Origin: Psychroflexus salis
GTDB taxonomy: Bacteria; Bacteroidota; Bacteroidia; Flavobacteriales; Flavobacteriaceae
DNA: 64,000 nucleotides
NCBI RefSeq assembly: GCF_014640175.1
Contig: NZ_BMGL01000002.1
Location: 1 to 64,000 of the forward strand
Reading direction: 5' to 3'
The position numbers and the translations under genes were made by a program. Of this stretch, positions 1-64,000 are shown in pieces. The notes under the pieces are model-generated. The model searched no databases. It had not been told where the DNA came from and was given only the letters and a program-made list of their open reading frames with translations. Every line of letters starts with the position of its first letter. Within the stretch, counting starts at the first letter, position 1.

Positions 1-101
1 TTATTACAAATCTTTTATCAGGGCTTATTGCGTATTCATTTTTTGACAAAAAACCATCACTTAACTTCCAATACGCATTGAATACTAATCAAATAACTAT
101 A

Positions 102-115
102 TTCGATTAATCGAA
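102..115. promoter_or_regulatory. Palindrome upstream of the aldo/keto reductase
   Basis: TTCGATTAATCGAA is a perfect 14-bp palindrome centred at 108.5, about 56 bp upstream of the -7 box at 171. It could be an operator for the downstream gene. No regulator gene is in view, so this is only a possibility. Confidence 0.25.
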
Positions 116-170
116 CTCAGGTTATTAGCTAAAATAGCCTATAAATTTTAAAAGTAAACTTAGCAAGCCT

Positions 171-178
171 TACTTTTG
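171..178 (+). promoter_or_regulatory. -7 promoter box for the aldo/keto reductase
   Basis: TACTTTTG matches the Bacteroidota -7 consensus TAnnTTTG and ends 24 nt before the ATG at 203. No clear -33 TTTG is visible. The box covers the alternative TTG start at 176, which argues that translation begins at 203. Confidence 0.45.
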
Positions 179-202
179 AACGAATTATTAGCCCAACAAA
201 AA

Positions 203-1063
203 ATGAACAAAACAAAAATTTCCACTCCTATTCAAGGTTGCATGACTTGGGGGAAATGGGGAGCCAATTTTGCTACAAAAGCCTATCAACAACAAATTGA
301 AGTTTGTCTAGATTTAGGTGTTTCCACATTCGACCATGCCGATATTTATGGCGGTTACACTACAGAAGCTGAATTTGGAAAGGCTTTAGCTGAAATGAAT
401 TTGCAACGGGATTCTTTTCAATTGATTTCCAAATGTGGAATACAAATGGAAAATTTTAGAGAAAATGCAACAAAGCATTACCAATATGATGCAGCCTATA
501 TTTTGAAATCAGCGGAGCAGTCACTTCAAAACTTGCAAACGGATTATTTAGATGTGTTTTTGTTACACCGGCCGAGTCCGCTCATGCAAGTAACAGAAAT
601 TCAAAAAGCAGTTGCACAATTGCTTCAACAAGGGAAGATTAAAGGTTTTGGAGTTTCTAATTTCAATATTCAGCAAATGGCCTTGCTTCAAAAAGTAGTT
701 TCTATTGATTATAACCAAATTCAAATTGCGTTAACCTATTCCGATAGTTTAACTAATGGATTGTTGGATTATATGCAAACCCATCAAATTCAGCCTATGG
801 CCTGGAATCCGTTGGGGAGTTATTTTAAGTCTATAACTCCAAAATTGCAAAAGTCGGTACAGAAAATGGCAACAAAATATAAAGCTACCGAAGACCAAAT
901 CTTGTTAGCATGGTTACATAAACACCCAAGCCAAATTATTCCTGTTATGGGAACAACTAATTCAAACCGGGTTCAATCGGCTAAAGAATCAACCAAAATT
1001 CAGCTAGAATTACAAGATTGGTTTGTATTATGGGAAGCCGCTCGCGGGAAACAAGTGGATTAG
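203..1063 (+). CDS. Aldo/keto reductase, YdhF-like
   Basis: Predicted NADPH-dependent cytosolic oxidoreductase of the aldo/keto reductase superfamily. The segment DHADIYGGY near residues 44-52 supplies the Asp and Tyr of the catalytic tetrad. The Lys lies in SKCGI near residue 77 and the His in LLHRP. The wording closely resembles the E. coli YdhF branch. A TTG codon at 176 would add nine residues, but a -7 promoter box covers it and an A-rich stretch precedes the ATG at 203, so ATG is preferred (286 aa, normal for the family). It stands alone, convergent with the E1 gene. The substrate cannot be inferred. Confidence 0.88.
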   Translation: MNKTKISTPIQGCMTWGKWGANFATKAYQQQIEVCLDLGVSTFDHADIYGGYTTEAEFGKALAEMNLQRDSFQLISKCGIQMENFRENATKHYQYDAAYILKSAEQSLQNLQTDYLDVFLLHRPSPLMQVTEIQKAVAQLLQQGKIKGFGVSNFNIQQMALLQKVVSIDYNQIQIALTYSDSLTNGLLDYMQTHQIQPMAWNPLGSYFKSITPKLQKSVQKMATKYKATEDQILLAWLHKHPSQIIPVMGTTNSNRVQSAKESTKIQLELQDWFVLWEAARGKQVD

Positions 1064-1403
1064 TTAAACAGCAATCCATGTCAAATTGAGTGATTATTTA
1101 TTTTGTCACCCAAAAGACAAAATAAATAATTGTATAGACGTTCATCACCAGGATCTCTATACAATTTTTGTTTGATTTTTTTTAAAAGATCAAACAGAAA
1201 TCACTCGATCTGATAATAAACTAACTTTTAAGCGTCATTCATTATTAAATAAAATTTGCAAAATTTTCAGGGACTCGACCTGACATTCAACCTGATTTTA
1301 ATAATTTTAAATCAGCAATTTTAAATCGAGAATCGTCAATCACATTAAGGTCTCGATACTTTTTTCCCTTCTTCACAGTCGGGGAAAACACTCGACCTGA
1401 CAT
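1064..1403. repeat. Structured intergenic repeat region with TCGAGTG-type motifs
   Basis: This convergent gap has no ORF but strong symmetry. TCAAATTGAGTGAT (1081-1094) pairs imperfectly with ATCACTCGATCTGA (1200-1213). It encloses three perfect hairpins: a 15-bp stem (1093-1107 with 1116-1130), TTGTATAGA/TCTATACAA (1130-1138 with 1156-1164) and GTTTGAT/ATCAAAC (1170-1176 with 1189-1195). Read on the minus strand, CAGGTCGAGT-type motifs recur at 1389-1401, 1272-1284 and, as a variant, 1200-1213; GTATCGAGACCTT lies at 1347-1359. From memory, similar TCGAGTG/GTATCGAGAC blocks are multicopy in marine flavobacteria. It may also end transcription from both sides. Confidence 0.6.
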
Positions 1404-3380
1404 TTAATACGCTACCAAATCCAATACAGCTTTTTCTAGTTGATTTTTAGCTAAAAATTGTTGTTCTAAAGCAGCCGCAAATGGAACAGGAGTTGGTAAA
1501 CTTCCTAGGCGTTTAATGGGTCCATCTAAATCTTCGAAACAGTTTTCGCTGATTAAGGCTGAAATATCAGACATGATTCCGCCAAAAATAGTGTCTTCTT
1601 GTAATAAGATTACTTTGCCCGTTTTACGTACACTTTCAAAAATAGCTTCTTCATCTAAAGGACATAAACTTCGTAAATCTAAAATATCCATTTGTATTTC
1701 TGGATGCTGTTCTGCCAACTCTAAAGCCCAATGTACACCGGCTCCATAGGTAATAAGGCTAAGTTGTATGCCGCTTTTTAGTAATTTGGCTTTTCCGATA
1801 GGTAAGGTGAAATAATCGGTGGGCACATATTCGCGAATGCTTCTATACAAGGCTTTGTGTTCGAAAAACAAAACCGGATTGGGGTCGTTGATGGCACTAG
1901 CGAGTAAACCTTTAGCATCACTTGGAAAAGCGGGATAAACCACTTTTAAACCTGGTGTTTTGGTAAACCAAGCTTCGTTAGTTTGCGAATGAAATGGACC
2001 TGCACCTACACCAGCGCCACAAGGCATTCGTAAAACTACATCTGCATTTTGATTCCAGCGATAATGTACCTTGGCTAAATAGTTTACAATGGGATTAAAA
2101 CCAGAACTTACAAAATCGCCAAATTGCAATTCTACTACCGATTTGGTTTGATTAATCGATAAACCCATGGCTGCAGAAATTATTGCTGATTCGCAAATGG
2201 GTGTATTCCGAACACGTTCTTTTCCAAATTCTTCAATAAATCCTTCTGTTATTTTAAAAACGCCGCCATATTCTGCCACATCTTGCCCCATAATAACTAA
2301 ATCCTTGTGCTTTTTCATGGATTGAAATAAGCCTTCCGAAATAGCATCAACAAAACGCAATTCTTTGGTTTCAGTATTGGGATTGATTTCTTCTTCATTA
2401 AAAACCTGATACACATCCTTAAGTTCAGTTTCCAGATTAGCTTCAATTGGAGCTTCATCAAAAGCCAATTTTAAATTTGCCTTGATTTCTTCCATAATTT
2501 CTTTCGAAATTTTTGCTTTCTTTTGCGGACTTAACATTTTCTTTTCTTCTAAAAAAGCTTCAAAGTTAGCAACCGGATCCTTTTCTTTCCAATATTGCAT
2601 CAATTCATCGGGAACATATTTGGTGCCGCTGGCTTCTTCATGACCGCGACGCCGAAAGGTTTTAAATTCTAATAAAATAGGACGTGGGTTTTTCCGAACA
2701 TCTTCTGCTAAAGCACTTACTTTTTCAAAAACTTCAATAATATTGTTGCCATCAATAATATGAGCTTCCATTCCGTAACCTTTTCCTTTATCGGCAATAT
2801 GCTCGCAATTAAATTGCTCGTTAGTTGGAGTAGAGAGTCCGTAGCCATTGTTTTCTACACAAAACAAAACAGGCAATTGCCAAACCGAAGCAATGTTTAA
2901 GGCTTCATGAAAATCGCCTTCACTCGTGCCACCTTCTCCAGTAAAAACGGCGGTTATTTTTTGTTCTTTACGCAATTTATGCGCTAGTGCAATTCCGTCG
3001 GCAACGCCCAATTGTGGTCCCAAATGCGAAATCATCCCCACAATTTTGAATTCCTGTGTACCAAAATGAAAACTGCGGTCGCGGCCTTTGGTAAAGCCAT
3101 TTGCTTTACCTTGCCATTGCGAAAACAAGCGATTCAACGGAATTTCTCGGGAAGTGAAGACCCCCAAATTACGATGCATAGGCAAGATATATTCATCTTT
3201 GTGCAAGGCTTTGGTAACGCCAACAGCGATGGCTTCTTGTCCAATTCCTGAAAACCATTTGGAAATTTTTCCTTGGCGGAGCAATACTAACATTTTGTTT
3301 TCTATTAGTCGAGGTTTTAGGATGGCTTGGTATAAATCGAGGTAATTTTCTTGGGTAAGTTGAGTTGATTCGAAATTCAT
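1404..3380 (-). CDS. 2-oxo acid dehydrogenase E1, fused alpha and beta subunits
   Basis: Thiamine-diphosphate-dependent E1 of a branched-chain or related 2-oxo acid dehydrogenase complex, decarboxylating the 2-oxo acid and acylating E2 lipoyl groups. Residues ~15-320 are the alpha-type half, with the ThDP segment GEGGTSEGDFHEALN followed by ENNGYGLS. The usual GDG is GEG here. Residues ~340-658 are the beta-type half, with ELQFGDF, RMPCGAGVGAGPFHSQ and the C-terminal transketolase domain. The fusion and the 658-aa length are usual in Bacteroidota. It is separate from the E2 gene, which lies near a second E1 paralog at 22564. ATG start, with a -7 box 20 nt upstream. The exact substrate is uncertain. 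Confidence 0.9.
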   Translation of the reverse strand: MNFESTQLTQENYLDLYQAILKPRLIENKMLVLLRQGKISKWFSGIGQEAIAVGVTKALHKDEYILPMHRNLGVFTSREIPLNRLFSQWQGKANGFTKGRDRSFHFGTQEFKIVGMISHLGPQLGVADGIALAHKLRKEQKITAVFTGEGGTSEGDFHEALNIASVWQLPVLFCVENNGYGLSTPTNEQFNCEHIADKGKGYGMEAHIIDGNNIIEVFEKVSALAEDVRKNPRPILLEFKTFRRRGHEEASGTKYVPDELMQYWKEKDPVANFEAFLEEKKMLSPQKKAKISKEIMEEIKANLKLAFDEAPIEANLETELKDVYQVFNEEEINPNTETKELRFVDAISEGLFQSMKKHKDLVIMGQDVAEYGGVFKITEGFIEEFGKERVRNTPICESAIISAAMGLSINQTKSVVELQFGDFVSSGFNPIVNYLAKVHYRWNQNADVVLRMPCGAGVGAGPFHSQTNEAWFTKTPGLKVVYPAFPSDAKGLLASAINDPNPVLFFEHKALYRSIREYVPTDYFTLPIGKAKLLKSGIQLSLITYGAGVHWALELAEQHPEIQMDILDLRSLCPLDEEAIFESVRKTGKVILLQEDTIFGGIMSDISALISENCFEDLDGPIKRLGSLPTPVPFAAALEQQFLAKNQLEKAVLDLVAY

Positions 3381-3400
3381 AAAAGCATTTTAGAATGTAT

Positions 3401-3408
3401 CAAAAATA
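3401..3408 (-). promoter_or_regulatory. -7 promoter box for the E1 gene
   Basis: On the minus strand this reads TATTTTTG, a match to TAnnTTTG 20 nt before the ATG. It sits inside the inverted repeat ATGTAT/ATACAT (3395-3411). No good -33 element was seen. Confidence 0.4.
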
Positions 3409-3510
3409 CATTAATTCCTGAAATTTTAAGTTGAATTGAATAGCAAACTATATCCTTTTCGTAACTGCTTAAAAAGCAGAGATTAATCCAAGCTAAAACT
3501 CCTGTTAATA

Positions 3511-3544
3511 TTGAATAATTTAACCAATTAAGCATTTATTTTTG
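3511..3544 (+). promoter_or_regulatory. Promoter with the -7 box 5 nt before the start codon
   Basis: TTG at 3511-3513 and TATTTTTG at 3537-3544 are separated by 23 nt, at the upper end of the Bacteroidota -33/-7 spacing. Only CTGGA lies between the box and the ATG at 3550, so the transcript is probably leaderless. Confidence 0.5.
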
Positions 3545-3549
3545 CTGGA

Positions 3550-4551
3550 ATGGACTCATTAACACAAATTGTTCTTGGTGCAGCGGTTGGAGAAGCTGTT
3601 TTAGGGAAAAAAGTAGGAAATAAAGCTGCTTTGTACGGAGCAATTGCAGGAACAATACCCGATTTAGATGTAATAGCGGGTTATTTTGTAGACGAACTTA
3701 CGGCTATAGAATGGCATCGGGGTTTTTCACATTCGGTTGTATTTGCAATGTTAGCCGCTCCGGTTTTTGGCAAACTGGTTTCTATTATAGAAACTAAGGC
3801 AAGTAGGAAAGATTGGACCAAATTGTTTTTTTGGGGCTTATTTACGCATCCTTTATTAGATGCATTTACCACTTGGGGAACTCAATTATTTTGGCCGCTT
3901 GATATTAATTTGGCCTTTAAAAGCATTTTTGTAATCGATCCTTTGTATACGTTACCTTTCTTAATTTTGTTAATCTTTGCTTTGCGATTGCCCAAAACTA
4001 GCTTTAAACGCAGGAAATTAAATACCATTGGTTTAATAATTAGTTCGTTGTATTTGATGTTAACTCTTGCTTTTAAAGGGATAGCTTATTATCAATTTAC
4101 GAAGGCTTTAGACGAACAGCAGATTACTTACCAAGCTATACAAGTTCGCCCTTCTGCTTTTAATACTATTTTATGGAATGCCAATGTGAAGTTAGAAAAT
4201 GAGTTTTTATTAGCAGATTATTCTTTTTTTGATTCGCAACCTATACAGTTTAGAAGTTTTGCTAAAAATGAAAATTTACTGGGACAATTTAAAAAACACC
4301 CCGATATTCTTAGACTGAAAAAAATTACCAAAGGTTGGTTTACCGTTTCAAAAACTGAGAAAAACCTAATTGTATTCAACGATTTGCGTTTTGGCCTACT
4401 AAGTGCTTCACCAACCGAAACCGATTTTGTTTTTGCGTATCAGCTTTTTAATGCAGATGCATCCCATTTAACAATTACAGAAACTCCAAAAACTAGAGGC
4501 GATGCACAAAAGTTGTTGGCTGACCTTTGGAGTAGAATATTAGGAAATTAG
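3550..4551 (+). CDS. DUF457 / YdjM-like membrane-bound metal-dependent hydrolase
   Basis: Integral inner-membrane protein of the YdjM/LexA-binding, inner membrane-associated family (DUF457). The family start MDSLTQIVLGAAVGEAVLG is present, followed by IPDLDV, EWHRGFSHS (about residues 54-62) and THPLLDAFTTWGTQ (about 98-111). These conserved Asp and His residues are the presumed metal ligands. Hydrophobic helices span about 60-180 and a soluble tail of about 150 residues follows. At 333 aa it is a normal Bacteroidota form. The stop lies 1 bp from the convergent gene on the minus strand. Family membership is clear; the cellular role is not known. Confidence 0.85.
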   Translation: MDSLTQIVLGAAVGEAVLGKKVGNKAALYGAIAGTIPDLDVIAGYFVDELTAIEWHRGFSHSVVFAMLAAPVFGKLVSIIETKASRKDWTKLFFWGLFTHPLLDAFTTWGTQLFWPLDINLAFKSIFVIDPLYTLPFLILLIFALRLPKTSFKRRKLNTIGLIISSLYLMLTLAFKGIAYYQFTKALDEQQITYQAIQVRPSAFNTILWNANVKLENEFLLADYSFFDSQPIQFRSFAKNENLLGQFKKHPDILRLKKITKGWFTVSKTEKNLIVFNDLRFGLLSASPTETDFVFAYQLFNADASHLTITETPKTRGDAQKLLADLWSRILGN

Positions 4552-4552
4552 T

Positions 4553-5290
4553 TTATTTGGTAAATAAGTATACTTCGTGCGTAGGCTCTTCGTTTACTAA
4601 ATATTTTAAAATGTAATATCCTTTTAATTTTTTAGGATCTTTAGCCGATAAAATTCCTTTTTCAATTTGCATGTTGTTGATGTAAACTACATAGTCACTG
4701 CTAAATCGCCAGCGTTCTAAATCTTGAAAATTAATTTCTGTTTTTAATTCTGGTTTTTTCACAAAATACAAATAGCCAGGTAACTTTTTAGCTTTTACCT
4801 GCTGTTGAAAAGTCATGCGTTGGTGAATATTTTCAACGTAGTTCAATTCAATTTTTCTAAAATAGCGTTCATCTTCATCTAAATTTTCCCAGCCATCAAT
4901 TAAGGTATTGTATTGCTCAATCATTTCTTGCGTAACCGGGCCAGATTCACTAAAATTTGTAATTACACTGCGTTGCACATTGATAAATTGTATCGGAGTT
5001 TTTTGAATTTCAGCTTTAATTTTTTCAATAAACTCGTTAGTTGTGTTTGTGCTTACTTCAATATTTGCTGTATGTACATCTAAATCTTCTTGTTTGTAAT
5101 TTTGTAATTTGTTGTTAATTATTATACCAAGACTATCTAATATTACAGCAGCATTATCGATCTGTATAGCCTGTTCGTTATCTACATTTATTTTGGTTAG
5201 GTTTTGCTCTAAACTATCGGTTTGTGCATTGCTAACTTGAAAGTTAAACAGACAAAATATAAAAAATGAAATAGAATAAATAAGTTTCAT
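4553..5290 (-). CDS. Secreted protein of unknown function
   Basis: A signal peptide is visible (MKLIYSISFFIFCLFNFQVSNAQ, cleavage after SNA). The mature part is about 220 residues, acidic and Gln/Asn-rich, with no transmembrane helix and no motif I recognise. It probably resides in the periplasm. A -7 box lies 19 nt before the ATG. Its stop nearly touches the convergent DUF457 gene. The downstream-lying minus-strand PaiB-like gene ends 45 bp before its start, so they are probably separate transcripts. Confidence 0.7.
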   Translation of the reverse strand: MKLIYSISFFIFCLFNFQVSNAQTDSLEQNLTKINVDNEQAIQIDNAAVILDSLGIIINNKLQNYKQEDLDVHTANIEVSTNTTNEFIEKIKAEIQKTPIQFINVQRSVITNFSESGPVTQEMIEQYNTLIDGWENLDEDERYFRKIELNYVENIHQRMTFQQQVKAKKLPGYLYFVKKPELKTEINFQDLERWRFSSDYVVYINNMQIEKGILSAKDPKKLKGYYILKYLVNEEPTHEVYLFTK

Positions 5291-5309
5291 GATGTGTTTC
5301 TTAGACCTA

Positions 5310-5317
5310 CAAAGTTA
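5310..5317 (-). promoter_or_regulatory. -7 promoter box for the secreted protein
   Basis: The minus strand reads TAACTTTG, a match to TAnnTTTG, 19 nt before the ATG at 5290. No convincing -33 element was seen. Confidence 0.35.
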
Positions 5318-5335
5318 ACAAATTAATTAGCTTAT

Positions 5336-5938
5336 TTACTCAGCCTGTTTCCAATACTGTTTTATAAAGTTTGCATTTCGTTTTTTTAGACCATCTGCTA
5401 AAACTTTTACCGCCATTTCTTGATGATTTTTAGATTTATCTTGGCTCATTTTAAATCGGCCTTTTACTTCTAAAACTTCAATTTTAAAACCAAAAATATA
5501 CTTTACTAAACTATGCAAGCGTTTTTCGTTTTGTGTTAATTGGTATGCCGCATCTTTGCCTTCTAATTGCGTTGTAAGTTGAATAATAGCATTTTTTAAA
5601 GCTTCATTTGAAATAGGCTTAAGCAAACCTTCTACTTCTACTTTACAATAATTGTATGTTGGCAATTCGTTGGTGGTAAAATGTGAAGGCGAAATATAAT
5701 TTTCTGGTCCGTTGAAAATCAATTTCACTTTTTCACCTTCATTTAGCGTAGCAATTTGTGGATTTTGAATATCTAAATGCCCAATTAATTCGTTAGCATT
5801 TCCCCAAATAAAAGGTAAATACGATGTAAAAATTTCATCTTGCTGCGAAGTAATTAAATTTGCAAGGGGAAAATGATTAATGAGCTCGTGAATTAAATGC
5901 TCATTTTTTTCTATAAAGTGTGCTGCTGGATAATTCAA
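5336..5938 (-). CDS. PaiB-like FMN-binding protein
   Basis: Cytosolic protein of the FMN-binding, PaiB family of negative transcriptional regulators with a split-barrel fold. Visible family features are the N-terminal YPAAHF, FPLANLITSQ, the GHLDIQNPQ segment and YISPSHF, then a C-terminal helical part with LVKYIFGFKIEV. The open frame reaches up to 5980, but that stretch contains a promoter (5954-5980). The family normally begins right before the YxPxHF motif, which fits the TTG at 5938 (200 aa). No ATG is available. It is divergent from radC. The regulatory target is unknown, and many PaiB homologues may be enzymes. Confidence 0.8.
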   Translation of the reverse strand: MNYPAAHFIEKNEHLIHELINHFPLANLITSQQDEIFTSYLPFIWGNANELIGHLDIQNPQIATLNEGEKVKLIFNGPENYISPSHFTTNELPTYNYCKVEVEGLLKPISNEALKNAIIQLTTQLEGKDAAYQLTQNEKRLHSLVKYIFGFKIEVLEVKGRFKMSQDKSKNHQEMAVKVLADGLKKRNANFIKQYWKQAE

Positions 5939-5953
5939 ATCTAAGTTTTGAAA

Positions 5954-5980
5954 CAAAAGTAATTTTTTTATATTTAACAA
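5954..5980 (-). promoter_or_regulatory. Promoter inside the apparent 5' end of the paiB-like frame
   Basis: On the minus strand TTG (5980-5978) and TACTTTTG (5961-5954) are separated by 16 nt, close to the Bacteroidota -33/-7 layout. The predicted transcription start near 5948 leaves about 10 nt before the TTG start at 5938. Confidence 0.5.
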
Positions 5981-5990
5981 AACTTAATCA

Positions 5991-6689
5991 ATGTCTTCAT
6001 CATCAGCGTATTTTTCTATAAAAAATTGGTCGGAGAGCGATCGTCCTAGAGAAAAGTTGCTTTTAAAAGGAAAAGAAAATTTAAGCGATGCAGAGTTAGT
6101 TGCCATTTTAATTGGTTCGGGTAGCCGTAACGAAAGTGCTGTAAGTTTGTGTAAGCGAATTTTGAAAGATAATGCACACAAAATAAATTTATTAGCCAAG
6201 TTAGATGTGCAGCAGTTAATGCAATATAAAGGCATTGGTGAAGCAAAAGCCATTAGCATAGTTGCAGCCTTAGAATTGGGCAGAAGACGTCGCGGAGAAG
6301 AAGCCATCGAACAGCCTAAAATTAGTTCAAGTACAAGTGTTTTTGAAGTTATGCAACCCATTTTAGGCGATTTGCCCCATGAAGAATTTTGGATAATTCT
6401 ATTAAATAATTCCAATAAAATAATACATAAGTTTGCTTTAAGTAAAGGCGGAATTACAGGTACTTTAGTCGATTTACGCTTGCTTTTTAAAAATGCTTTG
6501 GCTTTCGGTAGTGTAAGTTTAATTTTGGTGCACAACCACCCATCGGGAGCTTTACAACCCAGTCAAGCAGATGTAAAAATTACAAAGCAAATTAAAAATG
6601 GAGCTTCCACCTTAGATTTGAAACTACTAGACCATTTAATTGTAACCGATAGGAGTTATTACAGCTTTGCAGACGAGGGAGTTTTATAA
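5991..6689 (+). CDS. radC: RadC family protein (UPF0758, JAB/MPN domain)
   Basis: Cytosolic protein of the RadC family, historically linked to DNA repair but with an unsettled function. The N-terminal half carries helix-hairpin-helix-like segments (AELVAILIGSG, MQYKGIGEAKA about residues 80-92). The C-terminal half is a JAB1/MPN metalloprotease-like domain with the zinc motif HNHPSG about residues 182-187 and a downstream Asp (QADVKIT). At 232 aa it is full length. It is divergent from the paiB-like gene and begins a plus-strand run of four genes reaching 9473. Confidence 0.93.
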   Translation: MSSSSAYFSIKNWSESDRPREKLLLKGKENLSDAELVAILIGSGSRNESAVSLCKRILKDNAHKINLLAKLDVQQLMQYKGIGEAKAISIVAALELGRRRRGEEAIEQPKISSSTSVFEVMQPILGDLPHEEFWIILLNNSNKIIHKFALSKGGITGTLVDLRLLFKNALAFGSVSLILVHNHPSGALQPSQADVKITKQIKNGASTLDLKLLDHLIVTDRSYYSFADEGVL

Positions 6690-6740
6690 ATATATTCTTG
6701 TTTTAAATGCGTAAATTCGCCATTTAAGCAATTAAGTTTC

Positions 6741-8030
6741 ATGGAAATTCTTGTTTTTACCAATCAGCGAACTTCGCGTAAACAATATTGTTTTAAGCAA
6801 GTATGCTATCAAATTTTAGGTTTTCGGGTTCGATTTACCACTAAAATTGAAGAGTTTATTTCGTATCAAGGCGTTAAATTTTCGTATGCAAAAAAACCAC
6901 TTGGTCAAGAGTTGTTTGTTGAAGCGGCTGGTTTATTAGATGAAGAAGGTTTTGGTGATTTTGATATTAAAGTAGAAGATTGGAATTCTATTCCCTGTTT
7001 TTTTAAAGTTTCTAAAGAAAGCAGCATCCCATTTGATATTTTTTCAGCATCTTTTTATTTATTAGTTCGTTATGAAGAGTATTTGCCCTTTGTAAAAAAT
7101 AAAGCTGGTGGTTTTCCTGTTGAAGAGAGTACAGCATTTAAATATAAATTTCTTCATCGGCCAGTAGTAGATTTATGGGCTTACCAGTTTTTAGAAGTTT
7201 TGCAAGAAAAATATCCCAATATCGAATTTCCACAATCAACCTATACGATTCAATTACAAGTGACTGTTCATGAAGCGTTTGCTTTTAGGTACAAAGGTTT
7301 ATTAAGGCAACTTGTTGGTTTTTTTAAACAATTACTTTCGGGTAATTTACCACAAGCTTGGTTGCAGATTAAAACCCAATTGCGCTTGGTTAAAGATCCC
7401 TTAGATGTGTACGATAAAATTGTTCAATTAGCTAAAAAACATCAGTTTAATCTTAAAATGTTTTTTCAATTAAGCGACTTTTCTAAAGACAATAGAAATA
7501 TAAACCATCATAAAACCCATTATCAGCACTTAATAAAATCGATGGGCGATTATTTTGAAACCGGACTTTTGCCAGGTAAAACAGCAATTTTTGAAGCTGA
7601 ACAATTGCAAAAAGAGAAAAAACGTTGGAAAGAAATTGCTAAACAGGAAGTTAAACGGGTTTTAGTAAAAAAATTCCCCTTATCCTTTCCAGAGTCTTAC
7701 ATTAATTTCGAAAAAGCACTTATAAAAGAAGACTATTCTATGGGGTATGCAGATGAGCTTGGTTTTAGAGCAGGAAGTTGTACGCCTTTTTTATTTTATA
7801 ACCTAAATGCAGAAGAAGTTACGCCATTAAAAATTCATCCTTTTGCTTTGCATAGTTCAATTTTAAGAAACAAACAAAGTCATGAAATTCAAGAAAAATT
7901 AACCAAAATTAAATCAGATTTACAGGCTGTTAATGGGAGTTTTAATCTTAATTTTGAAAATGAAGATTTCAAATCCGAACAATTTACAAAAACAAAAGAA
8001 TTTATAATACAATTACATGCCACAGATTAA
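6741..8030 (+). CDS. Polysaccharide deacetylase-like protein (DUF7033 type), apparently lacking metal ligands
   Basis: Resembles a Bacteroidota subgroup of the polysaccharide deacetylase family with an N-terminal DUF7033-like part (about residues 1-160: PFDIFSASFYLLVRYEEYLP, PVVDLWAYQF). The C-terminal part keeps the structural signature DYSMGYADELGFRAGSCTPF followed by FYNL. The Asp-x-Asp of the first deacetylase motif reads TVHEAF here, and the usual GLHPSY zinc-binding motif reads GLLPGK. The enzyme is therefore probably inactive or has changed function. It overlaps the next gene by 14 bp, so the two are translationally linked. No signal peptide, so probably cytosolic. Confidence 0.65.
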   Translation: MEILVFTNQRTSRKQYCFKQVCYQILGFRVRFTTKIEEFISYQGVKFSYAKKPLGQELFVEAAGLLDEEGFGDFDIKVEDWNSIPCFFKVSKESSIPFDIFSASFYLLVRYEEYLPFVKNKAGGFPVEESTAFKYKFLHRPVVDLWAYQFLEVLQEKYPNIEFPQSTYTIQLQVTVHEAFAFRYKGLLRQLVGFFKQLLSGNLPQAWLQIKTQLRLVKDPLDVYDKIVQLAKKHQFNLKMFFQLSDFSKDNRNINHHKTHYQHLIKSMGDYFETGLLPGKTAIFEAEQLQKEKKRWKEIAKQEVKRVLVKKFPLSFPESYINFEKALIKEDYSMGYADELGFRAGSCTPFLFYNLNAEEVTPLKIHPFALHSSILRNKQSHEIQEKLTKIKSDLQAVNGSFNLNFENEDFKSEQFTKTKEFIIQLHATD

Positions 8031-8691
8031 ACATGTTTTTTTTGATTTAGACCATACTTTATGGGATTTTGAAAAAAATTCTGCTTTGAGTTTTGAGTCT
8101 ATTTTTACAGAACATACAGTTCCTTTTTCTGTTGAAGAATTTTTGCATAACTACATACCGATTAATTTAAAATATTGGAAACGTTATCGCTTAAATGAAA
8201 TTACCAAGGAAGAATTACGTTACCAACGTTTAAAAGAAGCTTTTGATAGTGTACAGTTTAAAGCTACCGATCATTTAATAAATACCATAGCCGAACTTTA
8301 TATTTTGCGACTAAGCGAGCAAAAACATTTGTTTGATGGCAGCTTAGAAATTTTAAATTACTTAAAGGCCAAATACCATTTGCATATCATCACCAATGGT
8401 TTTGAAGAAGTACAATACAAAAAAATGTACAATTCTGGTATTTCAAATTATTTTTTAACCACTACCACTTCAGAAGATGTAATGCTTAAAAAGCCACATC
8501 CTAAAGTATTTCAGCACGCGCTTCAAAAGGCAAAAGCAACTACGCAAGAAAGCATAATGATTGGCGACAATTTAGAAGCCGATATTTTTGGTGCTTTAGA
8601 TGTTGGTATGGATGCTATTTATTTTGGAAACGACACTACTTTTAAAGGAAAACGAGTTGAGCAATTACTAGAGTTAAAAAAATATTTATAA
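8017..8691 (+). CDS. HAD-superfamily nucleotidase, YjjG family
   Basis: Cytosolic HAD hydrolase of the YjjG subfamily, whose characterised members dephosphorylate (noncanonical) pyrimidine nucleoside monophosphates as house-cleaning enzymes. Motif I is FDLDHTLWDFEKNS near residues 9-22 with both catalytic Asp residues. Motif II is the Thr in TNGF near residue 127. Motif III is the Lys in KKPHPKVF, and motif IV is GDNLEADIFGA near residue 187. At 224 aa it is typical. The start overlaps the preceding gene by 14 bp, and its stop shares one base with the next start, so the three are likely one operon. Confidence 0.88.
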   Translation: MPQIKHVFFDLDHTLWDFEKNSALSFESIFTEHTVPFSVEEFLHNYIPINLKYWKRYRLNEITKEELRYQRLKEAFDSVQFKATDHLINTIAELYILRLSEQKHLFDGSLEILNYLKAKYHLHIITNGFEEVQYKKMYNSGISNYFLTTTTSEDVMLKKPHPKVFQHALQKAKATTQESIMIGDNLEADIFGALDVGMDAIYFGNDTTFKGKRVEQLLELKKYL

Positions 8692-9473
8692 TGAATATAT
8701 TACGCTGTTTTGCGCTGTTTTGTATATTGAGTTTTTCTCAATTATCTGCACAGCAAGGTGTTTTTGAATACTTCGATTATTATGTTATTCCTACACAATA
8801 CGAGTTTCAAACTAAGGAAAATGAATACCAAATCAATTCGCTTTTAAGGTATTTATTTAAAGAAGAAGGCTTTGATGTATTTATGGATAAAGAAACACTT
8901 CCAGAAGAATACAAAGCAAATGCTTGTAAAGGTTTAAGAGTAGATTTAGAAAAAGAGTTTGCAATTACGCATTATTACGTAACCATAAAACTATACGACT
9001 GCCAAAACAAAATTGTCTTGGGTAGCCGTGGAAAATCGAATAGCGAAAATTTAAAGACTGCGTATCAAGAAGCCATTCGTGAAGCTTTTTTAGCTATTGA
9101 AAAAGCTAATCTTAAAATTGATAATGCTAGTTTAAATACCAACACGGATCGATTAACTAAAGAAGAAAAACAAGCCTTATTTACCGCAGAAGTAAAACAG
9201 AAGAGCTCGGCGTACCAAGTGTTAGACAGTGTAGTTTATTTTTATAAAAACGGAAAAGAAATTGAAATATATAACCAAGATGTAAGCCAAGTCTTGGGCA
9301 AGTTAACTCCAATTGAAGCAAACATGTTTATTTATAATTCAGACGAGATTAATGGAGTGATGACCGAAAAAGAAAATGGAAACTTTGAATTAGAATACAG
9401 AGCGATTACTTCTAAGCAACCACAAATTTTGATTTATTCCTTGGTAGAAAAACCAGATTTGGACAAAAATTAA
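8691..9473 (+). CDS. Secreted conserved-looking protein of unknown function
   Basis: The signal peptide ends at SQLSAQ. The mature protein of about 240 residues has two parts. The first (about 25-130) alternates charged and beta-prone segments with a short helical stretch (EAIREAFLAIEKA). The second (about 165-255) looks beta-rich (VYFYKNGKEIEIY, GNFELEYRA). No enzyme motif is seen. It is coupled to the nucleotidase gene by a one-base stop/start overlap and ends 4 bp inside the convergent ruvC. Probably periplasmic or on the outer membrane; function unknown. Confidence 0.7.
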   Translation: MNILRCFALFCILSFSQLSAQQGVFEYFDYYVIPTQYEFQTKENEYQINSLLRYLFKEEGFDVFMDKETLPEEYKANACKGLRVDLEKEFAITHYYVTIKLYDCQNKIVLGSRGKSNSENLKTAYQEAIREAFLAIEKANLKIDNASLNTNTDRLTKEEKQALFTAEVKQKSSAYQVLDSVVYFYKNGKEIEIYNQDVSQVLGKLTPIEANMFIYNSDEINGVMTEKENGNFELEYRAITSKQPQILIYSLVEKPDLDKN

Positions 9474-10024
9474 GATTTTACCCTTTTTTCATTTTGTTTT
9501 ACAAAAGCATCCCAGCCTGTATAACTTTTTTGTGTGTTTGGTTTTCCAGAATTATAAAAATGACACACTGCAGCGGCCAATCCATCGGTAGAATCTAAAT
9601 TTTTAGGTAAAGATTTAAGTCCAAGCATTTGTTGAAGCATCTTGGCAACTTGCTCCTTGCTGGCGTTTCCATTACCTGTAATAGCCATTTTAATTTTTTT
9701 AGGTAAATATTCTGTAATTGGGACTTGTCTAGATAAGCCGGCGGCCATAGCTACACCCTGCGCTCTACCAAGCTTTAACATTGACTGTACGTTTTTGCCA
9801 AAAAAAGGTGCTTCAATGGCAATCTCATCGGGATGATGTTCGTCGATAAGCTCTATAGTGCGCTCAAAAATTAATTTAAGCTTAGTGTAAGGATCGGTGT
9901 ACTTTTTCAACATCAATTCATTTAGCTGTACAAACTCCATTTGTTTATTAATTATTTTAATAATGCCAAATCCCATGATGGTTGTGCCCGGGTCGATTCC
10001 TAAAATTATTTTTTCTGATGCCAA
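9470..10024 (-). CDS. ruvC: Crossover junction endodeoxyribonuclease RuvC
   Basis: Holliday-junction resolvase acting with RuvAB in recombinational repair. The catalytic acidic residues are visible: Asp in ILGIDPGTT (about residue 10), Glu in AIEAPFFGKN (about 69) and the C-terminal Asp residues in NLDSTDGLAAAVCH (about 142-146). At 184 aa it has normal length. It starts with TTG, as there is no ATG ahead of the conserved GIDPG strand. ruvB is also in this window, 42 kb away, so the ruv genes are dispersed. Divergent from the next plus-strand gene. Confidence 0.95.
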   Translation of the reverse strand: MASEKIILGIDPGTTIMGFGIIKIINKQMEFVQLNELMLKKYTDPYTKLKLIFERTIELIDEHHPDEIAIEAPFFGKNVQSMLKLGRAQGVAMAAGLSRQVPITEYLPKKIKMAITGNGNASKEQVAKMLQQMLGLKSLPKNLDSTDGLAAAVCHFYNSGKPNTQKSYTGWDAFVKQNEKRVKS

Positions 10025-10050
10025 CTGCCTAAATATTTGTTTATTTGTAC

Positions 10051-11010
10051 ATGTTTAATTTCAACAAATCTAAACAAAACTATAGACTACTAATTAAAGT
10101 TTTATTAGTAGTTATTAGCAGTGGGTATATATTTCATGTTATACGTCAAGAACAATCTAGTTTTTACATTGTTTTCGAACATTTTACAGCTGCCGATAAG
10201 CTCTATATTTTTTGTTTTATAGCTTTACTATTACTTTTTAGTATTTTGAACTGGTTTTTTGAAATTTTAAAATGGAAAACTTTAGTTACGCAGGTTTTTA
10301 AAATAACTTTTCAAACGGCAGCTTTGCAAACTCTAATATCGCATGCAGTTGGAGTTTTTACACCTAATAGGGTAGGAGATTTTGCTATGAAATTAAGTTT
10401 TTTTGAAACCAAATACCGCAAACGAATTTTAGGTTTAAATTTTTCAAATAATTTTATACAAATGCTGATCACTATTTTGTTTGGAGGTGTTGGCATTTTA
10501 ATTTTACACCAAAAGATAATTAAGCTAGTAAATTTTCAATATGTTGAATGGTTTATAGGAGTTTTCTTTTTTTTAGTAGTTTTTGGATTATTCTTTAAAA
10601 AATACCTACATAAAACATATCATTCCATAAAGTTAAACCTACAATTAAACTGGAATACTTTTGTAAAAGTTGCATTTTTTTCATCCTTAAGGTATTTTAT
10701 TTTTAGTCATCAATACTATTTGTTGGGTTGGTTTTTGGGTTGGGATATTGCTTATTTAAGCGCAATGCCTTACATATTTCTTATGTATTTTGTGGTTTCT
10801 TTTTTACCAAGCATATTTGTTTTAGACGCGGCGTTAAAAGCAGGAATTGGTATTTATCTGTTTGGTTTTTTAGGAGTTTCAACTTACGTTATTTTGGCAA
10901 TTTCTGCTCTAATGTGGCTATTAAACTTTGCATTACCAGCGCTTTTAGGTAATTTTTTTATGCTTCGTTTTAATTACCGGTATACTTATCATAAACCTGT
11001 AACACTATAA
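10051..11010 (+). CDS. Lysylphosphatidylglycerol synthase-like integral membrane protein
   Basis: Multi-spanning inner-membrane protein resembling the flippase domain of lysylphosphatidylglycerol synthases (UPF0104-like). About seven to eight hydrophobic helices are seen between residues 12 and 300. The recognisable segment AVGVFTPNRVGDF lies near residues 105-117 and SFLPSIFVLDAALKAG near 249-264. The catalytic aminoacyl-transferase domain is absent. A TTG at 10045 could add two residues; ATG at 10051 is preferred. Five bases separate it from the GT2 gene, so they form one operon. The pairing suggests work on a lipid-linked sugar or envelope lipid, which is inference. Confidence 0.75.
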   Translation: MFNFNKSKQNYRLLIKVLLVVISSGYIFHVIRQEQSSFYIVFEHFTAADKLYIFCFIALLLLFSILNWFFEILKWKTLVTQVFKITFQTAALQTLISHAVGVFTPNRVGDFAMKLSFFETKYRKRILGLNFSNNFIQMLITILFGGVGILILHQKIIKLVNFQYVEWFIGVFFFLVVFGLFFKKYLHKTYHSIKLNLQLNWNTFVKVAFFSSLRYFIFSHQYYLLGWFLGWDIAYLSAMPYIFLMYFVVSFLPSIFVLDAALKAGIGIYLFGFLGVSTYVILAISALMWLLNFALPALLGNFFMLRFNYRYTYHKPVTL

Positions 11011-11015
11011 TTTTC

Positions 11016-12125
11016 ATGTGGTTTATAAGCTTCATTTTTTTTATGTACTTGCTTAGCTTATTGGTTTTGCTTTTCAGTTTAATAAGCGTAAAAAACAATT
11101 TCGAATTATCAAAAACATCTCAAAAAAGATTTAGTATTGTTATTGCGTTTAGAAACGAAGAAGCTAATTTAAAAACCTTATTAACCAGTTTAGAAACATT
11201 GCATTATCCAGAAGCTTTGTTTGAAGTTGTGCTTGTTAATGATCATTCTACAGACGCTTCAATTGAAATTATAAAGCAGTTTACAAGTTTCAATAAAACT
11301 ACTAAATTGCTTCACTTACCCGAAGCTAAATCGGGTAAAAAAGCGGCGATTCACCTTGGTATTCAACATGCTCAATTTGAATTTATACTTACTACCGATG
11401 CAGATTGTTTGGTGCATCAAGATTGGTTAAACACGTATAATGCTTATTTACAAGAAAACGATGTAGCAGCTGTAATTGGAGGAGTTGCTATTAGCAAAAC
11501 CAATCGATTTTTAGAAAAATTTCAGTATTACGATTTTATGGCATTGCAAGCGGTTACCTTTGCCATGGCTAAACTTGGTCAACCTATTTTATGTAATGCT
11601 GCAAATTTTTGCTATCAAAAAAAAGTTTTTCATCAACTCGATGGCTTTGTTGGTAACGAAAATTTAGCTAGTGGCGATGATGTTTTTTTGCTTCAAAAAA
11701 TGCGAAAGGCCAAATTAAAAATTGGTTATGTGTTGCAGCAAGAAAATTTAGTTTTAACCCGAGCTGAGACTACAACAAAAACCTTTATTCAGCAACGTAA
11801 ACGTTGGTTCTATAAAACAAAACAAATTAGTTCTGTTTCTCAAAAATTTTTGAGTTTACTTTTATTGAGTACAAATTTTTCATTGCTATTTTTGATGATA
11901 TTTAATTTTTTTTCAACAGCGTATTTTACGCTTTTTATTGCGTGCCTACTTATAAAAATTAGCATTGATTTTTTTCTTACATTTGAATTAGCAAAAAAAA
12001 TGAAACTTCCATTTTGTGTAACAGATTTTTTAATAGCAAATTTGTTTTATCCAGTTGGAATTGTCTACTTTTTTGGATATTTATTAAATTCTAAATTTAC
12101 ATGGAAACAAAGAACATATCTTTAA
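11016..12125 (+). CDS. Family 2 glycosyltransferase with membrane anchors
   Basis: Membrane-bound inverting glycosyltransferase. An N-terminal helix (about 1-24) precedes a GT-A domain: SIVIAFRNEEANLK (about 41-54), VVLVNDHSTD (about 81-90), the DxD-like TTDADCLV (about 127-134), the acceptor-side Asp in ASGDDVFLLQK, and QQRKRWFYKT, the Q/RxxRW-type signature of processive GT2 enzymes. Three C-terminal helices follow (about 275-365). At 369 aa it is ordinary for the group. It lies in an operon with the preceding flippase-like gene, and its last 25 bp overlap the next gene. Donor and acceptor are unknown. Confidence 0.88.
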   Translation: MWFISFIFFMYLLSLLVLLFSLISVKNNFELSKTSQKRFSIVIAFRNEEANLKTLLTSLETLHYPEALFEVVLVNDHSTDASIEIIKQFTSFNKTTKLLHLPEAKSGKKAAIHLGIQHAQFEFILTTDADCLVHQDWLNTYNAYLQENDVAAVIGGVAISKTNRFLEKFQYYDFMALQAVTFAMAKLGQPILCNAANFCYQKKVFHQLDGFVGNENLASGDDVFLLQKMRKAKLKIGYVLQQENLVLTRAETTTKTFIQQRKRWFYKTKQISSVSQKFLSLLLLSTNFSLLFLMIFNFFSTAYFTLFIACLLIKISIDFFLTFELAKKMKLPFCVTDFLIANLFYPVGIVYFFGYLLNSKFTWKQRTYL

Positions 12126-12967
12126 CCCAAAAAATTAGTGTAATTCTATTTTTTTTACTGCTTGGATTTTCTGGATTTTCTCAAAAAGAATATCAAGTTA
12201 ATGGCGAATCTTTATTGCTTTACGTTGAAGAAGAAGGTGAGCTAAGTTTACTAACCGAACGTTCTACAAGAGATTATCGTTACTTTCTTAAAAAAGATGA
12301 TCAACTTGTGGAGCTTACTAAAGAAAATTACCGTGAAAAAATCGATGAATATACAGCATCTATCGATTTAAATACCCGCAAACTCGACTTTACAAGGCGT
12401 GACTTGTCTATGATAGTTTTAAAATACAATTATGGAGGAGAAGATGCTATGGATTCGAAATCTAATGTGCATGTGCGTTTAGGTTTATGGGGTGGACAAA
12501 GTAATTTTATAATGTTTCGGTCAGAAGATGACAACCAAATACCATTTGCTGGAATTGAAGCAGAATTATACAGTGAAGAAGATTACCCTAGAAACTCCTT
12601 ACTACTTCAGCTAAGAAAAAGTTTTCCTACCGATGATTTTGAATTAGATATTACTGAAATGATGATTGGTTACCGATTTAAAATTATCGATACCCGTATT
12701 TTTCACTTTTATGCAGAAGCAGAATTAATAAGCTTTGGTAGTTATGATGAAACCTTTTTGGAGTTAGATAATAATGATGTGCCCACCGAAATCAGTGAAA
12801 GTTATACGGCTTTAAACACGCCTTTAGGTATTGGCGCAGGTATGGCAATAAGGTTATTTAATGAAACTTTCCTTACGCTAAATTATTCAAATATTTACAA
12901 ATTTGGAGAAGATACGCGAGATGATTTTTCGGTAGACTTACGCGCTGGTGTTAAGTTTCGTTTGTAA
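12101..12967 (+). CDS. Putative outer-membrane beta-barrel protein
   Basis: The signal peptide spans about residues 10-27 (ends FSGFSQ). A mid segment of charged residues is followed by alternating amphipathic strands. The C-terminus (DLRAGVKFRL) ends with a hydrophobic pattern typical of outer-membrane barrels. No enzyme motif was recognised. It starts 25 bp inside the GT2 gene, so it is translationally coupled to the envelope genes. It ends 17 bp inside the convergent lipoprotein gene. Confidence 0.68.
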   Translation: METKNISLTQKISVILFFLLLGFSGFSQKEYQVNGESLLLYVEEEGELSLLTERSTRDYRYFLKKDDQLVELTKENYREKIDEYTASIDLNTRKLDFTRRDLSMIVLKYNYGGEDAMDSKSNVHVRLGLWGGQSNFIMFRSEDDNQIPFAGIEAELYSEEDYPRNSLLLQLRKSFPTDDFELDITEMMIGYRFKIIDTRIFHFYAEAELISFGSYDETFLELDNNDVPTEISESYTALNTPLGIGAGMAIRLFNETFLTLNYSNIYKFGEDTRDDFSVDLRAGVKFRL

Positions 12968-13418
12968 TTTTTATAGGTAACACAAACTTGCAATGTACGG
13001 GTACGCCTTGTTTTTGTGCAGGATTTATTTCAGGAAGTTTTTTTGCTAAGAAATCGTTTAGTTGAAGCTTTAAATTTTCAACTGATGCTGCATTAGCATC
13101 CTTTACGGCTAAAACTGTTAAATTTCCTTGGTTGCTTACTTCTATTGTAAGTTCACAATAATGTTGATTAATTTCGTTTTCTTCCCAAAAAACAACCAAT
13201 TTTTCATGTAATGTTTCAATAAAACAAGATTTGGTTACTGTTTTATTTTCAGAAGTTGTACAAGTTGTAAAATTGGGGTAAATGTCTACTTCGTGAAACG
13301 AAATGCCTTTCATTTCCTGTTCAATCAACTGCTCAACATCTTTTTTTTTCAATTGCTCTTTAGAGCAGGCTGAAAAAATTAAAGCAGCGATTAGCAAAAA
13401 ATATAGTTTAGTATTCAC
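12951..13418 (-). CDS. Lipoprotein with a TonB C-terminal-like domain
   Basis: Short secreted lipoprotein: the lipobox LIFSAC places the lipidated Cys at residue 18. The C-terminal half (GNLTVLAVKDANA, then a helix, then FLAKKLPEINPAQKQGVPV and KFVLPIKI) has the strand-helix-strand layout and the LPxxxPAxxxGxPV signature of TonB C-terminal-like domains in Bacteroidota. It lacks the transmembrane anchor and proline-rich linker of a true TonB, so energy transduction is unlikely. Translation starts at GTG, with a -7 box only 4 nt upstream. Related modules occur at 14713-16359 and 16847-18577. Confidence 0.7.
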   Translation of the reverse strand: MNTKLYFLLIAALIFSACSKEQLKKKDVEQLIEQEMKGISFHEVDIYPNFTTCTTSENKTVTKSCFIETLHEKLVVFWEENEINQHYCELTIEVSNQGNLTVLAVKDANAASVENLKLQLNDFLAKKLPEINPAQKQGVPVHCKFVLPIKITNET

Positions 13419-13422
13419 GCTT

Positions 13423-13430
13423 CAAAAGTA
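13423..13430 (-). promoter_or_regulatory. -7 box 4 nt before a GTG start
   Basis: The minus strand reads TACTTTTG followed by AAGC and then the GTG at 13418. This predicts a leaderless transcript for the lipoprotein gene. Confidence 0.5.
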
Positions 13431-13462
13431 ATGAATTTTTAAAAAGTGAATTCTTTCTATAA

Positions 13463-14611
13463 TCAGTCTTTTTTAGTTGAAGTGTTTCCAGTCATAAAAA
13501 TTTCTTTTCGTAGTTCTTTAACTCGGTAATCTGCTAAATTATAATAATTCCCTTTTGGAAAATTATCCATATACAATTGGTAGGCATCGAGAATTTTTTG
13601 GTCATCGGCATAAAATCGGTCTTTAGCATTGGCCAAACCATAAGTGGCTTTTTCATGATTTGGATCTTCTTTAATGCATTGCGTAAACATACCAATGGCA
13701 CGTTCGTAATCTTCCTTTTGTAAAAATACGGTAGCAAAAATATAATATTGCCTTGCTCGACTTACATCTTTTAAAGCAAAAGCTTGCGAAATATAAACTT
13801 GTGCTTTGTCTATTTCTCCGCAAAAAGTTGCTACTTCTGCAGCATCTTCTAATATGGTATAATCTGTGGGGTCTCTTTGTATATAAATTTCATAATGTTT
13901 TAAAGCTTCAGCATAAGCCCTAAGTTTTACATAAGCTTTCGCCAAACGTTTTTCAACAAAAAGCGGTACATCAGAGATTTTTTTCAGTTTTAAAAAGCTA
14001 GCAATGCTTTCTTCCCATTTTCCACGAGCATATAAAGCTTGACCTTGTATAGAAAGTAAACTCGCATTTTCTGGGTTAGACCATAAACCTTGAGAAGCAA
14101 TGCGATTTGCCACTGCGTAATTTTTTTGTTTAAGCTCTTCTTTAGCCAACTCGTATACCACCAATAAATGATCTTTTTGTAAATCGTAAGCTTGGTATAA
14201 AGTTTTTTTGAAGTCTTCACTTCCTAATTTTTGTTTGGCTAAAGCAGATCGATATGCATATTCAGCATTTTTCGGATTTTCTGTTCGAAGATAGTTAAAA
14301 ATAGAATCGGCTTGTTGAGCATTATTTTGTTGAAGCAGGAGTTTTCCGTAGGAATAATAATGCTGTAAAGCATCGCCTTCTGATAGATTTTTTTGATACA
14401 CTTCACTTGCTTTTTTAGCATTTCCCACACCTAGATAAGCTTTAGCTACCAAAAATGTTTCTTTTTTATTAAGGTTTTTAGTTGAAGCATTAGCTATTTG
14501 AATCACCTTAGCAAATTCGCCTGCAGCCATTAAAGAATCTAAGCTTTTGGTTTGAGCTGTACTCATGTTTATAAGTAGTAAAATCAGTAATAAGTGAAGA
14601 ATGTTTTTCAT
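13463..14611 (-). CDS. Secreted TPR-repeat protein
   Basis: An ATG at 14611 gives a clean signal peptide (MKNILHLLLILLLINMSTAQ). An upstream extension to 14656 is not needed and lacks signal character. Residues ~25-370 are consecutive tetratricopeptide-like helix pairs, for example YHYSYGKLLLQQNNAQQADS, AYRSALAKQKLG, YYIFATVFLQKEDYERAIGM and ATYGLANAKDRFY. Such proteins act as periplasmic scaffolds. The gene lies downstream of the M56/BlaI pair but is separated from it by a heptamer repeat array, so shared transcription is possible, not shown. Partner unknown. Confidence 0.85.
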   Translation of the reverse strand: MKNILHLLLILLLINMSTAQTKSLDSLMAAGEFAKVIQIANASTKNLNKKETFLVAKAYLGVGNAKKASEVYQKNLSEGDALQHYYSYGKLLLQQNNAQQADSIFNYLRTENPKNAEYAYRSALAKQKLGSEDFKKTLYQAYDLQKDHLLVVYELAKEELKQKNYAVANRIASQGLWSNPENASLLSIQGQALYARGKWEESIASFLKLKKISDVPLFVEKRLAKAYVKLRAYAEALKHYEIYIQRDPTDYTILEDAAEVATFCGEIDKAQVYISQAFALKDVSRARQYYIFATVFLQKEDYERAIGMFTQCIKEDPNHEKATYGLANAKDRFYADDQKILDAYQLYMDNFPKGNYYNLADYRVKELRKEIFMTGNTSTKKD

Positions 14612-14664
14612 AGCATATTTATTAAAATTGTTTTTTACTGCAAAGCGCCCATACAATCAAAATC

Positions 14665-14706
14665 CTAAATCCCAAATCTGAAATCATAAATCAACAATCC
14701 CAAATC
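14665..14706. repeat. Six-copy 7-bp tandem array (NNAAATC)
   Basis: Six consecutive heptamers end in ATC: CTAAATC, CCAAATC, TGAAATC, ATAAATC, AACAATC, CCAAATC. The array fills the gap between the TPR gene and the M56 gene. It resembles in style the short-period repeats that bracket the two four-helix-bundle genes at 19.5 and 22.1 kb, but encloses no gene. Confidence 0.75.
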
Positions 14707-14712
14707 AACAGT

Positions 14713-16359
14713 TTATTTCTCTTCTTCATTCTCTTCTTTCTCGGGAATTAAAAGTGTAATAGGCAAAGTATAAATTACATTTACATTTTCTTCCTTATGC
14801 ATGCCAGGCTTCATTTTAGGTAAACTTTTTACCGCATCTTCGCTAGCTTTCGATAGGTCAGGATGAGCAGAACGGGCTTCTACATTTGCGATTTCTCCAT
14901 TTTTGGAAATGGTAAAACGAACATAAATTCGTGTTTTTCTTTCTAAATCTACTTTTGAAACCAGAGAAGACAATTCTTTTAATTTTTCATCTAATTTATT
15001 TTCAGTTTCTTTATCTGTTCTTAGCTTTTCAATTATAGAAGTATCAAAATTTTTATTGATGTGCTCTTGAATATTTTTAGACATGCAATTTCTTAATTCT
15101 TGATTGCTTAAATTTTCATCGCATCCCGGATAAACAGGTACGCGATCTACTGCGGCAAATGGGACATCCGTATCGAATTCGGTTTGGGTTTCAATTTTTC
15201 TGCTATCCATCATTACCACTTTCTTTTTATTCATTTCTTCACGGTATTCAGCATAACTTTTTTTAATAAAAGCTTGGTCAACTTTTTCATTTGGACTCAT
15301 GCCGTTTTCATAAGCAAGTGTAGCAAAGGCTTTCATTTTGTAAAAACCTTTTTTGGTTAAAACTCCTTTTTCATCTTTATTTGCGTTTATGGTATAATCG
15401 TAATAAACAGACATGTCTTGTTTTTCGACTAATTCAGTTATTTCCTTTTTATACTTTTCTAAAAGCGCTTGCTCGTCCTTTGGTAAGTTTTCTTGAGCAA
15501 TGGAGCTAAAGCCTACCAATACAACAAGTATAGGCGTTAGGATGGCATATTTTAGTAAGGCCATTTTATTCGATTCTTTTTTTTGTAACATCATAATTCT
15601 GTTTTTAATGAATGATTTATTGTAAAACGAGCTCATTAAGCCCATGTTGTTGGTTTGGAATGCGGTGTTGAGTAATTGCCAGGCGTATGTTTTAGGGTTT
15701 AATTCTCTACAAACTCTTTCATCGGCCTGGTATTCATGTATAAGTTGTAATTCTTTCTGGTAAAAATAGAGTAGTGGATTAAACCAAAAAACGGTTCTTA
15801 TTAAAGCTAGTAAACTGTTGTCTATACTGTGCTTAAGTCGAACATGTTGTTGCTCATGCAGTAAGATTGCCTTTCGCTCTTCGGCTTCCATTGCCGTACC
15901 TAAAAAAACATAGTGATAAAAACTAAAGGCTTCTTTGCTTTGTTTTACACTTACTATTTTGAAATTCTTTTCAGATGCAGATACATTTTCTTGAATAAGT
16001 TGAATTAGCGTTTCAATTTTAAGGTAGAGTAAACTTAATGCCACTGAAAACCCTACAATATACATGTTTTCTAAAAAAGATACGTATAAAGTTGAAGCTT
16101 TTTCCCGAAATGTAGTTGACGATGTTTGCGCATCTCCCACAAATACTTCTGGTAAATAAATACTTTGTAACTTGTTTAAGTTTTCTTGACCTAAATCGAA
16201 TTGAAACCAATTCAATTCTACAAAAGGTAATGCTATTGAAGCAATTAAGCTACCTAATAAGTAAAAGCGATTCAATTGAAAAAAAGATTCTTTCTTAATA
16301 AGTTGATAAGCCAATAGAAAGAGACTTTGATACAATACTATTTGAAAAAGTATAGACAT
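14713..16359 (-). CDS. M56 family peptidase (BlaR1/MecR1-type) with TonB C-terminal-like domain
   Basis: Integral membrane zinc protease partner of the BlaI repressor. In BlaR1/MecR1 systems an extracytoplasmic signal activates this protease and leads to repressor cleavage. Helices lie at about 3-20, 30-50 and 90-112. The zinc motif HEQQH (in LLHEQQHVRLKH, about residue 189) and the distal Glu in HEYQADERV follow, then another helix at about 268-288. The extracytoplasmic part contains a linker (FYKMKAFATLAYENG), a PVYPGC...NQELRNCM module near 400 and a TonB C-terminal-like domain ending in LPITLLIP. It lacks the penicillin-binding domain of true BlaR1. Its start overlaps the repressor stop by one base. 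The signal is unknown. Confidence 0.88.
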   Translation of the reverse strand: MSILFQIVLYQSLFLLAYQLIKKESFFQLNRFYLLGSLIASIALPFVELNWFQFDLGQENLNKLQSIYLPEVFVGDAQTSSTTFREKASTLYVSFLENMYIVGFSVALSLLYLKIETLIQLIQENVSASEKNFKIVSVKQSKEAFSFYHYVFLGTAMEAEERKAILLHEQQHVRLKHSIDNSLLALIRTVFWFNPLLYFYQKELQLIHEYQADERVCRELNPKTYAWQLLNTAFQTNNMGLMSSFYNKSFIKNRIMMLQKKESNKMALLKYAILTPILVVLVGFSSIAQENLPKDEQALLEKYKKEITELVEKQDMSVYYDYTINANKDEKGVLTKKGFYKMKAFATLAYENGMSPNEKVDQAFIKKSYAEYREEMNKKKVVMMDSRKIETQTEFDTDVPFAAVDRVPVYPGCDENLSNQELRNCMSKNIQEHINKNFDTSIIEKLRTDKETENKLDEKLKELSSLVSKVDLERKTRIYVRFTISKNGEIANVEARSAHPDLSKASEDAVKSLPKMKPGMHKEENVNVIYTLPITLLIPEKEENEEEK

Positions 16360-16721
16360 TAGTCTTTGTTTTTGTTCAAGTCTTTCATAATCTGTTCCAA
16401 ATCGGATAGGCGCAAATCGTTTTTCTTCATAAAAAAAGAAACCATCGAAGAAAATGAACCTTCAAAGTAATTATTAATGAGCTTTTTCATGCTTTCATCT
16501 TTGTATTGTGCTTGGGCTACTTTTGGGAAATATACATGTCCACGACCTTGTTTTTGGTAACCTACAAAGCCTTTTTGCTCCAAAATTCGAATAATAGTAG
16601 AAACCGTATTATATGCAGGCTTTGGACTCGACATATGCTCAATAATATCGGCTACTTTGGCTTTTTTTAGCTTCCAAACATATTGCATTACTTCTTCTTC
16701 TGCCTTAGTTAATTCCTTCAT
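16359..16721 (-). CDS. BlaI/MecI/CopY family transcriptional repressor
   Basis: Winged-helix repressor of about 120 aa. The start MKELTKAEEEVMQYVWKLKK and the recognition-helix region PAYNTVSTIIRILEQKGFV are typical; the C-terminal helices form the dimer interface and usual cleavage zone. A TTG at 16742 would add seven residues but overlaps the -7 box, so ATG at 16721 is chosen. Two operator dyads lie directly upstream, implying autorepression of this gene and the coupled M56 gene. The two genes share one base, a tight operon. Confidence 0.92.
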   Translation of the reverse strand: MKELTKAEEEVMQYVWKLKKAKVADIIEHMSSPKPAYNTVSTIIRILEQKGFVGYQKQGRGHVYFPKVAQAQYKDESMKKLINNYFEGSFSSMVSFFMKKNDLRLSDLEQIMKDLNKNKD

Positions 16722-16739
16722 TGTTAAGTTTTGTTTCTT

Positions 16740-16747
16740 CAAATATA
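16740..16747 (-). promoter_or_regulatory. -7 box of the blaI-M56 operon
   Basis: The minus strand reads TATATTTG (TAnnTTTG), 18 nt before the ATG at 16721 and touching the first operator dyad. Repressor bound there would block RNA polymerase. Confidence 0.55.
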
Positions 16748-16780
16748 ACTAAACATTTAGTTTAAACTAAGTTTTTAGTT
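16747..16780. promoter_or_regulatory. Tandem BlaI operator dyads
   Basis: Two 16-bp dyads lie in the promoter: AACTAAACATTTAGTT (16747-16762, 7-bp arms) and AACTAAGTTTTTAGTT (16765-16780, 6-bp arms). Their centres are 18 bp apart. The shared half-site AACTAA/TTAGTT is the predicted BlaI recognition sequence; placement against the -7 box supports autorepression. Confidence 0.75.
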
Positions 16781-16846
16781 AAAAAATAATATTGATGTGC
16801 AGTTGCTCTTAATTCTTCAACAAATACTATTTACAAAGAGTGTTTA

Positions 16847-18577
16847 CTACTTTTGAAAAGAAAATGTCATGCAGTACTGGCTTTCAATAGCCTTATTGTT
16901 AATGGATTTTGCAGGAAAAATACTTGGAAGGCCACTTATTACTTCTTCGACAATACTATTGAATTCTTCATCATTTCCATGTGAATCTGAAGCTGTAATC
17001 TTTCCTTTTTCTGAAATACTAAAATTGATTTGTGTTGAGTAATTTCCGGGAACTAAACTATCGGTAAGTTCAGATTTAGCCATTTTTTGCCTAAAATGAT
17101 TTCTGATTTTTTTATCCATGCAATCATATAGCTCTGTATTATTTAAATCCATAGCACAGCCAGGAAATATGGGTGCTTTTTGTAGGGTAGTGGAGTTTGT
17201 GTCTTCAATTTTTAAATTAATTGGTATTGTGTAAATAACTCCAACTGCTTTGCTATTTTGTAATCCAGGCTTCATTTTTGGTAAACCAGCAATTACTTCT
17301 TCCACAATAGGAATTAATTTAGGTTCGTTGCTCACTGTTTTTACAATTTTAACCTTACCTTTTTTCGTAACTAATGTACGTACATAAGCCATGTAAGTAC
17401 CTTGACCTAAAACTTTGCTAGCTTCATTGTATAGCGAGCTTTCATTCAAAAAAGCAGAAACTTTCTCGTTCATGCAATTTCTTAGTTGGTCATTATTCAA
17501 CTTTTTATAGCAACCCGGATAAACAGGAACGCTTAGTTTAGAATTTGTCATAGCTAAAATGTCATTTACTTCATTTCCAAAACCAAATGGCAGAACATAA
17601 TTATAGGCTACAGCTTCTCCATTACTTTTTGCTGGTTTTAAAGTAGGTAATTTTGCTAATGTTTCTTTAGCTAATGCATCTAGTTTTTTGTTTGGGGTAT
17701 AAGCTTGTATATTGTTAATTTTTCCATTTTTGTCGATATCAAAATGAACAAAAAACATAAAATTATTTTTGTCCATGATTTCTTGAGCTTGTTTCGTATC
17801 AAAATTAGCATTAAAAAAAGCTCTGATTTTTGCTTGTGTACAATCTTCTAGTTCTTGGTTTGCTAAGTTTGGGTCACAACCTTCAAAAACAGGAGATTTT
17901 ACAAAACGATAATTTTCTTTGGTTAGTTTTTTTTCAGTTCTACTATTGCTATTTAACACGCTTGTAGTAAGCATTTTGTCAAGATAATAATCATAATCTG
18001 ATTTTAGATATGGTAAATCTTCTTTGGCATAGTCTAACCAGCCATATTCTGCAGCAACCACAGTATAAGCTTTTAGTTTATAGAAGCTTCTTAAAGATAA
18101 AATTTCATATTGATCTCGATCTAGCTTTAGGTGTTTGCTATCAATGGGTTTGTGTTTTTGTTCTTTTTCAAAAAACGATTCAGCTTCAACTACAAAAGCT
18201 TGGAATACTTTTTCTTCTTCGTCAGAAAGCTGAGTTATATTTTCTGTAAACCCCTTTTTTAAATTCTGCAAATAAGTTTCGTAAGAAACATTGTATTGAC
18301 TAAATAGATTGGCATACTTGCTAGATGGCTCTTTTGTGGCAAGCACATTTAAAAATGCTCTGGTTTTGTAAAATTCATCTTCTGGCACTTTTTCATTTAA
18401 ATCTTCAACTAAGATATTCACTAGCGTTTTAAATTCTTCATCTGCATCTTGGTATAATGTTTTACCGATTTTTATATTCTTTTCGTGTATTTTTTGATGA
18501 GCTTCAATTTTTTGTCCTTGAGTACTATCAAAAATAAGTAAAATACAGCTAAATAATAAAATGATGTTTTTGTTCAT
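16847..18577 (-). CDS. Secreted protein with three repeated TonB-C-like modules, paralogous to the M56 C-terminal region
   Basis: A signal peptide (ending STQGQ near residue 22) leads a 550-residue secreted protein with no membrane anchor. Residues ~25-200 are helical and include FYKLKAYTVVAAEYGWL, clearly like FYKMKAFATLAYENGMS in the neighbouring M56 protease. Three modules follow, each opening with a PGC-like, ELxxC signature: FEGCDPNLANQELEDCTQAK (about 232), YPGCYKKLNNDQLRNCMNEK (about 352) and FPGCAMDLNNTELYDCMDKK (about 466). Each continues as a TonB C-terminal-like strand-helix-strand block ending LPxxxPA. It lies upstream of the blaI-M56 operon on the same strand, with its own -7 box. 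Function unknown; it may share ligands or partners with the M56 sensor part. Confidence 0.75.
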   Translation of the reverse strand: MNKNIILLFSCILLIFDSTQGQKIEAHQKIHEKNIKIGKTLYQDADEEFKTLVNILVEDLNEKVPEDEFYKTRAFLNVLATKEPSSKYANLFSQYNVSYETYLQNLKKGFTENITQLSDEEEKVFQAFVVEAESFFEKEQKHKPIDSKHLKLDRDQYEILSLRSFYKLKAYTVVAAEYGWLDYAKEDLPYLKSDYDYYLDKMLTTSVLNSNSRTEKKLTKENYRFVKSPVFEGCDPNLANQELEDCTQAKIRAFFNANFDTKQAQEIMDKNNFMFFVHFDIDKNGKINNIQAYTPNKKLDALAKETLAKLPTLKPAKSNGEAVAYNYVLPFGFGNEVNDILAMTNSKLSVPVYPGCYKKLNNDQLRNCMNEKVSAFLNESSLYNEASKVLGQGTYMAYVRTLVTKKGKVKIVKTVSNEPKLIPIVEEVIAGLPKMKPGLQNSKAVGVIYTIPINLKIEDTNSTTLQKAPIFPGCAMDLNNTELYDCMDKKIRNHFRQKMAKSELTDSLVPGNYSTQINFSISEKGKITASDSHGNDEEFNSIVEEVISGLPSIFPAKSINNKAIESQYCMTFSFQK

Positions 18578-18605
18578 AACAGAGAGCCATTATTGTTGTA
18601 AAACA

Positions 18606-18613
18606 CAAACATA
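18606..18613 (-). promoter_or_regulatory. -7 box for the triple-module protein
   Basis: The minus strand reads TATGTTTG, a TAnnTTTG match, 28 nt before the ATG at 18577. No clear -33 element. Confidence 0.4.
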
Positions 18614-18663
18614 AAAATTTCTTAAATTTTGTGTAGGCTACACATCATTTTAAAATCCTAAAG

Positions 18664-18696
18664 TTTTGTGCATAAGCCTAACAATTGTTAGTTTTG
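18664..18696 (+). promoter_or_regulatory. Promoter of the enoyl-CoA hydratase gene
   Basis: TTTG at 18665-18668 and TAGTTTTG at 18689-18696 are 20 nt apart, a good Bacteroidota -33/-7 pair. The ATG follows 38 nt after the -7 box. Confidence 0.6.
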
Positions 18697-18734
18697 AAAC
18701 ACTCGAAAACGATTTAGAAATTAAACTATAAAAT

Positions 18735-19487
18735 ATGTCTGAAGCTTACGTAAAACATGATATAAAAGACCAGATTGCTACAATTGAATTTTTTCATCCA
18801 GCACACAATTCACTACCAAGTAATATCCTAGCTAAATTAGCTGAAACCATCACCCAAATGGGAAAGGATAAGGATGTTTTGGTTATAGTAATTAAATCGG
18901 GTGGCGACCGAACCTTCTGTGCTGGAGCTAGTTTTAAAGAATTAATTGCTATAGAAGATGAACAAACCGGCGAAAAATTTTTTAGCGGATTTGCCAATGT
19001 AATCAATGCCATGCGTAAATGTCCGAAGTTTATTATTGGTCAAGTACAAGGTAAAACTGTTGGTGGCGGAGTAGGTTTAGCTTCAGCAATGGATTATTGT
19101 ATGGCTACAAAATACGCATCCATTAAATTAAGTGAATTGAACATTGGCATTGGTCCTTTTGTAGTTGGTCCTGCCGTACAGCGTAAATTAGGAGTTAGCG
19201 GTATGTCGCAAATTGCTATCGACGCCAATTCTTTTTATTCACCTGAATGGGCGATGCAAAAAGGATTGTTCACAAAAGTTTTTGAAACTACTGAAGAATT
19301 AGACGAAGCTGTAACCGAAATGGCTAAAAATCTATGTCAATATAATCCAGAAGCAGTGCAACACATGAAGCAAATGTTTTGGCGTGGCACAGAAGATTGG
19401 GATGATTTATTGGCCGAACGTGCTAAAATTAGCGGAAAATTGGTACTGAGTACATTTACAAAGGAGAAGTTGAAGAGATTTAAATAG
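18735..19487 (+). CDS. Enoyl-CoA hydratase/isomerase family protein
   Basis: Crotonase-fold cytosolic enzyme acting on an acyl-CoA. The oxyanion-hole segments are FCAGASFKEL (about residues 57-66) and GKTVGGGVGLAS (about 105-116). The first catalytic-Glu position of the hydratase family is filled (KLSELNIGIGP, about 135). The second hydratase Glu position seems not to be Glu (GMSQIAID), so isomerase, lyase or a specialised hydratase such as methylglutaconyl-CoA hydratase is possible. At 250 aa it is normal. It leads a plus-strand row with a PaaY-like protein and a 2-oxo acid dehydrogenase E2/E1, suggesting branched-chain or aromatic acyl-CoA catabolism. Confidence 0.85.
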   Translation: MSEAYVKHDIKDQIATIEFFHPAHNSLPSNILAKLAETITQMGKDKDVLVIVIKSGGDRTFCAGASFKELIAIEDEQTGEKFFSGFANVINAMRKCPKFIIGQVQGKTVGGGVGLASAMDYCMATKYASIKLSELNIGIGPFVVGPAVQRKLGVSGMSQIAIDANSFYSPEWAMQKGLFTKVFETTEELDEAVTEMAKNLCQYNPEAVQHMKQMFWRGTEDWDDLLAERAKISGKLVLSTFTKEKLKRFK

Positions 19488-19515
19488 TTTAGTTAGTAGT
19501 CTTTAGTTGGTAGAA
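19488..19515 (+). repeat. Left flank repeat of four-helix-bundle unit 1 (14-bp period, two copies)
   Basis: TTTAGTTAGTAGTC followed by TTTAGTTGGTAGAA, period 14. The same unit occurs in reverse complement on the other side of the gene at 19931-19972. It begins directly after the stop codon of the preceding gene. Confidence 0.85.
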
Positions 19516-19552
19516 AGTAGTTTTTTATATTTAACATTTTATCTGAAAAATC

Positions 19553-19921
19553 ATGAAAAGTAAATATCATTTTAATTTTGAAGACTTGAAAGTTTACCAG
19601 AAAGCGATGGATTTTGGTGAAATAGTTTATCATCAAATAAGCAAATTTCCTAAAATTGAAGATTACAGACTTTCTTCACAATTTGCACGAGCTTCAGATT
19701 CTATTGCATTCAATATAGCGGAAGGCTCAGGAAGTTCAGATGCAAGCTTTTTGAATTATTTAAGAATTGCAAGAGATAGGAGTAGGGAGTTTGTTTCAGC
19801 AACTACTAAAGCCTACAAAAGAAATTATATTACATTTGATGAGTATGAAACCAACAGAGTTTTCCTCGTTGAAATTAATAAAATGCTATCTGTTCTAAAG
19901 AAACATTTAGAAAGTAAATAA
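19553..19921 (+). CDS. Four-helix-bundle protein (23S rRNA intervening-sequence family)
   Basis: Small cytosolic protein of 122 aa with the family signature: FEDLKVYQKAMDF at the N-terminus, LSSQFARASDSIAFNIAEGSG near residues 42-62 and YLRIARDRSREF. The fold is the four-helix bundle shared by proteins of 23S rRNA intervening sequences and by the Avd proteins of diversity-generating retroelements. No rRNA or reverse transcriptase is near. The gene is bracketed by oppositely oriented 14-bp repeats and interrupts a metabolic gene row, so it looks inserted. A second, divergent family member lies at 22136. Function unknown; a nucleic-acid-binding role is known only for relatives. Confidence 0.88.
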   Translation: MKSKYHFNFEDLKVYQKAMDFGEIVYHQISKFPKIEDYRLSSQFARASDSIAFNIAEGSGSSDASFLNYLRIARDRSREFVSATTKAYKRNYITFDEYETNRVFLVEINKMLSVLKKHLESK

Positions 19922-19930
19922 TTATTTAAT

Positions 19931-19972
19931 TACTAACTACCAACTAAATACTACCAACTAAAAGCTACCAAC
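19931..19972 (-). repeat. Right flank repeat of four-helix-bundle unit 1 (14-bp period, three copies)
   Basis: TACTAACTACCAAC, TAAATACTACCAAC and TAAAAGCTACCAAC, period exactly 14. The reverse complement (GTTGGTAG plus a variable part ending in A) matches the left flank at 19488-19515. The array ends 2 bp before the ATG of the next gene. Confidence 0.88.
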
Positions 19973-19974
19973 TA

Positions 19975-20583
19975 ATGGCCATTTACAAATTCAAAAACCA
20001 CATACCAGTAATTCACGAATCGAGCTTTGTGCATCCACAAGCTGCAGTTACGGGAAATGTTATCATTGGGAAAGATTGTTATGTTGGACCAGGTGCTGCA
20101 ATACGTGGTGATTGGGGTGAAATTATTTTAGAAGATGGAGTTAACGTACAGGAAAATTGTACGGTACATATGTTTCCGGGGAAGTCCATTGTGCTTAAAA
20201 AAGGAGCGCATGTAGGTCATGGAGCTATAATTCATGGAGCCAATTTAGGCGAAAATTGCTTAATTGGGATGAATTCCGTAATTATGGACGATGCTGAAAT
20301 TGGTAACGAATCTATTGTTGGTGCCATGGCTTTTGTAAAAGCTGAAACTAAAATTCCAAATCGGAGTTTAGTGGTTGGAAATCCAGCCAAAGTAATTAAA
20401 AAAGTTTCTGATGATATGATCGCTTGGAAAACAGCAGGAACTAAATTATATCAACAATTACCAGCCGATTGCCATGAAAGTTTAGAAGAAGTCGAGCCAC
20501 TTCGGGAGATTCCCAAAAACCGACCAAAACAAGAAAATTTTTATCAAACTTTGAATGATTTTATCCGAGAAGATGATGAGTGA
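19975..20583 (+). CDS. PaaY-like hexapeptide-repeat protein (gamma-carbonic anhydrase superfamily)
   Basis: Left-handed beta-helix trimeric protein. Hexapeptide repeats run about residues 15-150 (VIIGKDCYVGPGAAIRGDWG, then VNVQENCTVH). The metal-binding His residues are in VHMFPGKS (about 63) and GHGAIIHGA (about 83 and 88). The family includes gamma-carbonic anhydrases and PaaY, a CoA-thioesterase of phenylacetate catabolism. The C-terminal extension (about 155-202) fits PaaY-type members. The neighbouring enoyl-CoA hydratase supports an acyl-CoA-related role. The ATG lies 2 bp after the right repeat of the inserted four-helix-bundle unit, so the original upstream spacing was altered. Confidence 0.85.
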   Translation: MAIYKFKNHIPVIHESSFVHPQAAVTGNVIIGKDCYVGPGAAIRGDWGEIILEDGVNVQENCTVHMFPGKSIVLKKGAHVGHGAIIHGANLGENCLIGMNSVIMDDAEIGNESIVGAMAFVKAETKIPNRSLVVGNPAKVIKKVSDDMIAWKTAGTKLYQQLPADCHESLEEVEPLREIPKNRPKQENFYQTLNDFIREDDE

Positions 20584-20632
20584 AGACTTTTAGATTGAGT
20601 TTTGAATAGAAAGAGTTGAAAAATTAAAATAG

Positions 20633-20720
20633 CTTAGCGCCTTAGCGTCTTAGCGAGAAAATGAATATTAAGAACAGCTTTGTACCTCAGCCTGCCAGAT
20701 GAAAGGCGTGCAGCTTAGCG
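20633..20720 (+). repeat. Octamer CTTAGCGN array
   Basis: CTTAGCGC, CTTAGCGT and CTTAGCGA stand head to tail (20633-20656), and another CTTAGCG sits at 20714-20720, all in the spacer between the PaaY-like gene and E2. No gene lies inside. The spacer also holds CCTGCCAGATGAAAGGCGTG, less AT-rich than its surroundings. Confidence 0.7.
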
Positions 20721-20734
20721 TGAAATAATAAAAA

Positions 20735-22066
20735 ATGAGTAATCAAGATAAAAAAACAAAATCAGTAGAATTCAAACTCCCCAAAATGGGAGAAAGCATT
20801 ACCGAAGGAACGATTTTAAATTGGTTGATTAATGAAGGTGAAAGCTTTAATGAAGGCGATATTTTAGTTGAAGTAGGTACCGATAAAGTAGATAACGAAG
20901 TTCCCGCTCCGTTTTCAGGAAAGCTGATTGAAACCAAATATGATGCACACGATATTGTAAAAATAGGTGAAATAATTGCTGTGTTAGAAGAATCTGAAGC
21001 TACAGCGCCAAATGCTCAATCTCAAGAATCAATACATGCCAAATCGGAAGATTCTTCAAGTGCTAAAAAGCCTAAAAACCCAGAGAAAAAGACGAATGCT
21101 GCAAAGCCAAATCAAGATGCAAAAGTGCAAACTTCTGCTTGGCAATCAAACAACCGAGGTAATCACTTTTATTCCCCACTAGTCGAAAAAATAGCAAAAG
21201 AGCATCATATTAGTTACGAAGAATTAGCTAGAATTCCAGCAAGCGGTGCAAACGATCGTCTTCAAAAATCAGATATATTTAAGTATTTAGAAGAAGGCAG
21301 ACCAGCACAATTTGCTCAGCCAGTAGCAGAAACAAACCCAGGGTTTCAAGTGCCTGATTTACAATTTGATAAAGGCAAAGGAGAACGCATCAAAATGGAT
21401 CGCATGCGCCAAATGATTGCCGACCACATGGTGTTTTCAAAACATACTTCACCACATGTAACCGCTTATGTAGAAGCCGATTTAACCAACTTGGTGAATT
21501 GGCGAAACCAAAATAAAGCACCTTTTCAAGAGAAAACAGGGGAGAAGCTTACGTTTACACCTTTGTTTATACAAGCAGTAACCAAAGCCATTCAAGATTT
21601 TCCGAAAATCAATTCATCTTTAGACGGCGATGAAATTATTGTAAAAGATCAAATTCATATCGGTATGGCAACAGCCTTACCTAGTGGTAATCTTATTGTT
21701 CCAGTTGTAAAAAACACCGATCAAAAAGACTTAGAAACTTTGGCTAAAAATGTAAATGCATTGGTAGCCAAAGCAAGAGATAATAAATTAACCAGTGATG
21801 AAACTAAGGAAAGTACGTTTACCATATCTAATGTTGGGACTTTCGGAAGTTTAATGGGAACACCGATTATTAATCAGCCAGAAGCTGCTATTTTAGCAAC
21901 GGGCATCATTAAAAAACGAGCAGAAGTAATTGAATATGAAGATGGCGATGAAATTGAAATTAGACAAATGATGTACCTATCACTTTCATTCGATCACAGA
22001 ATTGTAGATGGATTTTTAGCCGGTAGCTTTCTAAGACGTATTGCAGATTATTTGGAGAACTATTAG
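20735..22066 (+). CDS. 2-oxo acid dehydrogenase E2 (dihydrolipoamide acyltransferase)
   Basis: Core acyltransferase of a 2-oxo acid dehydrogenase complex, moving the acyl group from lipoamide to CoA. One lipoyl domain at about residues 11-86 has the lipoylated Lys in GTDKVDNE. A linker rich in Ala, Lys and Ser follows, then a peripheral subunit-binding domain at about 148-188 (YSPLVEKIAKEH, IPASGANDR). The catalytic domain at about 215-443 has the active-site DHRIVDG near the end. At 443 aa it is standard. The E1 fusion 500 bp downstream is the natural partner; an inserted four-helix-bundle unit now separates them. Probably branched-chain specific; E3 is elsewhere. Confidence 0.93.
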   Translation: MSNQDKKTKSVEFKLPKMGESITEGTILNWLINEGESFNEGDILVEVGTDKVDNEVPAPFSGKLIETKYDAHDIVKIGEIIAVLEESEATAPNAQSQESIHAKSEDSSSAKKPKNPEKKTNAAKPNQDAKVQTSAWQSNNRGNHFYSPLVEKIAKEHHISYEELARIPASGANDRLQKSDIFKYLEEGRPAQFAQPVAETNPGFQVPDLQFDKGKGERIKMDRMRQMIADHMVFSKHTSPHVTAYVEADLTNLVNWRNQNKAPFQEKTGEKLTFTPLFIQAVTKAIQDFPKINSSLDGDEIIVKDQIHIGMATALPSGNLIVPVVKNTDQKDLETLAKNVNALVAKARDNKLTSDETKESTFTISNVGTFGSLMGTPIINQPEAAILATGIIKKRAEVIEYEDGDEIEIRQMMYLSLSFDHRIVDGFLAGSFLRRIADYLENY

Positions 22067-22082
22067 TTTTATAATGAATAGA

Positions 22083-22110
22083 TTGAAACAAGACATTTTG
22101 AAACAAGACA
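22083..22110 (+). repeat. Left flank repeat of four-helix-bundle unit 2 (15-bp period, two copies)
   Basis: TTGAAACAAGACA occurs at 22083-22095 and 22098-22110, period 15. Degenerate reverse-complement copies follow the gene at 22516-22553. Confidence 0.8.
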
Positions 22111-22135
22111 AATAGATTTACAATAAAAAAATGAT

Positions 22136-22501
22136 ATGAGAAGACACAATTTTAAAAAGTTATTGATTTGGCAAGAAGCAATGGATTTGATAGATCAAAG
22201 CTACATTCTTACTTCTTCACTTCCTGATTATGAAAAATTTGGTTTGTGCTCTCAAATGAATCGTTCATCTGTTTCAATTGCATCAAATATTGCCGAAGGG
22301 TCTAGCAAGAGAACAAACACACATTTTATAAAGTATTTAAGTGATAGTTTAGGTTCAGCTTTTGAATGGGAAACCCAATTGGTAGTTTGTTTTCGTCAAA
22401 AGTTTATTTCAGAAGAAGATTTCTTGAAACTTGAGAATAATGTACAAGCCTTAAAGAGTAAAATTTCAAACCTTATTGATAAACTTGAATCTGAAAGCTA
22501 A
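22136..22501 (+). CDS. Second four-helix-bundle protein (23S rRNA intervening-sequence family)
   Basis: A 121-aa protein with the same family signature as the gene at 19553: HNFKKLLIWQEAMDL, then SSVSIASNIAEGSSKR (about residues 43-58) and FIKYLSDSLGSAFEWETQL. Similarity between the two is limited outside the core motif, so they represent separate arrivals or an old divergence, not a recent duplication. It stands between E2 and E1 of one complex, bracketed by imperfect opposite-orientation 15-bp repeats. No rRNA gene is nearby. Function unknown. Confidence 0.88.
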   Translation: MRRHNFKKLLIWQEAMDLIDQSYILTSSLPDYEKFGLCSQMNRSSVSIASNIAEGSSKRTNTHFIKYLSDSLGSAFEWETQLVVCFRQKFISEEDFLKLENNVQALKSKISNLIDKLESES

Positions 22502-22515
22502 TTTTAATAACTTTA

Positions 22516-22553
22516 GTCATGGCTCAAAAAGTCGTGATTCTTGATTCAAAAAA
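22516..22553 (-). repeat. Right flank repeat of four-helix-bundle unit 2 (degenerate)
   Basis: GTCATGGCTCAAAAA (22516-22530) and then GTCGTGATTC with TTGATTCAAAA (22531-22551) are imperfect reverse complements of the left unit TTTTGAAACAAGAC (11 of 14 and 11 of 12 positions in the best parts). Confidence 0.6.
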
Positions 22554-22563
22554 CATAGAATAA

Positions 22564-24615
22564 ATGAATAAAAATATACTCAAAAAAGCATTCAAAAACT
22601 TAGTTACGGCGAAATCTATGACTGAGTTATACGAAGAAAACTTCAAAGTAGTCTCTAAATATGTGCACGCTACTTCTCGTGGTCACGAAGTGATTCAAAC
22701 GGCTGTAGGAATGCAGCTATTACCACAAGATTACGTGTATCCGTATTACCGAGACGATTCTATTTTACTAGCTATTGGCATGCAACCCAAAGATTTAATG
22801 TTGCAGCTTTTAGCCAAAAGAGACGATCCGTTTTCGGGTGGAAGAACCTATTATTCGCATCCTAGTTTACGCGATGATGATAAACCTAAAATTCCACATC
22901 AAAGTTCGGCTACGGGTATGCAAGCCATTCCAGCAACTGGTGCAGCTTTAGGATTTTCTTATATAGAAAAAAAGGAGTCTGGTTTTAAAAAAGTAGATAA
23001 AGCACCTGTGGTGGTTTGCTCCCTTGGTGACGCATCGGTTACTGAAGGCGAAATTGCTGAAGCTTTACAAATGGCAGCTTTAAAACAATTACCAATTATT
23101 TATGTAGTACAAGATAATGGATGGGATATTTCGGCCAATGCAGAAGAAACACGGGCACAAGACGCATTTGAATATGCCAAAGGTTTTCATGGATTAGAAG
23201 CCATTAGCATTGATGGAACTGATTTTGAAGAATCCTATACAGAATTCAAAAAGGTTTTGGATACTGTAAGAACAGAACGCCGTCCATTTTTAGTACATGC
23301 TAAATGTCCATTATTGAATCACCACACTTCTGGAGTACGAATGGAATTTTATCGCGATGATTTAGAAGAATCCAAACTTCGCGATCCCTATCCAAAACTC
23401 AAAAAAACACTTCTAGAAAATGGATTTACCGAAAAAGAAATACACCAAATAGAAGCTGAAGCAAAAGATATAGTAGCTAAAGATTATGTTGAAGCCCTAG
23501 CGGCCGAAGATCCAAGACCAGAAGATTTATTTACCCACGATTTTGCACCAACGCCGATTACTGAAGAAAAAGGAGAACGTTCACCCAAAGGAGCAGAAAA
23601 AGTGGTGATGGTCGATTCGGCTTTGTTTGCTATTGAAGAATTGATGAAAAAACACCAAGAATGTTTGCTATATGGTCAAGATGTAGGTGGCAGACTTGGT
23701 GGCGTTTTTCGCGAAGCCGCTACCTTAGCTCAGAAATTTGGCGATCATCGAGTTTTTAACACTCCCATTCAAGAAGCATTTATTGTAGGTTCTACCGTTG
23801 GGATGTCTGCAGTTGGATTAAAACCCATTGTCGAAGTGCAATTTGCCGATTACATTTGGCCAGGACTCAATCAATTGTTTACCGAAGTGAGTAGAAGTTG
23901 TTATTTATCCAATGGAAAATGGCCAATCTCTATGATTTTACGGGTGCCGATTGGAGCTTACGGTAGTGGTGGTCCTTACCATTCTTCTTCCGTAGAAAGT
24001 GTAGTAACGAATATTCGTGGACTTAAAATTGCTTATCCTAGTAACGGAGCCGATTTAAAAGGATTATTAAAAGCAGCGTATTACGATCCTAATCCGGTAG
24101 TTATTTTTGAACACAAAGGTTTGTATTGGAGTAAAGTACCTGGCACCAAAGGCGCAACCAGTGTAGAACCTGCAGAAGATTATGTATTGCCTTTTGGCAA
24201 AGCTTGGGTTTTACAGGAAATTTGGCCACAAGATGAGCAGGAAACCTTAAGTATTATTACTTACGGAATGGGCGTGCATTGGGCGATGAATGCTTCGCAA
24301 GAACTCGGTTTACAAGAGCAAATTGAAATTGTAGATTTACGCACCCTGCATCCTTTAGACGAAGAAACCATCATGAAGTCGGTAAAAAAATGCAAAAAAT
24401 GTTTAGTGGTTACAGAAGAACCTTCCGATAATTCTTTTGCTCGCGCCTTAAGCGGAAAAATTCAAGAACACTGCTTTCCCAATTTAGATGCGCCCGTCAT
24501 GACAATTGGTTCAGAAAACATGCCTGCCATTCCGTTAAATTCAACTTTAGAACAAACCATGATTCCGAGTACGGAGAAGGTGAAAGTTAAGATTGATGAG
24601 TTATTAAATTATTAG
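22564..24615 (+). CDS. 2-oxo acid dehydrogenase E1, fused alpha and beta subunits (second paralog)
   Basis: ThDP-dependent E1 feeding the adjacent E2, probably branched-chain or related. The alpha-type half (about 1-330) has GRTYYSHPS, HQSSATGMQAIPATGAALG and a ThDP segment in which GDG reads GDA (LGDASVTEGEIAEAL) and the NN reads DN (QDNGWDIS). The beta-type half (about 345-683) has EVQFADYIWPG, RVPIGAYGSGGPYHSSS and the C-terminal transketolase domain. At 683 aa it is a normal Bacteroidota fusion. It is only distantly like the E1 at 1404, so the two likely serve different substrates. Located 62 bp after the inserted unit. Confidence 0.9.
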   Translation: MNKNILKKAFKNLVTAKSMTELYEENFKVVSKYVHATSRGHEVIQTAVGMQLLPQDYVYPYYRDDSILLAIGMQPKDLMLQLLAKRDDPFSGGRTYYSHPSLRDDDKPKIPHQSSATGMQAIPATGAALGFSYIEKKESGFKKVDKAPVVVCSLGDASVTEGEIAEALQMAALKQLPIIYVVQDNGWDISANAEETRAQDAFEYAKGFHGLEAISIDGTDFEESYTEFKKVLDTVRTERRPFLVHAKCPLLNHHTSGVRMEFYRDDLEESKLRDPYPKLKKTLLENGFTEKEIHQIEAEAKDIVAKDYVEALAAEDPRPEDLFTHDFAPTPITEEKGERSPKGAEKVVMVDSALFAIEELMKKHQECLLYGQDVGGRLGGVFREAATLAQKFGDHRVFNTPIQEAFIVGSTVGMSAVGLKPIVEVQFADYIWPGLNQLFTEVSRSCYLSNGKWPISMILRVPIGAYGSGGPYHSSSVESVVTNIRGLKIAYPSNGADLKGLLKAAYYDPNPVVIFEHKGLYWSKVPGTKGATSVEPAEDYVLPFGKAWVLQEIWPQDEQETLSIITYGMGVHWAMNASQELGLQEQIEIVDLRTLHPLDEETIMKSVKKCKKCLVVTEEPSDNSFARALSGKIQEHCFPNLDAPVMTIGSENMPAIPLNSTLEQTMIPSTEKVKVKIDELLNY

Positions 24616-24617
24616 TA

Positions 24618-24780
24618 GGGCGTTTCCCCGATTTTTACATCGGGGTCGGGCTGTCCATTGCAATTCCTCGCTTTTTCAACTAAGCAAAACTAATTGGTAG
24701 TAAAGCTCATAAAATCGCTTTAATACCAAAATTTTGCTAAGTTAAAAGCTGTGGGATTTTCATTCGCATCCCTCACGCAA
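24618..24780 (+). ncRNA. Structured intergenic element, candidate noncoding RNA or repeat
   Basis: This occupies most of the 241-bp gap after the E1 gene. A perfect hairpin CCCCGA/TCGGGG (24626-24631 with 24640-24645) sits near the 5' end. A long hairpin follows: AACTAAGCAAAA (24678-24689) with TTTTGCTAAGTT (24732-24743), one mismatch, then GGTA/TACC and TAAAGC/GCTTTA inside it. GGGCG and GGGCTGTCC at the 5' side and GGGATTTTC, CATCCCTCACGC at the 3' side resemble an element I remember as recurrent in Bacteroidota intergenic regions. Whether it is an RNA or a MITE-like repeat is unresolved. The GC-rich blocks contrast with the surroundings. Confidence 0.5.
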
Positions 24781-24856
24781 ACAAAACTTGTCTAATTTCA
24801 AATTAATATTTGCTAACTAAAATTTTAAATAATAAGTTTGATTAAACTTTTTTAAG

Positions 24857-25288
24857 ATGAAAAGCATTCATTTTGATAACCTATTGTCTAAATGGTATTA
24901 TCTTCCCGTTCTTGGCTTGGTTGTATTATTATTAGGATCCTACTTCTTATTTAGAGAACACGAAGATGCTTATATTTTTTATCTGTTTTCAACCTTAATT
25001 TCGGTAATTCTTATTTCTAGAAATTTTTGGTATAAAGCCTACGTGCAATACAATAAGAGTAGAATTTTGATGCGTATCAATACTTCATCGCAAATTAGTT
25101 TAGAATTTGGTAGCATAACTCACATCAAACACGAAGCTGAAAAACTATCTCTTACCGAAAATGCGAAAATTCATCAAATAGACATAGAAGATGTTCAGCC
25201 AGCCGATGTTCAGAAATTGGTAAATTTAATAGTAAGATATTCCGAAGCATTTTACGAAGATGCAAGACAGGTAGCTTATTATGAATAA
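24857..25288 (+). CDS. Small membrane protein of unknown function
   Basis: A 143-aa protein with two adjacent hydrophobic helices near residues 13-32 and 38-55, followed by a soluble tail of about 85 residues (SQISLEFGSITHIKHEAEKL, DIEDVQPADVQKLVNLIVRY). The layout resembles a small membrane protein with a PH-like cytosolic beta-rich domain, but that is only a guess. ATG start in an A/T-rich context. It stands alone between a structured intergenic element and the convergent mevalonate gene. Confidence 0.7.
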   Translation: MKSIHFDNLLSKWYYLPVLGLVVLLLGSYFLFREHEDAYIFYLFSTLISVILISRNFWYKAYVQYNKSRILMRINTSSQISLEFGSITHIKHEAEKLSLTENAKIHQIDIEDVQPADVQKLVNLIVRYSEAFYEDARQVAYYE

Positions 25289-25315
25289 TCAAAGAATTAT
25301 AACTAGAATATAGTT

Positions 25316-26401
25316 TTATTCAATTATTTCTGCTCCTTTTCCTACTTCGTCGTGAATTACTTGCTGATTTTCGCAGTATTGTTTTAACGATTGATCTATA
25401 AAATGAACCACATTTTTTTGGTGTTGCTTAGGATACAACAAATGAACATTGGCACCAGCATCTAAGGTAAAGCACACGGGGATTCTGGTGGTTTTTCTAA
25501 ATTCCCAAATGGCATTGAGTACAGCGAGGGTGTTGGTCGTCATCAACATAAAATAGGGCCGACTGCTCATCATCATGGCGTGCAAGGTTAAAGCTTCAGA
25601 TTCAACTAAAGTCATAAAGGCTTCTAAATTACCCGATTTTAAGATTTCTAATAAATCACTACAGTTATGTTGGGCTTGTTCAAAACGTTTTTCGGCAAAA
25701 GGATGGCCATTCATTAAACTATGACCTAAAGTACTGCTTACTTTTTTTTGTCCTTTATCTACCAATAAAATGCTGTCTTGGTAGTCTTTAAAAATAGGAT
25801 GAAGGTCTTGCTTGAGTGCGATGGCATACAAATCTGAACTTTCATTAACTTGGGCATGTTTTCCCCAGAGCATGAGTTTTCCTTGAATGCTTCGGCTTGC
25901 GCTACCAGAACCTAATCGTGCTAAAAAGGAAGCTTTTTTTAATATGAAGTCATGAGAAACTTCTGGGTCTATCTTTTTTTCTAACTGCATTAAACACATG
26001 GCTAAGGCACTCATTCCACTAGCTGAAGATGCAATTCCGCTAGAATGTGGAAAGGTGTTTTGGGTTTGTATACTAAAATGGTAGTGGTTTACATACGGGC
26101 AATATTCTTCGATTAATTTTAAAAATTTTTCAATTTTAGGATGAAAACTTGGCGTGCTTACACCATCTAACTCTACTTTAATTTGGGTTTTTTCTTCTAC
26201 TTTGGTTTTAGCTACTAATTGTAGTTGCGTAGCTGTATAACAATTGGAAAGCGTAAAGCTTATTGATGTGTTTTTAGGAATTTGAATATCTGCTTTTCCC
26301 CAGTATTTTACCAAGGCAATATTGCTAGGTGAAGTAGATTTTAATTCTATTTTTTGGGGCAGTTGATTTGTTTTTAGAAACTTAAATTGTTCGAAATCCA
26401 T
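25316..26401 (-). CDS. mvaD: Diphosphomevalonate decarboxylase family (GHMP kinase)
   Basis: Cytosolic ATP-dependent decarboxylase of the mevalonate pathway giving isopentenyl diphosphate. Visible signatures are SPSNIALVKYWGKAD (about residues 24-38), the GHMP glycine/serine loop in FPHSSGIASSASGMSALAM (about 113-131), GSGSASRSI and a C-terminal DAGANVH, which includes the conserved catalytic-side Asp. At 361 aa it matches the Bacteroidota form. Other pathway genes are outside the window. Convergent with the small membrane protein, 27 bp apart. Confidence 0.9.
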   Translation of the reverse strand: MDFEQFKFLKTNQLPQKIELKSTSPSNIALVKYWGKADIQIPKNTSISFTLSNCYTATQLQLVAKTKVEEKTQIKVELDGVSTPSFHPKIEKFLKLIEEYCPYVNHYHFSIQTQNTFPHSSGIASSASGMSALAMCLMQLEKKIDPEVSHDFILKKASFLARLGSGSASRSIQGKLMLWGKHAQVNESSDLYAIALKQDLHPIFKDYQDSILLVDKGQKKVSSTLGHSLMNGHPFAEKRFEQAQHNCSDLLEILKSGNLEAFMTLVESEALTLHAMMMSSRPYFMLMTTNTLAVLNAIWEFRKTTRIPVCFTLDAGANVHLLYPKQHQKNVVHFIDQSLKQYCENQQVIHDEVGKGAEIIE

Positions 26402-26554
26402 CCTGTTTTTTATTCATAAATTATAAACACGAATTTACTACTTAAAAGCAATTTTCTAGATGTAATTGCAAGATGATTTTTATTTTTAGAAAGTAGAATT
26501 GATTTTGAAGGTGTGAAATAAATTTCTATTTTAAGCCTTTCTAAGAAATGGTGC

Positions 26555-27031
26555 ATGAAGAAAAAATTATTTATTCGCATTGGTGTTGGCGTATTAATTT
26601 GCCTACTGGTTGGGTTTTTGGGAGCAATTGCTACACAAAGTAGTGTAAACGATTGGTATACTACTTTAAACAAGCCGAGTTTTAATCCGCCCAATTGGTT
26701 ATTTGGTCCGGTTTGGACTACTTTATATGTGTTAATGGGAATTGCCTTTGGTTTAGTTTGGTCAAAAGGAACTTATCATGCATGGGTAAAAACAGCGATG
26801 TATCATTTTGGTTTCCAATTGTTGCTTAACTTAACTTGGTCGGTAGTGTTTTTTGGTTTAGAAGCTCCCTTTTATGCGTTGCTGGTTATTGCTGCTTTAC
26901 TTATTTTAATTGTACTTACCATTAAATGGTTCAAGGTGGTAAAGCCCATCGCTGCGTATTTGCTTATTCCATATTTACTTTGGGTATTGTTTGCTAGCGT
27001 GCTTAATTTTGAAATTTGGCGATTGAATTAA
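26555..27031 (+). CDS. tspO: TspO/MBR family protein
   Basis: Five-helix membrane protein of the translocator protein (peripheral benzodiazepine receptor) family, which binds tetrapyrroles. The family block WYTTLNKPSFNPPNWLFGPVW is present at about residues 33-53, with LNLTWSVVFFGLEAP near 90-104 and WVLFASVLNFEIWRLN at the end. At 158 aa it is standard. It is divergent from mvaD (153 bp between starts) and convergent with the HI0933-type gene. The physiological role in this organism is not evident. Confidence 0.93.
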   Translation: MKKKLFIRIGVGVLICLLVGFLGAIATQSSVNDWYTTLNKPSFNPPNWLFGPVWTTLYVLMGIAFGLVWSKGTYHAWVKTAMYHFGFQLLLNLTWSVVFFGLEAPFYALLVIAALLILIVLTIKWFKVVKPIAAYLLIPYLLWVLFASVLNFEIWRLN

Positions 27032-27037
27032 AGTTTT

Positions 27038-27131
27038 ACCCAATCATCTATTTGTAAATAACTAAATTTTCTTCCCTAGCTTGTGCTGAGCAAAGTCGAA
27101 GTAAGGGAAGACTAGAGATGGGTGTTTTTTT
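27038..27131. terminator. Nested hairpin between convergent genes, probable bidirectional terminator
   Basis: TCTTCCCT (27070-27077) pairs with AGGGAAGA (27104-27111). An outer ACCCA (27038-27042) pairs with TGGGT (27119-27123), and a T run starts at 27125. The loop CTTGTGCTGAGCAAAGTCGA resembles a palindromic repeat common in flavobacterial intergenic DNA. It serves tspO and, in reverse, the flavoprotein gene. Confidence 0.5.
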
Positions 27132-27133
27132 AA

Positions 27134-28384
27134 TTATTCATTTTCTTTAGAGGCAATACTTTTTGCGATTACAAAACCGCCCGTCCATGCATTTTGAAAG
27201 TTGAAACCGCCGGTTACGGCATCGATGTTTAATACTTCGCCCGCAAAATACAGATTGGGATGAAGTTTACTACTAAATTCTTTAAAGTTAATTTGCTTTA
27301 AATCGACTCCGCCAGCCGTTACAAATTCTTCTTTAAAGGTGCTTTTTCCGTTTACATCGAATACCGATTGGGTTAATAAATTTTGCAAAATTTGCATTTC
27401 TTTTTTTGAAATGTCTGCCCATTTTGTTTCAGCTGAAATAGAACTTTGGTTAACGAAACTCTGCCAAAGTCGTTTTGGAAATCCGAATAATGGATTGGCA
27501 GCCAATTGCTGTTTAGGGTGTGTGTTTTTTTGTTGAAGCATTTGCGCCATGACTTCATCTTCTGTAAGTTTAGGCAACCAATTTAACTTCAATTGAAATT
27601 GGTAATTGAGTTGATGAAAGCTTCGCGCACCCCAAGCGGAAAGCTTTAAAATACAAGGTCCGCTTAAACCCCAATGCGTAATTAACATCGGTCCGTTAGA
27701 TTGTAAACTTTGAATTTGTTTTTTGGAAAGTTTTTGTTGTTCATCAATCACTTCAACAGAAGTTTCCCAACTAATTCCTGCTAAATTTTGAAGTAAAGAA
27801 TGTTTGATGTTGAAGGTAAATAAAGAAGGAACGGGATCGATAATTGTATACTTTTTGTTTTTTAAAAGCTGCCAAACTTTTAAGCTGCTTCCCGAAGCAA
27901 AAACTAGGTATTTAGCTAAAAAGGCATCATTTTTAGTAGTAACTCTCCAGAGATGATCATCGGTTAATTGAACATCTTCAACGCCACATTGGGTTTTTAT
28001 TTCGATATTGAATTTCTTACAAGCTTCTAAAAAAGCATCGATTATACTTTGAGAAGAATCGCTTTCTGGGAAAATTCTACCGTCTTCTTCAATTTTTAGT
28101 GGAACATTTTCATCAGCCAGCCAAGCCATCATGTCGCCAGTTGCAAATTGATGAAAAGGACCACGCAATTCTTTATGTCCCCGCGGATAGTTTTTGGCGA
28201 GCTCGTTGGGGTCGAATTCGGCATGGGTGACATTGCATCGGCCGCCTCCCGAAACTTTAACTTTGCTCAATACATTTTTCGATTTCTCGAGTATAGCAAT
28301 TTTTAAATTGGAATGTTGCTGCGCACAATTAATAGCGGTAAAAAAACCTGCTGCGCCACCGCCGATGATGAGAATGTCTTTCAA
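27134..28384 (-). CDS. HI0933/YhiN-type FAD-dependent oxidoreductase
   Basis: Flavoprotein of the HI0933 family. The N-terminal Rossmann dinucleotide motif is ILIIGGGAAGFFTA (about residues 4-17). The family segment VSGGGRCNVTHAEF lies at about 45-58 and the C-terminal FAD-contacting block ELxxxDAVTGGFNFQNAWTGG-like region at about 385-407. At 416 aa it is full length. The start is TTG at 28384. This lies in TATTTTTG, a potential -7 box, so the true start or promoter may differ slightly. Function of the family is poorly defined. Confidence 0.88.
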   Translation of the reverse strand: MKDILIIGGGAAGFFTAINCAQQHSNLKIAILEKSKNVLSKVKVSGGGRCNVTHAEFDPNELAKNYPRGHKELRGPFHQFATGDMMAWLADENVPLKIEEDGRIFPESDSSQSIIDAFLEACKKFNIEIKTQCGVEDVQLTDDHLWRVTTKNDAFLAKYLVFASGSSLKVWQLLKNKKYTIIDPVPSLFTFNIKHSLLQNLAGISWETSVEVIDEQQKLSKKQIQSLQSNGPMLITHWGLSGPCILKLSAWGARSFHQLNYQFQLKLNWLPKLTEDEVMAQMLQQKNTHPKQQLAANPLFGFPKRLWQSFVNQSSISAETKWADISKKEMQILQNLLTQSVFDVNGKSTFKEEFVTAGGVDLKQINFKEFSSKLHPNLYFAGEVLNIDAVTGGFNFQNAWTGGFVIAKSIASKENE

Positions 28385-28446
28385 AAATATTTTTTTACAA
28401 TACTAAGATTTAGTTGATAATACTATTCCAGTTTTCTAAGTGTTTT

Positions 28447-30588
28447 TTATTTTCTCTTTTTCTTTTTCTTTTTCTTCGAAGTTTTTTTTTCTTTAGGATG
28501 TACCAATTGCATTTCTTCAATTAAATGTGAAGCTTCACCATATTTATCAATAATGAATAAAATATAGCGTGCATCGACCATAATGTTGCGGCAAATTTCG
28601 GGATCGTAAAATAAATCGCTCATGGTGCCTTCCCAAACGCGATCGAAGTTTAAACCGATTAAATTTCCATGCGCATCTAAGGCAGGACTGCCTGAATTTC
28701 CACCTGTAGTGTGGTTTGTACCAATAAAGCTAACAGGCATTTTTCCATTTGCATCGGCATAATTTCCATAGTTTTTAGCAGCGTATAAGTCGATTAATTT
28801 TTCCGGCACATCAAATTCGTAATCGCCAGGTACATATTTTTCCATTACACCTTCAAGGTAAGTTACAGGTTGGTAATAAACCGCATCTCTAGGTTGGTAG
28901 CCGTTTACTTTTCCATAAGTTACGCGAAGAGTAGAGTTGGCGTCTGGGAAGTAGCGTTCTTCTGGTAAAACATCCATTTGAGCTTTCATGTATTGTTTTT
29001 GAGTTTCATCAATTTCGGCCTTTAAGTTTTGATAACTCGGATTCAAATCCTGATAAAACTCATCAATATAGGGTTTTGCCATTTGGTATAGCAAATCGTT
29101 TTGAATGCTTTCAACAACTACTTTTAGCTCTCCATCCAAAGCAGCTAAACCACTTTCTTTTTGAATAAACAAAGAAGTTTCGAATAGTTTGTCTATTTGC
29201 TCTTTAGTTACATTTGCATCGTATAAAGGCAAAATTTGATGTATTACTTCGCGGTCTAGTTGTGCATTGTAATCCTTGTAAATTCCTTCGAACATATTTT
29301 TAATTACACCCTGTGCTTCTACAAATTGAGCTTCTCCTTGGCTAGATGCACCGACCAATTGGTTTAAACGAAATGCGATTTTCAATACATCGCTATTGGT
29401 TAAAAATACTTCTAAAAAGTTAGAGCGTTTAATGGCATAAGGCGCTAATGCTTCATATTGAGTCTGAAAAGTAGAAAGTAAATCGCCATACGCATCTACT
29501 TTGTTTTGTTCTTTTACTGCACGAGTAAATCGTTTTTCAAATTCCTTTTTTTGTTGAATTGCATTGCTTTTTTCAATTCCCAAGTTTTCACCTTTCCATT
29601 TTTTCCAATAATTGGCAATGCGAGCTTGTTTTGAAGCATATTGAATTCGGATTTGATCATCTTTTTGCATATACGCATCAATTATTTCTAGGGCTTTTTC
29701 ACGTATTTCAATATTAGTTGGATTTACTTGTTGGGTAATTTGCTCTACAGCAACAGCTGGCAAATACTCATTGGTTCTTCCTGGAAAGCCAAAAACCAAT
29801 GTAAAATCGTTTTCTTCTACGCCATCTAACGAAATCGGTAAAAAGTGCTTGGGTTGGTAAGGCACATTGTCTTCGCTGTATTTAGCTGGGCGATTATTCT
29901 TATCGGCATAAATTCTAAAAATTGAAAAATCGCCTGTATGTCTTGGCCAAACCCAATTATCGGTGTCGCTGCCAAACTTACCAATGCTAGATGGTGGAGC
30001 ACCAACTAAGCGAACATCTTCGTATTTTTCAGTAACAAATAAGAAAAATTGATTGCCTCCGTAAAAGGATTTGATGCGCAGGTCTTGCCAAGTTTCTTTT
30101 TTGAAATTTTTTTCAATTTCAGCACGTTTTTTATCTAAAGCAGATTGCTTCTCTTTGGCCGACATATCTTCATTTATAGCCGAAAGCATTTGGGAAGATA
30201 CATCTTCTATCTTGATGATGAATTCGGCATATAAATTTTCGTTGGGAAGTTCTTCATTTAAAGACATTGCCCAAAAGCCATCTTTTAAATAATCGTTTTC
30301 TAAACTAGAATGATATTGAATTTGCCCAAAGCCACAATGGTGATTGGTAAGTAGCAGACCTTGATTAGAAATTACTTCGGCTGTACAGCCACCGTTAAAA
30401 TGCACAATGGCATCTTTTAAGCTAGAATTATTTACATCGTAAATGTCTTTTGCGGTAATTTGCGCACCAAGACTTGTCATTTCTTCTTCGTTCATTCCTT
30501 CTAATAAGGAAGGAAGCCACATCCCGCCTTGTTGAGCAAAAGTTGGAAATACAATTAAGCAAATTAGTAAACGATACATATATTTCAT
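28447..30588 (-). CDS. S46 family dipeptidyl-peptidase (DPP11-like)
   Basis: Periplasmic serine exopeptidase removing dipeptides from oligopeptides. The signal peptide ends near residue 18 (FPTFAQ). The chymotrypsin-like catalytic His is in LLLTNHHCGFGQIQ (about residue 84), an Asp in SDTDNWVWPRHTGDFSIFR and the Ser in TGGNSGSPALDAHG. The Arg in LNFDRVWEGTMSD corresponds, from memory, to the S1 residue that distinguishes Asp/Glu-specific DPP11 from DPP7, which has Gly. At 713 aa it is typical. The last 18 residues are almost all Lys (KKTSKKKKKKKRK), an unusual basic tail encoded by an A-rich tract. Confidence 0.92.
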   Translation of the reverse strand: MKYMYRLLICLIVFPTFAQQGGMWLPSLLEGMNEEEMTSLGAQITAKDIYDVNNSSLKDAIVHFNGGCTAEVISNQGLLLTNHHCGFGQIQYHSSLENDYLKDGFWAMSLNEELPNENLYAEFIIKIEDVSSQMLSAINEDMSAKEKQSALDKKRAEIEKNFKKETWQDLRIKSFYGGNQFFLFVTEKYEDVRLVGAPPSSIGKFGSDTDNWVWPRHTGDFSIFRIYADKNNRPAKYSEDNVPYQPKHFLPISLDGVEENDFTLVFGFPGRTNEYLPAVAVEQITQQVNPTNIEIREKALEIIDAYMQKDDQIRIQYASKQARIANYWKKWKGENLGIEKSNAIQQKKEFEKRFTRAVKEQNKVDAYGDLLSTFQTQYEALAPYAIKRSNFLEVFLTNSDVLKIAFRLNQLVGASSQGEAQFVEAQGVIKNMFEGIYKDYNAQLDREVIHQILPLYDANVTKEQIDKLFETSLFIQKESGLAALDGELKVVVESIQNDLLYQMAKPYIDEFYQDLNPSYQNLKAEIDETQKQYMKAQMDVLPEERYFPDANSTLRVTYGKVNGYQPRDAVYYQPVTYLEGVMEKYVPGDYEFDVPEKLIDLYAAKNYGNYADANGKMPVSFIGTNHTTGGNSGSPALDAHGNLIGLNFDRVWEGTMSDLFYDPEICRNIMVDARYILFIIDKYGEASHLIEEMQLVHPKEKKTSKKKKKKKRK

Positions 30589-30677
30589 AAGTGTAGGTGT
30601 TTTTTAAAAAATAGGTTTATTTGAAAAATTTACTTCAAAAATAGGGTAATTTTAGCTTATTCTGAAAAAAGTAGCTT

Positions 30678-30899
30678 TTAGCTTTTCAATTTTTTATTAA
30701 TTCTTATAATTTGAATAATAGGAATAAAGCCTAGTGAAATTATTACTAGGGGTAAAATACCATAAATTAGTTCGAATTTAAGTTGATGGTTGATGAATAA
30801 ATAAGCCAAATAAAACAAGAAAACAATCAAAAATACAAACAGCCCAAATAAAATACTCATGTGTATATTCTTTTGTTGTTTAAGTTTTCTTCGATTCAT
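30678..30899 (-). CDS. Small two-helix membrane protein
   Basis: A 73-aa protein with a basic N-terminus (MNRRKLKQQK) and two hydrophobic helices, about residues 15-36 and 43-64, ending in RINKKLKS. The positive-inside pattern at both ends fits a hairpin in the inner membrane with both termini cytosolic. ATG start; no recognised family. It lies 89 bp from the S46 peptidase start on the same strand. Confidence 0.55.
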   Translation of the reverse strand: MNRRKLKQQKNIHMSILFGLFVFLIVFLFYLAYLFINHQLKFELIYGILPLVIISLGFIPIIQIIRINKKLKS

Positions 30900-31063
30900 T
30901 CTAGTCTAGGTATGTTAAGTGATTTTCTAAGTGCAAAGAAAAAATTTTATTTGGAATTATTGTTCAAATAGCCAATTACGTATTTATTGTTTTTATTTCA
31001 ACTTGATAAAAATTCAAACTCTACTAATTTATTGAATTGCGTACTTAAATTCGATGGTTTTTT

Positions 31064-31071
31064 TATGTTTG
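31064..31071 (+). promoter_or_regulatory. -7 box of the broken lipocalin-like gene
   Basis: TATGTTTG matches TAnnTTTG and ends 25 nt before the ATG at 31097. A TTG at 31037-31039 lies 24 nt upstream, slightly wide for a -33 element. The promoter therefore seems intact. Confidence 0.4.
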
Positions 31072-31096
31072 TGTAAATATTTAAAATAATATAAAA

Positions 31097-31582
31097 ATGA
31101 AAAATTTTATTCGATTAACTTTTCTTGTTGTTTTTGTTTTGTTCATATCTTCTTGCGATAGTGATGATGATAATGGCTCATCCAAACAACCTTTAGTTGG
31201 GACGTGGCAAATTTATGAAGTTAACTTTTTTGAAAGCTTCCTAGTTAACGGAAATGAAGAGACTTCAGATTAATCATTTTTAACTGAAAATTGCGATCCA
31301 ATTCCGTTTTTTTCATTCGATGCTGATGGAACTCTTACATTTATAAGTTTTGAAATTGATCTTGATGAGATTGGTATTGATGATGCTTCTTGTGTATTTG
31401 TGGAACAATTATCTGGTACTTGGAGTTTAATAAACAACAACATTTATAGACTTACTGTTGATAATGACCCTGTAGAAGTTGAAATTACTTTTTCAAACAA
31501 TAACGATAACGTGGATATTATTTTTGATGGTTCTGATGAAGAAGGTGAATTTATCGTAACCTACAAGGCAACACAAATTTGA
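31097..31582 (+). pseudogene. Lipocalin-like lipoprotein interrupted by an in-frame TAA
   Basis: Reading from the ATG gives a lipoprotein signal (FLVVFVLFISSC, lipidated Cys at residue 20), an acidic linker and the lipocalin-like opening PLVGTWQIYEVN. A TAA at 31271-31273 stops it after 58 codons. The same frame continues open for 102 more codons to the TGA at 31580. It encodes the expected remainder: a Cys, FSFDADGTLTF, LSGTWSLINNNIYRLTV and a final strand. The frame is not shifted; one codon is a stop. It is either a recent nonsense mutation, a sequencing error or a readthrough site. The intact protein would be 161 aa, a normal length for Bacteroidota lipocalin-like lipoproteins. Confidence 0.8.
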
Positions 31583-31705
31583 TTTGTTTTTTGATTATTA
31601 TTTTGATTTATAATTGATTATTACATGTAGAACTAGCTTTATTTAATTTTTTTAAGGTACAGCATTTTTATAAGCTTTGAGTCAAATGTATACTTCGAGT
31701 ATTTC

Positions 31706-32545
31706 TCATCTCAAAAATTCTATCGATTTTTGAACAAGTAATTTTGTAGCATTTGGTAAACTCTTTTCTTCCCACGGATGCTCCATCCCAAAAACATGAT
31801 TGGCATTGGCAATCCATTTTATCTTAGCATTTTTAGCTGTGTTAAATAAAGTTTCAGCTTCAAAAGCATTTACGGCTTCATCTTGTGTACCATGTATAAT
31901 TAAAAATGGAATTTTTAAGTTAGCTGCTGCTGTTTTAATATGAAGGCGTTTTTGGTTAGCCATGAAATCTTCATAAAATTGAATAAAGTGTGGCATTTTT
32001 TGTTTGGTCCTAGCATTTACAATATAATATACGCCATCTTCTTTCCACTTGGCTAATTTATTTCCTTTGGGAAATCGGTTGCCAAAATCGGAAACTCCTG
32101 CCCAAGTAATGAGTTGCTTAATACGCGGATCTTCATTTGCTTTTAATAGCGCAATTCCACCACCGCGGCTATGGCCAATTAAGGAAATTTGAGTGCTGTC
32201 AATTTCTTTAGCGAGTTCTTTATTGCTTTCAAAATAATCGATTACCAGCTTTAAGTCTTCGAGTTGCTCGGTATAATTATCCTGACCAAAAGCTTCTAAA
32301 TCGGTGAATTCACTTGGATTTTTTGAAGTTGTCCCATTGTGTGAGAAGTTAAATTTTACAAAGAAAAATCCAGCTTGAGCAAAGGCTTCTGCAATTAAAT
32401 GCCAAGCTCCCCAATCTTTAAAACCTTTGTAACCATGACAAAAAATAACTATGGGTTTTGCTTGTTTGCTTTCTTGAAAAGTAACATCGCCAAATACTTC
32501 TTTTTGATGTTTGGTAATGATATTAAATGGTTTTGTCTTAAGCAT
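31706..32545 (-). CDS. Alpha/beta hydrolase (dienelactone hydrolase-like)
   Basis: Cytosolic alpha/beta-fold hydrolase. The strand-turn PIVIFCHGYKGFKDWG (about residues 31-46) forms the oxyanion region. The nucleophile elbow is GHSRGGG (Ser about residue 125). The acid is the Asp in IHGTQDEAV and the His is in NANHVFG near 262. At 279 aa the size is ordinary. It is the last gene of a minus-strand run with the GIN-domain lipoprotein and PagL-like genes (3-bp gap upstream). Substrate unknown. Confidence 0.85.
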   Translation of the reverse strand: MLKTKPFNIITKHQKEVFGDVTFQESKQAKPIVIFCHGYKGFKDWGAWHLIAEAFAQAGFFFVKFNFSHNGTTSKNPSEFTDLEAFGQDNYTEQLEDLKLVIDYFESNKELAKEIDSTQISLIGHSRGGGIALLKANEDPRIKQLITWAGVSDFGNRFPKGNKLAKWKEDGVYYIVNARTKQKMPHFIQFYEDFMANQKRLHIKTAAANLKIPFLIIHGTQDEAVNAFEAETLFNTAKNAKIKWIANANHVFGMEHPWEEKSLPNATKLLVQKSIEFLR

Positions 32546-32548
32546 TGG

Positions 32549-33304
32549 TTATTCGTTTTTAAAAATAATTTGTCCAGTTAAAAGGCGGTCTACATCTATA
32601 TGCATTGGATTGTTGTGCAAAATTAAATTTCCGGTAGATAATAATTCGCCGCTAATTTCTTCAATAGGAAATACATGCACATCGCCAAATCCACGATGGT
32701 AAATATCAATTTTGTTTGCTACTAAAGATTCTCCAAAAATTCTTCCCGAACCAGTGTAAAAGCCTATGTTTAGGTAATTAGATGTACCTTTTAAATAAAA
32801 ATCTGAAATTCCTGCATGAGAAATAAATAACTCGTTGGTGTTTAAATCCAAGTTGAAATCTCCAATAGCCAGGGCTGAATTATCATTGTAATTTTCAGAA
32901 ATTAAAGTGAGTTCGTCGAAATGTAAGGTGTTTTTACTTTGTACTTTAAATTGCGATGAATTTCTTATTTCCTTTAAATTTGGTGTTTTTAAATGTATAA
33001 TATAAGGTGGGTTTTTGAAGCCAGATGCACATAAATCATTAGCTTTTATCTCTAAATGATCTTCCTTTAAATTTAGGATTATATCGTTTAATTTCTTGCT
33101 TCCAGCTTCAATACTAATTTGTTGATTTTCGGAATAGGTAATTTGAAGTTCGATATTTTTACGGATAGTAATTTTATCGAAAGCAGCTAACTCTATTTCG
33201 CGTGTTTCCTTATTTCCAGCACTTGTAAAGCAATCTTCAATTGCATCTGGACTACAACTACAAATGCAAAATAATAAAAACAGAGATGTAATTTTTTTAA
33301 TCAT
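32549..33304 (-). CDS. Lipoprotein with DUF2807 (GIN) adhesin-head-like domain
   Basis: The lipobox LFCICSC places the lipidated Cys near residue 17. The rest (about 35-245) is a repetitive beta-strand domain of the DUF2807 family: IELAAFDKITIRKNIELQITYS, then LEIKANDLC, LKEIRNSSQFKVQS, LYISHAG-like turns and YHRGFGDVHVFP. DUF2807 forms a right-handed beta-helix-like head found on Bacteroidota surface or periplasmic proteins. Its start overlaps the PagL-like stop by 4 bp, so the two are translationally coupled. Role unknown. Confidence 0.85.
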   Translation of the reverse strand: MIKKITSLFLLFCICSCSPDAIEDCFTSAGNKETREIELAAFDKITIRKNIELQITYSENQQISIEAGSKKLNDIILNLKEDHLEIKANDLCASGFKNPPYIIHLKTPNLKEIRNSSQFKVQSKNTLHFDELTLISENYNDNSALAIGDFNLDLNTNELFISHAGISDFYLKGTSNYLNIGFYTGSGRIFGESLVANKIDIYHRGFGDVHVFPIEEISGELLSTGNLILHNNPMHIDVDRLLTGQIIFKNE

Positions 33305-34413
33305 AAGCGTATTCCAATTCCATATTCCATCGACTCTGCTTTAGCTAGATGTGTTTTAAGCATAACAGAAACAAAAATATTGTTGCTAAGGTATCGTTTT
33401 AAACCAATTCGCGTGTAATACTGTTTGCTGTAATTTATTGGGTAATACACATAATACCCTGCTTGGGTAATTAAGCTTAATTTTCCTATAAATAATTCGT
33501 GACCTAAAAATAAGCCCACCCTTTTCCAATCTTCGTCTCCGGTAATATTTCCATCATTTTCAAAGGCAATTGCTCGGTACTTAATAAACTCTTTTACCGA
33601 GTGTGTTAAAAATAATTCTGTACCCAATTGTAAGCTGCTCTTACGGTTGAAGCGTTTATCGGCATAAGCGGTAAAAACATAAAATGGATTATTGTTTAAA
33701 CCAATTATACCAAAATCATTCATGCCTGAACTGAAAGAAAAATTAAATTTAACTGCTTCTGGACTGAAATTACCGACTTGTCCACTTGTAAACTTTGGAG
33801 ATTCTTTTTCTAATTCATAATTAATCCCCAGCTGAATACCATAATTATTTGTGCTGGTGTTGGGCGATTTTGTTCTACCATTTGAATAATGTATTAAAAA
33901 TGCACCAACTTGAATTCCTAATGGAGTCTTGAATAATCGATGTTTACGAAAGTGTAAACCCGCATAAAAACTTCCTGTAATGTTGGTTCCGTATGCATAA
34001 TTTTTAGGATTTCGGTCTGGATGAAACGGGTTTTCTACATATCCTAATCCCGTGCCTACTTGCAAACTTAGTTTTCTGTTGAAAAAGAAAAAACGATAAT
34101 CTGCATGTAAACTGTACACACTTCCCAACTCAGGCGAACCCATGTTTTGTTTAATAAAACTGGCTCCAAAACTTGGATAATTATAAGCTTCTTCCCATTC
34201 GTTTTTTCCATAGGTTTGGCGTTCCCAAGAAGCCATATAACCTTGAGTTGGCCCTTGTATTAAATGAATAATGTCTGGACTATGGTGCAAAATATAACCC
34301 GATAAAGCATTGATTTGAAATGCATCTGAGAAGTTTTTTTCTCCCTGCGATGTTGCTAAACTTACTCCAGTTATGAAAACTGATAAACATATCCAGAGAC
34401 GAAGTTTAGGCAT
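33301..34413 (-). CDS. PagL-like lipid A deacylase / acyloxyacyl hydrolase family
   Basis: Outer-membrane beta-barrel enzyme, probably removing an acyl chain from lipid A. The signal peptide covers about residues 1-22. The barrel spans about 25-370 with aromatic-flanked strands. The PagL active-site segment is recognisable as IHYSNGRTKSPNTSTNNYGI (about residues 172-191), with the His and Ser of the catalytic set. At 370 aa it is longer than Pseudomonas PagL but usual for Bacteroidota. It is coupled to the downstream lipoprotein gene, and 60 bp separate it from the hydrolase upstream. Confidence 0.8.
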   Translation of the reverse strand: MPKLRLWICLSVFITGVSLATSQGEKNFSDAFQINALSGYILHHSPDIIHLIQGPTQGYMASWERQTYGKNEWEEAYNYPSFGASFIKQNMGSPELGSVYSLHADYRFFFFNRKLSLQVGTGLGYVENPFHPDRNPKNYAYGTNITGSFYAGLHFRKHRLFKTPLGIQVGAFLIHYSNGRTKSPNTSTNNYGIQLGINYELEKESPKFTSGQVGNFSPEAVKFNFSFSSGMNDFGIIGLNNNPFYVFTAYADKRFNRKSSLQLGTELFLTHSVKEFIKYRAIAFENDGNITGDEDWKRVGLFLGHELFIGKLSLITQAGYYVYYPINYSKQYYTRIGLKRYLSNNIFVSVMLKTHLAKAESMEYGIGIRL

Positions 34414-34473
34414 GGCTATTTTTCTGCTTTACTAATTTTAACAATGGGCTAAATATACAGTTATTTTAAAACT

Positions 34474-35283
34474 TTATTTGAGCTTTAAAAAGTGAGCAAG
34501 TGCAAGATTTAATTCTTCAGAAAATTCTAAATGGCTCATGTGTCCGCCATTAAAACTCAGTAATTTTGCGTGGCTATTTTTAATGCTATCTTTTAAACTT
34601 TCAAAAGGAACTACTTGGTCTTTTTTTCCAGCAATTACTAATTTGTTGCAGTTTGCCTTTGCAAAACTTTCCACATGATTAATTCGGTTTTTTAAACCTT
34701 GCAAAGTGGCTATAATTCCTTGTTGACTGCATTTTTTAGCTTCGGCAATAGCTTCATCGATTTCTTGAGCTAATCGAATTTGATTTTCTGGAAGGAATAA
34801 ATTTTTAACTGCCATTTGTACAAAGGCTTCAGGAAATTTTTGAATGGCACGAATCGCACGCTCACGGTCTTTTTTTCGTTCGGTAGTGTCGGCTAGTGGA
34901 GTAGAATTCAATAAAACCAAATCGCTTATTTTTTCAGGTTGAAGTTGAAGCAATTCCAATGCCACATAACCACCCATGGAATGACCTATTACTGCATATT
35001 CTTCAATTTGTAAATGATGCATAAGCTTAGATAGCACTTCAGCATAGGTTTTCATGCTATGCACATAGCCGAAAGCTGGCGAATTGCCATGCCCAAATAA
35101 ATCAGGTGCAATACACCTAGCTTTTGAAGAAAAGCTTTCAATTGTATTTTTCCACATGCTATGGTTTTCTAAAAAACCATGAATTAACAAAATAACTTTG
35201 CCTTTACCTATATCTTGATAATACAGAGGCGTTTGTTTGTAAGAAAAGGTTTGCAATGAATTATTCAATTTTTTCGGCTTCAA
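34474..35283 (-). CDS. Alpha/beta hydrolase
   Basis: Alpha/beta-fold hydrolase with LLIHGFLENHSMW (oxyanion region, about residues 31-43), the nucleophile elbow GHSMGGYVA (Ser about 102), the acid Asp in GKKDQVVP and the His in GGHMSHLE near 253. At 269 aa it is typical of esterase, lactonase or proline-iminopeptidase-like enzymes. The start is TTG at 35283, with a second TTG at 35268; either overlaps the 3' end of lipB, so the pair is translationally coupled. Substrate unknown. Confidence 0.87.
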   Translation of the reverse strand: MKPKKLNNSLQTFSYKQTPLYYQDIGKGKVILLIHGFLENHSMWKNTIESFSSKARCIAPDLFGHGNSPAFGYVHSMKTYAEVLSKLMHHLQIEEYAVIGHSMGGYVALELLQLQPEKISDLVLLNSTPLADTTERKKDRERAIRAIQKFPEAFVQMAVKNLFLPENQIRLAQEIDEAIAEAKKCSQQGIIATLQGLKNRINHVESFAKANCNKLVIAGKKDQVVPFESLKDSIKNSHAKLLSFNGGHMSHLEFSEELNLALAHFLKLK

Positions 35284-35962
35284 ATAACTGAAAGAAATGT
35301 TTTTTAAGTTTAGCTTTTACATCAAGCATGTTAACTTCGGTTTGTCCTAATTCTATATTTAAAGAAGTAACGGCTTTGTCTTGAATACCACAGGGTACGA
35401 TGTTATCGAAATAGCCCAAATCTACATTTACGTTTAAAGCAAAACCGTGCATGGTTACCCAGCGCGAAGCGCGAACACCCATGGCACAAATTTTTCGGGC
35501 AAATGGTGTTCCAACATCCAACCAAACTCCTGTTTCGCCCTGGCTTCGCTCAGCTTTTATTCCATATTCGGCTAAGGTTAAAATCACCATTTCTTCTAGT
35601 AAACGTAAATATTTATGAATATCGGTAAAAAAGTTTTCCAAATCTAAGATGGGATAGCCAACCACTTGTCCTGGTCCGTGATAGGTAATATCACCACCGC
35701 GATTAATTTTGTAAAAAGTAGCTTTTTTTTGAATAAGTTGCTCTTCGTTGAGCAGTAAATTAGATAAACTCCCACTTTTACCTAAGGTATATACGTGCGG
35801 ATGCTCAACAAACAGCAAATGGTTTTGTGTAGGAAGCGCTTTGTTTTCTCTCCGGTTTTGAATTTTTTGATTGACAATTTTCTGGAATAAATCTTCCTGA
35901 AAATCCCAAGTCGCTTTATAGTCTTTTTGCCCGAGTTCGAGCACTTGTATTTGCTTATTCAT
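35261..35962 (-). CDS. lipB: Octanoyltransferase LipB
   Basis: Transfers octanoate from acyl carrier protein to lipoyl domains, the first step of lipoate assembly; the E2 at 20735 is one acceptor type. Motifs are VEHPHVYTLGKSG (about residues 52-64), NRGGDITYHGPGQVVGYP (about 87-104), the catalytic Lys in ARKICAMGV (about 152) and the Cys of VPCGI (about 189). At 233 aa it is normal. A -7 box sits 5 nt before the ATG, suggesting a leaderless mRNA. It overlaps the downstream hydrolase gene by 23 bp. Confidence 0.95.
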   Translation of the reverse strand: MNKQIQVLELGQKDYKATWDFQEDLFQKIVNQKIQNRRENKALPTQNHLLFVEHPHVYTLGKSGSLSNLLLNEEQLIQKKATFYKINRGGDITYHGPGQVVGYPILDLENFFTDIHKYLRLLEEMVILTLAEYGIKAERSQGETGVWLDVGTPFARKICAMGVRASRWVTMHGFALNVNVDLGYFDNIVPCGIQDKAVTSLNIELGQTEVNMLDVKAKLKKHFFQLFEAEKIE

Positions 35963-35967
35963 AAATA

Positions 35968-35975
35968 CAAAGGTA
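35968..35975 (-). promoter_or_regulatory. -7 box of lipB, 5 nt before the start codon
   Basis: The minus strand reads TACCTTTG, then TATTT, then the lipB ATG. Transcription would start at or within a base or two of the start codon. No -33 TTTG is clear. Confidence 0.45.
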
Positions 35976-36319
35976 CGAAAATTGGTTGGGATGGGTTTTG
36001 GTTTGATAGATGTTAAAATTGGTTTTAACTGAATTTAATTTGCCTAGTTTACCACTAACAATGAATTTTATATAAGCTTATATTGTTATCTAATAAACCT
36101 TAGTAGACCATTTGCTTCGTCTTGAGGGCAGGCTATTTATGCACAAGTTGCTACAAGAAAAAAAAGACAAAACTTTCTTATACATGACACATTGGTAAAT
36201 AATAAAATTATAAAAATGTTTTAGTCTTGTTGAATTGAAATATATAAAGCAAGGTAAATTTTAAAGGATAACTAAATTCCGTTTGCTCTACTTATAGCTT
36301 AAACATGAATTAAACTTCT

Positions 36320-36462
36320 AGCCCCGATAGCAATGGAAAGCCCGTAAAGTAGAAAAGCTTAGATTTTTTAGCTTTGAAAAGCGACCGATAGGAAGCTCTT
36401 GAAAAGGTTTAAAAATCTTGCTTGGCTGCTGCGGACTTGAAATGAATAGCGGGTTCTTGGCT
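36320..36462 (+). ncRNA. Candidate structured RNA element (AGCCCCGATAG type)
   Basis: AGCC (36320-36323) and GGCT (36459-36462) can close the element. CCCGATAG (36323-36330) faces ATAGCGGG (36446-36453), pairing CCCG with CGGG. The conserved-looking blocks CCCGATAGCAATGGAAAGCC and GGACTTGAAATGAATAGCGG bracket a variable middle. I recall similar AGCCCCGATAG...TGGAAA...AGCGGGA blocks in intergenic regions of many flavobacteria, possibly a described candidate RNA such as the Flavo-1 motif, but I cannot verify that. Both flanking genes are on the opposite strand, so it would be a stand-alone transcript. Confidence 0.45.
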
Positions 36463-36508
36463 ACAGAAATCAATTGAAAATAAAATGAAATTTAAGCTGC
36501 TGAAAAGC

Positions 36509-37321
36509 CTATAAATCTCTAATTAATTCGCTAAATAGCTTTACCAATTGGGGTTCAGCTTGATTGGCAATGGCAATAATTTCTTTCACATTTACTGGCT
36601 TTAGGTTGTCAGGGTCGCATTCGTCTGTTAACACCGAAATGGCAGCCACAGGAAGCTGTAAGTGATTGGCGACGATAATTTCGGGAACAGTGCTCATTCC
36701 CACAGCATCGGCACCAATAATTCCTAAGTAACGATATTCGGCACTGGTTTCTAATTGTGGCCCCACAACAGAAGCGTAAACGCCTTCGTGTAAGGTGATG
36801 GTGTTTTTTTGGGCTATTTCTTTAAACTTGGCATTCATATTAGCATCGTACGGAGCCGACATATCTACAAAACGTTCGCCAAATTGCGATATGCCTTTAA
36901 ATGCTAACGGCGAACCGCCTTGAAGATTAATATGGTCGTCGATTAGCATTAAATCTCCTTTTTTGAAGTTTTTGTTGATGGCGCCAGCCGCATTGGAAAC
37001 CAACAATTTTTTTATACCTAGTTCCTTCATGATGCGAACTGGGAAAGTAACATCTTGTAAAGAGTAACCTTCATAAAAATGAAAACGGCCTTGCATAACC
37101 ACCACTTTTTTACCAGCCAATTCGCCATAAATAAATTTACCTTGATGAAACTCCACCGTTGCAGTTGGAAAATGCGGAATATGGTTGTAACTAATTTCGT
37201 TTTCGATATTGATTTGCTCTACCAATTTTCCTAAACCGGTACCGAGAATAATTCCAATTTCGGGTTTGTCGAAGCCTTTTTCTTTTAAATATGTTGTGGT
37301 AATGGTTAAATCTTCTTTCAT
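36509..37321 (-). CDS. Purine nucleoside phosphorylase (trimeric family)
   Basis: Phosphorolysis of purine nucleosides to base and ribose-1-phosphate. Family motifs are IILGTGLGKL (about residues 24-33), HFPTATVEFHQGKF, GRFHFYEGY (about 79-87), VSNAAGAINKNFKKGDLMLI (about 109-128) and MSTVPEIIVANH (about 212-223). The base-recognition position that is Asn in mammalian PNP falls in VLTDECDPDNL, where an Asp is present. From established work on human PNP, an Asp there favours 6-aminopurines. The gene ends an arsenosugar-type operon (3-bp gap from the glycosyltransferase), so release of adenine from an arsenic-bearing adenosine is an attractive inference. Confidence 0.88.
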   Translation of the reverse strand: MKEDLTITTTYLKEKGFDKPEIGIILGTGLGKLVEQINIENEISYNHIPHFPTATVEFHQGKFIYGELAGKKVVVMQGRFHFYEGYSLQDVTFPVRIMKELGIKKLLVSNAAGAINKNFKKGDLMLIDDHINLQGGSPLAFKGISQFGERFVDMSAPYDANMNAKFKEIAQKNTITLHEGVYASVVGPQLETSAEYRYLGIIGADAVGMSTVPEIIVANHLQLPVAAISVLTDECDPDNLKPVNVKEIIAIANQAEPQLVKLFSELIRDL

Positions 37322-37324
37322 AAT

Positions 37325-37951
37325 TTATTTGTGTTTTACTAAAATTTCCTGAGGAATAAAACGATGAAATTCATGATGTTTTATTAAATCTTCTAGGGTA
37401 TCAATATCGTTTTTTTCGCTTAAAAAAGCAACTGATTTATTTTGTAAATCTTGTAAAGTTTGTTGAAGAACGGTGTTAGTGCTCCATGCTTTTTTGAAGA
37501 AGGCTGCAGGATGTACTTTCTTCATTCCCATTAAATAATAGCCGCCATCTTCTGCGGGGCCAAAAACCAAATCAGATTTTTCTAACTGCTGAAAGGCTTT
37601 TGTTAAGTTTGAACTTTTTAACTCCAATAAATCGCTTCCTATAATGCAGATTTTTTCGTAGCCTTTTGCAAAGCCCCATTCAAAAGCTGCTTGCATTTTT
37701 TCTCCTAAATGTCCTTCAATTTGAATTTGCTTTTGAAAAAAATCATCGTTCCAAGCATCGTTTTTTTGTATTTTTTCGGTGTAAAAAACAACGGCATCTA
37801 CTTTTACTTGTTGAATGGTTTTAGAAGTGTGTGCCACCAAACGCTTGTATACTTCTAAGGCGTTTTTATTTCCAATAGAAGTAGCCAAGCGGGTTTTGCA
37901 CTTGCCCAATTCTGGGTTTCGGGTAAAAACAATAATTAAGTTCTTACTCAT
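37325..37951 (-). CDS. TIGR04282-type glycosyltransferase (arsenosugar cluster)
   Basis: GT-A-fold protein of 208 aa in the CofC-like/DUF2064 group (rSAM/selenodomain-associated transferase 1). The start MSKNLIIVFTRNPELGKCKTRLA carries the nucleotide-binding Lys and Arg. IIGSDLLELKSSNL (about residues 98-111) and FGPAEDGGYYLMGM (about 125-138) are the family blocks. The longer open frame up to 38125 overlaps the rhodanese gene and lacks family sequence, so ATG at 37951 is chosen. It overlaps the preceding stop by 8 bp and is 3 bp from the phosphorylase. Presumed to attach an aglycone or sugar during arsenosugar synthesis. Confidence 0.85.
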   Translation of the reverse strand: MSKNLIIVFTRNPELGKCKTRLATSIGNKNALEVYKRLVAHTSKTIQQVKVDAVVFYTEKIQKNDAWNDDFFQKQIQIEGHLGEKMQAAFEWGFAKGYEKICIIGSDLLELKSSNLTKAFQQLEKSDLVFGPAEDGGYYLMGMKKVHPAAFFKKAWSTNTVLQQTLQDLQNKSVAFLSEKNDIDTLEDLIKHHEFHRFIPQEILVKHK

Positions 37952-38555
37952 ATATTTTAATACCTTTTTTAATGAATTCACCCCATTTTTTATTGTAGGC
38001 ATGAATGGAGTCGGTTGCCTTGTTTTGCAAATTATAAATGGGGTAATTCGAGTTTTTCCAATCAAAAATACCACCATATAAATTATATACATTTGTATAA
38101 CCTGCTTTTTGAAGCTGCTCTCCAATTTGTTCAGAACGTACGCCGACTGAGCAATAGACTACGATTGTATCGTTTTTATGAATTTCTTGTTGAATTTTTT
38201 CTAACTGAAATTCGTCATACCCCACAAATATTGAATTTTTAAGATGACTTACGTTAAATTCTGATTTTGCTCTTGTGTCGAACAATTTTATGTTTGGTTT
38301 TTTTTGAAGCAATTTAGTAAGTTGTATAGCTGAAATGTATTCTACAGCATTGGAATTGTATTTTTCGATGGCTTCGTCGATGGTGTTTTGAGCTAAGGAA
38401 TTTTTGAGCATAAACAAACAAAAAACAAGAAACCAAATAGCTTTAGACCGTTTAAAAATAGGCCTAAACAACAAATTAAAGTTGGTTTTTTTAAGTTGAA
38501 ACCACTTTGTTAAGTCTACTTTTAAGCTTTGGAATTCTTGTAATTTGATTTTCAA
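37944..38555 (-). CDS. Secreted rhodanese-domain protein
   Basis: A hydrophobic signal-like helix (AIWFLVFCLFMLKNSLAQ) ends near residue 55, and a single rhodanese domain follows: LFDTRAKSEFNVSHLKNSI (about 93-111), the active-site Cys in VVYCSVGVRSEQIG (about 134) and VYNLYGGIFDWKNSN. The mature protein would be periplasmic. The annotated TTG start at 38555 leaves an unusually long basic stretch before the signal; an internal TTG nearer the hydrophobic helix may be the true start. It lies 48 bp after arsS and overlaps the glycosyltransferase by 8 bp. Rhodanese genes are usual company of arsS; sulfur transfer to an arsenic intermediate is conjecture. Confidence 0.75.
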   Translation of the reverse strand: MKIKLQEFQSLKVDLTKWFQLKKTNFNLLFRPIFKRSKAIWFLVFCLFMLKNSLAQNTIDEAIEKYNSNAVEYISAIQLTKLLQKKPNIKLFDTRAKSEFNVSHLKNSIFVGYDEFQLEKIQQEIHKNDTIVVYCSVGVRSEQIGEQLQKAGYTNVYNLYGGIFDWKNSNYPIYNLQNKATDSIHAYNKKWGEFIKKGIKIYE

Positions 38556-38603
38556 TTTTTACTTAAATTTAGAGATAATTAGATAAATTAATTATGTATA
38601 ATT

Positions 38604-39659
38604 TTATACCACATTTCCTTGGCAAGAACTTCCTGCGCCAGCGGTGCATCCATAGCAATGCTGAGAAATGCAAATTTCTCTATTTTGCAATTCAGTTTCA
38701 TCATAATCGCTAATGTGTTGAACTTTGCTATCTACTTTCATTTCTAGCATTTGGTTAAAATCGCAATCGTACAACCAGCCATCCCAGCTTACAGAAAGCG
38801 TATTTCTACACATTACATTTTTTACTGCAGCAGGGTTGTAAGCATCCACTAAATTATACATGTAGTCTTCATAATTTTCTGAAGCGATTAAATAATCGAG
38901 AAATCGAGAAATCGGCAAATTGGTAATTGCAAATAGCTGATGAAAATGGATTCCGAAATCTTCGAACAACGCTTTTTTGAAATCAGCTTCAAGTGCTGCT
39001 TGGTTTCCAGGTAAAAATGCGCCTGAAGGATTGTACACTAAATCTAACTTTAATTCACTTTCAGGCATTCCATAGCCTATGGCGTTGAGTTGTTGTAAAG
39101 CTTTAATAGATTTATCAAAAACACCATCACCCCTTTGTTTATCTGTTTTTCCTTTGGTCCAGTGTGGCATAGAACTGACTACATGCACCTTGTGTTTTTT
39201 GAAGAAATTAGGTAAATCGTAGTATTTCTTATTCGCTTGAATAATGGTTAAATTAGAACGTACAATAAAGTCTTGAATTCCTGCTTTGGCCGCTTCTTCA
39301 ACAAACCATCTAAAGTTTGGGTTCATTTCTGGTGCACCACCAGTTAAATCTAGCGTATGTGCATTGGTTTTTTGAATCACTTTTAAACAAGCTTCCATGG
39401 TTTCTTGGGTCATGATTTCTTTGCGATCAGGGCCAGCATCTACATGGCAATGTTCGCAAACTTGATTGCACATATAACCTAAATTTAGTTGAAGGATTTC
39501 TAGTTTCTTAGGCTTTAGCGGAAAATTATTAGTTAGTTGAAGCTTTTTTTGAAAAGTAGGTAACTCCCCATTTTTAAACATACCGTTGGCTAAATACTCC
39601 AACTGTTTTTCAGCTTTTGCAATTAGTTTATTTCTTGCTAAAAGTGATTTGGTAGCCAT
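38604..39659 (-). CDS. arsS: Arsenosugar biosynthesis radical SAM protein ArsS
   Basis: Radical S-adenosylmethionine enzyme. In the studied ArsM/ArsS systems it joins dimethylarsenite to the 5'-deoxyadenosyl group, giving an arsenic-bearing adenosine. The cluster-binding CxxxCxxC is in YMCNQVCEHCHVDAG (about residues 63-77). LTGGAPEMNPNF (about 105-116) is the SAM-domain glycine motif. DUF3641 makes up the C-terminal half, with CRNTLSVSWDGWLYDCDFNQ and a final Cys-rich CISQHCYGCTAGAGSSCQG. Some relatives carry selenocysteine in this Cys-rich tail; here it is Cys. The TTG at 39665 is less likely than the ATG at 39659 (351 aa). 15 bp after the AhpD-like gene. Confidence 0.88.
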   Translation of the reverse strand: MATKSLLARNKLIAKAEKQLEYLANGMFKNGELPTFQKKLQLTNNFPLKPKKLEILQLNLGYMCNQVCEHCHVDAGPDRKEIMTQETMEACLKVIQKTNAHTLDLTGGAPEMNPNFRWFVEEAAKAGIQDFIVRSNLTIIQANKKYYDLPNFFKKHKVHVVSSMPHWTKGKTDKQRGDGVFDKSIKALQQLNAIGYGMPESELKLDLVYNPSGAFLPGNQAALEADFKKALFEDFGIHFHQLFAITNLPISRFLDYLIASENYEDYMYNLVDAYNPAAVKNVMCRNTLSVSWDGWLYDCDFNQMLEMKVDSKVQHISDYDETELQNREICISQHCYGCTAGAGSSCQGNVV

Positions 39660-39674
39660 AGGCAAAACTTCTTT

Positions 39675-40010
39675 TTAATGACTTAATTTGTTGTATTTTT
39701 TCATCATCTGGGTTGCATGCACTAAGTTGGCGCCAGCTTCAATAGCAGCACCAGCGTGTACAGCTTCCATCATTTCTTCTTTGGTTATACCGCGTTGTAA
39801 TCCATCTTGTGTATATGCATCGATACAATAAGGGCATTTAACAACGTGCGCTACAGCCAATGCAATTAGCGATTTTTCACGTTCAGATAATGCACCTTTT
39901 TCGAATACTTTTCCATAATAGTCAAAGAATTTTTCGCCTAATTCTTCACTCCATTCACTTATTTTTGGAAAATTTCGTAAGTCTTTTGAATCGTAATAAG
40001 AATCTGCCAT
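39675..40010 (-). CDS. AhpD-like protein of arsenosugar clusters (carboxymuconolactone decarboxylase family)
   Basis: A 111-aa protein of the AhpD/carboxymuconolactone decarboxylase family. The redox CxxC with distal His pattern is in AVAHVVKCPYCIDAYTQDG (about residues 51-69). The surrounding helices (LSEREKSLIALA, MMEAVHAGAAIEAG) are family-typical. This short type regularly precedes arsS and is named arsenosugar-associated peroxidase-like. It begins the minus-strand row arsS, rhodanese, glycosyltransferase and phosphorylase. Its Cys pair may reduce an arsenic(V) intermediate or a peroxide; this is inference. Confidence 0.85.
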   Translation of the reverse strand: MADSYYDSKDLRNFPKISEWSEELGEKFFDYYGKVFEKGALSEREKSLIALAVAHVVKCPYCIDAYTQDGLQRGITKEEMMEAVHAGAAIEAGANLVHATQMMKKYNKLSH

Positions 40011-40141
40011 TATTTATTTTTATTTAATTTATGTCAATAGTAAAAAATATACCATGAAAAACTCTTCAAGTTTTGATTAATTTAATAGTGTTTTAAGTGT
40101 AGTAGAATGTACAAAGAAAAGCTTACAAAAGTAGAACGAAA

Positions 40142-40516
40142 TTAGTTTCTGCCAGGTTTTATAATAAATGCATTCTCAAAAGCTTCATTTATAAGTAGCA
40201 TAGCTCGATCTGCTTCAAGGCGAGTTCTATAGTTGCCCACCCATACTTTATAATATGGAGATTCATATTTTATAGTTGAAGAAATTTCGAATTCCGTATC
40301 GAAATCTTTTTTAAGACTTTCTGCTTCCTTTAAGCTTCCAGAATACAATTGAATTCTATAAAATTCTTTCAACTGATCAGAATTTGTAAGCTCTTTTTTA
40401 ATTTCGATTAATTCTTTTAATTGCTTGGCCTGTTTATCTGTTGTAGTATGTTGAGATTGAGAAGTTAAAGTAACTCCTGTAAAGCAGATTATTAAAAAGA
40501 ATTTGAAAAAATGCAT
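40142..40516 (-). CDS. Secreted SPOR-domain protein
   Basis: The signal peptide spans about residues 1-22 (FFLIICFTGVTLTSQSQ) from the ATG at 40516. A short charged linker leads into a SPOR domain at about 50-124: YRIQLYSGSLKEAESLKKDF, then YYKVWVGNYRTRLEADRAML. SPOR domains bind denuded glycan strands of peptidoglycan. A TTG at 40534 lies in the -7 box and is unlikely. The gene stands between the arsenosugar row and the divergent act operon; a cell-wall role is likely but the partner is unknown. Confidence 0.85.
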   Translation of the reverse strand: MHFFKFFLIICFTGVTLTSQSQHTTTDKQAKQLKELIEIKKELTNSDQLKEFYRIQLYSGSLKEAESLKKDFDTEFEISSTIKYESPYYKVWVGNYRTRLEADRAMLLINEAFENAFIIKPGRN

Positions 40517-40531
40517 AACTATATTTTTATA

Positions 40532-40559
40532 CAAATTTAAAGCAAAGTATTTGAAACAA
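40532..40559 (-). promoter_or_regulatory. Promoter of the SPOR-domain gene
   Basis: On the minus strand TTG (40559-40557) and TAAATTTG (40539-40532) are 17 nt apart, fitting the -33/-7 layout. The ATG follows 15 nt after the -7 box. Confidence 0.55.
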
Positions 40560-40634
40560 GGAATTTTCTTATTTAGAAAAAATATAAATTAGATTTTAAC
40601 AAATTTGGCAACTATAAAAACGTTCTAAAAAGCT

Positions 40635-40642
40635 TATTTTTG
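40635..40642 (+). promoter_or_regulatory. Possible -7 box of the act-cox operon
   Basis: TATTTTTG matches TAnnTTTG, 70 nt before the actA ATG at 40713. A TTTG at 40604-40607 is 27 nt upstream, too far for a good -33 element, so this is tentative. Confidence 0.35.
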
Positions 40643-40712
40643 TCAACAATTTTTGTGGATTAATTGTGTAATAAACGCAGTGTCCTTAATTCAAATATTA
40701 ACAATTTGCAAT

Positions 40713-42050
40713 ATGAAAAAGGTGTTATTTCGCCCTTCGCAATTGAAGTTTTCAATTTTCTTTTTAACATTAATGTTGTCGTTTTCCTTGTTTGCACAGG
40801 ACGCGGAAACAGAAAATGCTGTTGAAAATAAAGCTGAAGAAGTTGTCCCAGGAGCAGATCCTGCTAAAGGAAAAGAGTTGTTTAATTCTTTGTGTGCTGC
40901 ATGCCATAAGCCTTATAAAAAAGCAATTGGGCCAGCTTTGCATGGTGTGGTTGATAAATACGATGGTGATTTTGAATGGTTGTATGCATGGATCAAAAAT
41001 AGCCAAGATTTAATTAAAAGTGGTGATAGCAGAGCTATAGCTATTTACGAAGAATACAACAAGGTTGCCATGAATGCGTTTCCGCAATTAAACAACCAAG
41101 ATATAGATAACATATTAGCTTATGTGGAGCAGCCTAAGCCAGAGCCAGTAAAGCCAAAATTTGCTGGGGGAGAAGGTGGAGAAATTGCTCAAGGTGGCGG
41201 CGGAGTTTCTACCGAATTGGTTTTAGGTATTTTGTCGTTCGTGCTTTTAATGTTGATTGTTATACTTTATTTAGTTAACAAAACATTACGCCGATTTGCT
41301 GAAGCGAATGGAGTTGAAATTTATACTGCTAAGCATGAAAAGCGCAAGCCAATTTGGGTTGCATTTGCTGAAAATCAATTTCTTGTTTTTGTTTTAGCTG
41401 TTTTTGTTTTGTTAGGCGTTGCATATGGTGGTTATGGCTATTTAATGCAAGTTGGCGTTGATCAAGGTTACGAGCCGCTTCAGCCAATACATTATTCGCA
41501 TAAAATTCACGCTGGAGAGAATGAAATTGAATGTAAGTATTGCCATTCTTCGGCGCGAGTTTCTAAACACTCGGGTATACCTTCGCTTAATGTATGTATG
41601 AATTGCCACAAACAAATTGCTGAAGTTTCAGAAGAAACAGGAAACGAAGAGTATTCTAAAGATTTTTACGATAAAGAAATTCAGAAATTATATGAAGCTA
41701 CTGGTTGGGATCCACAAACACAATCTTACACAGGAAAAACTAAGCCTGTAAAATGGGTGCGTATTCATAATCTTCCAGATTTCGCATATTTTAATCATGC
41801 TCAGCACGTATCAGTTGGACAAATTGAGTGTCAAACTTGTCATGGTCCAGTTGAAGAGATGGAAATAATGTACCAACATTCTTCCTTGACAATGGGTTGG
41901 TGTATTAATTGCCATAGAGAAACTAATGTGCAAACTGAAGGAAACGATTATTACAAGAAAATCCACGACCAGTTGCAAGAAAAATATGGTGTTGATCGTT
42001 TTACTGCGGCCGACATGGGTGGACTAGAATGTGGTAAGTGCCACTACTAA
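40713..42050 (+). CDS. actA: Alternative complex III subunit ActA, multiheme c with an extra N-terminal heme domain
   Basis: Periplasmic, membrane-anchored cytochrome c of the quinol:cytochrome c oxidoreductase called alternative complex III. From the ATG at 40713 a signal peptide ends at SFSLFAQ. A monoheme cytochrome c domain follows with CAACH (about residues 61-65) and a Met ligand zone (NAFPQLN). Helices lie at about 165-187 and 222-245. The pentaheme part has CKYCH, CMNCH, CQTCH, CINCH and CGKCH with the intervening His residues. Six hemes in total. The longer frame from 40653 adds a segment without signal character. First gene of the act-cox operon; actB starts 31 bp after its stop. 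Confidence 0.93.
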   Translation: MKKVLFRPSQLKFSIFFLTLMLSFSLFAQDAETENAVENKAEEVVPGADPAKGKELFNSLCAACHKPYKKAIGPALHGVVDKYDGDFEWLYAWIKNSQDLIKSGDSRAIAIYEEYNKVAMNAFPQLNNQDIDNILAYVEQPKPEPVKPKFAGGEGGEIAQGGGGVSTELVLGILSFVLLMLIVILYLVNKTLRRFAEANGVEIYTAKHEKRKPIWVAFAENQFLVFVLAVFVLLGVAYGGYGYLMQVGVDQGYEPLQPIHYSHKIHAGENEIECKYCHSSARVSKHSGIPSLNVCMNCHKQIAEVSEETGNEEYSKDFYDKEIQKLYEATGWDPQTQSYTGKTKPVKWVRIHNLPDFAYFNHAQHVSVGQIECQTCHGPVEEMEIMYQHSSLTMGWCINCHRETNVQTEGNDYYKKIHDQLQEKYGVDRFTAADMGGLECGKCHY

Positions 42051-42081
42051 ATTATTAATTGAAGCAAATTTGAATCAAGAT

Positions 42082-45000
42082 ATGTCATCAGAAAAAAAAT
42101 ACTGGAAAAGCGAAGAAGAATTAAAGGAAAACAGCCCTTTAGTTAAATCGCTTGAACAAAATGAGTTTGTAGATCATATTCCTACAGATGAGTTTTTAGG
42201 TGATAAAGATAAATTAGAATCATCAAAAACTTCAAGAAGAGATTTTTTGAAGTATGTTGGTTTTAGTACCGCAGCAGCATCCTTAGCAGCTTGTGAGGGG
42301 CCAGTTATAAAATCTATTCCTTACGTTGTGCAGCCAGAACGCTTAGTGCCTGGAGTTGCAGATTATTATGCATCTACAATAGCAGATGGATTTGATTTTG
42401 CAAGTGTACTAGTAAAAACACGCGAAGGAAGACCAATAAAAATAGAAAGCAATAAAGAAGCAGGTGTAATGTCTGCCAGTAAGGCAAGAATACACGCTTC
42501 GGTATTGGGACTCTATGACGTAAAGCGTTTGCAAAATCCGACAATTGCTGGCCAGTCAGCTACTTGGTCTGCTTTTGACGATGCGGTTAAAAAAAAGTTG
42601 TCTGAATTAGTTGATAAACCAGTAGTTTTTTTAACACAAACACTTGCCAGTCCTTCGACAAAAAAATTGATTAATAAGTTTAAAGAAAAATATCCAAATA
42701 CTAAACATGTTGTTTACGACGCGGTTTCAGAATCTGCTGCATTAGATGCTTTTCAACAGAAATATGGTTTCCGCGCTTTACCAAATTATAACCTTAGTCA
42801 GGCTGAAACTATCGTTTCGATTGGGGCTGATTTTCTAGGCGATTGGCAAGGTGGAAGTTTTGATTCAGGTTACTCAGAATCACGTGTTCCTAAAGACGGA
42901 AAAATGTCTAGACACGTCCACTTTGAAGCTAATATGACTTTATCAGGAGCGAATTCAGATTTGCGTATTGCTACAAAACCTAGTGTGCAAAAACATGTTT
43001 TAGTTGAGTTTTACAATCTAATAGTTGGTAGAGTAGGTGCTACCCAGCTGAACGAAAAGCAAACCAAAGCAGTAGCAAGTGCAGCTAAGCAATTGATGCA
43101 ATCTGGTTCAAAATCAGTTTTATTCTGTGGTATTGATGATGTTGATGCGCAGTTAATGGCTATGGAAATCAATGAAAAACTTGGTAGCAGCATCGTGGAT
43201 GTCAAAAATCCAAGAATGATACGTCAAGGAAACGACAAAAAAGTTGCTTCTTTAGTTAAAGATATGAATGCTGGTAAAGTTGGTGGTTTAATGATGGTGG
43301 GTGTAAATCCTACGTATAGCTTACCAAATCCAAAAGAGTTTAAGTCTGGTTTAGAAAAAGTAAATTTAGTAGTCGATTTTGCTATGAAGGCTGATGAGAC
43401 TGCTGTGCTTTCAGAATTTGTTGCTGCAACTCCACATTACTTAGAATCTTGGGGAGATGTACAATTTACTAAAACTAACTTTTCTTTAGTTCAGCCAACT
43501 ATAAAACCAATCTTCAATACAAGACAATTTCAAGATTGTTTGTTGAAGTGGACAGGAGCTTCAGAAAATTATTATGAATTTTTAAAATCTTCATTTAATG
43601 AAGATTTTCCAGGTAACTCTTGGAATAGAACTTTACACGATGGTTTTTTTACAGCAAATGTAAATGATGTTGTGAGCGAATCTGAAGATGTAGAAGATGA
43701 ATTAGAAGTTTTATCTTTTAATCCTTCTAAAGCCGCTTCTAAATTATTAAAATCTAATGAAGGCTTAGAGTTGACTTTATATACAAAAACAGGCTTAGGC
43801 GATGGCCAGCAGGCCAATAACCCTTGGTTGCAGGAATTTCCAGACCCTATAACTCGAACTTCGTGGGATAATTATTTAACCGTTTCTAAAGCAGATGCGG
43901 AACGCTTAGGCTTAGAAAATAAGAATGTTGCTAATGGTGCGTTAGATGGTAGTTACGCTAAGGTTACAGTAAACGGTGAAGTTTTAGAACAAGTGCCAGT
44001 TTATATTCAGCCTGGGCAAGCCATTGGTTCGGTTGGTTTAGCGGTTGGATACGGTCGTAAAGAAGCTATACAAGAAGATATGCAAGTTGGTGTAAATGCC
44101 TTCCCGTTATATCAAAATTTCAATACAATTCAGTCGGTAGAAATCGAAAAAGTTTCAGGTAACCACGAATTTGCTTGTGTTCAGTTGCATAACACGATGA
44201 TGGGCCGTCGAGATATTATTAAAGAAACGACCCTTGAAATTTTCAACACAAAAAATAAAGAGCATTGGAATAAGATTCCTAAAGTTTCCTTAGATCACCA
44301 AGAAACTGCAGTTAATAATCCTGACGTAGATTTGTGGGATGAGTTTGACCGCTCAATTGGTCACCATTTTAATCTTTCTATAGATTTAAATTCTTGTACT
44401 GGATGTGGCGCGTGTGTAATTGCATGTCATGCGGAAAACAATGTTCCTGTTGTTGGTAAATCTGAAGTAAGAAAAAGTAGAGATATGCACTGGTTACGTA
44501 TAGATCGCTATTATTCTTCAGAAGAAACACTCAATGAAGATTACGATAAGAAAAACAATATTAAAGGATTAAGTAGTGCATTAAGCGAATTTGCAGAATT
44601 AGAAAATCCTTCTGAAGAATCTGTAGAGGTAGTTTTCCAGCCTGTTATGTGTCAGCACTGTAATCATGCACCATGTGAGACAGTTTGTCCTGTTGCTGCA
44701 TCTGCTCACGGAAGACAAGGTCAAAATCACATGACGTATAACCGTTGTGTAGGTACACGCTACTGTGCCAATAACTGTCCTTATAAGGTAAGACGTTTCA
44801 ACTGGTTTAAGTACAACCAAAATGATGAATTTGATTACCACATGAATAATGATTTAGGTAGAATGGTCTTAAATCCAGACGTAACTGTTCGTGCTCGTGG
44901 TGTTATGGAGAAGTGTTCAATGTGTATACAAATGACACAAAAAACTATCCTAGATGCCAAAAGAGAAGGACGTGAAATTAAAGATGGAGAATTCCAAACG

Positions 45001-45174
45001 GCTTGTTCTAATGCATGTGATAATGGAGCTATTGTTTTTGGAGATATTAACGATGATAATAGTGTAGTTTATAAGAAAACTAAAGATGATAGAAAATATC
45101 ATTTATTAGAATATTTAGGAACTAAACCAAATGTGTTGTACCAAACAAAAGTTAGAAACACAACAGAAGCTTAA
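42082..45174 (+). CDS. actB: Alternative complex III subunit ActB, molybdopterin-like and iron-sulfur
   Basis: Large periplasmic subunit combining a molybdopterin-oxidoreductase-like half, which binds no cofactor in the known complex, with a ferredoxin half. The N-terminus has a Tat-like SRRDFLK (about residues 49-55) followed by a hydrophobic run and LAAC, so a lipid anchor is possible. The C-terminal part carries four clusters: CTGCGACVIACH (about 773), CQHCNHAPCETVCP (about 858), CVGTRYCANNCP and CSMC with a later CSNAC. The ATG at 42082 is chosen over the upstream frame that overlaps actA. 1030 aa, standard. It passes electrons from the quinol site to the heme chain. Confidence 0.95.
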   Translation: MSSEKKYWKSEEELKENSPLVKSLEQNEFVDHIPTDEFLGDKDKLESSKTSRRDFLKYVGFSTAAASLAACEGPVIKSIPYVVQPERLVPGVADYYASTIADGFDFASVLVKTREGRPIKIESNKEAGVMSASKARIHASVLGLYDVKRLQNPTIAGQSATWSAFDDAVKKKLSELVDKPVVFLTQTLASPSTKKLINKFKEKYPNTKHVVYDAVSESAALDAFQQKYGFRALPNYNLSQAETIVSIGADFLGDWQGGSFDSGYSESRVPKDGKMSRHVHFEANMTLSGANSDLRIATKPSVQKHVLVEFYNLIVGRVGATQLNEKQTKAVASAAKQLMQSGSKSVLFCGIDDVDAQLMAMEINEKLGSSIVDVKNPRMIRQGNDKKVASLVKDMNAGKVGGLMMVGVNPTYSLPNPKEFKSGLEKVNLVVDFAMKADETAVLSEFVAATPHYLESWGDVQFTKTNFSLVQPTIKPIFNTRQFQDCLLKWTGASENYYEFLKSSFNEDFPGNSWNRTLHDGFFTANVNDVVSESEDVEDELEVLSFNPSKAASKLLKSNEGLELTLYTKTGLGDGQQANNPWLQEFPDPITRTSWDNYLTVSKADAERLGLENKNVANGALDGSYAKVTVNGEVLEQVPVYIQPGQAIGSVGLAVGYGRKEAIQEDMQVGVNAFPLYQNFNTIQSVEIEKVSGNHEFACVQLHNTMMGRRDIIKETTLEIFNTKNKEHWNKIPKVSLDHQETAVNNPDVDLWDEFDRSIGHHFNLSIDLNSCTGCGACVIACHAENNVPVVGKSEVRKSRDMHWLRIDRYYSSEETLNEDYDKKNNIKGLSSALSEFAELENPSEESVEVVFQPVMCQHCNHAPCETVCPVAASAHGRQGQNHMTYNRCVGTRYCANNCPYKVRRFNWFKYNQNDEFDYHMNNDLGRMVLNPDVTVRARGVMEKCSMCIQMTQKTILDAKREGREIKDGEFQTACSNACDNGAIVFGDINDDNSVVYKKTKDDRKYHLLEYLGTKPNVLYQTKVRNTTEA

Positions 45175-45203
45175 TTAAAATAAGAATAATTTAAAAGAGT
45201 ATT

Positions 45204-46691
45204 ATGTCTCATTACGAAGCACCGATTAGAAAACCTTTAGTTACTGGTGATAAGTCCTACCATGACGTAACGGTTGAAATTGCTCGTCCAGTTGAAGGGC
45301 AGGCTAATAAAACTTGGTGGATAGTCTTTTCTATAGCTTTAGTAGCCTTTTTATGGGGCTTAGGCTGTATTGTTTACACTGTGTCTACAGGAATAGGAAC
45401 CTGGGGATTAAACAAAACCATTGGTTGGGCTTGGGATATTACCAACTTTGTATGGTGGGTAGGTATTGGCCACGCTGGTACTTTAATATCTGCCGTCTTG
45501 TTACTATTCAGACAAAAATGGCGTATGGCAATTAACCGTTCTGCTGAAGCAATGACTATTTTTTCAGTTGTACAAGCTGGATTATTCCCTATTATTCACA
45601 TGGGGCGTCCTTGGTTAGCATACTGGGTTTTGCCAATTCCAAATGCGTATGGTTCACTTTGGGTGAATTTTAATTCTCCACTATTGTGGGATGTTTTCGC
45701 AATTTCAACTTACCTATCTGTTTCTCTGGTTTTCTGGTGGACAGGTTTATTGCCTGATTTCGCAATGATTCGTGATCGAGCAGTAAAACCATTCCAAAAA
45801 AGAATTTACAGCATCTTATCTTTTGGTTGGAGCGGTAGAGCTAAAGATTGGCAACGATTTGAAGAAGTTTCTTTAGTGCTTGCAGGTTTGGCTACTCCGT
45901 TAGTACTTTCTGTACACACTATCGTATCTTTTGACTTTGCTACTTCGGTAATACCTGGATGGCACACCACAATTTTTCCGCCTTATTTCGTAGCAGGTGC
46001 TATTTTCTCTGGCTTTGCTATGGTAAATACACTGTTAATTATAATGCGTAAAGTAGTTAATTTAGAAGACTACATTACTGTACAACACATTGAACTAATG
46101 AATATTGTAATTATGATTACAGGTTCTATAGTTGGTGTTGCTTATATTACTGAATTATTCATGGCTTGGTACTCAGGTGTAGAATACGAACAATTTGCTT
46201 TCTTAAATAGAGCAACAGGACCCTACTGGTGGGCATACTGGAGTATGATGTTATGTAACGTATTTTCTCCTCAGTTCATGTGGTTTCCTAAATTACGAAG
46301 AAGTATAATGTTTTCTTTCTTTATTTCTATTGTTGTTAATATAGGTATGTGGTTTGAGCGTTTTGTTATTATTGTAACATCACTTCATAGAGATTATATG
46401 CCATCTGCATGGACCATGTTTTCTCCTACTTTTGTCGATATTGGTATTTTTGTTGGTACAATTGGATTCTTCTTTGTTCTGTTTCTATTATATGCACGAA
46501 CATTTCCTGTAATTGCTCAAGCTGAAGTAAAAACAATTTTGAAATCTTCTGGAGAGAAATACAAAAAAATTAGAGCAGAAAAAGGAGACGATGCAAATCT
46601 ATTTGAAATGCCAAAACAAAAACCATTAAAAGATTTTAAAGCTCTTTTAAATGAAGATACAGGTAACAATCAACAAACTAAAAATAACTAA
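45204..46691 (+). CDS. actC: Alternative complex III subunit ActC (NrfD-like)
   Basis: Integral membrane subunit of the NrfD/PsrC family carrying the quinol-binding region, with about ten hydrophobic helices (first near residues 33-55, then WAWDITNFVWWVGIGHAGT, HMGRPWLAYWV, and others to about 440). The soluble C-terminus is about 60 residues of charged sequence. At 495 aa it matches the known subunit. It is 29 bp after actB and 2 bp before actD. Conserved His, Asp and Arg residues in the early helices are consistent with the proton path seen in solved complexes. Confidence 0.94.
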   Translation: MSHYEAPIRKPLVTGDKSYHDVTVEIARPVEGQANKTWWIVFSIALVAFLWGLGCIVYTVSTGIGTWGLNKTIGWAWDITNFVWWVGIGHAGTLISAVLLLFRQKWRMAINRSAEAMTIFSVVQAGLFPIIHMGRPWLAYWVLPIPNAYGSLWVNFNSPLLWDVFAISTYLSVSLVFWWTGLLPDFAMIRDRAVKPFQKRIYSILSFGWSGRAKDWQRFEEVSLVLAGLATPLVLSVHTIVSFDFATSVIPGWHTTIFPPYFVAGAIFSGFAMVNTLLIIMRKVVNLEDYITVQHIELMNIVIMITGSIVGVAYITELFMAWYSGVEYEQFAFLNRATGPYWWAYWSMMLCNVFSPQFMWFPKLRRSIMFSFFISIVVNIGMWFERFVIIVTSLHRDYMPSAWTMFSPTFVDIGIFVGTIGFFFVLFLLYARTFPVIAQAEVKTILKSSGEKYKKIRAEKGDDANLFEMPKQKPLKDFKALLNEDTGNNQQTKNN

Positions 46692-46693
46692 TC

Positions 46694-47230
46694 ATGGCAG
46701 CTAAAGTATTGCATGCATTTTATACAGATGATGATATTTTAATGAACGCCGTTAAAAAAGTGCGTGATAAAAAATATAGTATCGAAGAAGTTTACTGTCC
46801 TTTTCCAGTACACGGTTTAGACAAAGCTATGGGTTTACAACACACAAAGTTGGCTATTACATCTTTTTTGTACGGTTGTGTCGGTTTAGCAGTTGCGTTA
46901 ACTATGATGAATTTTATTATGATTGTAGATTGGCCTCAAAATATTGGTGGTAAACCAAGTTTTAGTTTAATGGAAAACTTACCTGCTTTTATACCTACCG
47001 CTTTTGAAATGACCGTGTTTTTTGCAGCACACTTAATGGTAATTACCTTTTATATGAGAAGCAAATTATGGCCCTTTAAAGAAGCTGAAAACCCAGATGT
47101 TAGAACAACAGACGATCATTTTTTAATGGAAGTTAATGTTGGTGCAAACGATATACAAGAAGTAGCTGAATTTTTACACAGTACTGGAGCAGTTGAAATT
47201 GATCTAAAAAAAGAAGTGAAGCATGATTAA
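46694..47230 (+). CDS. actD: Alternative complex III subunit ActD (DUF3341)
   Basis: Membrane subunit with two helices (about residues 56-80 and 97-118) after an N-terminal soluble part (YCPFPVHGLDKAMGLQHTKL, about 36-55) of the DUF3341 type. The C-terminal segment (EVAEFLHSTGAVEIDLKKE) is short and charged. At 178 aa it is normal. It starts 2 bp after actC and overlaps actE by 8 bp. Confidence 0.93.
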   Translation: MAAKVLHAFYTDDDILMNAVKKVRDKKYSIEEVYCPFPVHGLDKAMGLQHTKLAITSFLYGCVGLAVALTMMNFIMIVDWPQNIGGKPSFSLMENLPAFIPTAFEMTVFFAAHLMVITFYMRSKLWPFKEAENPDVRTTDDHFLMEVNVGANDIQEVAEFLHSTGAVEIDLKKEVKHD

Positions 47231-47837
47231 AAGCGGAGCAAAATTTATATTTTTTATTGGAATTATTGGTTTATTAACGTCTTGTTTCGATAAGAGTAAA
47301 CCTAACTATCAATATTTTCCAGATATGTACGAGCCTGTTTCATATGAAACATACGGAGAGTACGAAATTTTTCAAGAAGGGCAACAGGCTATGGAACCTG
47401 TTAAAGAGTCGATATCTCGCGGTTGGCTTCCTTATGATTATGAAGATAATCTCGATGGCTATAATTTAGCGAAAGAAGAATTAAAGAACCCTGTAGCTTA
47501 TACCGAAGAAAATTATAATAAAGGTAGTGAGTTATACGACATTTACTGTGCAACTTGCCACGGCAAAAAAGGTAATGGTAAAGGCTACTTAGTTGAGCGA
47601 GAAAAAATATTAGGTGTACCTAGTTACGATGATGCTGGTAGAGCTATTACCGAAGGAAGTGTTTACCATGTTATTTATCATGGGATTAATACAATGGGTT
47701 CTTATGCATCGCAAATGAGCAACGAAGAACTCTGGTTAGTTACGCATTATGTAATGGACCTTAAAACTTCCTTAGAAGGTGGAGAGTCTAGAGAATTCGA
47801 TAAAACTAGGGAAGATAAAAGTCAAGCAACAGAATAA
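47223..47837 (+). CDS. actE: Alternative complex III subunit ActE, monoheme cytochrome c lipoprotein
   Basis: Periplasmic lipoprotein: the lipobox GLLTSC puts the lipidated Cys near residue 21. A segment with FPDMYEPVSYETY and RGWLPYDYED wraps the complex. A cytochrome c domain follows with CATCH (about residues 109-113), GKKGNGKG and the Met ligand in NTMGSYASQM. 204 aa. It is the presumed electron exit toward the oxidase whose subunit genes follow. Overlaps actD by 8 bp. Confidence 0.93.
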   Translation: MIKSGAKFIFFIGIIGLLTSCFDKSKPNYQYFPDMYEPVSYETYGEYEIFQEGQQAMEPVKESISRGWLPYDYEDNLDGYNLAKEELKNPVAYTEENYNKGSELYDIYCATCHGKKGNGKGYLVEREKILGVPSYDDAGRAITEGSVYHVIYHGINTMGSYASQMSNEELWLVTHYVMDLKTSLEGGESREFDKTREDKSQATE

Positions 47838-47871
47838 ATTTTTATAGAAATTAACGACAAGTTTTTGCACT

Positions 47872-49176
47872 ATGTATACGATGTCAAGTAAAATTAAAAT
47901 AACTTCAGCCATATTAATCATTATAGGTACTATAGGATTGATTTATGGTTTTATGAGTACTCCTGCATCGGTAGATGAAGTTACTACCATGTTAGCAGAT
48001 AGCCATGCAGCTCACGGAGATACTCACGCAGTTTCAAATACGCATGCTGAAGTAGATGCACACCATGATGAGCATCATGCTGAACATGTGTACGACCAGC
48101 TTAAAAATAGACCTTGGGCTTCTATTTACACTGCTGCACTATTTTTCTTTTTGTTAGCAGTTGGTGCTTTTGCATTTTATGCTGTTCAAAATGCTGCCCA
48201 AGCAGGTTGGTCTCCAATATTGTTTAGAGTAATGGAAGGTATTTCAACTTATATTTTACCTGGTGGTATTGTTGTATTTGTTTTATTGGTGCTTTCTATG
48301 TTAGGCTACAATCATTTATTTATATGGACAGATCCCGATGTTGTAGCTCACGATGCTATAATAGCCAATAAGGTAGGATACTTAAATACACCATTTTTCC
48401 TTTTGCGCGCTGCTATTTATATTGGAGGTTGGGCTTTCTTATCCTGGTTAATGCGAAAAAATTCTAGAAAAATGGATGAGAATTTTAATGAATCCCTTTT
48501 CAAAAAGAATTTTAAGGTCTCTGCTATCTTTTTAGTATTCTTTATTGTTTCAGAATCTATGATGTCTTGGGACTTTATTATGAGTATCGATACACACTGG
48601 TTTAGTACTCTTTTTGGCTGGTATGTTTTTGCTAGTATGTTTGTATCAGGAATTACTATGATTGCTTTAGTTACCATTTACCTTAAATCTAGAGGTTATT
48701 TGCCAGAAGTAAATAATAGTCATATCCATGATTTAGCAAAATTTATGTTTGGAATTAGTATCTTTTGGACCTATTTATGGTTTTCACAATTCTTATTAAT
48801 ATGGTATGCAAATATTCCAGAAGAAGCAGTTTACTACGTTCAGCGAATTGAAGATTATAATCTTTTATTTTTCGGTATGGTAGCAATCAATTTTATTTTC
48901 CCACTTTTAGTATTAGTTAATACAGACTTTAAACGGGTTAATTGGATTGTTGTAATGACTGGGATAGTTATATTGATAGGACACTATTTGAATTTTTACG
49001 TAATGATTATGCCAGGTACTGTTGGAGAGTCTTGGTTTATTGGTATTCCAGAAATTAGTTCTATTTTATTAATTGCAGGGTTATTCTTATATGTAATTTT
49101 TAATGGACTAGCAAAAGCACCATTGATTGCCAAAAATTTCCCATTGATTAAAGAAAGTAAACACTTTCATTATTAA
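47872..49176 (+). CDS. actF: Alternative complex III subunit ActF
   Basis: Polytopic subunit related to ActC, with about ten helices between residues 8 and 425. After the first helix comes a His-rich periplasmic loop (DSHAAHGDTHAVSNTHAE and HHDEHHAEH, about residues 43-78) holding more than ten His in about 36 residues. A second ATG three codons later (47881) could be the start. At 434 aa it is family-typical. It is followed 28 bp later by coxB. The His-rich loop is unusual in density and could bind a metal. Confidence 0.92.
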   Translation: MYTMSSKIKITSAILIIIGTIGLIYGFMSTPASVDEVTTMLADSHAAHGDTHAVSNTHAEVDAHHDEHHAEHVYDQLKNRPWASIYTAALFFFLLAVGAFAFYAVQNAAQAGWSPILFRVMEGISTYILPGGIVVFVLLVLSMLGYNHLFIWTDPDVVAHDAIIANKVGYLNTPFFLLRAAIYIGGWAFLSWLMRKNSRKMDENFNESLFKKNFKVSAIFLVFFIVSESMMSWDFIMSIDTHWFSTLFGWYVFASMFVSGITMIALVTIYLKSRGYLPEVNNSHIHDLAKFMFGISIFWTYLWFSQFLLIWYANIPEEAVYYVQRIEDYNLLFFGMVAINFIFPLLVLVNTDFKRVNWIVVMTGIVILIGHYLNFYVMIMPGTVGESWFIGIPEISSILLIAGLFLYVIFNGLAKAPLIAKNFPLIKESKHFHY

Positions 49177-49204
49177 ATTTTAGTTCTATAAAAAGTTATA
49201 TAAA

Positions 49205-50251
49205 ATGACAGCATTTTTAATAGTTATTGTAATTGCACTGCTTGGTGTTACCTTTTGGCAAATTTCAAAAGTTTTTGAATTGTCTAAACCAGCAAACGTA
49301 TCAGATACACAAATTGCAGATGATAAAGACAACAATACCCAAGGTAAAATACTTCTTGCCTTTATGGTATTCCTTTACGCATTGATGATTTGGTCGTTTT
49401 GGAGTTTGAGTAAATTTTATTTGCCCGAAGCATCTGCAGAACATGGTGCTGATTACGATAGACTCATGTTTATATCAATAGGAATTATCATGTTTGTCCA
49501 GGTAATTACTCAGGCTTTATTACATTGGTTTGGTTACAAATACCGTGGAAGAAAAGGTCAGAGAGCATTATTTTATGCAGATAATGATAAATTAGAATTC
49601 ATTTGGACCATAATACCTGTTGTAGTCTTGGCTGGCTTAATTTTGTATGGCTTGTTTAGTTGGTCAGAAATTATGAATCCTGAAGAGACTGAAGATACTC
49701 TTGTGGTTGAAATTTACGCTTACCAATTCGATTGGAGAGCTAGATATTCTGGAGATGACAAAACATTGGGTAAGGCTAATGTTCGTTTTATTGAAGGTGT
49801 TAACCAGCTTGGGGTAGACGAATCTGATGATTATGCAATGGATGACATCATTGTAAATGAATTACATTTACCTGTAAATAGACCTGTTTTGTTTAAGTTT
49901 CGCTCTCAGGATGTGTTACACTCCGCATATTTTCCGCATTTTAGAGCCCAAATGAACGTTGTGCCTGGAATGGTAACTGAGTTTGGTTTTACACCTACAA
50001 CAACTTCTAAAGAAATCAGAAATACTGATTACATGGTTGATAAAGTTAAGAACATTAACGAAATTCGCAAAACAAGAGAAGATCTTAGTGAAGACGAACG
50101 TTTATATGAATTTGATTACTACTTACTATGTAATAAAATTTGTGGAGTTTCTCACTATAACATGCAAATGAAAATTGTCGTAGAAACGGATGAAGAATTT
50201 CAAGATTGGATAGACAATCAACAAACATTTGGAGAATTAATTAATAATTAA
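49205..50251 (+). CDS. coxB: Cytochrome c oxidase subunit II
   Basis: CuA-bearing subunit receiving electrons from the act complex. One short N-terminal helix (about residues 3-19) is followed by two further helices (about 50-70, 93-112) and the region IIPVVVLAGLILYGLFSW. The cupredoxin domain has HSAYFPHFRAQM with the CuA His, and CNKICGVSHYNM with both Cys, the second His and the Met ligand. No fused cytochrome c domain is present, so ActA or ActE domains must donate electrons. At 348 aa it is normal. 15 bp before coxA. Confidence 0.95.
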   Translation: MTAFLIVIVIALLGVTFWQISKVFELSKPANVSDTQIADDKDNNTQGKILLAFMVFLYALMIWSFWSLSKFYLPEASAEHGADYDRLMFISIGIIMFVQVITQALLHWFGYKYRGRKGQRALFYADNDKLEFIWTIIPVVVLAGLILYGLFSWSEIMNPEETEDTLVVEIYAYQFDWRARYSGDDKTLGKANVRFIEGVNQLGVDESDDYAMDDIIVNELHLPVNRPVLFKFRSQDVLHSAYFPHFRAQMNVVPGMVTEFGFTPTTTSKEIRNTDYMVDKVKNINEIRKTREDLSEDERLYEFDYYLLCNKICGVSHYNMQMKIVVETDEEFQDWIDNQQTFGELINN

Positions 50252-50266
50252 AGAAGTTAAGGTATT

Positions 50267-52093
50267 ATGTCTGTAGCAGCACAAGCAAACATTGATAGTC
50301 ATGCACACGATGATGCACACCATCATCATGAGCCAACATTTATTGAAAAATATATATTTAGTACCGATCACAAAATGATTGCAAAGCAGTATTTAATTAC
50401 TGGTTTAATTATGGGTTTTATCGGTATAGCGATGTCTTTATTGTTTAGAATGCAATTAGCATGGCCAGAACAATCTTTCGGAATTTTCGAAACTCTTTTA
50501 GGAAGATTTGCACCAGATGGTGTAATGGAACCTGGTACTTACTTAGCACTAGTAACTATACATGGTACTATCATGGTCTTCTTTGTATTAACTGCAGGTT
50601 TAAGTGGTACTTTTAGTAATTTACTTATACCCTTGCAAATTGGAGCTAGAGACATGGCATCAGGTTTTATGAATATGATCTCTTATTGGTTGTTTTTTGT
50701 CTCTTCAATTATTATGGTTTCATCTTTATTTGTAGAATCTGGACCTGCATCTGCTGGATGGACCGTTTATCCTCCTTTAAGTGCATTAGAACAAGCGATA
50801 CCTGGATCTGGTATGGGAATGACACTTTGGTTAGTTTCTATGGCAATTTTTATTGCTTCTTCTTTGCTAGGTTCACTTAATTATATTGTTACAGTATTAA
50901 ATTTAAGAACTAAAGGAATGTCTATGACTAGACTTCCATTAACGGTTTGGGCGTTTTTCGTTACTGCTATTATTGGTGTTGTGTCATTCCCAGTACTACT
51001 ATCAGCTGCATTACTTTTAATTATGGATAGAAGTTTTGGAACTTCTTTTTTTCTAAGCGATATATATATACAAGGCGAAGTTTTAAGTAATTCAGGTGGA
51101 TCACCTGTTTTATATGAACATTTATTCTGGTTTTTAGGTCACCCTGAAGTTTATATTGTCTTGCTTCCAGCACTAGGTATTACTTCAGAAGTTATTGCAA
51201 CAAATGCAAGAAAACCAATTTTTGGTTACAGAGCAATGGTAGCTTCTATCTTAGCAATTGCGTTTTTATCTACTGTTGTTTGGGGTCACCATATGTTCGT
51301 ATCTGGTATGAATCCATTTTTAGGATCTGTATTTACATTTACAACCTTATTAATCGCCATACCATCAGCTGTAAAAGCTTTCAATTACATAACAACTTTA
51401 TGGAAAGGTAACTTACAAATGAATCCAGGAATGTTATTTTCTATTGGATTGGTTTCTACTTTTATCACTGGTGGTCTAACAGGCATTATCTTGGGTGATT
51501 CTACATTAGACATTAATGTTCATGATACTTATTTTGTAGTTGCTCACTTCCACTTGGTTATGGGTATATCTGCTTTATATGGACTGTTTGCGGGTGTGTA
51601 TCATTGGTTCCCTAAAATGTTTGGTAAAATGATGAATAAAAACTTGGGTTATGTACACTTCTGGATTACAGCTGTTGGTGCCTACGGTGTCTTCTTTCCT
51701 ATGCACTTTATAGGTATGGCAGGTTTGCCTAGAAGATACTACACGAACACTTCTTTTCCTTATTTCGACGATTTAGCAGATACTAATGTATTAATAACCA
51801 TGTTTGCATTTTTAACTGCAGCTGGTCAGTTATTCTTCATTTACAATTTTATACATTCTATCTTTTATGGTAAAAGAGCTGAGAAAAACCCTTGGAAATC
51901 TAATACTTTAGAATGGACTGCACCAGTTGAACATATTCACGGAAACTGGTACGGAGAGTTGCCAACTGTTTACCGATGGCCATACGACTATAGTAAACTG
52001 AATGAAGATGAATCTGATTATGTAATAGCAGGTCAGGATTATATACCACAAGATGTCCCATTGCAAGCCAACGAAGAAGAATTAGGACATTAA
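50267..52093 (+). CDS. coxA: Cytochrome c oxidase subunit I
   Basis: Catalytic heme-copper oxidase subunit with twelve helices. Ligands visible: TIHGTIMVF (low-spin heme His, about residue 102), HPEVYIVLLP (CuB His with cross-linked Tyr, about 290), VWGHHMFVSG (two CuB His) and VVAHFHLVMG (both heme His, about 425). The N-terminal tail is His-rich (DSHAHDDAHHHHEP, about residues 11-24). At 608 aa it is standard for an aa3-type oxidase. A strong terminator follows, and no subunit III or IV genes are here. Confidence 0.96.
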   Translation: MSVAAQANIDSHAHDDAHHHHEPTFIEKYIFSTDHKMIAKQYLITGLIMGFIGIAMSLLFRMQLAWPEQSFGIFETLLGRFAPDGVMEPGTYLALVTIHGTIMVFFVLTAGLSGTFSNLLIPLQIGARDMASGFMNMISYWLFFVSSIIMVSSLFVESGPASAGWTVYPPLSALEQAIPGSGMGMTLWLVSMAIFIASSLLGSLNYIVTVLNLRTKGMSMTRLPLTVWAFFVTAIIGVVSFPVLLSAALLLIMDRSFGTSFFLSDIYIQGEVLSNSGGSPVLYEHLFWFLGHPEVYIVLLPALGITSEVIATNARKPIFGYRAMVASILAIAFLSTVVWGHHMFVSGMNPFLGSVFTFTTLLIAIPSAVKAFNYITTLWKGNLQMNPGMLFSIGLVSTFITGGLTGIILGDSTLDINVHDTYFVVAHFHLVMGISALYGLFAGVYHWFPKMFGKMMNKNLGYVHFWITAVGAYGVFFPMHFIGMAGLPRRYYTNTSFPYFDDLADTNVLITMFAFLTAAGQLFFIYNFIHSIFYGKRAEKNPWKSNTLEWTAPVEHIHGNWYGELPTVYRWPYDYSKLNEDESDYVIAGQDYIPQDVPLQANEEELGH

Positions 52094-52112
52094 TCTACAA
52101 GACATAATATTT

Positions 52113-52146
52113 AAAAAATGCCAATCGTAAATGATTGGCATTTTTT
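52113..52146 (+). terminator. Strong rho-independent terminator after coxA
   Basis: A perfect 14-bp stem, AAAAAATGCCAATC (52113-52126) with GATTGGCATTTTTT (52133-52146), has a 6-nt loop and ends in a T run. It closes the act-cox operon 20 bp after the coxA stop. Confidence 0.9.
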
Positions 52147-52198
52147 GTGAAATCTATTTTATGAGCTAAAAGAAGTAAAATTTGTATAAGCTTATAAG

Positions 52199-52206
52199 TA
52201 TATTTG
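52199..52206 (+). promoter_or_regulatory. -7 box of ruvB, 4 nt before the start codon
   Basis: TATATTTG, then TAAT, then the ruvB ATG. A TTTG lies at 52181-52184 with only a 14-nt gap, shorter than usual. The transcript is probably leaderless. Confidence 0.5.
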
Positions 52207-52210
52207 TAAT

Positions 52211-53233
52211 ATGAATAAAAACTTAGACGCATCAGGCGAACATTTCTCCAATGAAGAGTTTGAAATTGAAAGAGCATTAAGACCACTTAATTTTGATGAT
52301 TTTGCTGGTCAGCAAAAAACCTTAGAAAATTTACAAATTTTTGTTAAAGCTGCTAATTTAAGAGAAGATGCTTTAGATCATACCTTGCTTCACGGACCTC
52401 CTGGTCTAGGTAAAACCACCCTTGCACATATTTTAGCAAATGAGTTAGATGCAAATATTAAAGTTACTTCTGGTCCAGTAATCGATAAGCCTGGAGATTT
52501 AGCTGGATTATTAACCAATTTAGAGCCACGCGATGTATTGTTTATCGATGAAATTCATCGTCTTAGTTCTGTTGTAGAAGAATATTTATATTCAGCTATG
52601 GAAGACTATAAAATCGATATAATGATCGAAAGTGGACCTAATGCAAGAACAGTCCAAATTAATTTAAATCCATTTACGCTAGTTGGAGCGACTACTCGTT
52701 CGGGTCTATTAACGTCACCAATGAGAGCGAGATTTGGAATATCCAGTCGCTTGGAGTACTATTCTACCGAGTTACTTACCCATATAATCCAACGAAGTGC
52801 TTCCATTTTAAAAGTCCCCATTAAAGAACAAGCAGCTATCGAAATAGCAGGTAGAAGCAGAGGAACTCCCCGTATTGCCAATGCTCTTTTAAGAAGAGTG
52901 AGAGATTTTGCTCAAATAAAAGGCACGGGAAATATCGATTTAAAAATTGCTAAATATGCTTTAAATGCCTTAAATGTTGATGCACATGGTTTAGATGAAA
53001 TGGATAACAAAATTTTATCTACTTTAATTGATAAATTTAAAGGTGGACCTGTTGGACTAACTACTTTATCAACAGCTGTAAGCGAAAATGCCGAAACTAT
53101 AGAAGAAGTATACGAACCTTTTTTAATACAAAAAGGTTTCATTATGCGCACCCCACGCGGAAGAGAAGCTACCGAAGCTGCGTACAAACATTTAGGAAAA
53201 ATTAAGGAACCTAAACAAGGTGGGTTGTTTTAA
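52211..53233 (+). CDS. ruvB: Holliday junction branch migration helicase RuvB
   Basis: Hexameric AAA+ motor that drives branch migration with RuvA and delivers junctions to RuvC (9470). The RuvB N-terminal signature [13 protein letters not shown] is at about residues 22-34. Walker A is [10 protein letters not shown] (about 59-68) and Walker B is LFIDEIHRL (about 110-118). Sensor 1 is [11 protein letters not shown], followed by the arginine finger region MRARFG, and the C-terminal winged helix has [13 protein letters not shown]. At 340 aa it is full length. It follows the terminator of the respiratory operon. Confidence 0.96.
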
Positions 53234-53258
53234 TGTATCTTGATTAATTTAATAACTT

Positions 53259-54170
53259 ATGTACATCTACCATTTAATACATTTTATTTACACATTTTTA
53301 GTTGTATTCATTTCAAATATTGCTAGTTCTCAGATTAGTTCAATTTTACTTGATGCTAATACAGAACAACCTATTCCATATGTAAATATATTCGTAGAAC
53401 ATGAACTTATAGGGACAACATCTGATATAAATGGTAAATTCGATTTACAAATTGAGAATTCAAAAGTTGTAGTCTTTTCCGCTATTGGTTACGAAATAAA
53501 AAAAATATTTTCTGACTCAATAAGTCAATTTACAATATTAAATCCAAGTATTACAGAGTTAAGTGAAGTTATAATTACAGCAAAAAAAGAAACCAAAAAA
53601 CTGAAAATTGGTAAATTCAAAAAGTCTAAAATAAACTTATATTTTAATTGTGGTCAAACCCCATGGATTATAGAACGCTACTTTCCTTATAAAAAGGAAT
53701 ATGAAAAAACAACTTTTTTGAATAAAATTAGAATTTCTACTAATAGCAATTTAGATGAAGCAAAGTTTAATTTAAGACTATATTCTAAAGATCAGAATAA
53801 TAAGCCTGGAGAAAATCTTTATAACAAAAATATCATTGGAACTGCTAAAAAAGGAAATAAAATAACTGGAGTTGATTTATCTGAATTAAATATTCAATTT
53901 CCTAAAGATGGTTTTTTTATCGTTATTGAATGGTTACTTATTGAAAGTAACATGTATACATTAGATATTGAAAGAAAATCTGATCGAGGAGCTTCAAAAT
54001 GGGTGTCTTACGAGCCAGCTATTGGAACCGTTCCTTCTGATACAAACAAAAATAGTTGGCAGTTTAATCAAGGCCATTGGAGTAAAATAAAAAAAAACAC
54101 GGAAACATCTTTAAAAAAACATAAAAATAAATATAGTTTATTAGCTATTGAATTAATCCTGACGAATTAA
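53259..54170 (+). CDS. Secreted protein with a CarboxypepD-like N-terminal domain, function unknown
   Basis: A signal peptide (about residues 1-25) precedes a carboxypeptidase-regulatory-like domain (about 28-100: ILLDANTEQPIPYVNIFVEH, GTTSDINGKFDLQI, VVFSAIGYE). The next 200 residues are beta-rich and basic (FNLRLYSKDQNNKPGENLY, GFFIVIEWLLIE) with no enzyme motif. The CarboxypepD domain is the same type that starts many TonB receptors, but no plug or barrel follows. At 303 aa it is a known Bacteroidota architecture of unknown role, probably exported to the cell surface. Confidence 0.75.
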   Translation: MYIYHLIHFIYTFLVVFISNIASSQISSILLDANTEQPIPYVNIFVEHELIGTTSDINGKFDLQIENSKVVVFSAIGYEIKKIFSDSISQFTILNPSITELSEVIITAKKETKKLKIGKFKKSKINLYFNCGQTPWIIERYFPYKKEYEKTTFLNKIRISTNSNLDEAKFNLRLYSKDQNNKPGENLYNKNIIGTAKKGNKITGVDLSELNIQFPKDGFFIVIEWLLIESNMYTLDIERKSDRGASKWVSYEPAIGTVPSDTNKNSWQFNQGHWSKIKKNTETSLKKHKNKYSLLAIELILTN

Positions 54171-54206
54171 ATTGAGTCTAAATTTTCAGCATAAATATAA
54201 AATAAT

Positions 54207-54225
54207 TAACTTATATTATAAGTTA
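54207..54225. promoter_or_regulatory. Inverted repeat upstream of the cytochrome P450
   Basis: TAACTTATA and TATAAGTTA form 9-bp perfect arms around a single T, 17 bp before the TTG start at 54243. It may be an operator. No -7 box of the TAnnTTTG type is visible here. Confidence 0.35.
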
Positions 54226-54242
54226 CAATATTAAAATCCCAT

Positions 54243-55559
54243 TTGAAAAAACTCCCACAAGTTCCAGCGTATTTGTTTCTGAAGAACTCTCTTCAAATTC
54301 TTAAAAATCCTTTGCCTTTTCATCATCGTAATTTTGAAAAGCTTGGAGATACATTTCAATTAAATTTAGGTTTAGGCAAGCATGTGGTATTTTCAAGAGA
54401 TCAGGATCTTGCTATTTTAGCGCTTCAAAAGCAACAAAAAGACTTCATAAAATCGCCGATACAAACAAAAGATTTAGTAAAATATGTAGGAAAGGGATTG
54501 TTAACTGTTGAAGGCGAGGAGTGGAAAACACAACGCAAATTACTTCAACCTACCTTTTACAAAAAAAACATTTACCAGTTACTAGATTTAATGCAAGATG
54601 CAATTGTAAAACAATTACAAAATATTAAAACAGATCAACCCATCGATGTTTTTCCCATCTTCAACGACTTGGCTTTTAAAGTAGTAGCCAAAAGCCTATT
54701 TAGCGATGCTATTTCTAACGAACAAATATCTCGCTTGCAGTATATTACAGAAGAAGCGCAAAATATGTTGGTTAAAGAACTTCGTCAACCTTATAAAAAA
54801 TGGTGGTTTATATGGAGCGGAGAACTCAAAAAGAAGCTTTTACTCACCAAAGAAGCGCTTCAAATTATCGAAGGTATTATAACAAAACGAAGAAAGCAAT
54901 CTTCACAAAAAGAAGATTTACTCGATATGTTACTTCACACTACTTACGAGGATGGAAGCTCTATGACACATGAAAAACTGCTAGATGAAATTTTAATCTT
55001 ATTTATTGCAGGTCACGAAACAACATCTAATGCTTTAAGTTTTACTACACAGCTTATTGCACGAAATCCAGATGTTCAACAAAAATTAATTCAAGAAGTT
55101 GACCAAAACAAATTGAGAACACCACTAGACGTATTAAAAAATTCACCTTTTACTACTGCAGTAATTGAAGAATCCATGCGGCTTTATCCACCTGTTTATT
55201 TTATAGATCGGGTAAATACTAAAACTTTAAAATTTAAAGATTACACCATTCCTAAAAATACAAGCCTTTTATTTTCGCTTTATGAAATGCATCGAAAACA
55301 AGAATTTTGGGAAGAACCACTAAACTTTATTCCTGAGCGTTTTTTAAATGGAAAAAATCATGCCGCTTATTATTTTCCTTTTGGTGCAGGACCCCGAAAA
55401 TGCATAGGGAATAATTTTGCCATGTACGAAATTATTCTTGTTATGCAGGAACTTTTTGCAAAATACCAAATTGAATTTACTAATCAACCTATTGAAATTT
55501 TACCCTTAATAAGTTTAAAACCAAAAAATGCTATTTTGCATTTTAACTATAGAAAATGA
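54243..55559 (+). CDS. Cytochrome P450
   Basis: Soluble heme-thiolate monooxygenase. The I-helix oxygen-activation motif is AGHETTS (about residues 256-262), the ExxR motif is in EESMRLYPP (about 311-319), and the heme-binding loop is [13 protein letters not shown] with the Cys ligand about residue 385. At 438 aa it resembles the CYP102-like heme domain group without a fused reductase, so a separate redox partner is needed. Translation must start at the TTG, since no ATG precedes the conserved [10 protein letters not shown]. It overlaps queG by 4 bp, an unexpected coupling. Substrate unknown, possibly a fatty acid. Confidence 0.9.
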
Positions 55560-56482
55560 ATTTGAAGGCTGAAAAACATACCCGAATAATTAAACAAAAA
55601 GCCAAAGAATTAGGTTTTTTGAGCTGTGGTATGAGTAAAGCTGAATTTTTAGAAGATGAAGCACCAAGATTAGAAAAATGGCTTCAACAAGGTATGCATG
55701 GTGAAATGAAATATATGGAAAATCATTTTGACAAACGCCTTGACCCAACTAAATTAGTTGAAGGTAGCAAATCGGTAATTTCCTTATTATATAATTATTA
55801 TCCAGAAGAACTTCAACAAGAAAACAGCTTTAAAATTAGTAAATATGCTTATGGTCGCGATTACCATTTTGTAATTAAAGATAAATTGAAAAATTTAATG
55901 CAGTTTATTCAAGATGAAATCGGTGAAGTTGGCGGTAGAGTTTTTGTAGATTCTGCTCCGGTTTTAGATAAAGCTTGGGCAAAACGAAGTGGTTTAGGCT
56001 GGATAGGTAAACACTCTAATTTGTTAACCAAACAGGTAGGTTCGTTTTACTTTATTGCCGAATTGATAGTCGATTTGAACTTGGAATACGACACGCCTGT
56101 AACCGATCACTGCGGAAGCTGCACGGCTTGTATTGATGCTTGTCCGACTGACGCGATTGTAGAGCCTTATGTGGTAGATGGCAGTAAATGCATTTCCTAT
56201 TTTACAATCGAATTAAAAGACGATTTGCCTAATGAAATGGCAGGTAAATTTAACGATTGGGCATTTGGTTGCGATATTTGTCAGGATGTTTGTCCTTGGA
56301 ATAAATTTAGTAAAGCCCATAAAGAACCTTTGTTTAATCCAGATCAACGTCTTTTAAATTATTCTAAAAAAGAATGGGAGGAAATTACAGAAGAAATTTT
56401 TCAAGATATTTTTAGGAAATCTGCAGTTAAACGAACTAAATACAATGGCTTCAAAAGAAATGTAAAGTTTTTAGCTTACTGA
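55556..56482 (+). CDS. queG: Epoxyqueuosine reductase QueG
   Basis: Cobalamin and iron-sulfur enzyme that reduces epoxyqueuosine to queuosine in tRNA. The N-terminal B12-binding domain contains [12 protein letters not shown] and [21 protein letters not shown] (about residues 126-146, with the catalytic Asp). The ferredoxin part has [15 protein letters not shown] (about 186-200) and [11 protein letters not shown]. At 308 aa it is a normal length for the short Bacteroidota form. It overlaps the P450 by 4 bp and ends 12 bp into the convergent LacI gene. Confidence 0.95.
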
Positions 56483-57502
56483 TTTTTGAGTAGATTCTCG
56501 AATTATTAAATCGGTACCTAGCTCAATTGTTTTTGGTTTAATTTCTTCACCTTTTTTTTTGAGTTTAATTTCTTTAAAAAGTAATTTAAAAGCTTGTTTT
56601 CCCATTTCAAAACCAGGTTGATTAATCGTAGAAAGGCTTGGAGATATTACAGCAGACATAAACCAATTACTAAAACCAATAACAGCAATATCATTTGGGA
56701 CATTAAAGTCTAAATCATTAATCGCCTTAATAGCACCAACAGCTACTAAGTCTGTGTTAACAAAAATCCCGTCTACGTCTGGATGTTCATTAATAAGCTT
56801 TCTAGCAAAGTATTCTCCTTCTTTAAAAGTCATTTTTTCTAATAAGTATACAAGCTTTGAATTATAAGTTAAGTAATGGTCATCTATTGCTTTTTTGTAA
56901 CCTAGGAAACGATCAATAGAATTTTGAGGTAAATGCGGTCCTCTAAAGTGTGCAATTTTTTTACAACCAACATCAATTAAGTGTTTTGTTGCATTATACG
57001 CCGCTTTTTGATCATTTATAATTACCTTATTACACTTAACAAGTTTTGCTATTTTGTCAAACATAACTAGTGGGATCTCATTCTGAAGAATTTCGTAGAA
57101 GTGTTCATACGAATTAGTTTCATTTGCAAGCGAAACTAAAATACCATCAACTCTTTTATTGATAAGAAGTTCTACTTGTTTTTTTTCCAATTCTTTTGAT
57201 TCATTAGACTGAAGAATAATAACCAAATAACCTTTTTTTTCAGCTTGAGCAATAACTCCTTTTATAACACTTGAAAAAAAGTGATGAACAACCTCTGGGA
57301 TTATAATGCCAATAGTTTTAGATTCTTTGGTTCTAAGGTTAACAGCAAAGATGTTGGGTTTATAATTTAATTCCTTGGCCTTTTGAATTATCAGTTTTTT
57401 TGTTTCTTCGTTTACATCTTTATATCCCTTTAAGGCTTTAGATACAGTAGTAACAGATACGTTTAGTGATGCTGCAATTTCTTTAAGTGTGATTTGTTTC
57501 AT
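56471..57502 (-). CDS. LacI family transcriptional regulator of the sucrose locus
   Basis: LacI/GalR regulator: the N-terminal helix-turn-helix [20 protein letters not shown] is at about residues 4-23, with the hinge near 45-58 ([18 protein letters not shown]) and a periplasmic-binding-like sensor domain ([41 protein letters not shown]). At 343 aa it is complete. It is divergent from the TonB receptor, and two palindromes of the LacI type (57540-57582) lie between them. Inducer unknown; a sugar or sugar phosphate from the locus is the natural candidate. Confidence 0.93.
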
Positions 57503-57539
57503 GTTGCAAGTTATTATAAAATCTGAATATGTATGAAAA

Positions 57540-57582
57540 AAACAACCGAAAACGTTTTCGGTTGTTTCGAAAACGTTTTCGA
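57540..57582. promoter_or_regulatory. Two LacI-family operators
   Basis: A 28-bp perfect palindrome (57540-57567, core CCGAAAACGTTTTCGG) and a 16-bp perfect palindrome TCGAAAACGTTTTCGA (57567-57582) share the core CGAAAACGTTTTCG. Their centres are 21 bp apart, two helical turns, on the same face of the helix. They lie between the divergent regulator and receptor genes, 38 and 67 bp from the respective starts. Confidence 0.85.
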
Positions 57583-57649
57583 TAAAATAAATAGATTTAA
57601 CTTGAGATATTCAGACTATGTTCGTTGAATAATCTTAAAAATTTAACTA

Positions 57650-60271
57650 ATGAGAAAAATAATTACTTTAATTGCGTTTATAGGAGCTATTTTTTTTAGT
57701 CAAATTAATGCTCAGACAATTACAGGTAATGTAATTGATGAAGAAGGTATACCTATTCCTGGAGTTAATGTAGCTATCAAAAGTATAGGAAAAGGAGCTG
57801 TTACTGATTTCGACGGGTTCTTCTCTATTTCTAATTTAGAAGACGGTACATTTGAATTATTAGCTTCTTATCTGGGCTATAAAGACTTTACTAAAACAAT
57901 TGAAATTTCTGGAGAACAGAACGTAGAACTTACTATTAAGCTAGTTATGGATGCTCAATCCTTAGACCAAGTAATTGTTACAGGTGTAGCAAATCCTAGG
58001 GCTAGAGTAGCTTCTAGCGTATCATTTACGAGTATGGGTCCTGATAAAATAAAGCAAAGTTCACCTAGGTCAACCGCGGAAATTTTCCGTACAATTCCAG
58101 GTATTCGTTCAGAATCATCTGGTGGTGAAGGGAATTCGAATATTGCAGTTCGAGGTGTTCCTGTATCTTCTGGAGGTTCAAAATACGTTCAAATTCAAGA
58201 AGATGGACTCCCTGTACTTTTGTTTGGTGATATTTCTTTTGGAACAGCAGATATTTTTACACGATTTGATAATTCTATTCGAAAAATAGAAGTTGTTCGT
58301 GGTGGTTCAGCATCTACTATGTCTTCCAATTCACCAGGAGCTATTATTAACTTTATATCCAATACAGGAAGAACCGAAGGTGGTTCAATTGGAACTACGT
58401 TTGGTATGGATTATGAATCATTTAGAACAGATTTTAATTACGGTGCACCTATTGGAGACGGATTATATTTTCATGTTGGTGGTTTTTATAGAGTTGGAGA
58501 GGGTGTAAGAGATGTAGATTTTACAGGAAATAATGGAGGACAGTTGAAGTTTAACTTGACTAAAGAATTCGATAACGGGCATATTACTGTTTATGCAAAA
58601 CATTTAAAAGATCGAGCTATTGCTTATTTACCTATGCCTTTACAAGTTTCGGGAACAAATGCAAATCCTAGATGGAGAAGTGTTCCTGGGTTTAGTGCTA
58701 CACAAGGAACGATGCATTCCCCATATCTAACCCAAAATGTTGGCTTAGGAGGCGATGGTCAATTAAGAAGATCATCTGTTGCAGACGGAATGAACCCAGT
58801 ATCAACTTCTTTTGGGTTTCAAGCAGCTTTCGATTTATATGATGGATGGAAGGTGAAAAATAATGGTAGATTTTCAATAAATGGCGGTGCTTTTATCTCT
58901 CCTTTTCCTGCTGATGTTGCTTTAGCTTCTACCATGCTTAGCGATGGTTTTTCTCAAAGTAATGGTTGGAATTCTTTACAATATGCAAACGATGGTTCTA
59001 ATGTAGATCCAAATCAAGTTATATCTAGAATTCACATGTTTGATGTAGAACTAAACAATTTTAATAACTTTATGAATGACTTTAAGCTTACAAAATCTTT
59101 TGATAATGTTGATTTTACAGCAGGTTTCTTTAAATCTAATCAAAATATTTCGATGTCATGGTTGTGGAATTCTTATTTACAGGAAGTTTCTGATTCATCT
59201 CCTAGATTAATAAATATTTTTGATGGTGCGGGAGGCTCTCTTTCAGAAAACGGATTATATGCTTATGGCACACCTTTATGGGGGAATCTTCACAGAAATT
59301 ACGATACACAATATAATGTATCTGCACCCTATGTAGATGTTTCTGTTCAAGCCAATGAAAAAGTTAATTTAAACGCTTCTTTGCGTTACGATATTGGAAA
59401 AGTAAGTGGTAGTTTTACAGGGGGCACACAATCTACTTTTGATATTAACAGAGATGGTACACTATCCGTTCCAGAACAAAATGTATTCTCTATAGATAAT
59501 GCAAATTCAACACCTGTTAATTACAATTATAATTATGTTTCTTATTCTTTTGGAGCAAATTACATGTTTTCTAAAAAAGAAGCTGTATTTGCAAGATATA
59601 GTCGTGGGGCAGCTGCAAAAGCAGATAGAATTTTATTTACAGGCTTAGATTTTTTAAACAGTGACGCAATTAACGCCCTCGACTTTATAAACCAAGCAGA
59701 GTTAGGTTATAAAACTACCTTTAAAAATGGAGGGTTAAATGCTACAGCATTTTATGCTCAAACAATAGAAGAAGGTGGCTTTGAAGCAACTTCTAATATG
59801 ATTATTGAAAACGATTACCAGTCTTTTGGCTTAGAATTAGAAGGTTATTATGCAGTTAGAGATTTTGAAGTTTCAGGTACTTTAACATACACAAACGCAG
59901 AAATCGACTCTGGAGATTTTAAGGGGAATGCACCAAGAAGACAGCCAGATTTAATCTATAATGTTATTCCCTCGTATGCTTTTGGGAAAAAGAAGCAGAA
60001 CAACTTGGGATTAAGCTTTATTGGACAAACTGAGTCCTATACTCAAGATAATAATGAATTAATTATGCCAGGCTTTGTTATTATTAACGGGTTTGTGAAT
60101 TTTGCTGTTACTGAAAAATTAATTCTTAATGTATCAGCCAATAATATTTTAGACACAATTGGGTTAACTGAGGCAGAGGAAGGAAGTATTGTAGAAGGAC
60201 AAAGAAATTTTGTAAGAGCAAGACCCTTACCAGGGAGATCTGTATCTTTAGGAATAAATTATAAATTTTAA
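57650..60271 (+). CDS. TonB-dependent receptor with CarboxypepD-like N-terminus
   Basis: Outer-membrane active transporter, presumably for sucrose or a related oligosaccharide. The signal peptide ends at QINAQ. A CarboxypepD-like domain is at about residues 22-105 (ITGNVIDEEGIPIPGVNVAI, GAVTDFDGFFSI) and the plug at about 115-240 (RTIPGIRSESSGGEGNSNIA, VEVVRGG-like IEVVRGGSA). The 22-stranded barrel runs to the C-terminal YKF. At 873 aa it is shorter than a full SusC and no SusD gene follows, unlike glycan PUL systems. It is 30 bp upstream of the transporter gene and regulated from the paired operators. Confidence 0.92.
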   Translation: MRKIITLIAFIGAIFFSQINAQTITGNVIDEEGIPIPGVNVAIKSIGKGAVTDFDGFFSISNLEDGTFELLASYLGYKDFTKTIEISGEQNVELTIKLVMDAQSLDQVIVTGVANPRARVASSVSFTSMGPDKIKQSSPRSTAEIFRTIPGIRSESSGGEGNSNIAVRGVPVSSGGSKYVQIQEDGLPVLLFGDISFGTADIFTRFDNSIRKIEVVRGGSASTMSSNSPGAIINFISNTGRTEGGSIGTTFGMDYESFRTDFNYGAPIGDGLYFHVGGFYRVGEGVRDVDFTGNNGGQLKFNLTKEFDNGHITVYAKHLKDRAIAYLPMPLQVSGTNANPRWRSVPGFSATQGTMHSPYLTQNVGLGGDGQLRRSSVADGMNPVSTSFGFQAAFDLYDGWKVKNNGRFSINGGAFISPFPADVALASTMLSDGFSQSNGWNSLQYANDGSNVDPNQVISRIHMFDVELNNFNNFMNDFKLTKSFDNVDFTAGFFKSNQNISMSWLWNSYLQEVSDSSPRLINIFDGAGGSLSENGLYAYGTPLWGNLHRNYDTQYNVSAPYVDVSVQANEKVNLNASLRYDIGKVSGSFTGGTQSTFDINRDGTLSVPEQNVFSIDNANSTPVNYNYNYVSYSFGANYMFSKKEAVFARYSRGAAAKADRILFTGLDFLNSDAINALDFINQAELGYKTTFKNGGLNATAFYAQTIEEGGFEATSNMIIENDYQSFGLELEGYYAVRDFEVSGTLTYTNAEIDSGDFKGNAPRRQPDLIYNVIPSYAFGKKKQNNLGLSFIGQTESYTQDNNELIMPGFVIINGFVNFAVTEKLILNVSANNILDTIGLTEAEEGSIVEGQRNFVRARPLPGRSVSLGINYKF

Positions 60272-60325
60272 TTAACAACTTTTTCCCTTTATCTAAATAA
60301 GGTGAAGGGAAATAAATTTTCCTTC

Positions 60326-61648
60326 ATGGTACTCAAGAAACCTAATTTAAGCTTTTGGCAAATATTAAATATGAATGTTGGTTTTTTCGGCATTCAATAC
60401 AGTTTTGGTCTGCAGCAAAGTGCAGTTACACCTATATATGATTTTTTAGGTGCAACCCCCGATCAAATACCAATTTTACATTTGGCAGGGCCTGTAACAG
60501 GACTTCTTGTTCAGCCTATTGTAGGTGCATTAAGTGACAAAACATGGCATCCAAAATTAGGTAGAAGAAAGCCTTACTTTTTAATCGGGGCTCTTTTATG
60601 TAGCTTCGCTCTAATAGTCTTTCCTTTTAGTGCTTCTTTATGGATGGCTGCGGGACTTTTATGGATATTGGATGCAGGTAACAATACGGCAATGGAACCT
60701 TATAGAGCTCTTATAGCAGATAGGCTAAACAATAACCAACAACCTTTGGGCTTTCAAATGCAAAGCTTTTTTACAGGTTTTGGCCAAGTCTTAGCCAACT
60801 TATCTTTATTTATTTTTCCGTTTATTTTTATAGGCACTACGGGGTCATTACCAACTTGGGTGTATGCATCTTTTTTCTTCGGAGCCTTATGCTCTATTGC
60901 ATCGGTATTGTGGAGTATTAGCAAAACAAAAGAAATACATCCAACCGATGATGAGCTCCAAAAACTAAAGGAAAAGCGAGATGTATTTGAACCATTATTA
61001 GAAATATTTTCTGCCATTAAAGACATGCCAAAAGTAATGTGGGAACTTGCTTTAGTGTATTTGTTTCAGTGGTATGCCTTGTTTTGTTATTGGCAAAACT
61101 CTTCAAAGAGTGTGGCGCTTTCGGTTTGGAATGCAAGTCCAGAAGATAAATTAGCCTACAGCGAAGCAGTAAGTTGGACAGGTTTAGTAAATGGATGGTA
61201 CAATGTAGTTACATTTTTAGTAGCATTCTCTCTCGTGAAATTTGCTAAAAAATTCAGTCCCAAAAAGGTTCATGCCTTTTGTTTAATGCTAGCAGCCTTT
61301 GGTTTTTTAGCTTTTCCTCATATACAAGATAAAAACTTGTTATTTTTTGCAATTACAGGTTTTGGTATTGGTTGGGCAAGTATGATGGGTATTCCGTATT
61401 TAATGGTAGTTTCTGATATTCCAAAGGAACGTTACGGCGTTTACATGGGAATTATAAATATGATGATTGTAGTTCCTATGATTTTACAAACCATATCGTT
61501 TGGGTTTGTCTTAAAACATTTTCTAAACAATGATCCACGTCATGCCATTACGTTTGCAGGAGTGCTTTTGGTTATAAGTGCATTTTTTACTTTGCTTATG
61601 AAGCCGAAAAAAATTAGTAAAACTAAATTTCTCACTGAAAAAAGTTAA
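60326..61648 (+). CDS. MFS sugar transporter, sucrose/maltose type (GPH/SLC45-like)
   Basis: Inner-membrane symporter with twelve helices. The N-terminal sequence LSFWQILNMNVGFFGIQYSF and the loop ALSDKTWHPKLGRRKPY (about residues 65-81) match the bacterial and plant sucrose-transporter branch. A GTG at 60302 would add eight residues, but the ATG at 60326 fits homologues better. At 440 aa it is normal. Three bp before the kinase gene. The sugar is inferred from the neighbouring phosphorylase and fructokinase. Confidence 0.88.
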   Translation: MVLKKPNLSFWQILNMNVGFFGIQYSFGLQQSAVTPIYDFLGATPDQIPILHLAGPVTGLLVQPIVGALSDKTWHPKLGRRKPYFLIGALLCSFALIVFPFSASLWMAAGLLWILDAGNNTAMEPYRALIADRLNNNQQPLGFQMQSFFTGFGQVLANLSLFIFPFIFIGTTGSLPTWVYASFFFGALCSIASVLWSISKTKEIHPTDDELQKLKEKRDVFEPLLEIFSAIKDMPKVMWELALVYLFQWYALFCYWQNSSKSVALSVWNASPEDKLAYSEAVSWTGLVNGWYNVVTFLVAFSLVKFAKKFSPKKVHAFCLMLAAFGFLAFPHIQDKNLLFFAITGFGIGWASMMGIPYLMVVSDIPKERYGVYMGIINMMIVVPMILQTISFGFVLKHFLNNDPRHAITFAGVLLVISAFFTLLMKPKKISKTKFLTEKS

Positions 61649-61651
61649 GTT

Positions 61652-62581
61652 ATGACAAGAGAAATAGATATTTTATGTGTTGGCGAAGTCCTAATTGACT
61701 TCATTGGGCATCAATCTGATGTTTTAATAGATAACACAAGAGATTACCACAGGTATTTAGGTGGTTCGCCCACAAATGTTGCCCTAAATGTTAGTAGATT
61801 AGGACTTCATGCAGCAATGGTTGCTACTTGCGGAGAAGATGGTTTTGGAGATTATATTTTTAAGCGCTTTGAAGAAGCGAATGTAAATATAGTTGGCTTA
61901 AGGAAAATTAAAGAAAAACCAACAAGTATTATTTTTGTGTCTAGATCTAAAGCTACACCAGATTTTATTCCTTACAGAGAAGCTGATGTTCAAATCCTAG
62001 ACAAACAAATTTCTACAAATACATTAGCAAATACTCGTATTTTTCATACCACATGTTTTGCATTAAGTAAAAATCCAGCGCAGTCAACCATCTTACAAAA
62101 GGCTACAGAAGCTTTTAAGCTTGGTTGTAAATTAAGTATTGATGTCAATTTTTCAGAAAATATTTGGCCAAGCAGAGAAGATGCAATCTGTGTTATTTTA
62201 TCCTACTGTAAGTTAAATCCTCTTGTGAAAATTAGTGATGACGATATGTTCAGGCTTTTTGGCAAAACATTACCATACCAACAAATCTTTCAGTTTTTTC
62301 ATGATGCAGGAGTAGATATAGTTTGTCTTACACTCGGAGCTAAAGGAGTTGTCTTGTCTCAAAAGAACCAAGAAACCATAGAGCTTCCTGCCATAAAAAT
62401 TGAAAAAATACTCGATACCACAGGGGCTGGAGATGCTTTTTGGTCGGGTTTTCTGTTTGCATACATACAACAAAAACCAATGAAGGAATGTCTTGAAGTA
62501 GCTTTAAAACTAGCTGCGCTAAAATTGCAAAATGTAGGGCGACTTCCAGATCAAATCAATATTTTATCTCAACTGCTTTAA
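61652..62581 (+). CDS. PfkB-family fructokinase
   Basis: Cytosolic ribokinase-fold sugar kinase. The N-terminal GEVLIDFIG (about residues 10-18) and YLGGSPTNVALNVSRLG (about 34-50) form the substrate lid and binding site. The PfkB catalytic signature DTTGAGDAFWSGF (about 253-265) carries the base Asp. At 309 aa it is typical of fructokinase. It is 3 bp after the transporter and 16 bp before the phosphorylase gene; phosphorylating the fructose released by sucrose phosphorolysis is the likely job. Confidence 0.9.
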   Translation: MTREIDILCVGEVLIDFIGHQSDVLIDNTRDYHRYLGGSPTNVALNVSRLGLHAAMVATCGEDGFGDYIFKRFEEANVNIVGLRKIKEKPTSIIFVSRSKATPDFIPYREADVQILDKQISTNTLANTRIFHTTCFALSKNPAQSTILQKATEAFKLGCKLSIDVNFSENIWPSREDAICVILSYCKLNPLVKISDDDMFRLFGKTLPYQQIFQFFHDAGVDIVCLTLGAKGVVLSQKNQETIELPAIKIEKILDTTGAGDAFWSGFLFAYIQQKPMKECLEVALKLAALKLQNVGRLPDQINILSQLL

Positions 62582-62597
62582 ATAATACCTAAAGACA

Positions 62598-64000
62598 ATG
62601 ACTCTAAGATCTGAAAGCCATAAAGTTAAGGGTGTAATGCTTAATGCATATCCAGATAGTGTTGGTCAAAAGTTAAGCGATATGATTCAATTGTTGCAAC
62701 GTCCAGCATTCAAAAACACCTTTTCTTTCTTCTATATTTTACCTACCTTTTTTAATAGTGACTTGGATCGTGGCTTTTCCATAATAGATTATGATCTTAA
62801 TAAAGAATTAGTTTCTATGGAAGATTTAAAAGCATTAGAAGAACTTAAGATTCAACTTAAATCTGATATTGTTTTAAATCATTTATCGGTTGCTTCACCT
62901 CAGTTTAAAGATTTGATTAAATATGGAGAAGCTTCAAAATATAAAGACTTTTTTATCAATTGGAATTCTTTTTGGGAAGGAAATGGTATAATGAATAACG
63001 ATGGAATTATCATTCCAAATCAAGCTTTTATTCAGAAACTTTTCATGCGTAAGTCAGGTTTACCAATCCTACAAGTTCCTTTTCCAGATGGATCTAAAAA
63101 GCCGTATTGGAACACCTTCTATCAAGAAATTATAAGGAATGAAATAAGCGTAGAAGATTTAAATGATATTGAACATATAAGTCTTAATAAAAAAAATGAA
63201 GTTGTTGAAAGGCTAAATAAAGCCATTCAAGACCGTATTGATATTCACAAAGTCGAGTTAGAAGTCCCCTCTTCAATTGCCAAAGAAATACGTAGCATAG
63301 TAGAGAGAAAATCAACCTATTTAGGCCAAATGGATGTTAACGCCGCATCTCCATTAGTGTGGGAGTTTTATGAAGAAACCTTAGCTAAATTAAAAGGCTT
63401 TGGTTGCAAAATCTTGAGATTAGATGCTTTTGCATATTTACATAAAGAAGTAGGTGAACCCAATTTTTTTAATCAGCCCGGCACTTGGAATTACTTGAAT
63501 CGTATAAGTGAAATTGCTAAAAAAAACAATTTATTGCTATTGCCCGAAATTCATGCAGAATATGGTTTGGGAATACATGATCAAGTAGCACAAAGAGGCT
63601 TTTGTATCTATGATTTCTTTTTGCCAGGCTTATTGATTCACACCTTAGAAACTTCTTCTAATTCGACTATTATTAAGTGGATGAATGAAATTGTTTCAAA
63701 AGGATACACGACGGTGAATATGCTGGGTTGCCACGATGGAATTCCTGTGTTAGATTTAAAAGGTAAGGAAGTAGAAGGAAGTTATGTTGAAGGTTTGCTC
63801 AAAGATGAAGAAATAGACGCCATTATGGATGTTATCATCAAACGAGGCGGAAAGCTTAAAAATTTATTTGATGCTGATGGCAAAAAACTCTCCTACTACC
63901 AAGTAAATGCCACTTTTTTTAGTGCATTAGGTGAAGACGAAAAGAAACTTTTACTAGCCAGAACCATACAACTGTTTGCACCCGGCATACCCCAAGTTTG
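62598..64000 (+). CDS. Sucrose phosphorylase family (GH13_18), cut by the window end
   Basis: The frame is open from the ATG at 62598 to the last base, 467 codons, without a stop. It is a glycoside hydrolase family 13 subfamily 18 protein: MLNAYPDSVGQKLSDM near the start, the nucleophile Asp in LRLDAFAYLHK (about residue 275), the acid/base Glu in LPEIHAEYG (about 314), the transition-state Asp in GCHDGIPVLDLKG (about 380), and a final FAPGIPQV before the cut. It would convert sucrose and phosphate to glucose-1-phosphate and fructose. Sucrose-6'-phosphate specificity cannot be excluded, but the non-PTS transporter next door favours sucrose. Perhaps 80-100 residues are missing. Confidence 0.88.
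   Translation, partial: MTLRSESHKVKGVMLNAYPDSVGQKLSDMIQLLQRPAFKNTFSFFYILPTFFNSDLDRGFSIIDYDLNKELVSMEDLKALEELKIQLKSDIVLNHLSVASPQFKDLIKYGEASKYKDFFINWNSFWEGNGIMNNDGIIIPNQAFIQKLFMRKSGLPILQVPFPDGSKKPYWNTFYQEIIRNEISVEDLNDIEHISLNKKNEVVERLNKAIQDRIDIHKVELEVPSSIAKEIRSIVERKSTYLGQMDVNAASPLVWEFYEETLAKLKGFGCKILRLDAFAYLHKEVGEPNFFNQPGTWNYLNRISEIAKKNNLLLLPEIHAEYGLGIHDQVAQRGFCIYDFFLPGLLIHTLETSSNSTIIKWMNEIVSKGYTTVNMLGCHDGIPVLDLKGKEVEGSYVEGLLKDEEIDAIMDVIIKRGGKLKNLFDADGKKLSYYQVNATFFSALGEDEKKLLLARTIQLFAPGIPQV

What the first reader, a model, noticed from the sequence alone, without database searches (positions are those of the whole stretch)
19488..22553. Two orphan four-helix-bundle genes, each bracketed by short tandem repeats in opposite orientation
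Both 23S-IVS-type genes lie in a single metabolic row. Unit 1 (19488-19972) has two 14-bp repeats on the left and three reverse-complement copies on the right. Unit 2 (22083-22553) has the same layout with 15-bp units of different sequence. Total lengths are similar (about 485 and 470 bp), yet proteins and repeats differ. Repeat arms adjoin the neighbouring coding sequences (the left array follows a stop codon directly; the right one ends 2 bp before the next ATG). This looks like a class of small mobile or domesticated element in which a four-helix-bundle protein travels with its own flanking array and no transposase. In unit 2 it splits the E2 and E1 genes of one complex.
Basis: partly seen in the sequence, partly recalled or inferred. 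Interest (0 to 1): 0.78.

Follow-up and report, generated by a model that had tools for sequence, protein, structure and literature searches.

The report
Gene cassettes bracketed by heptamer arms
Two small genes sitting between metabolic genes are examples of a widespread, apparently undescribed kind of insertion: a tiny gene bracketed by 7-letter repeats whose two sides can pair in the messenger RNA and fold the insert out of the way.

Summary
Unit 1 is as described; unit 2 has a clean left array and a degenerate right one. Both genes are PF05635/TIGR02436 four-helix bundles (4HB, 23S-IVS type). The "14-bp" unit is two heptamers. The pattern is general: in Bacteroidota, and in the few cyanobacterial, gammaproteobacterial, firmicute and Fibrobacter loci seen, 4HB genes lie between other genes inside locus-specific arms with a 7/14/21-nt period. 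The arms are predicted to pair (at least 10 bp) in 106 of 126 folded cassettes, against 123 of 252 with shuffled arms, 67 of 252 with swapped arms and 3 of 41 control genes. Arms resemble each other at different sites when the proteins are at least 60% identical (p=0.001). At the window's two sites, other species of the genus carry a different 4HB, a GxxExxY or a GIY-YIG gene, a decayed copy, or nothing. Intact ORFs look constrained. No transposase lies between the arms and the genome has no RVT_1 match. The closest known thing is the 23S rRNA intervening sequence (S23p ORF in an RNase III stem); the Coxiella one also carries heptamers. Best reading: the mRNA counterpart of that element. RNA processing and movement are inferred, not shown.

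The parts
19488..19522 (+). Left arm of unit 1, directly after the ECH stop codon; heptamer array
19553..19921 (+). Four-helix-bundle (23S-IVS-type) gene of unit 1, 122 aa
   Evidence: PF05635 E=2e-25, TIGR02436 E=7e-24
19928..19974 (+). Right arm of unit 1, reverse-complement heptamer array running into the PaaY start codon
   Evidence: predicted to pair with the left arm
22083..22112 (+). Left arm of unit 2 (two 15-nt copies)
22136..22501 (+). Four-helix-bundle gene of unit 2, 121 aa
   Evidence: PF05635 E=1e-32; AlphaFold model pLDDT 96, TM 0.91 to 2gsc
22516..22553 (+). Right arm of unit 2, degenerate reverse-complement copies
18735..19487 (+). Upstream neighbour of unit 1, enoyl-CoA hydratase family
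   Evidence: PF00378
19975..20583 (+).
   Evidence: PF00132
20735..22066 (+). Upstream neighbour of unit 2, 2-oxoacid dehydrogenase E2
   Evidence: PF00198
22564..24615 (+). Downstream neighbour of unit 2, E1 (fused)
   Evidence: PF00676, PF02779, PF02780

Best explanation
Each unit is an intercistronic IVS-like element: one small ORF (here a 23S-IVS-type four-helix bundle) plus two complementary heptamer arms that belong to it. It fills the gap between the stop codon of one gene and the start codon of the next co-directional gene. In the mRNA the arms pair into a long imperfect stem that loops out the ORF and brings the neighbours' stop and start codons back together, so the insertion is tolerated. 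This is the logic of the 23S rRNA intervening sequence, applied to mRNA. The encoded 4HB, a pentamer in its solved relatives, probably binds the heptamers in RNA or DNA and helps the element persist or spread. SHOWN by computation: family, arms, 7-nt period, arm complementarity beyond chance, arms following the protein across sites, site turnover in relatives, constraint on intact ORFs. INFERRED: co-transcription, stem formation in vivo, RNase III cutting or translational coupling, 4HB binding of heptamers, mode of movement.
For: Inverted arms at z>=4: 43% of 98 genus 4HB genes, 43 of 82 named and 11 of 29 phylum 4HB genes, against 3% of 257 and 9 of 215 controls; one per 60%-identity cluster, 26 of 52. 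Folding (126 of 209 4HB cassettes had co-directional neighbours and gaps of 8-140 nt): 19.5 expected inter-arm pairs against 11.2 shuffled and 7.0 swapped; at least 10 pairs in 106 of 126, 123 of 252 and 67 of 252, and in 3 of 41 control genes; by cluster, own above shuffled in 28 of 31 and above swapped in 28 of 31. Geometry: in 121 of 126 with a confident pair, the residual gap outside the stem is 19 nt (median) against about 482; the 7 empty ECH|PaaY sites have -1 to 7 nt. Period: lag-7 match 0.43-0.44 against 0.29-0.33 at lags 6 and 8 and 0.31 in controls; excess positive in 27 of 31 clusters. Arms differ between species yet match their own partner best at ECH|PaaY (14.0 against 9.7, p=0.0019). 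Arms track protein across different sites (Mantel-like r 0.197, p=0.001, 999 permutations). Site turnover. Median dN/dS 0.13, 0.16, 0.06 for three 4HB sets (23 of 28, 2 of 6, 6 of 6 usable pairs). The Coxiella rRNA IVS has tandem heptamers before S23p and an RNase III stem (PMC4990558 passages). Fold matches pentameric 2gsc (TM 0.91) and, with weak E-value 0.08, DGR Avd (TM 0.80).
Against: Unit 2's own region does not fold better than shuffles. Shuffled arms still pair fairly well, so part of the effect is complementary base composition. Covariation tests at the five other site sets are not significant (p 0.067, 0.097, 0.17, 0.21; the GIY-YIG set goes the wrong way, p 0.87). Of 98 genus copies only 28 are mainly inverted, 25 mainly direct and 45 neither, so looping out cannot be the whole story. 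No RNA data were available. The Coxiella authors think S23p is not made in vivo. Co-directional neighbours (81 of 98, 22 of 29, 73 of 82) are only mildly more frequent than the control baseline of 265 of 356.
Confidence: 0.68

Rival explanations
1. The arms are ordinary heptamer microsatellites made by polymerase slippage in intergenic DNA, and 4HB genes just happen to sit in such places.
For: Heptamer repeats are over-represented in bacteria and slippage has been proposed (PMC4692102 passages). Arrays without a 4HB exist (window 14650-14710).
Against: Slippage alone gives neither complementary arms (own against swapped) nor arms that follow the protein across sites. Period depends on the encoded family: 7 nt for 4HB, a weak 8-9 nt signal in left flanks of GxxExxY, none in left flanks of GIY-YIG. 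Control genes, most of them from the same regions, rarely have arms.
Confidence: 0.1
2. Homing-type selfish cassettes: an encoded nuclease (GIY-YIG, PD-(D/E)XK GxxExxY) cuts the empty site and the cassette is copied in by recombination; 4HB cassettes are moved in trans or are older passengers.
For: The same sites are used by 4HB, GxxExxY and GIY-YIG cassettes. A GIY-YIG element sits at the same point of the conserved N-I-A-E-G motif of four different 4HB genes. Upstream gene ends are duplicated next to cassettes in G025, G013 and G003, 3 of 8 loci tested.
Against: The 4HB proteins match no nuclease family or fold. Cutting could not be tested. It explains spread but not why the arms are complementary. 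It could hold together with the best explanation.
Confidence: 0.35
3. Domesticated regulators: the arms are mRNA processing or stability elements and the 4HB is an RNA-binding regulator tuning the ratio of neighbouring products.
For: Constraint on intact ORFs; recurrent sites beside metabolic genes; Avd, of similar fold, occurs in DGR ribonucleoprotein structures (entry titles).
Against: Loss, frameshift, premature stop, replacement by unrelated ORFs and empty sites among species of one genus argue against an essential role.
Confidence: 0.2
4. Part of a diversity-generating or other retroelement, with the 4HB acting as Avd.
For: Structural match to Avd, TM 0.80 at E 0.08; a DivGenRetAVD hit for unit 1 below its cut-off.
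Against: No RVT_1 match in 11 of 27 genus genomes, this one included; several of these list many 4HB matches (G002 12, G026 12, G007 11).
Confidence: 0.03

Closest known systems
23S rRNA intervening sequence (IVS) with S23p ORF, e.g. Coxiella, Leptospira (PMC4990558, passages read)
   Same: Same protein family by name, similar length (428-444 nt in Coxiella; gaps of 487 and 497 nt here), terminal complementary repeats forming a stem around the ORF, tandem heptamers upstream of the ORF (Coxiella), sporadic presence at conserved sites.
   Different: Located between protein-coding genes, not in rRNA; heptamer arrays on both sides with locus-specific words; ORF constrained; excision by RNase III not shown; the same sites also host GxxExxY and GIY-YIG cassettes.
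Heptamer repeats: cyanobacterial heptanucleotides (STRR, name recalled), Xanthomonas GGGAATC, Beggiatoaceae TAACTGA (PMC4692102, PMC4679880, passages read)
   Same: Intergenic 7-nt arrays, some inverted, some inside operons. 5 of 8 cyanobacterial plasmid 4HB loci examined here (of 19 hits) have arrays at z>=4.
   Different: In the passages read the arrays are not tied to a gene family; PMC4679880 holds no 'four helix' or 'S23'. Here they bracket one protein family.
Avd of diversity-generating retroelements (4dwl, 8ube)
   Same: Four-helix bundle fold, TM 0.76-0.80.
   Different: No RVT_1 match in this genome; Avd model below cut-off.
Free-standing homing endonuclease genes; REP/RAYT elements (recalled)
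   Same: Small intergenic ORF, site turnover; REP/RAYT also pair a gene with repeats.
   Different: The 4HB matches no nuclease or transposase family.

Membership tests
PF05635 / TIGR02436 four-helix-bundle protein | Profile match above curated cut-off | tested here: met
   both genes
23S rRNA intervening sequence | Inserted within an rRNA gene | tested here: not met
   Between protein-coding genes; no Rfam match at gathering threshold in the window
23S rRNA intervening sequence | Complementary termini forming a stem around the ORF | tested here: met
   Predicted: unit 1 clear, unit 2 weak; 106 of 126 cassettes with at least 10 expected pairs
23S rRNA intervening sequence | Excised by RNase III | not testable with these tools
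   needs RNA work
DGR Avd | Associated reverse transcriptase | tested here: not met
   0 RVT_1 matches in G000
DGR Avd | Avd profile above cut-off | tested here: not met
   24.6 bits against cut-off 80 for unit 1; no hit at E<=0.001 for unit 2
Transposon or insertion sequence | Own transposase between the repeats | tested here: not met
   The 4HB is the only ORF of 60 aa or more listed between the arms of either unit
Heptamer (STRR-type) repeats | 7-nt tandem period | tested here: met
   4HB arms as a set; unit 1 period 14 and 7
Homing endonuclease element | Encodes a nuclease | tested here: not met
   4HB units: no nuclease family or fold match. For GxxExxY and GIY-YIG cassettes a nuclease-type domain is present
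Homing endonuclease element | Product cuts the empty site | not testable with these tools
   needs protein work

The most novel reading that the evidence does not exclude
The rRNA IVS is only the rRNA-resident case of a large, pan-bacterial class of IVS-like cassettes that live mainly between operon genes. Each ORF family comes with its own arm grammar (4HB: heptamers; GxxExxY: 8-9-mers; GIY-YIG: palindromes), because the encoded protein reads the repeat, in the 4HB case as a pentamer with one heptamer per subunit. The heptamer microsatellites long noted in cyanobacteria and other bacteria are then arms or scars of these elements.
Probability: 0.45. Interest if true: 0.92.

Novelty: new variant of a known kind. 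Interest (0 to 1): 0.82.

Why it matters
PF05635 proteins are common (a match in 116 of 148 genomes drawn from the window's phylum) and have no known function according to PMC4990558 (passage). Placing them in mRNA-borne IVS-like elements gives a testable function and suggests where rRNA intervening sequences come from. It also offers an explanation other than slippage for heptamer repeats, and shows that three different small ORF families use the same intercistronic sites beside metabolic genes. Stem-mediated looping-out would be a simple way for an insertion to be tolerated inside an operon.

Tried and rejected
Rfam scan of the window: no match at gathering threshold. Phage and viral collections: no 4HB match in phages; none of 49 pattern matches confirmed in viral contigs. 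Co-directionality as evidence: weak. Covariation at the five other site sets: not significant. Unit 2 as a strong stem in this genome: rejected. Retroelement idea: disfavoured for this genome. An inverted-arm rule for GIY-YIG cassettes at ECH|PaaY: rejected (own 7.8, swapped 8.5; by eye each side is palindromic).

Literature: ten searches listed no paper that I recognised as linking 4HB genes to heptamer arms, apart from the Coxiella IVS heptamers. Only listings and abstract starts were seen, plus found passages of five papers (PMC4679880, PMC5524665, PMC4990558, PMC8934634, PMC4692102); no paper was read whole, and subscription papers and bioRxiv preprints are not held.

Rows dropped: 141 4HB ORF hits became 98 and 125 became 119 after coverage, flank and duplicate filters; GxxExxY 52 became 28, GIY-YIG 48 became 23 (long proteins such as UvrC also dropped). 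Of the genus matches, whose list was cut, I fetched a part. The named set is the best 80 of 533 relatives of the query, five titled Psychroflexus, so it overlaps the genus set; one search repeats the main tests with one value per 60%-identity cluster. For one search, sites were told apart by similarity of the next gene, so some same-site pairs may have slipped in. Decayed and odd copies were left out of dN/dS.
Full report
OBSERVATION. The window is the start of contig C2 of a 2.87-Mb genome. The genus is probably Psychroflexus: a named Psychroflexus contig (NZ_JAIQZC010000001.1, 1440482 bp) has the length of contig C1 of the same-genus genome G010. Unit 1 is as described: two 14-nt copies directly after the ECH stop, about three reverse-complement copies running into the next ATG, arms 35 nt and 86% complementary. 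Unit 2 has a clean left array, but its right copies are degenerate and lie farther from the stop and start codons than stated. Both genes match PF05635 and TIGR02436. The genome has a third match, flanked by 7-nt arrays that lie mainly in direct orientation.

GENERALITY. In the genus 26 of 27 genomes have a PF05635 match, in a draw from the phylum 116 of 148. I compared up to 160 nt on each side of 98 genus 4HB genes with 257 other genes from the window and 60 fetched regions. Inverted similarity at z>=4 occurred in 43% against 3%, direct in 29% against 2%, either in 54% against 4%. GxxExxY genes: 46% inverted, 39% direct (n=28). GIY-YIG genes: 26% inverted, 70% direct (n=23). By the stronger arrangement the 98 split into 28 inverted, 25 direct and 45 neither. 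In further sets 11 of 29 phylum loci and 43 of 82 named loci are inverted, against 9 of 215 controls; of 8 cyanobacterial plasmid loci (from 19 hits), 3 are inverted, 2 direct. The 82 come from a scan that keeps the best relatives, so they are not a random sample. By eye, and not among the weak ones (z<3), the Porticoccus, Alcanivorax, Ruminococcus and Fibrobacter loci also have inverted heptamer arms.

HEPTAMERS AND PAIRING. In the arms of 126 4HB cassettes, self-match peaks at lags 7, 14 and 21 (0.432, 0.418, 0.375 left; 0.444, 0.401, 0.357 right; lags 6 and 8 are 0.29-0.33; controls at lag 7 are 0.31). Left flanks of GxxExxY genes show a weak signal at 8-9 nt, left flanks of GIY-YIG genes none. 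Folding gives 19.5 expected inter-arm pairs against 11.2 with dinucleotide-shuffled arms and 7.0 with swapped right arms; at least 10 pairs in 106 of 126, 123 of 252 and 67 of 252, and in 3 of 41 control genes, which are longer on average (662 nt). Shuffled arms still pair fairly well, so part of the effect is complementary base composition. For 8 GxxExxY cassettes the means are 19.8, 7.2 and 11.7; for 3 GIY-YIG cassettes 9.9, 8.9 and 8.8, no difference. In 121 of 126 cassettes with a confident pair, a median of 19 nt remains outside the stem between the neighbours' stop and start codons, instead of about 482 (no control for this number). With one value per 60%-identity cluster the effects remain: own above shuffled and above swapped in 28 of 31 each, lag-7 excess in 27 of 31. 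Unit 1's region folds well (z -4.2); unit 2's does not (z +1.1).

ARMS BELONG TO THE ELEMENT. For cassettes at different sites, mean arm similarity is 23.3-23.9 when the proteins are at least 60% identical, 18.0 at 50-60% and 16.0-16.6 below 50% (Mantel-like r 0.197, p 0.001). At ECH|PaaY the arms differ between species but match their own partner better than others' (14.0 against 9.7, p 0.0019). Other sets: E2|E1 4HB p 0.21 and 0.17, thiolase site 0.067, E2|E1 GxxExxY 0.097, ECH|PaaY GIY-YIG 0.87.

SITE TURNOVER. Among 27 genus genomes I could place ECH|PaaY in 26: 10 with a 4HB ORF (G003's is cut by a stop codon; G007's runs on into the next gene; G013's needs a TTG start), 5 GIY-YIG, 3 decayed, 1 gap of 93 nt without ORF, 7 empty with -1 to 7 nt between the genes. 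E2|E1 in 25: 9 4HB of two divergent types, 11 GxxExxY, 1 frameshifted GxxExxY, 1 arms-only remnant, 3 empty (14-51 nt). I assigned these classes by reading the printed ORFs and gaps; six examples were checked against Pfam and NCBIfam. In G026 a GxxExxY cassette sits behind the start of a decayed 4HB gene of the MRRHNFKK type; G013 and G003 show a shorter, less certain one. In a draw of 60 family-level genomes, 23 had the E1 match; in 21 loci examined (own genome, a contig-edge locus and a second fragment left out) the longest ORF in the gap was a 4HB in 2, GIY-YIG in 1, another gene of 323-360 codons in 10; 1 gap held arms only and 7 no gene-sized ORF, two of these read as gap 0 and possibly parsing failures. 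Median pairwise dN/dS is 0.13, 0.16 and 0.06 for three 4HB sets, 0.12 for GxxExxY and 0.09 for GIY-YIG; many pairs are saturated and the second set rests on 2 usable pairs.

MECHANISM. The closest known object is the 23S rRNA IVS: an S23p ORF inside a stem cut by RNase III. In Coxiella tandem heptamers lie just before the ORF and the RNase III site is at the first of them (PMC4990558, passages). The unit 2 protein model (pLDDT 96) matches 2gsc (TM 0.91), described as a homopentamer (PMC4990558 passage), 2rld (five chains) and, at a weak E-value of 0.08, Avd (TM 0.80). I therefore propose an mRNA-borne IVS-like element whose arms loop the ORF out and preserve the stop-start juxtaposition of its neighbours. 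Whether RNase III cuts the stem, whether translation is coupled across it, whether the 4HB reads the heptamers and how the cassettes move is inference. No reverse transcriptase match exists in this genome. A homing model is plausible for the two nuclease-like families and may hold together with this one.

NOVELTY. Ten library searches listed no description of 4HB genes in intercistronic heptamer arms. The library lacks most subscription papers. I rate it a new variant of a known kind (the IVS), possibly a broader class.

Noticed in passing
L205:1054-1340, L331, L332, L333: A GIY-YIG ORF element with terminal inverted repeats (ACCTGTGAAAT / ATTTCACAGGT) lies at the same point of the conserved N-I-A-E-G motif of four different 4HB genes in four genomes (in L332 the right repeat was not found by the exact pattern).
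   Followed up: partly
L335:300-1900 (G003:C34): Tandem GIY-YIG units of about 364 nt, eight listed in a row, each followed by what looks like a tRNA 3' end. The tRNA was not tested.
   Followed up: no
L102 (G025), L136 (G013), L137 (G003): The 3' end of the upstream gene is duplicated beside the cassette (58 nt 98%, 27 nt 93%, 18 nt 94%; 3 of 8 loci tested); in G025 the whole GIY-YIG cassette is duplicated.
   Followed up: partly
window 20630-20730: The PaaY|E2 gap holds CTTAGCG words like the right arm of GxxExxY cassettes, with no gene-sized ORF; similar words occur in several of 8 relatives printed.
   Followed up: partly
window 14650-14710: A 7-nt period AT-rich array beside the end of a minus-strand gene, without a 4HB.
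   Followed up: no
L337 (E2|E1 gap of 87 nt): GxxExxY-type left and right arms joined with no ORF between them, as if the ORF had been lost.
   Followed up: no
L148/L150 (G019): The E1 gene is matched in two pieces, so it may be frameshifted in that assembly.
   Followed up: no
L001 and similar loci: 4HB genes beside what look like polysaccharide genes (neuA/neuC-like, names recalled) often have long direct or mixed arrays rather than short inverted arms.
   Followed up: partly
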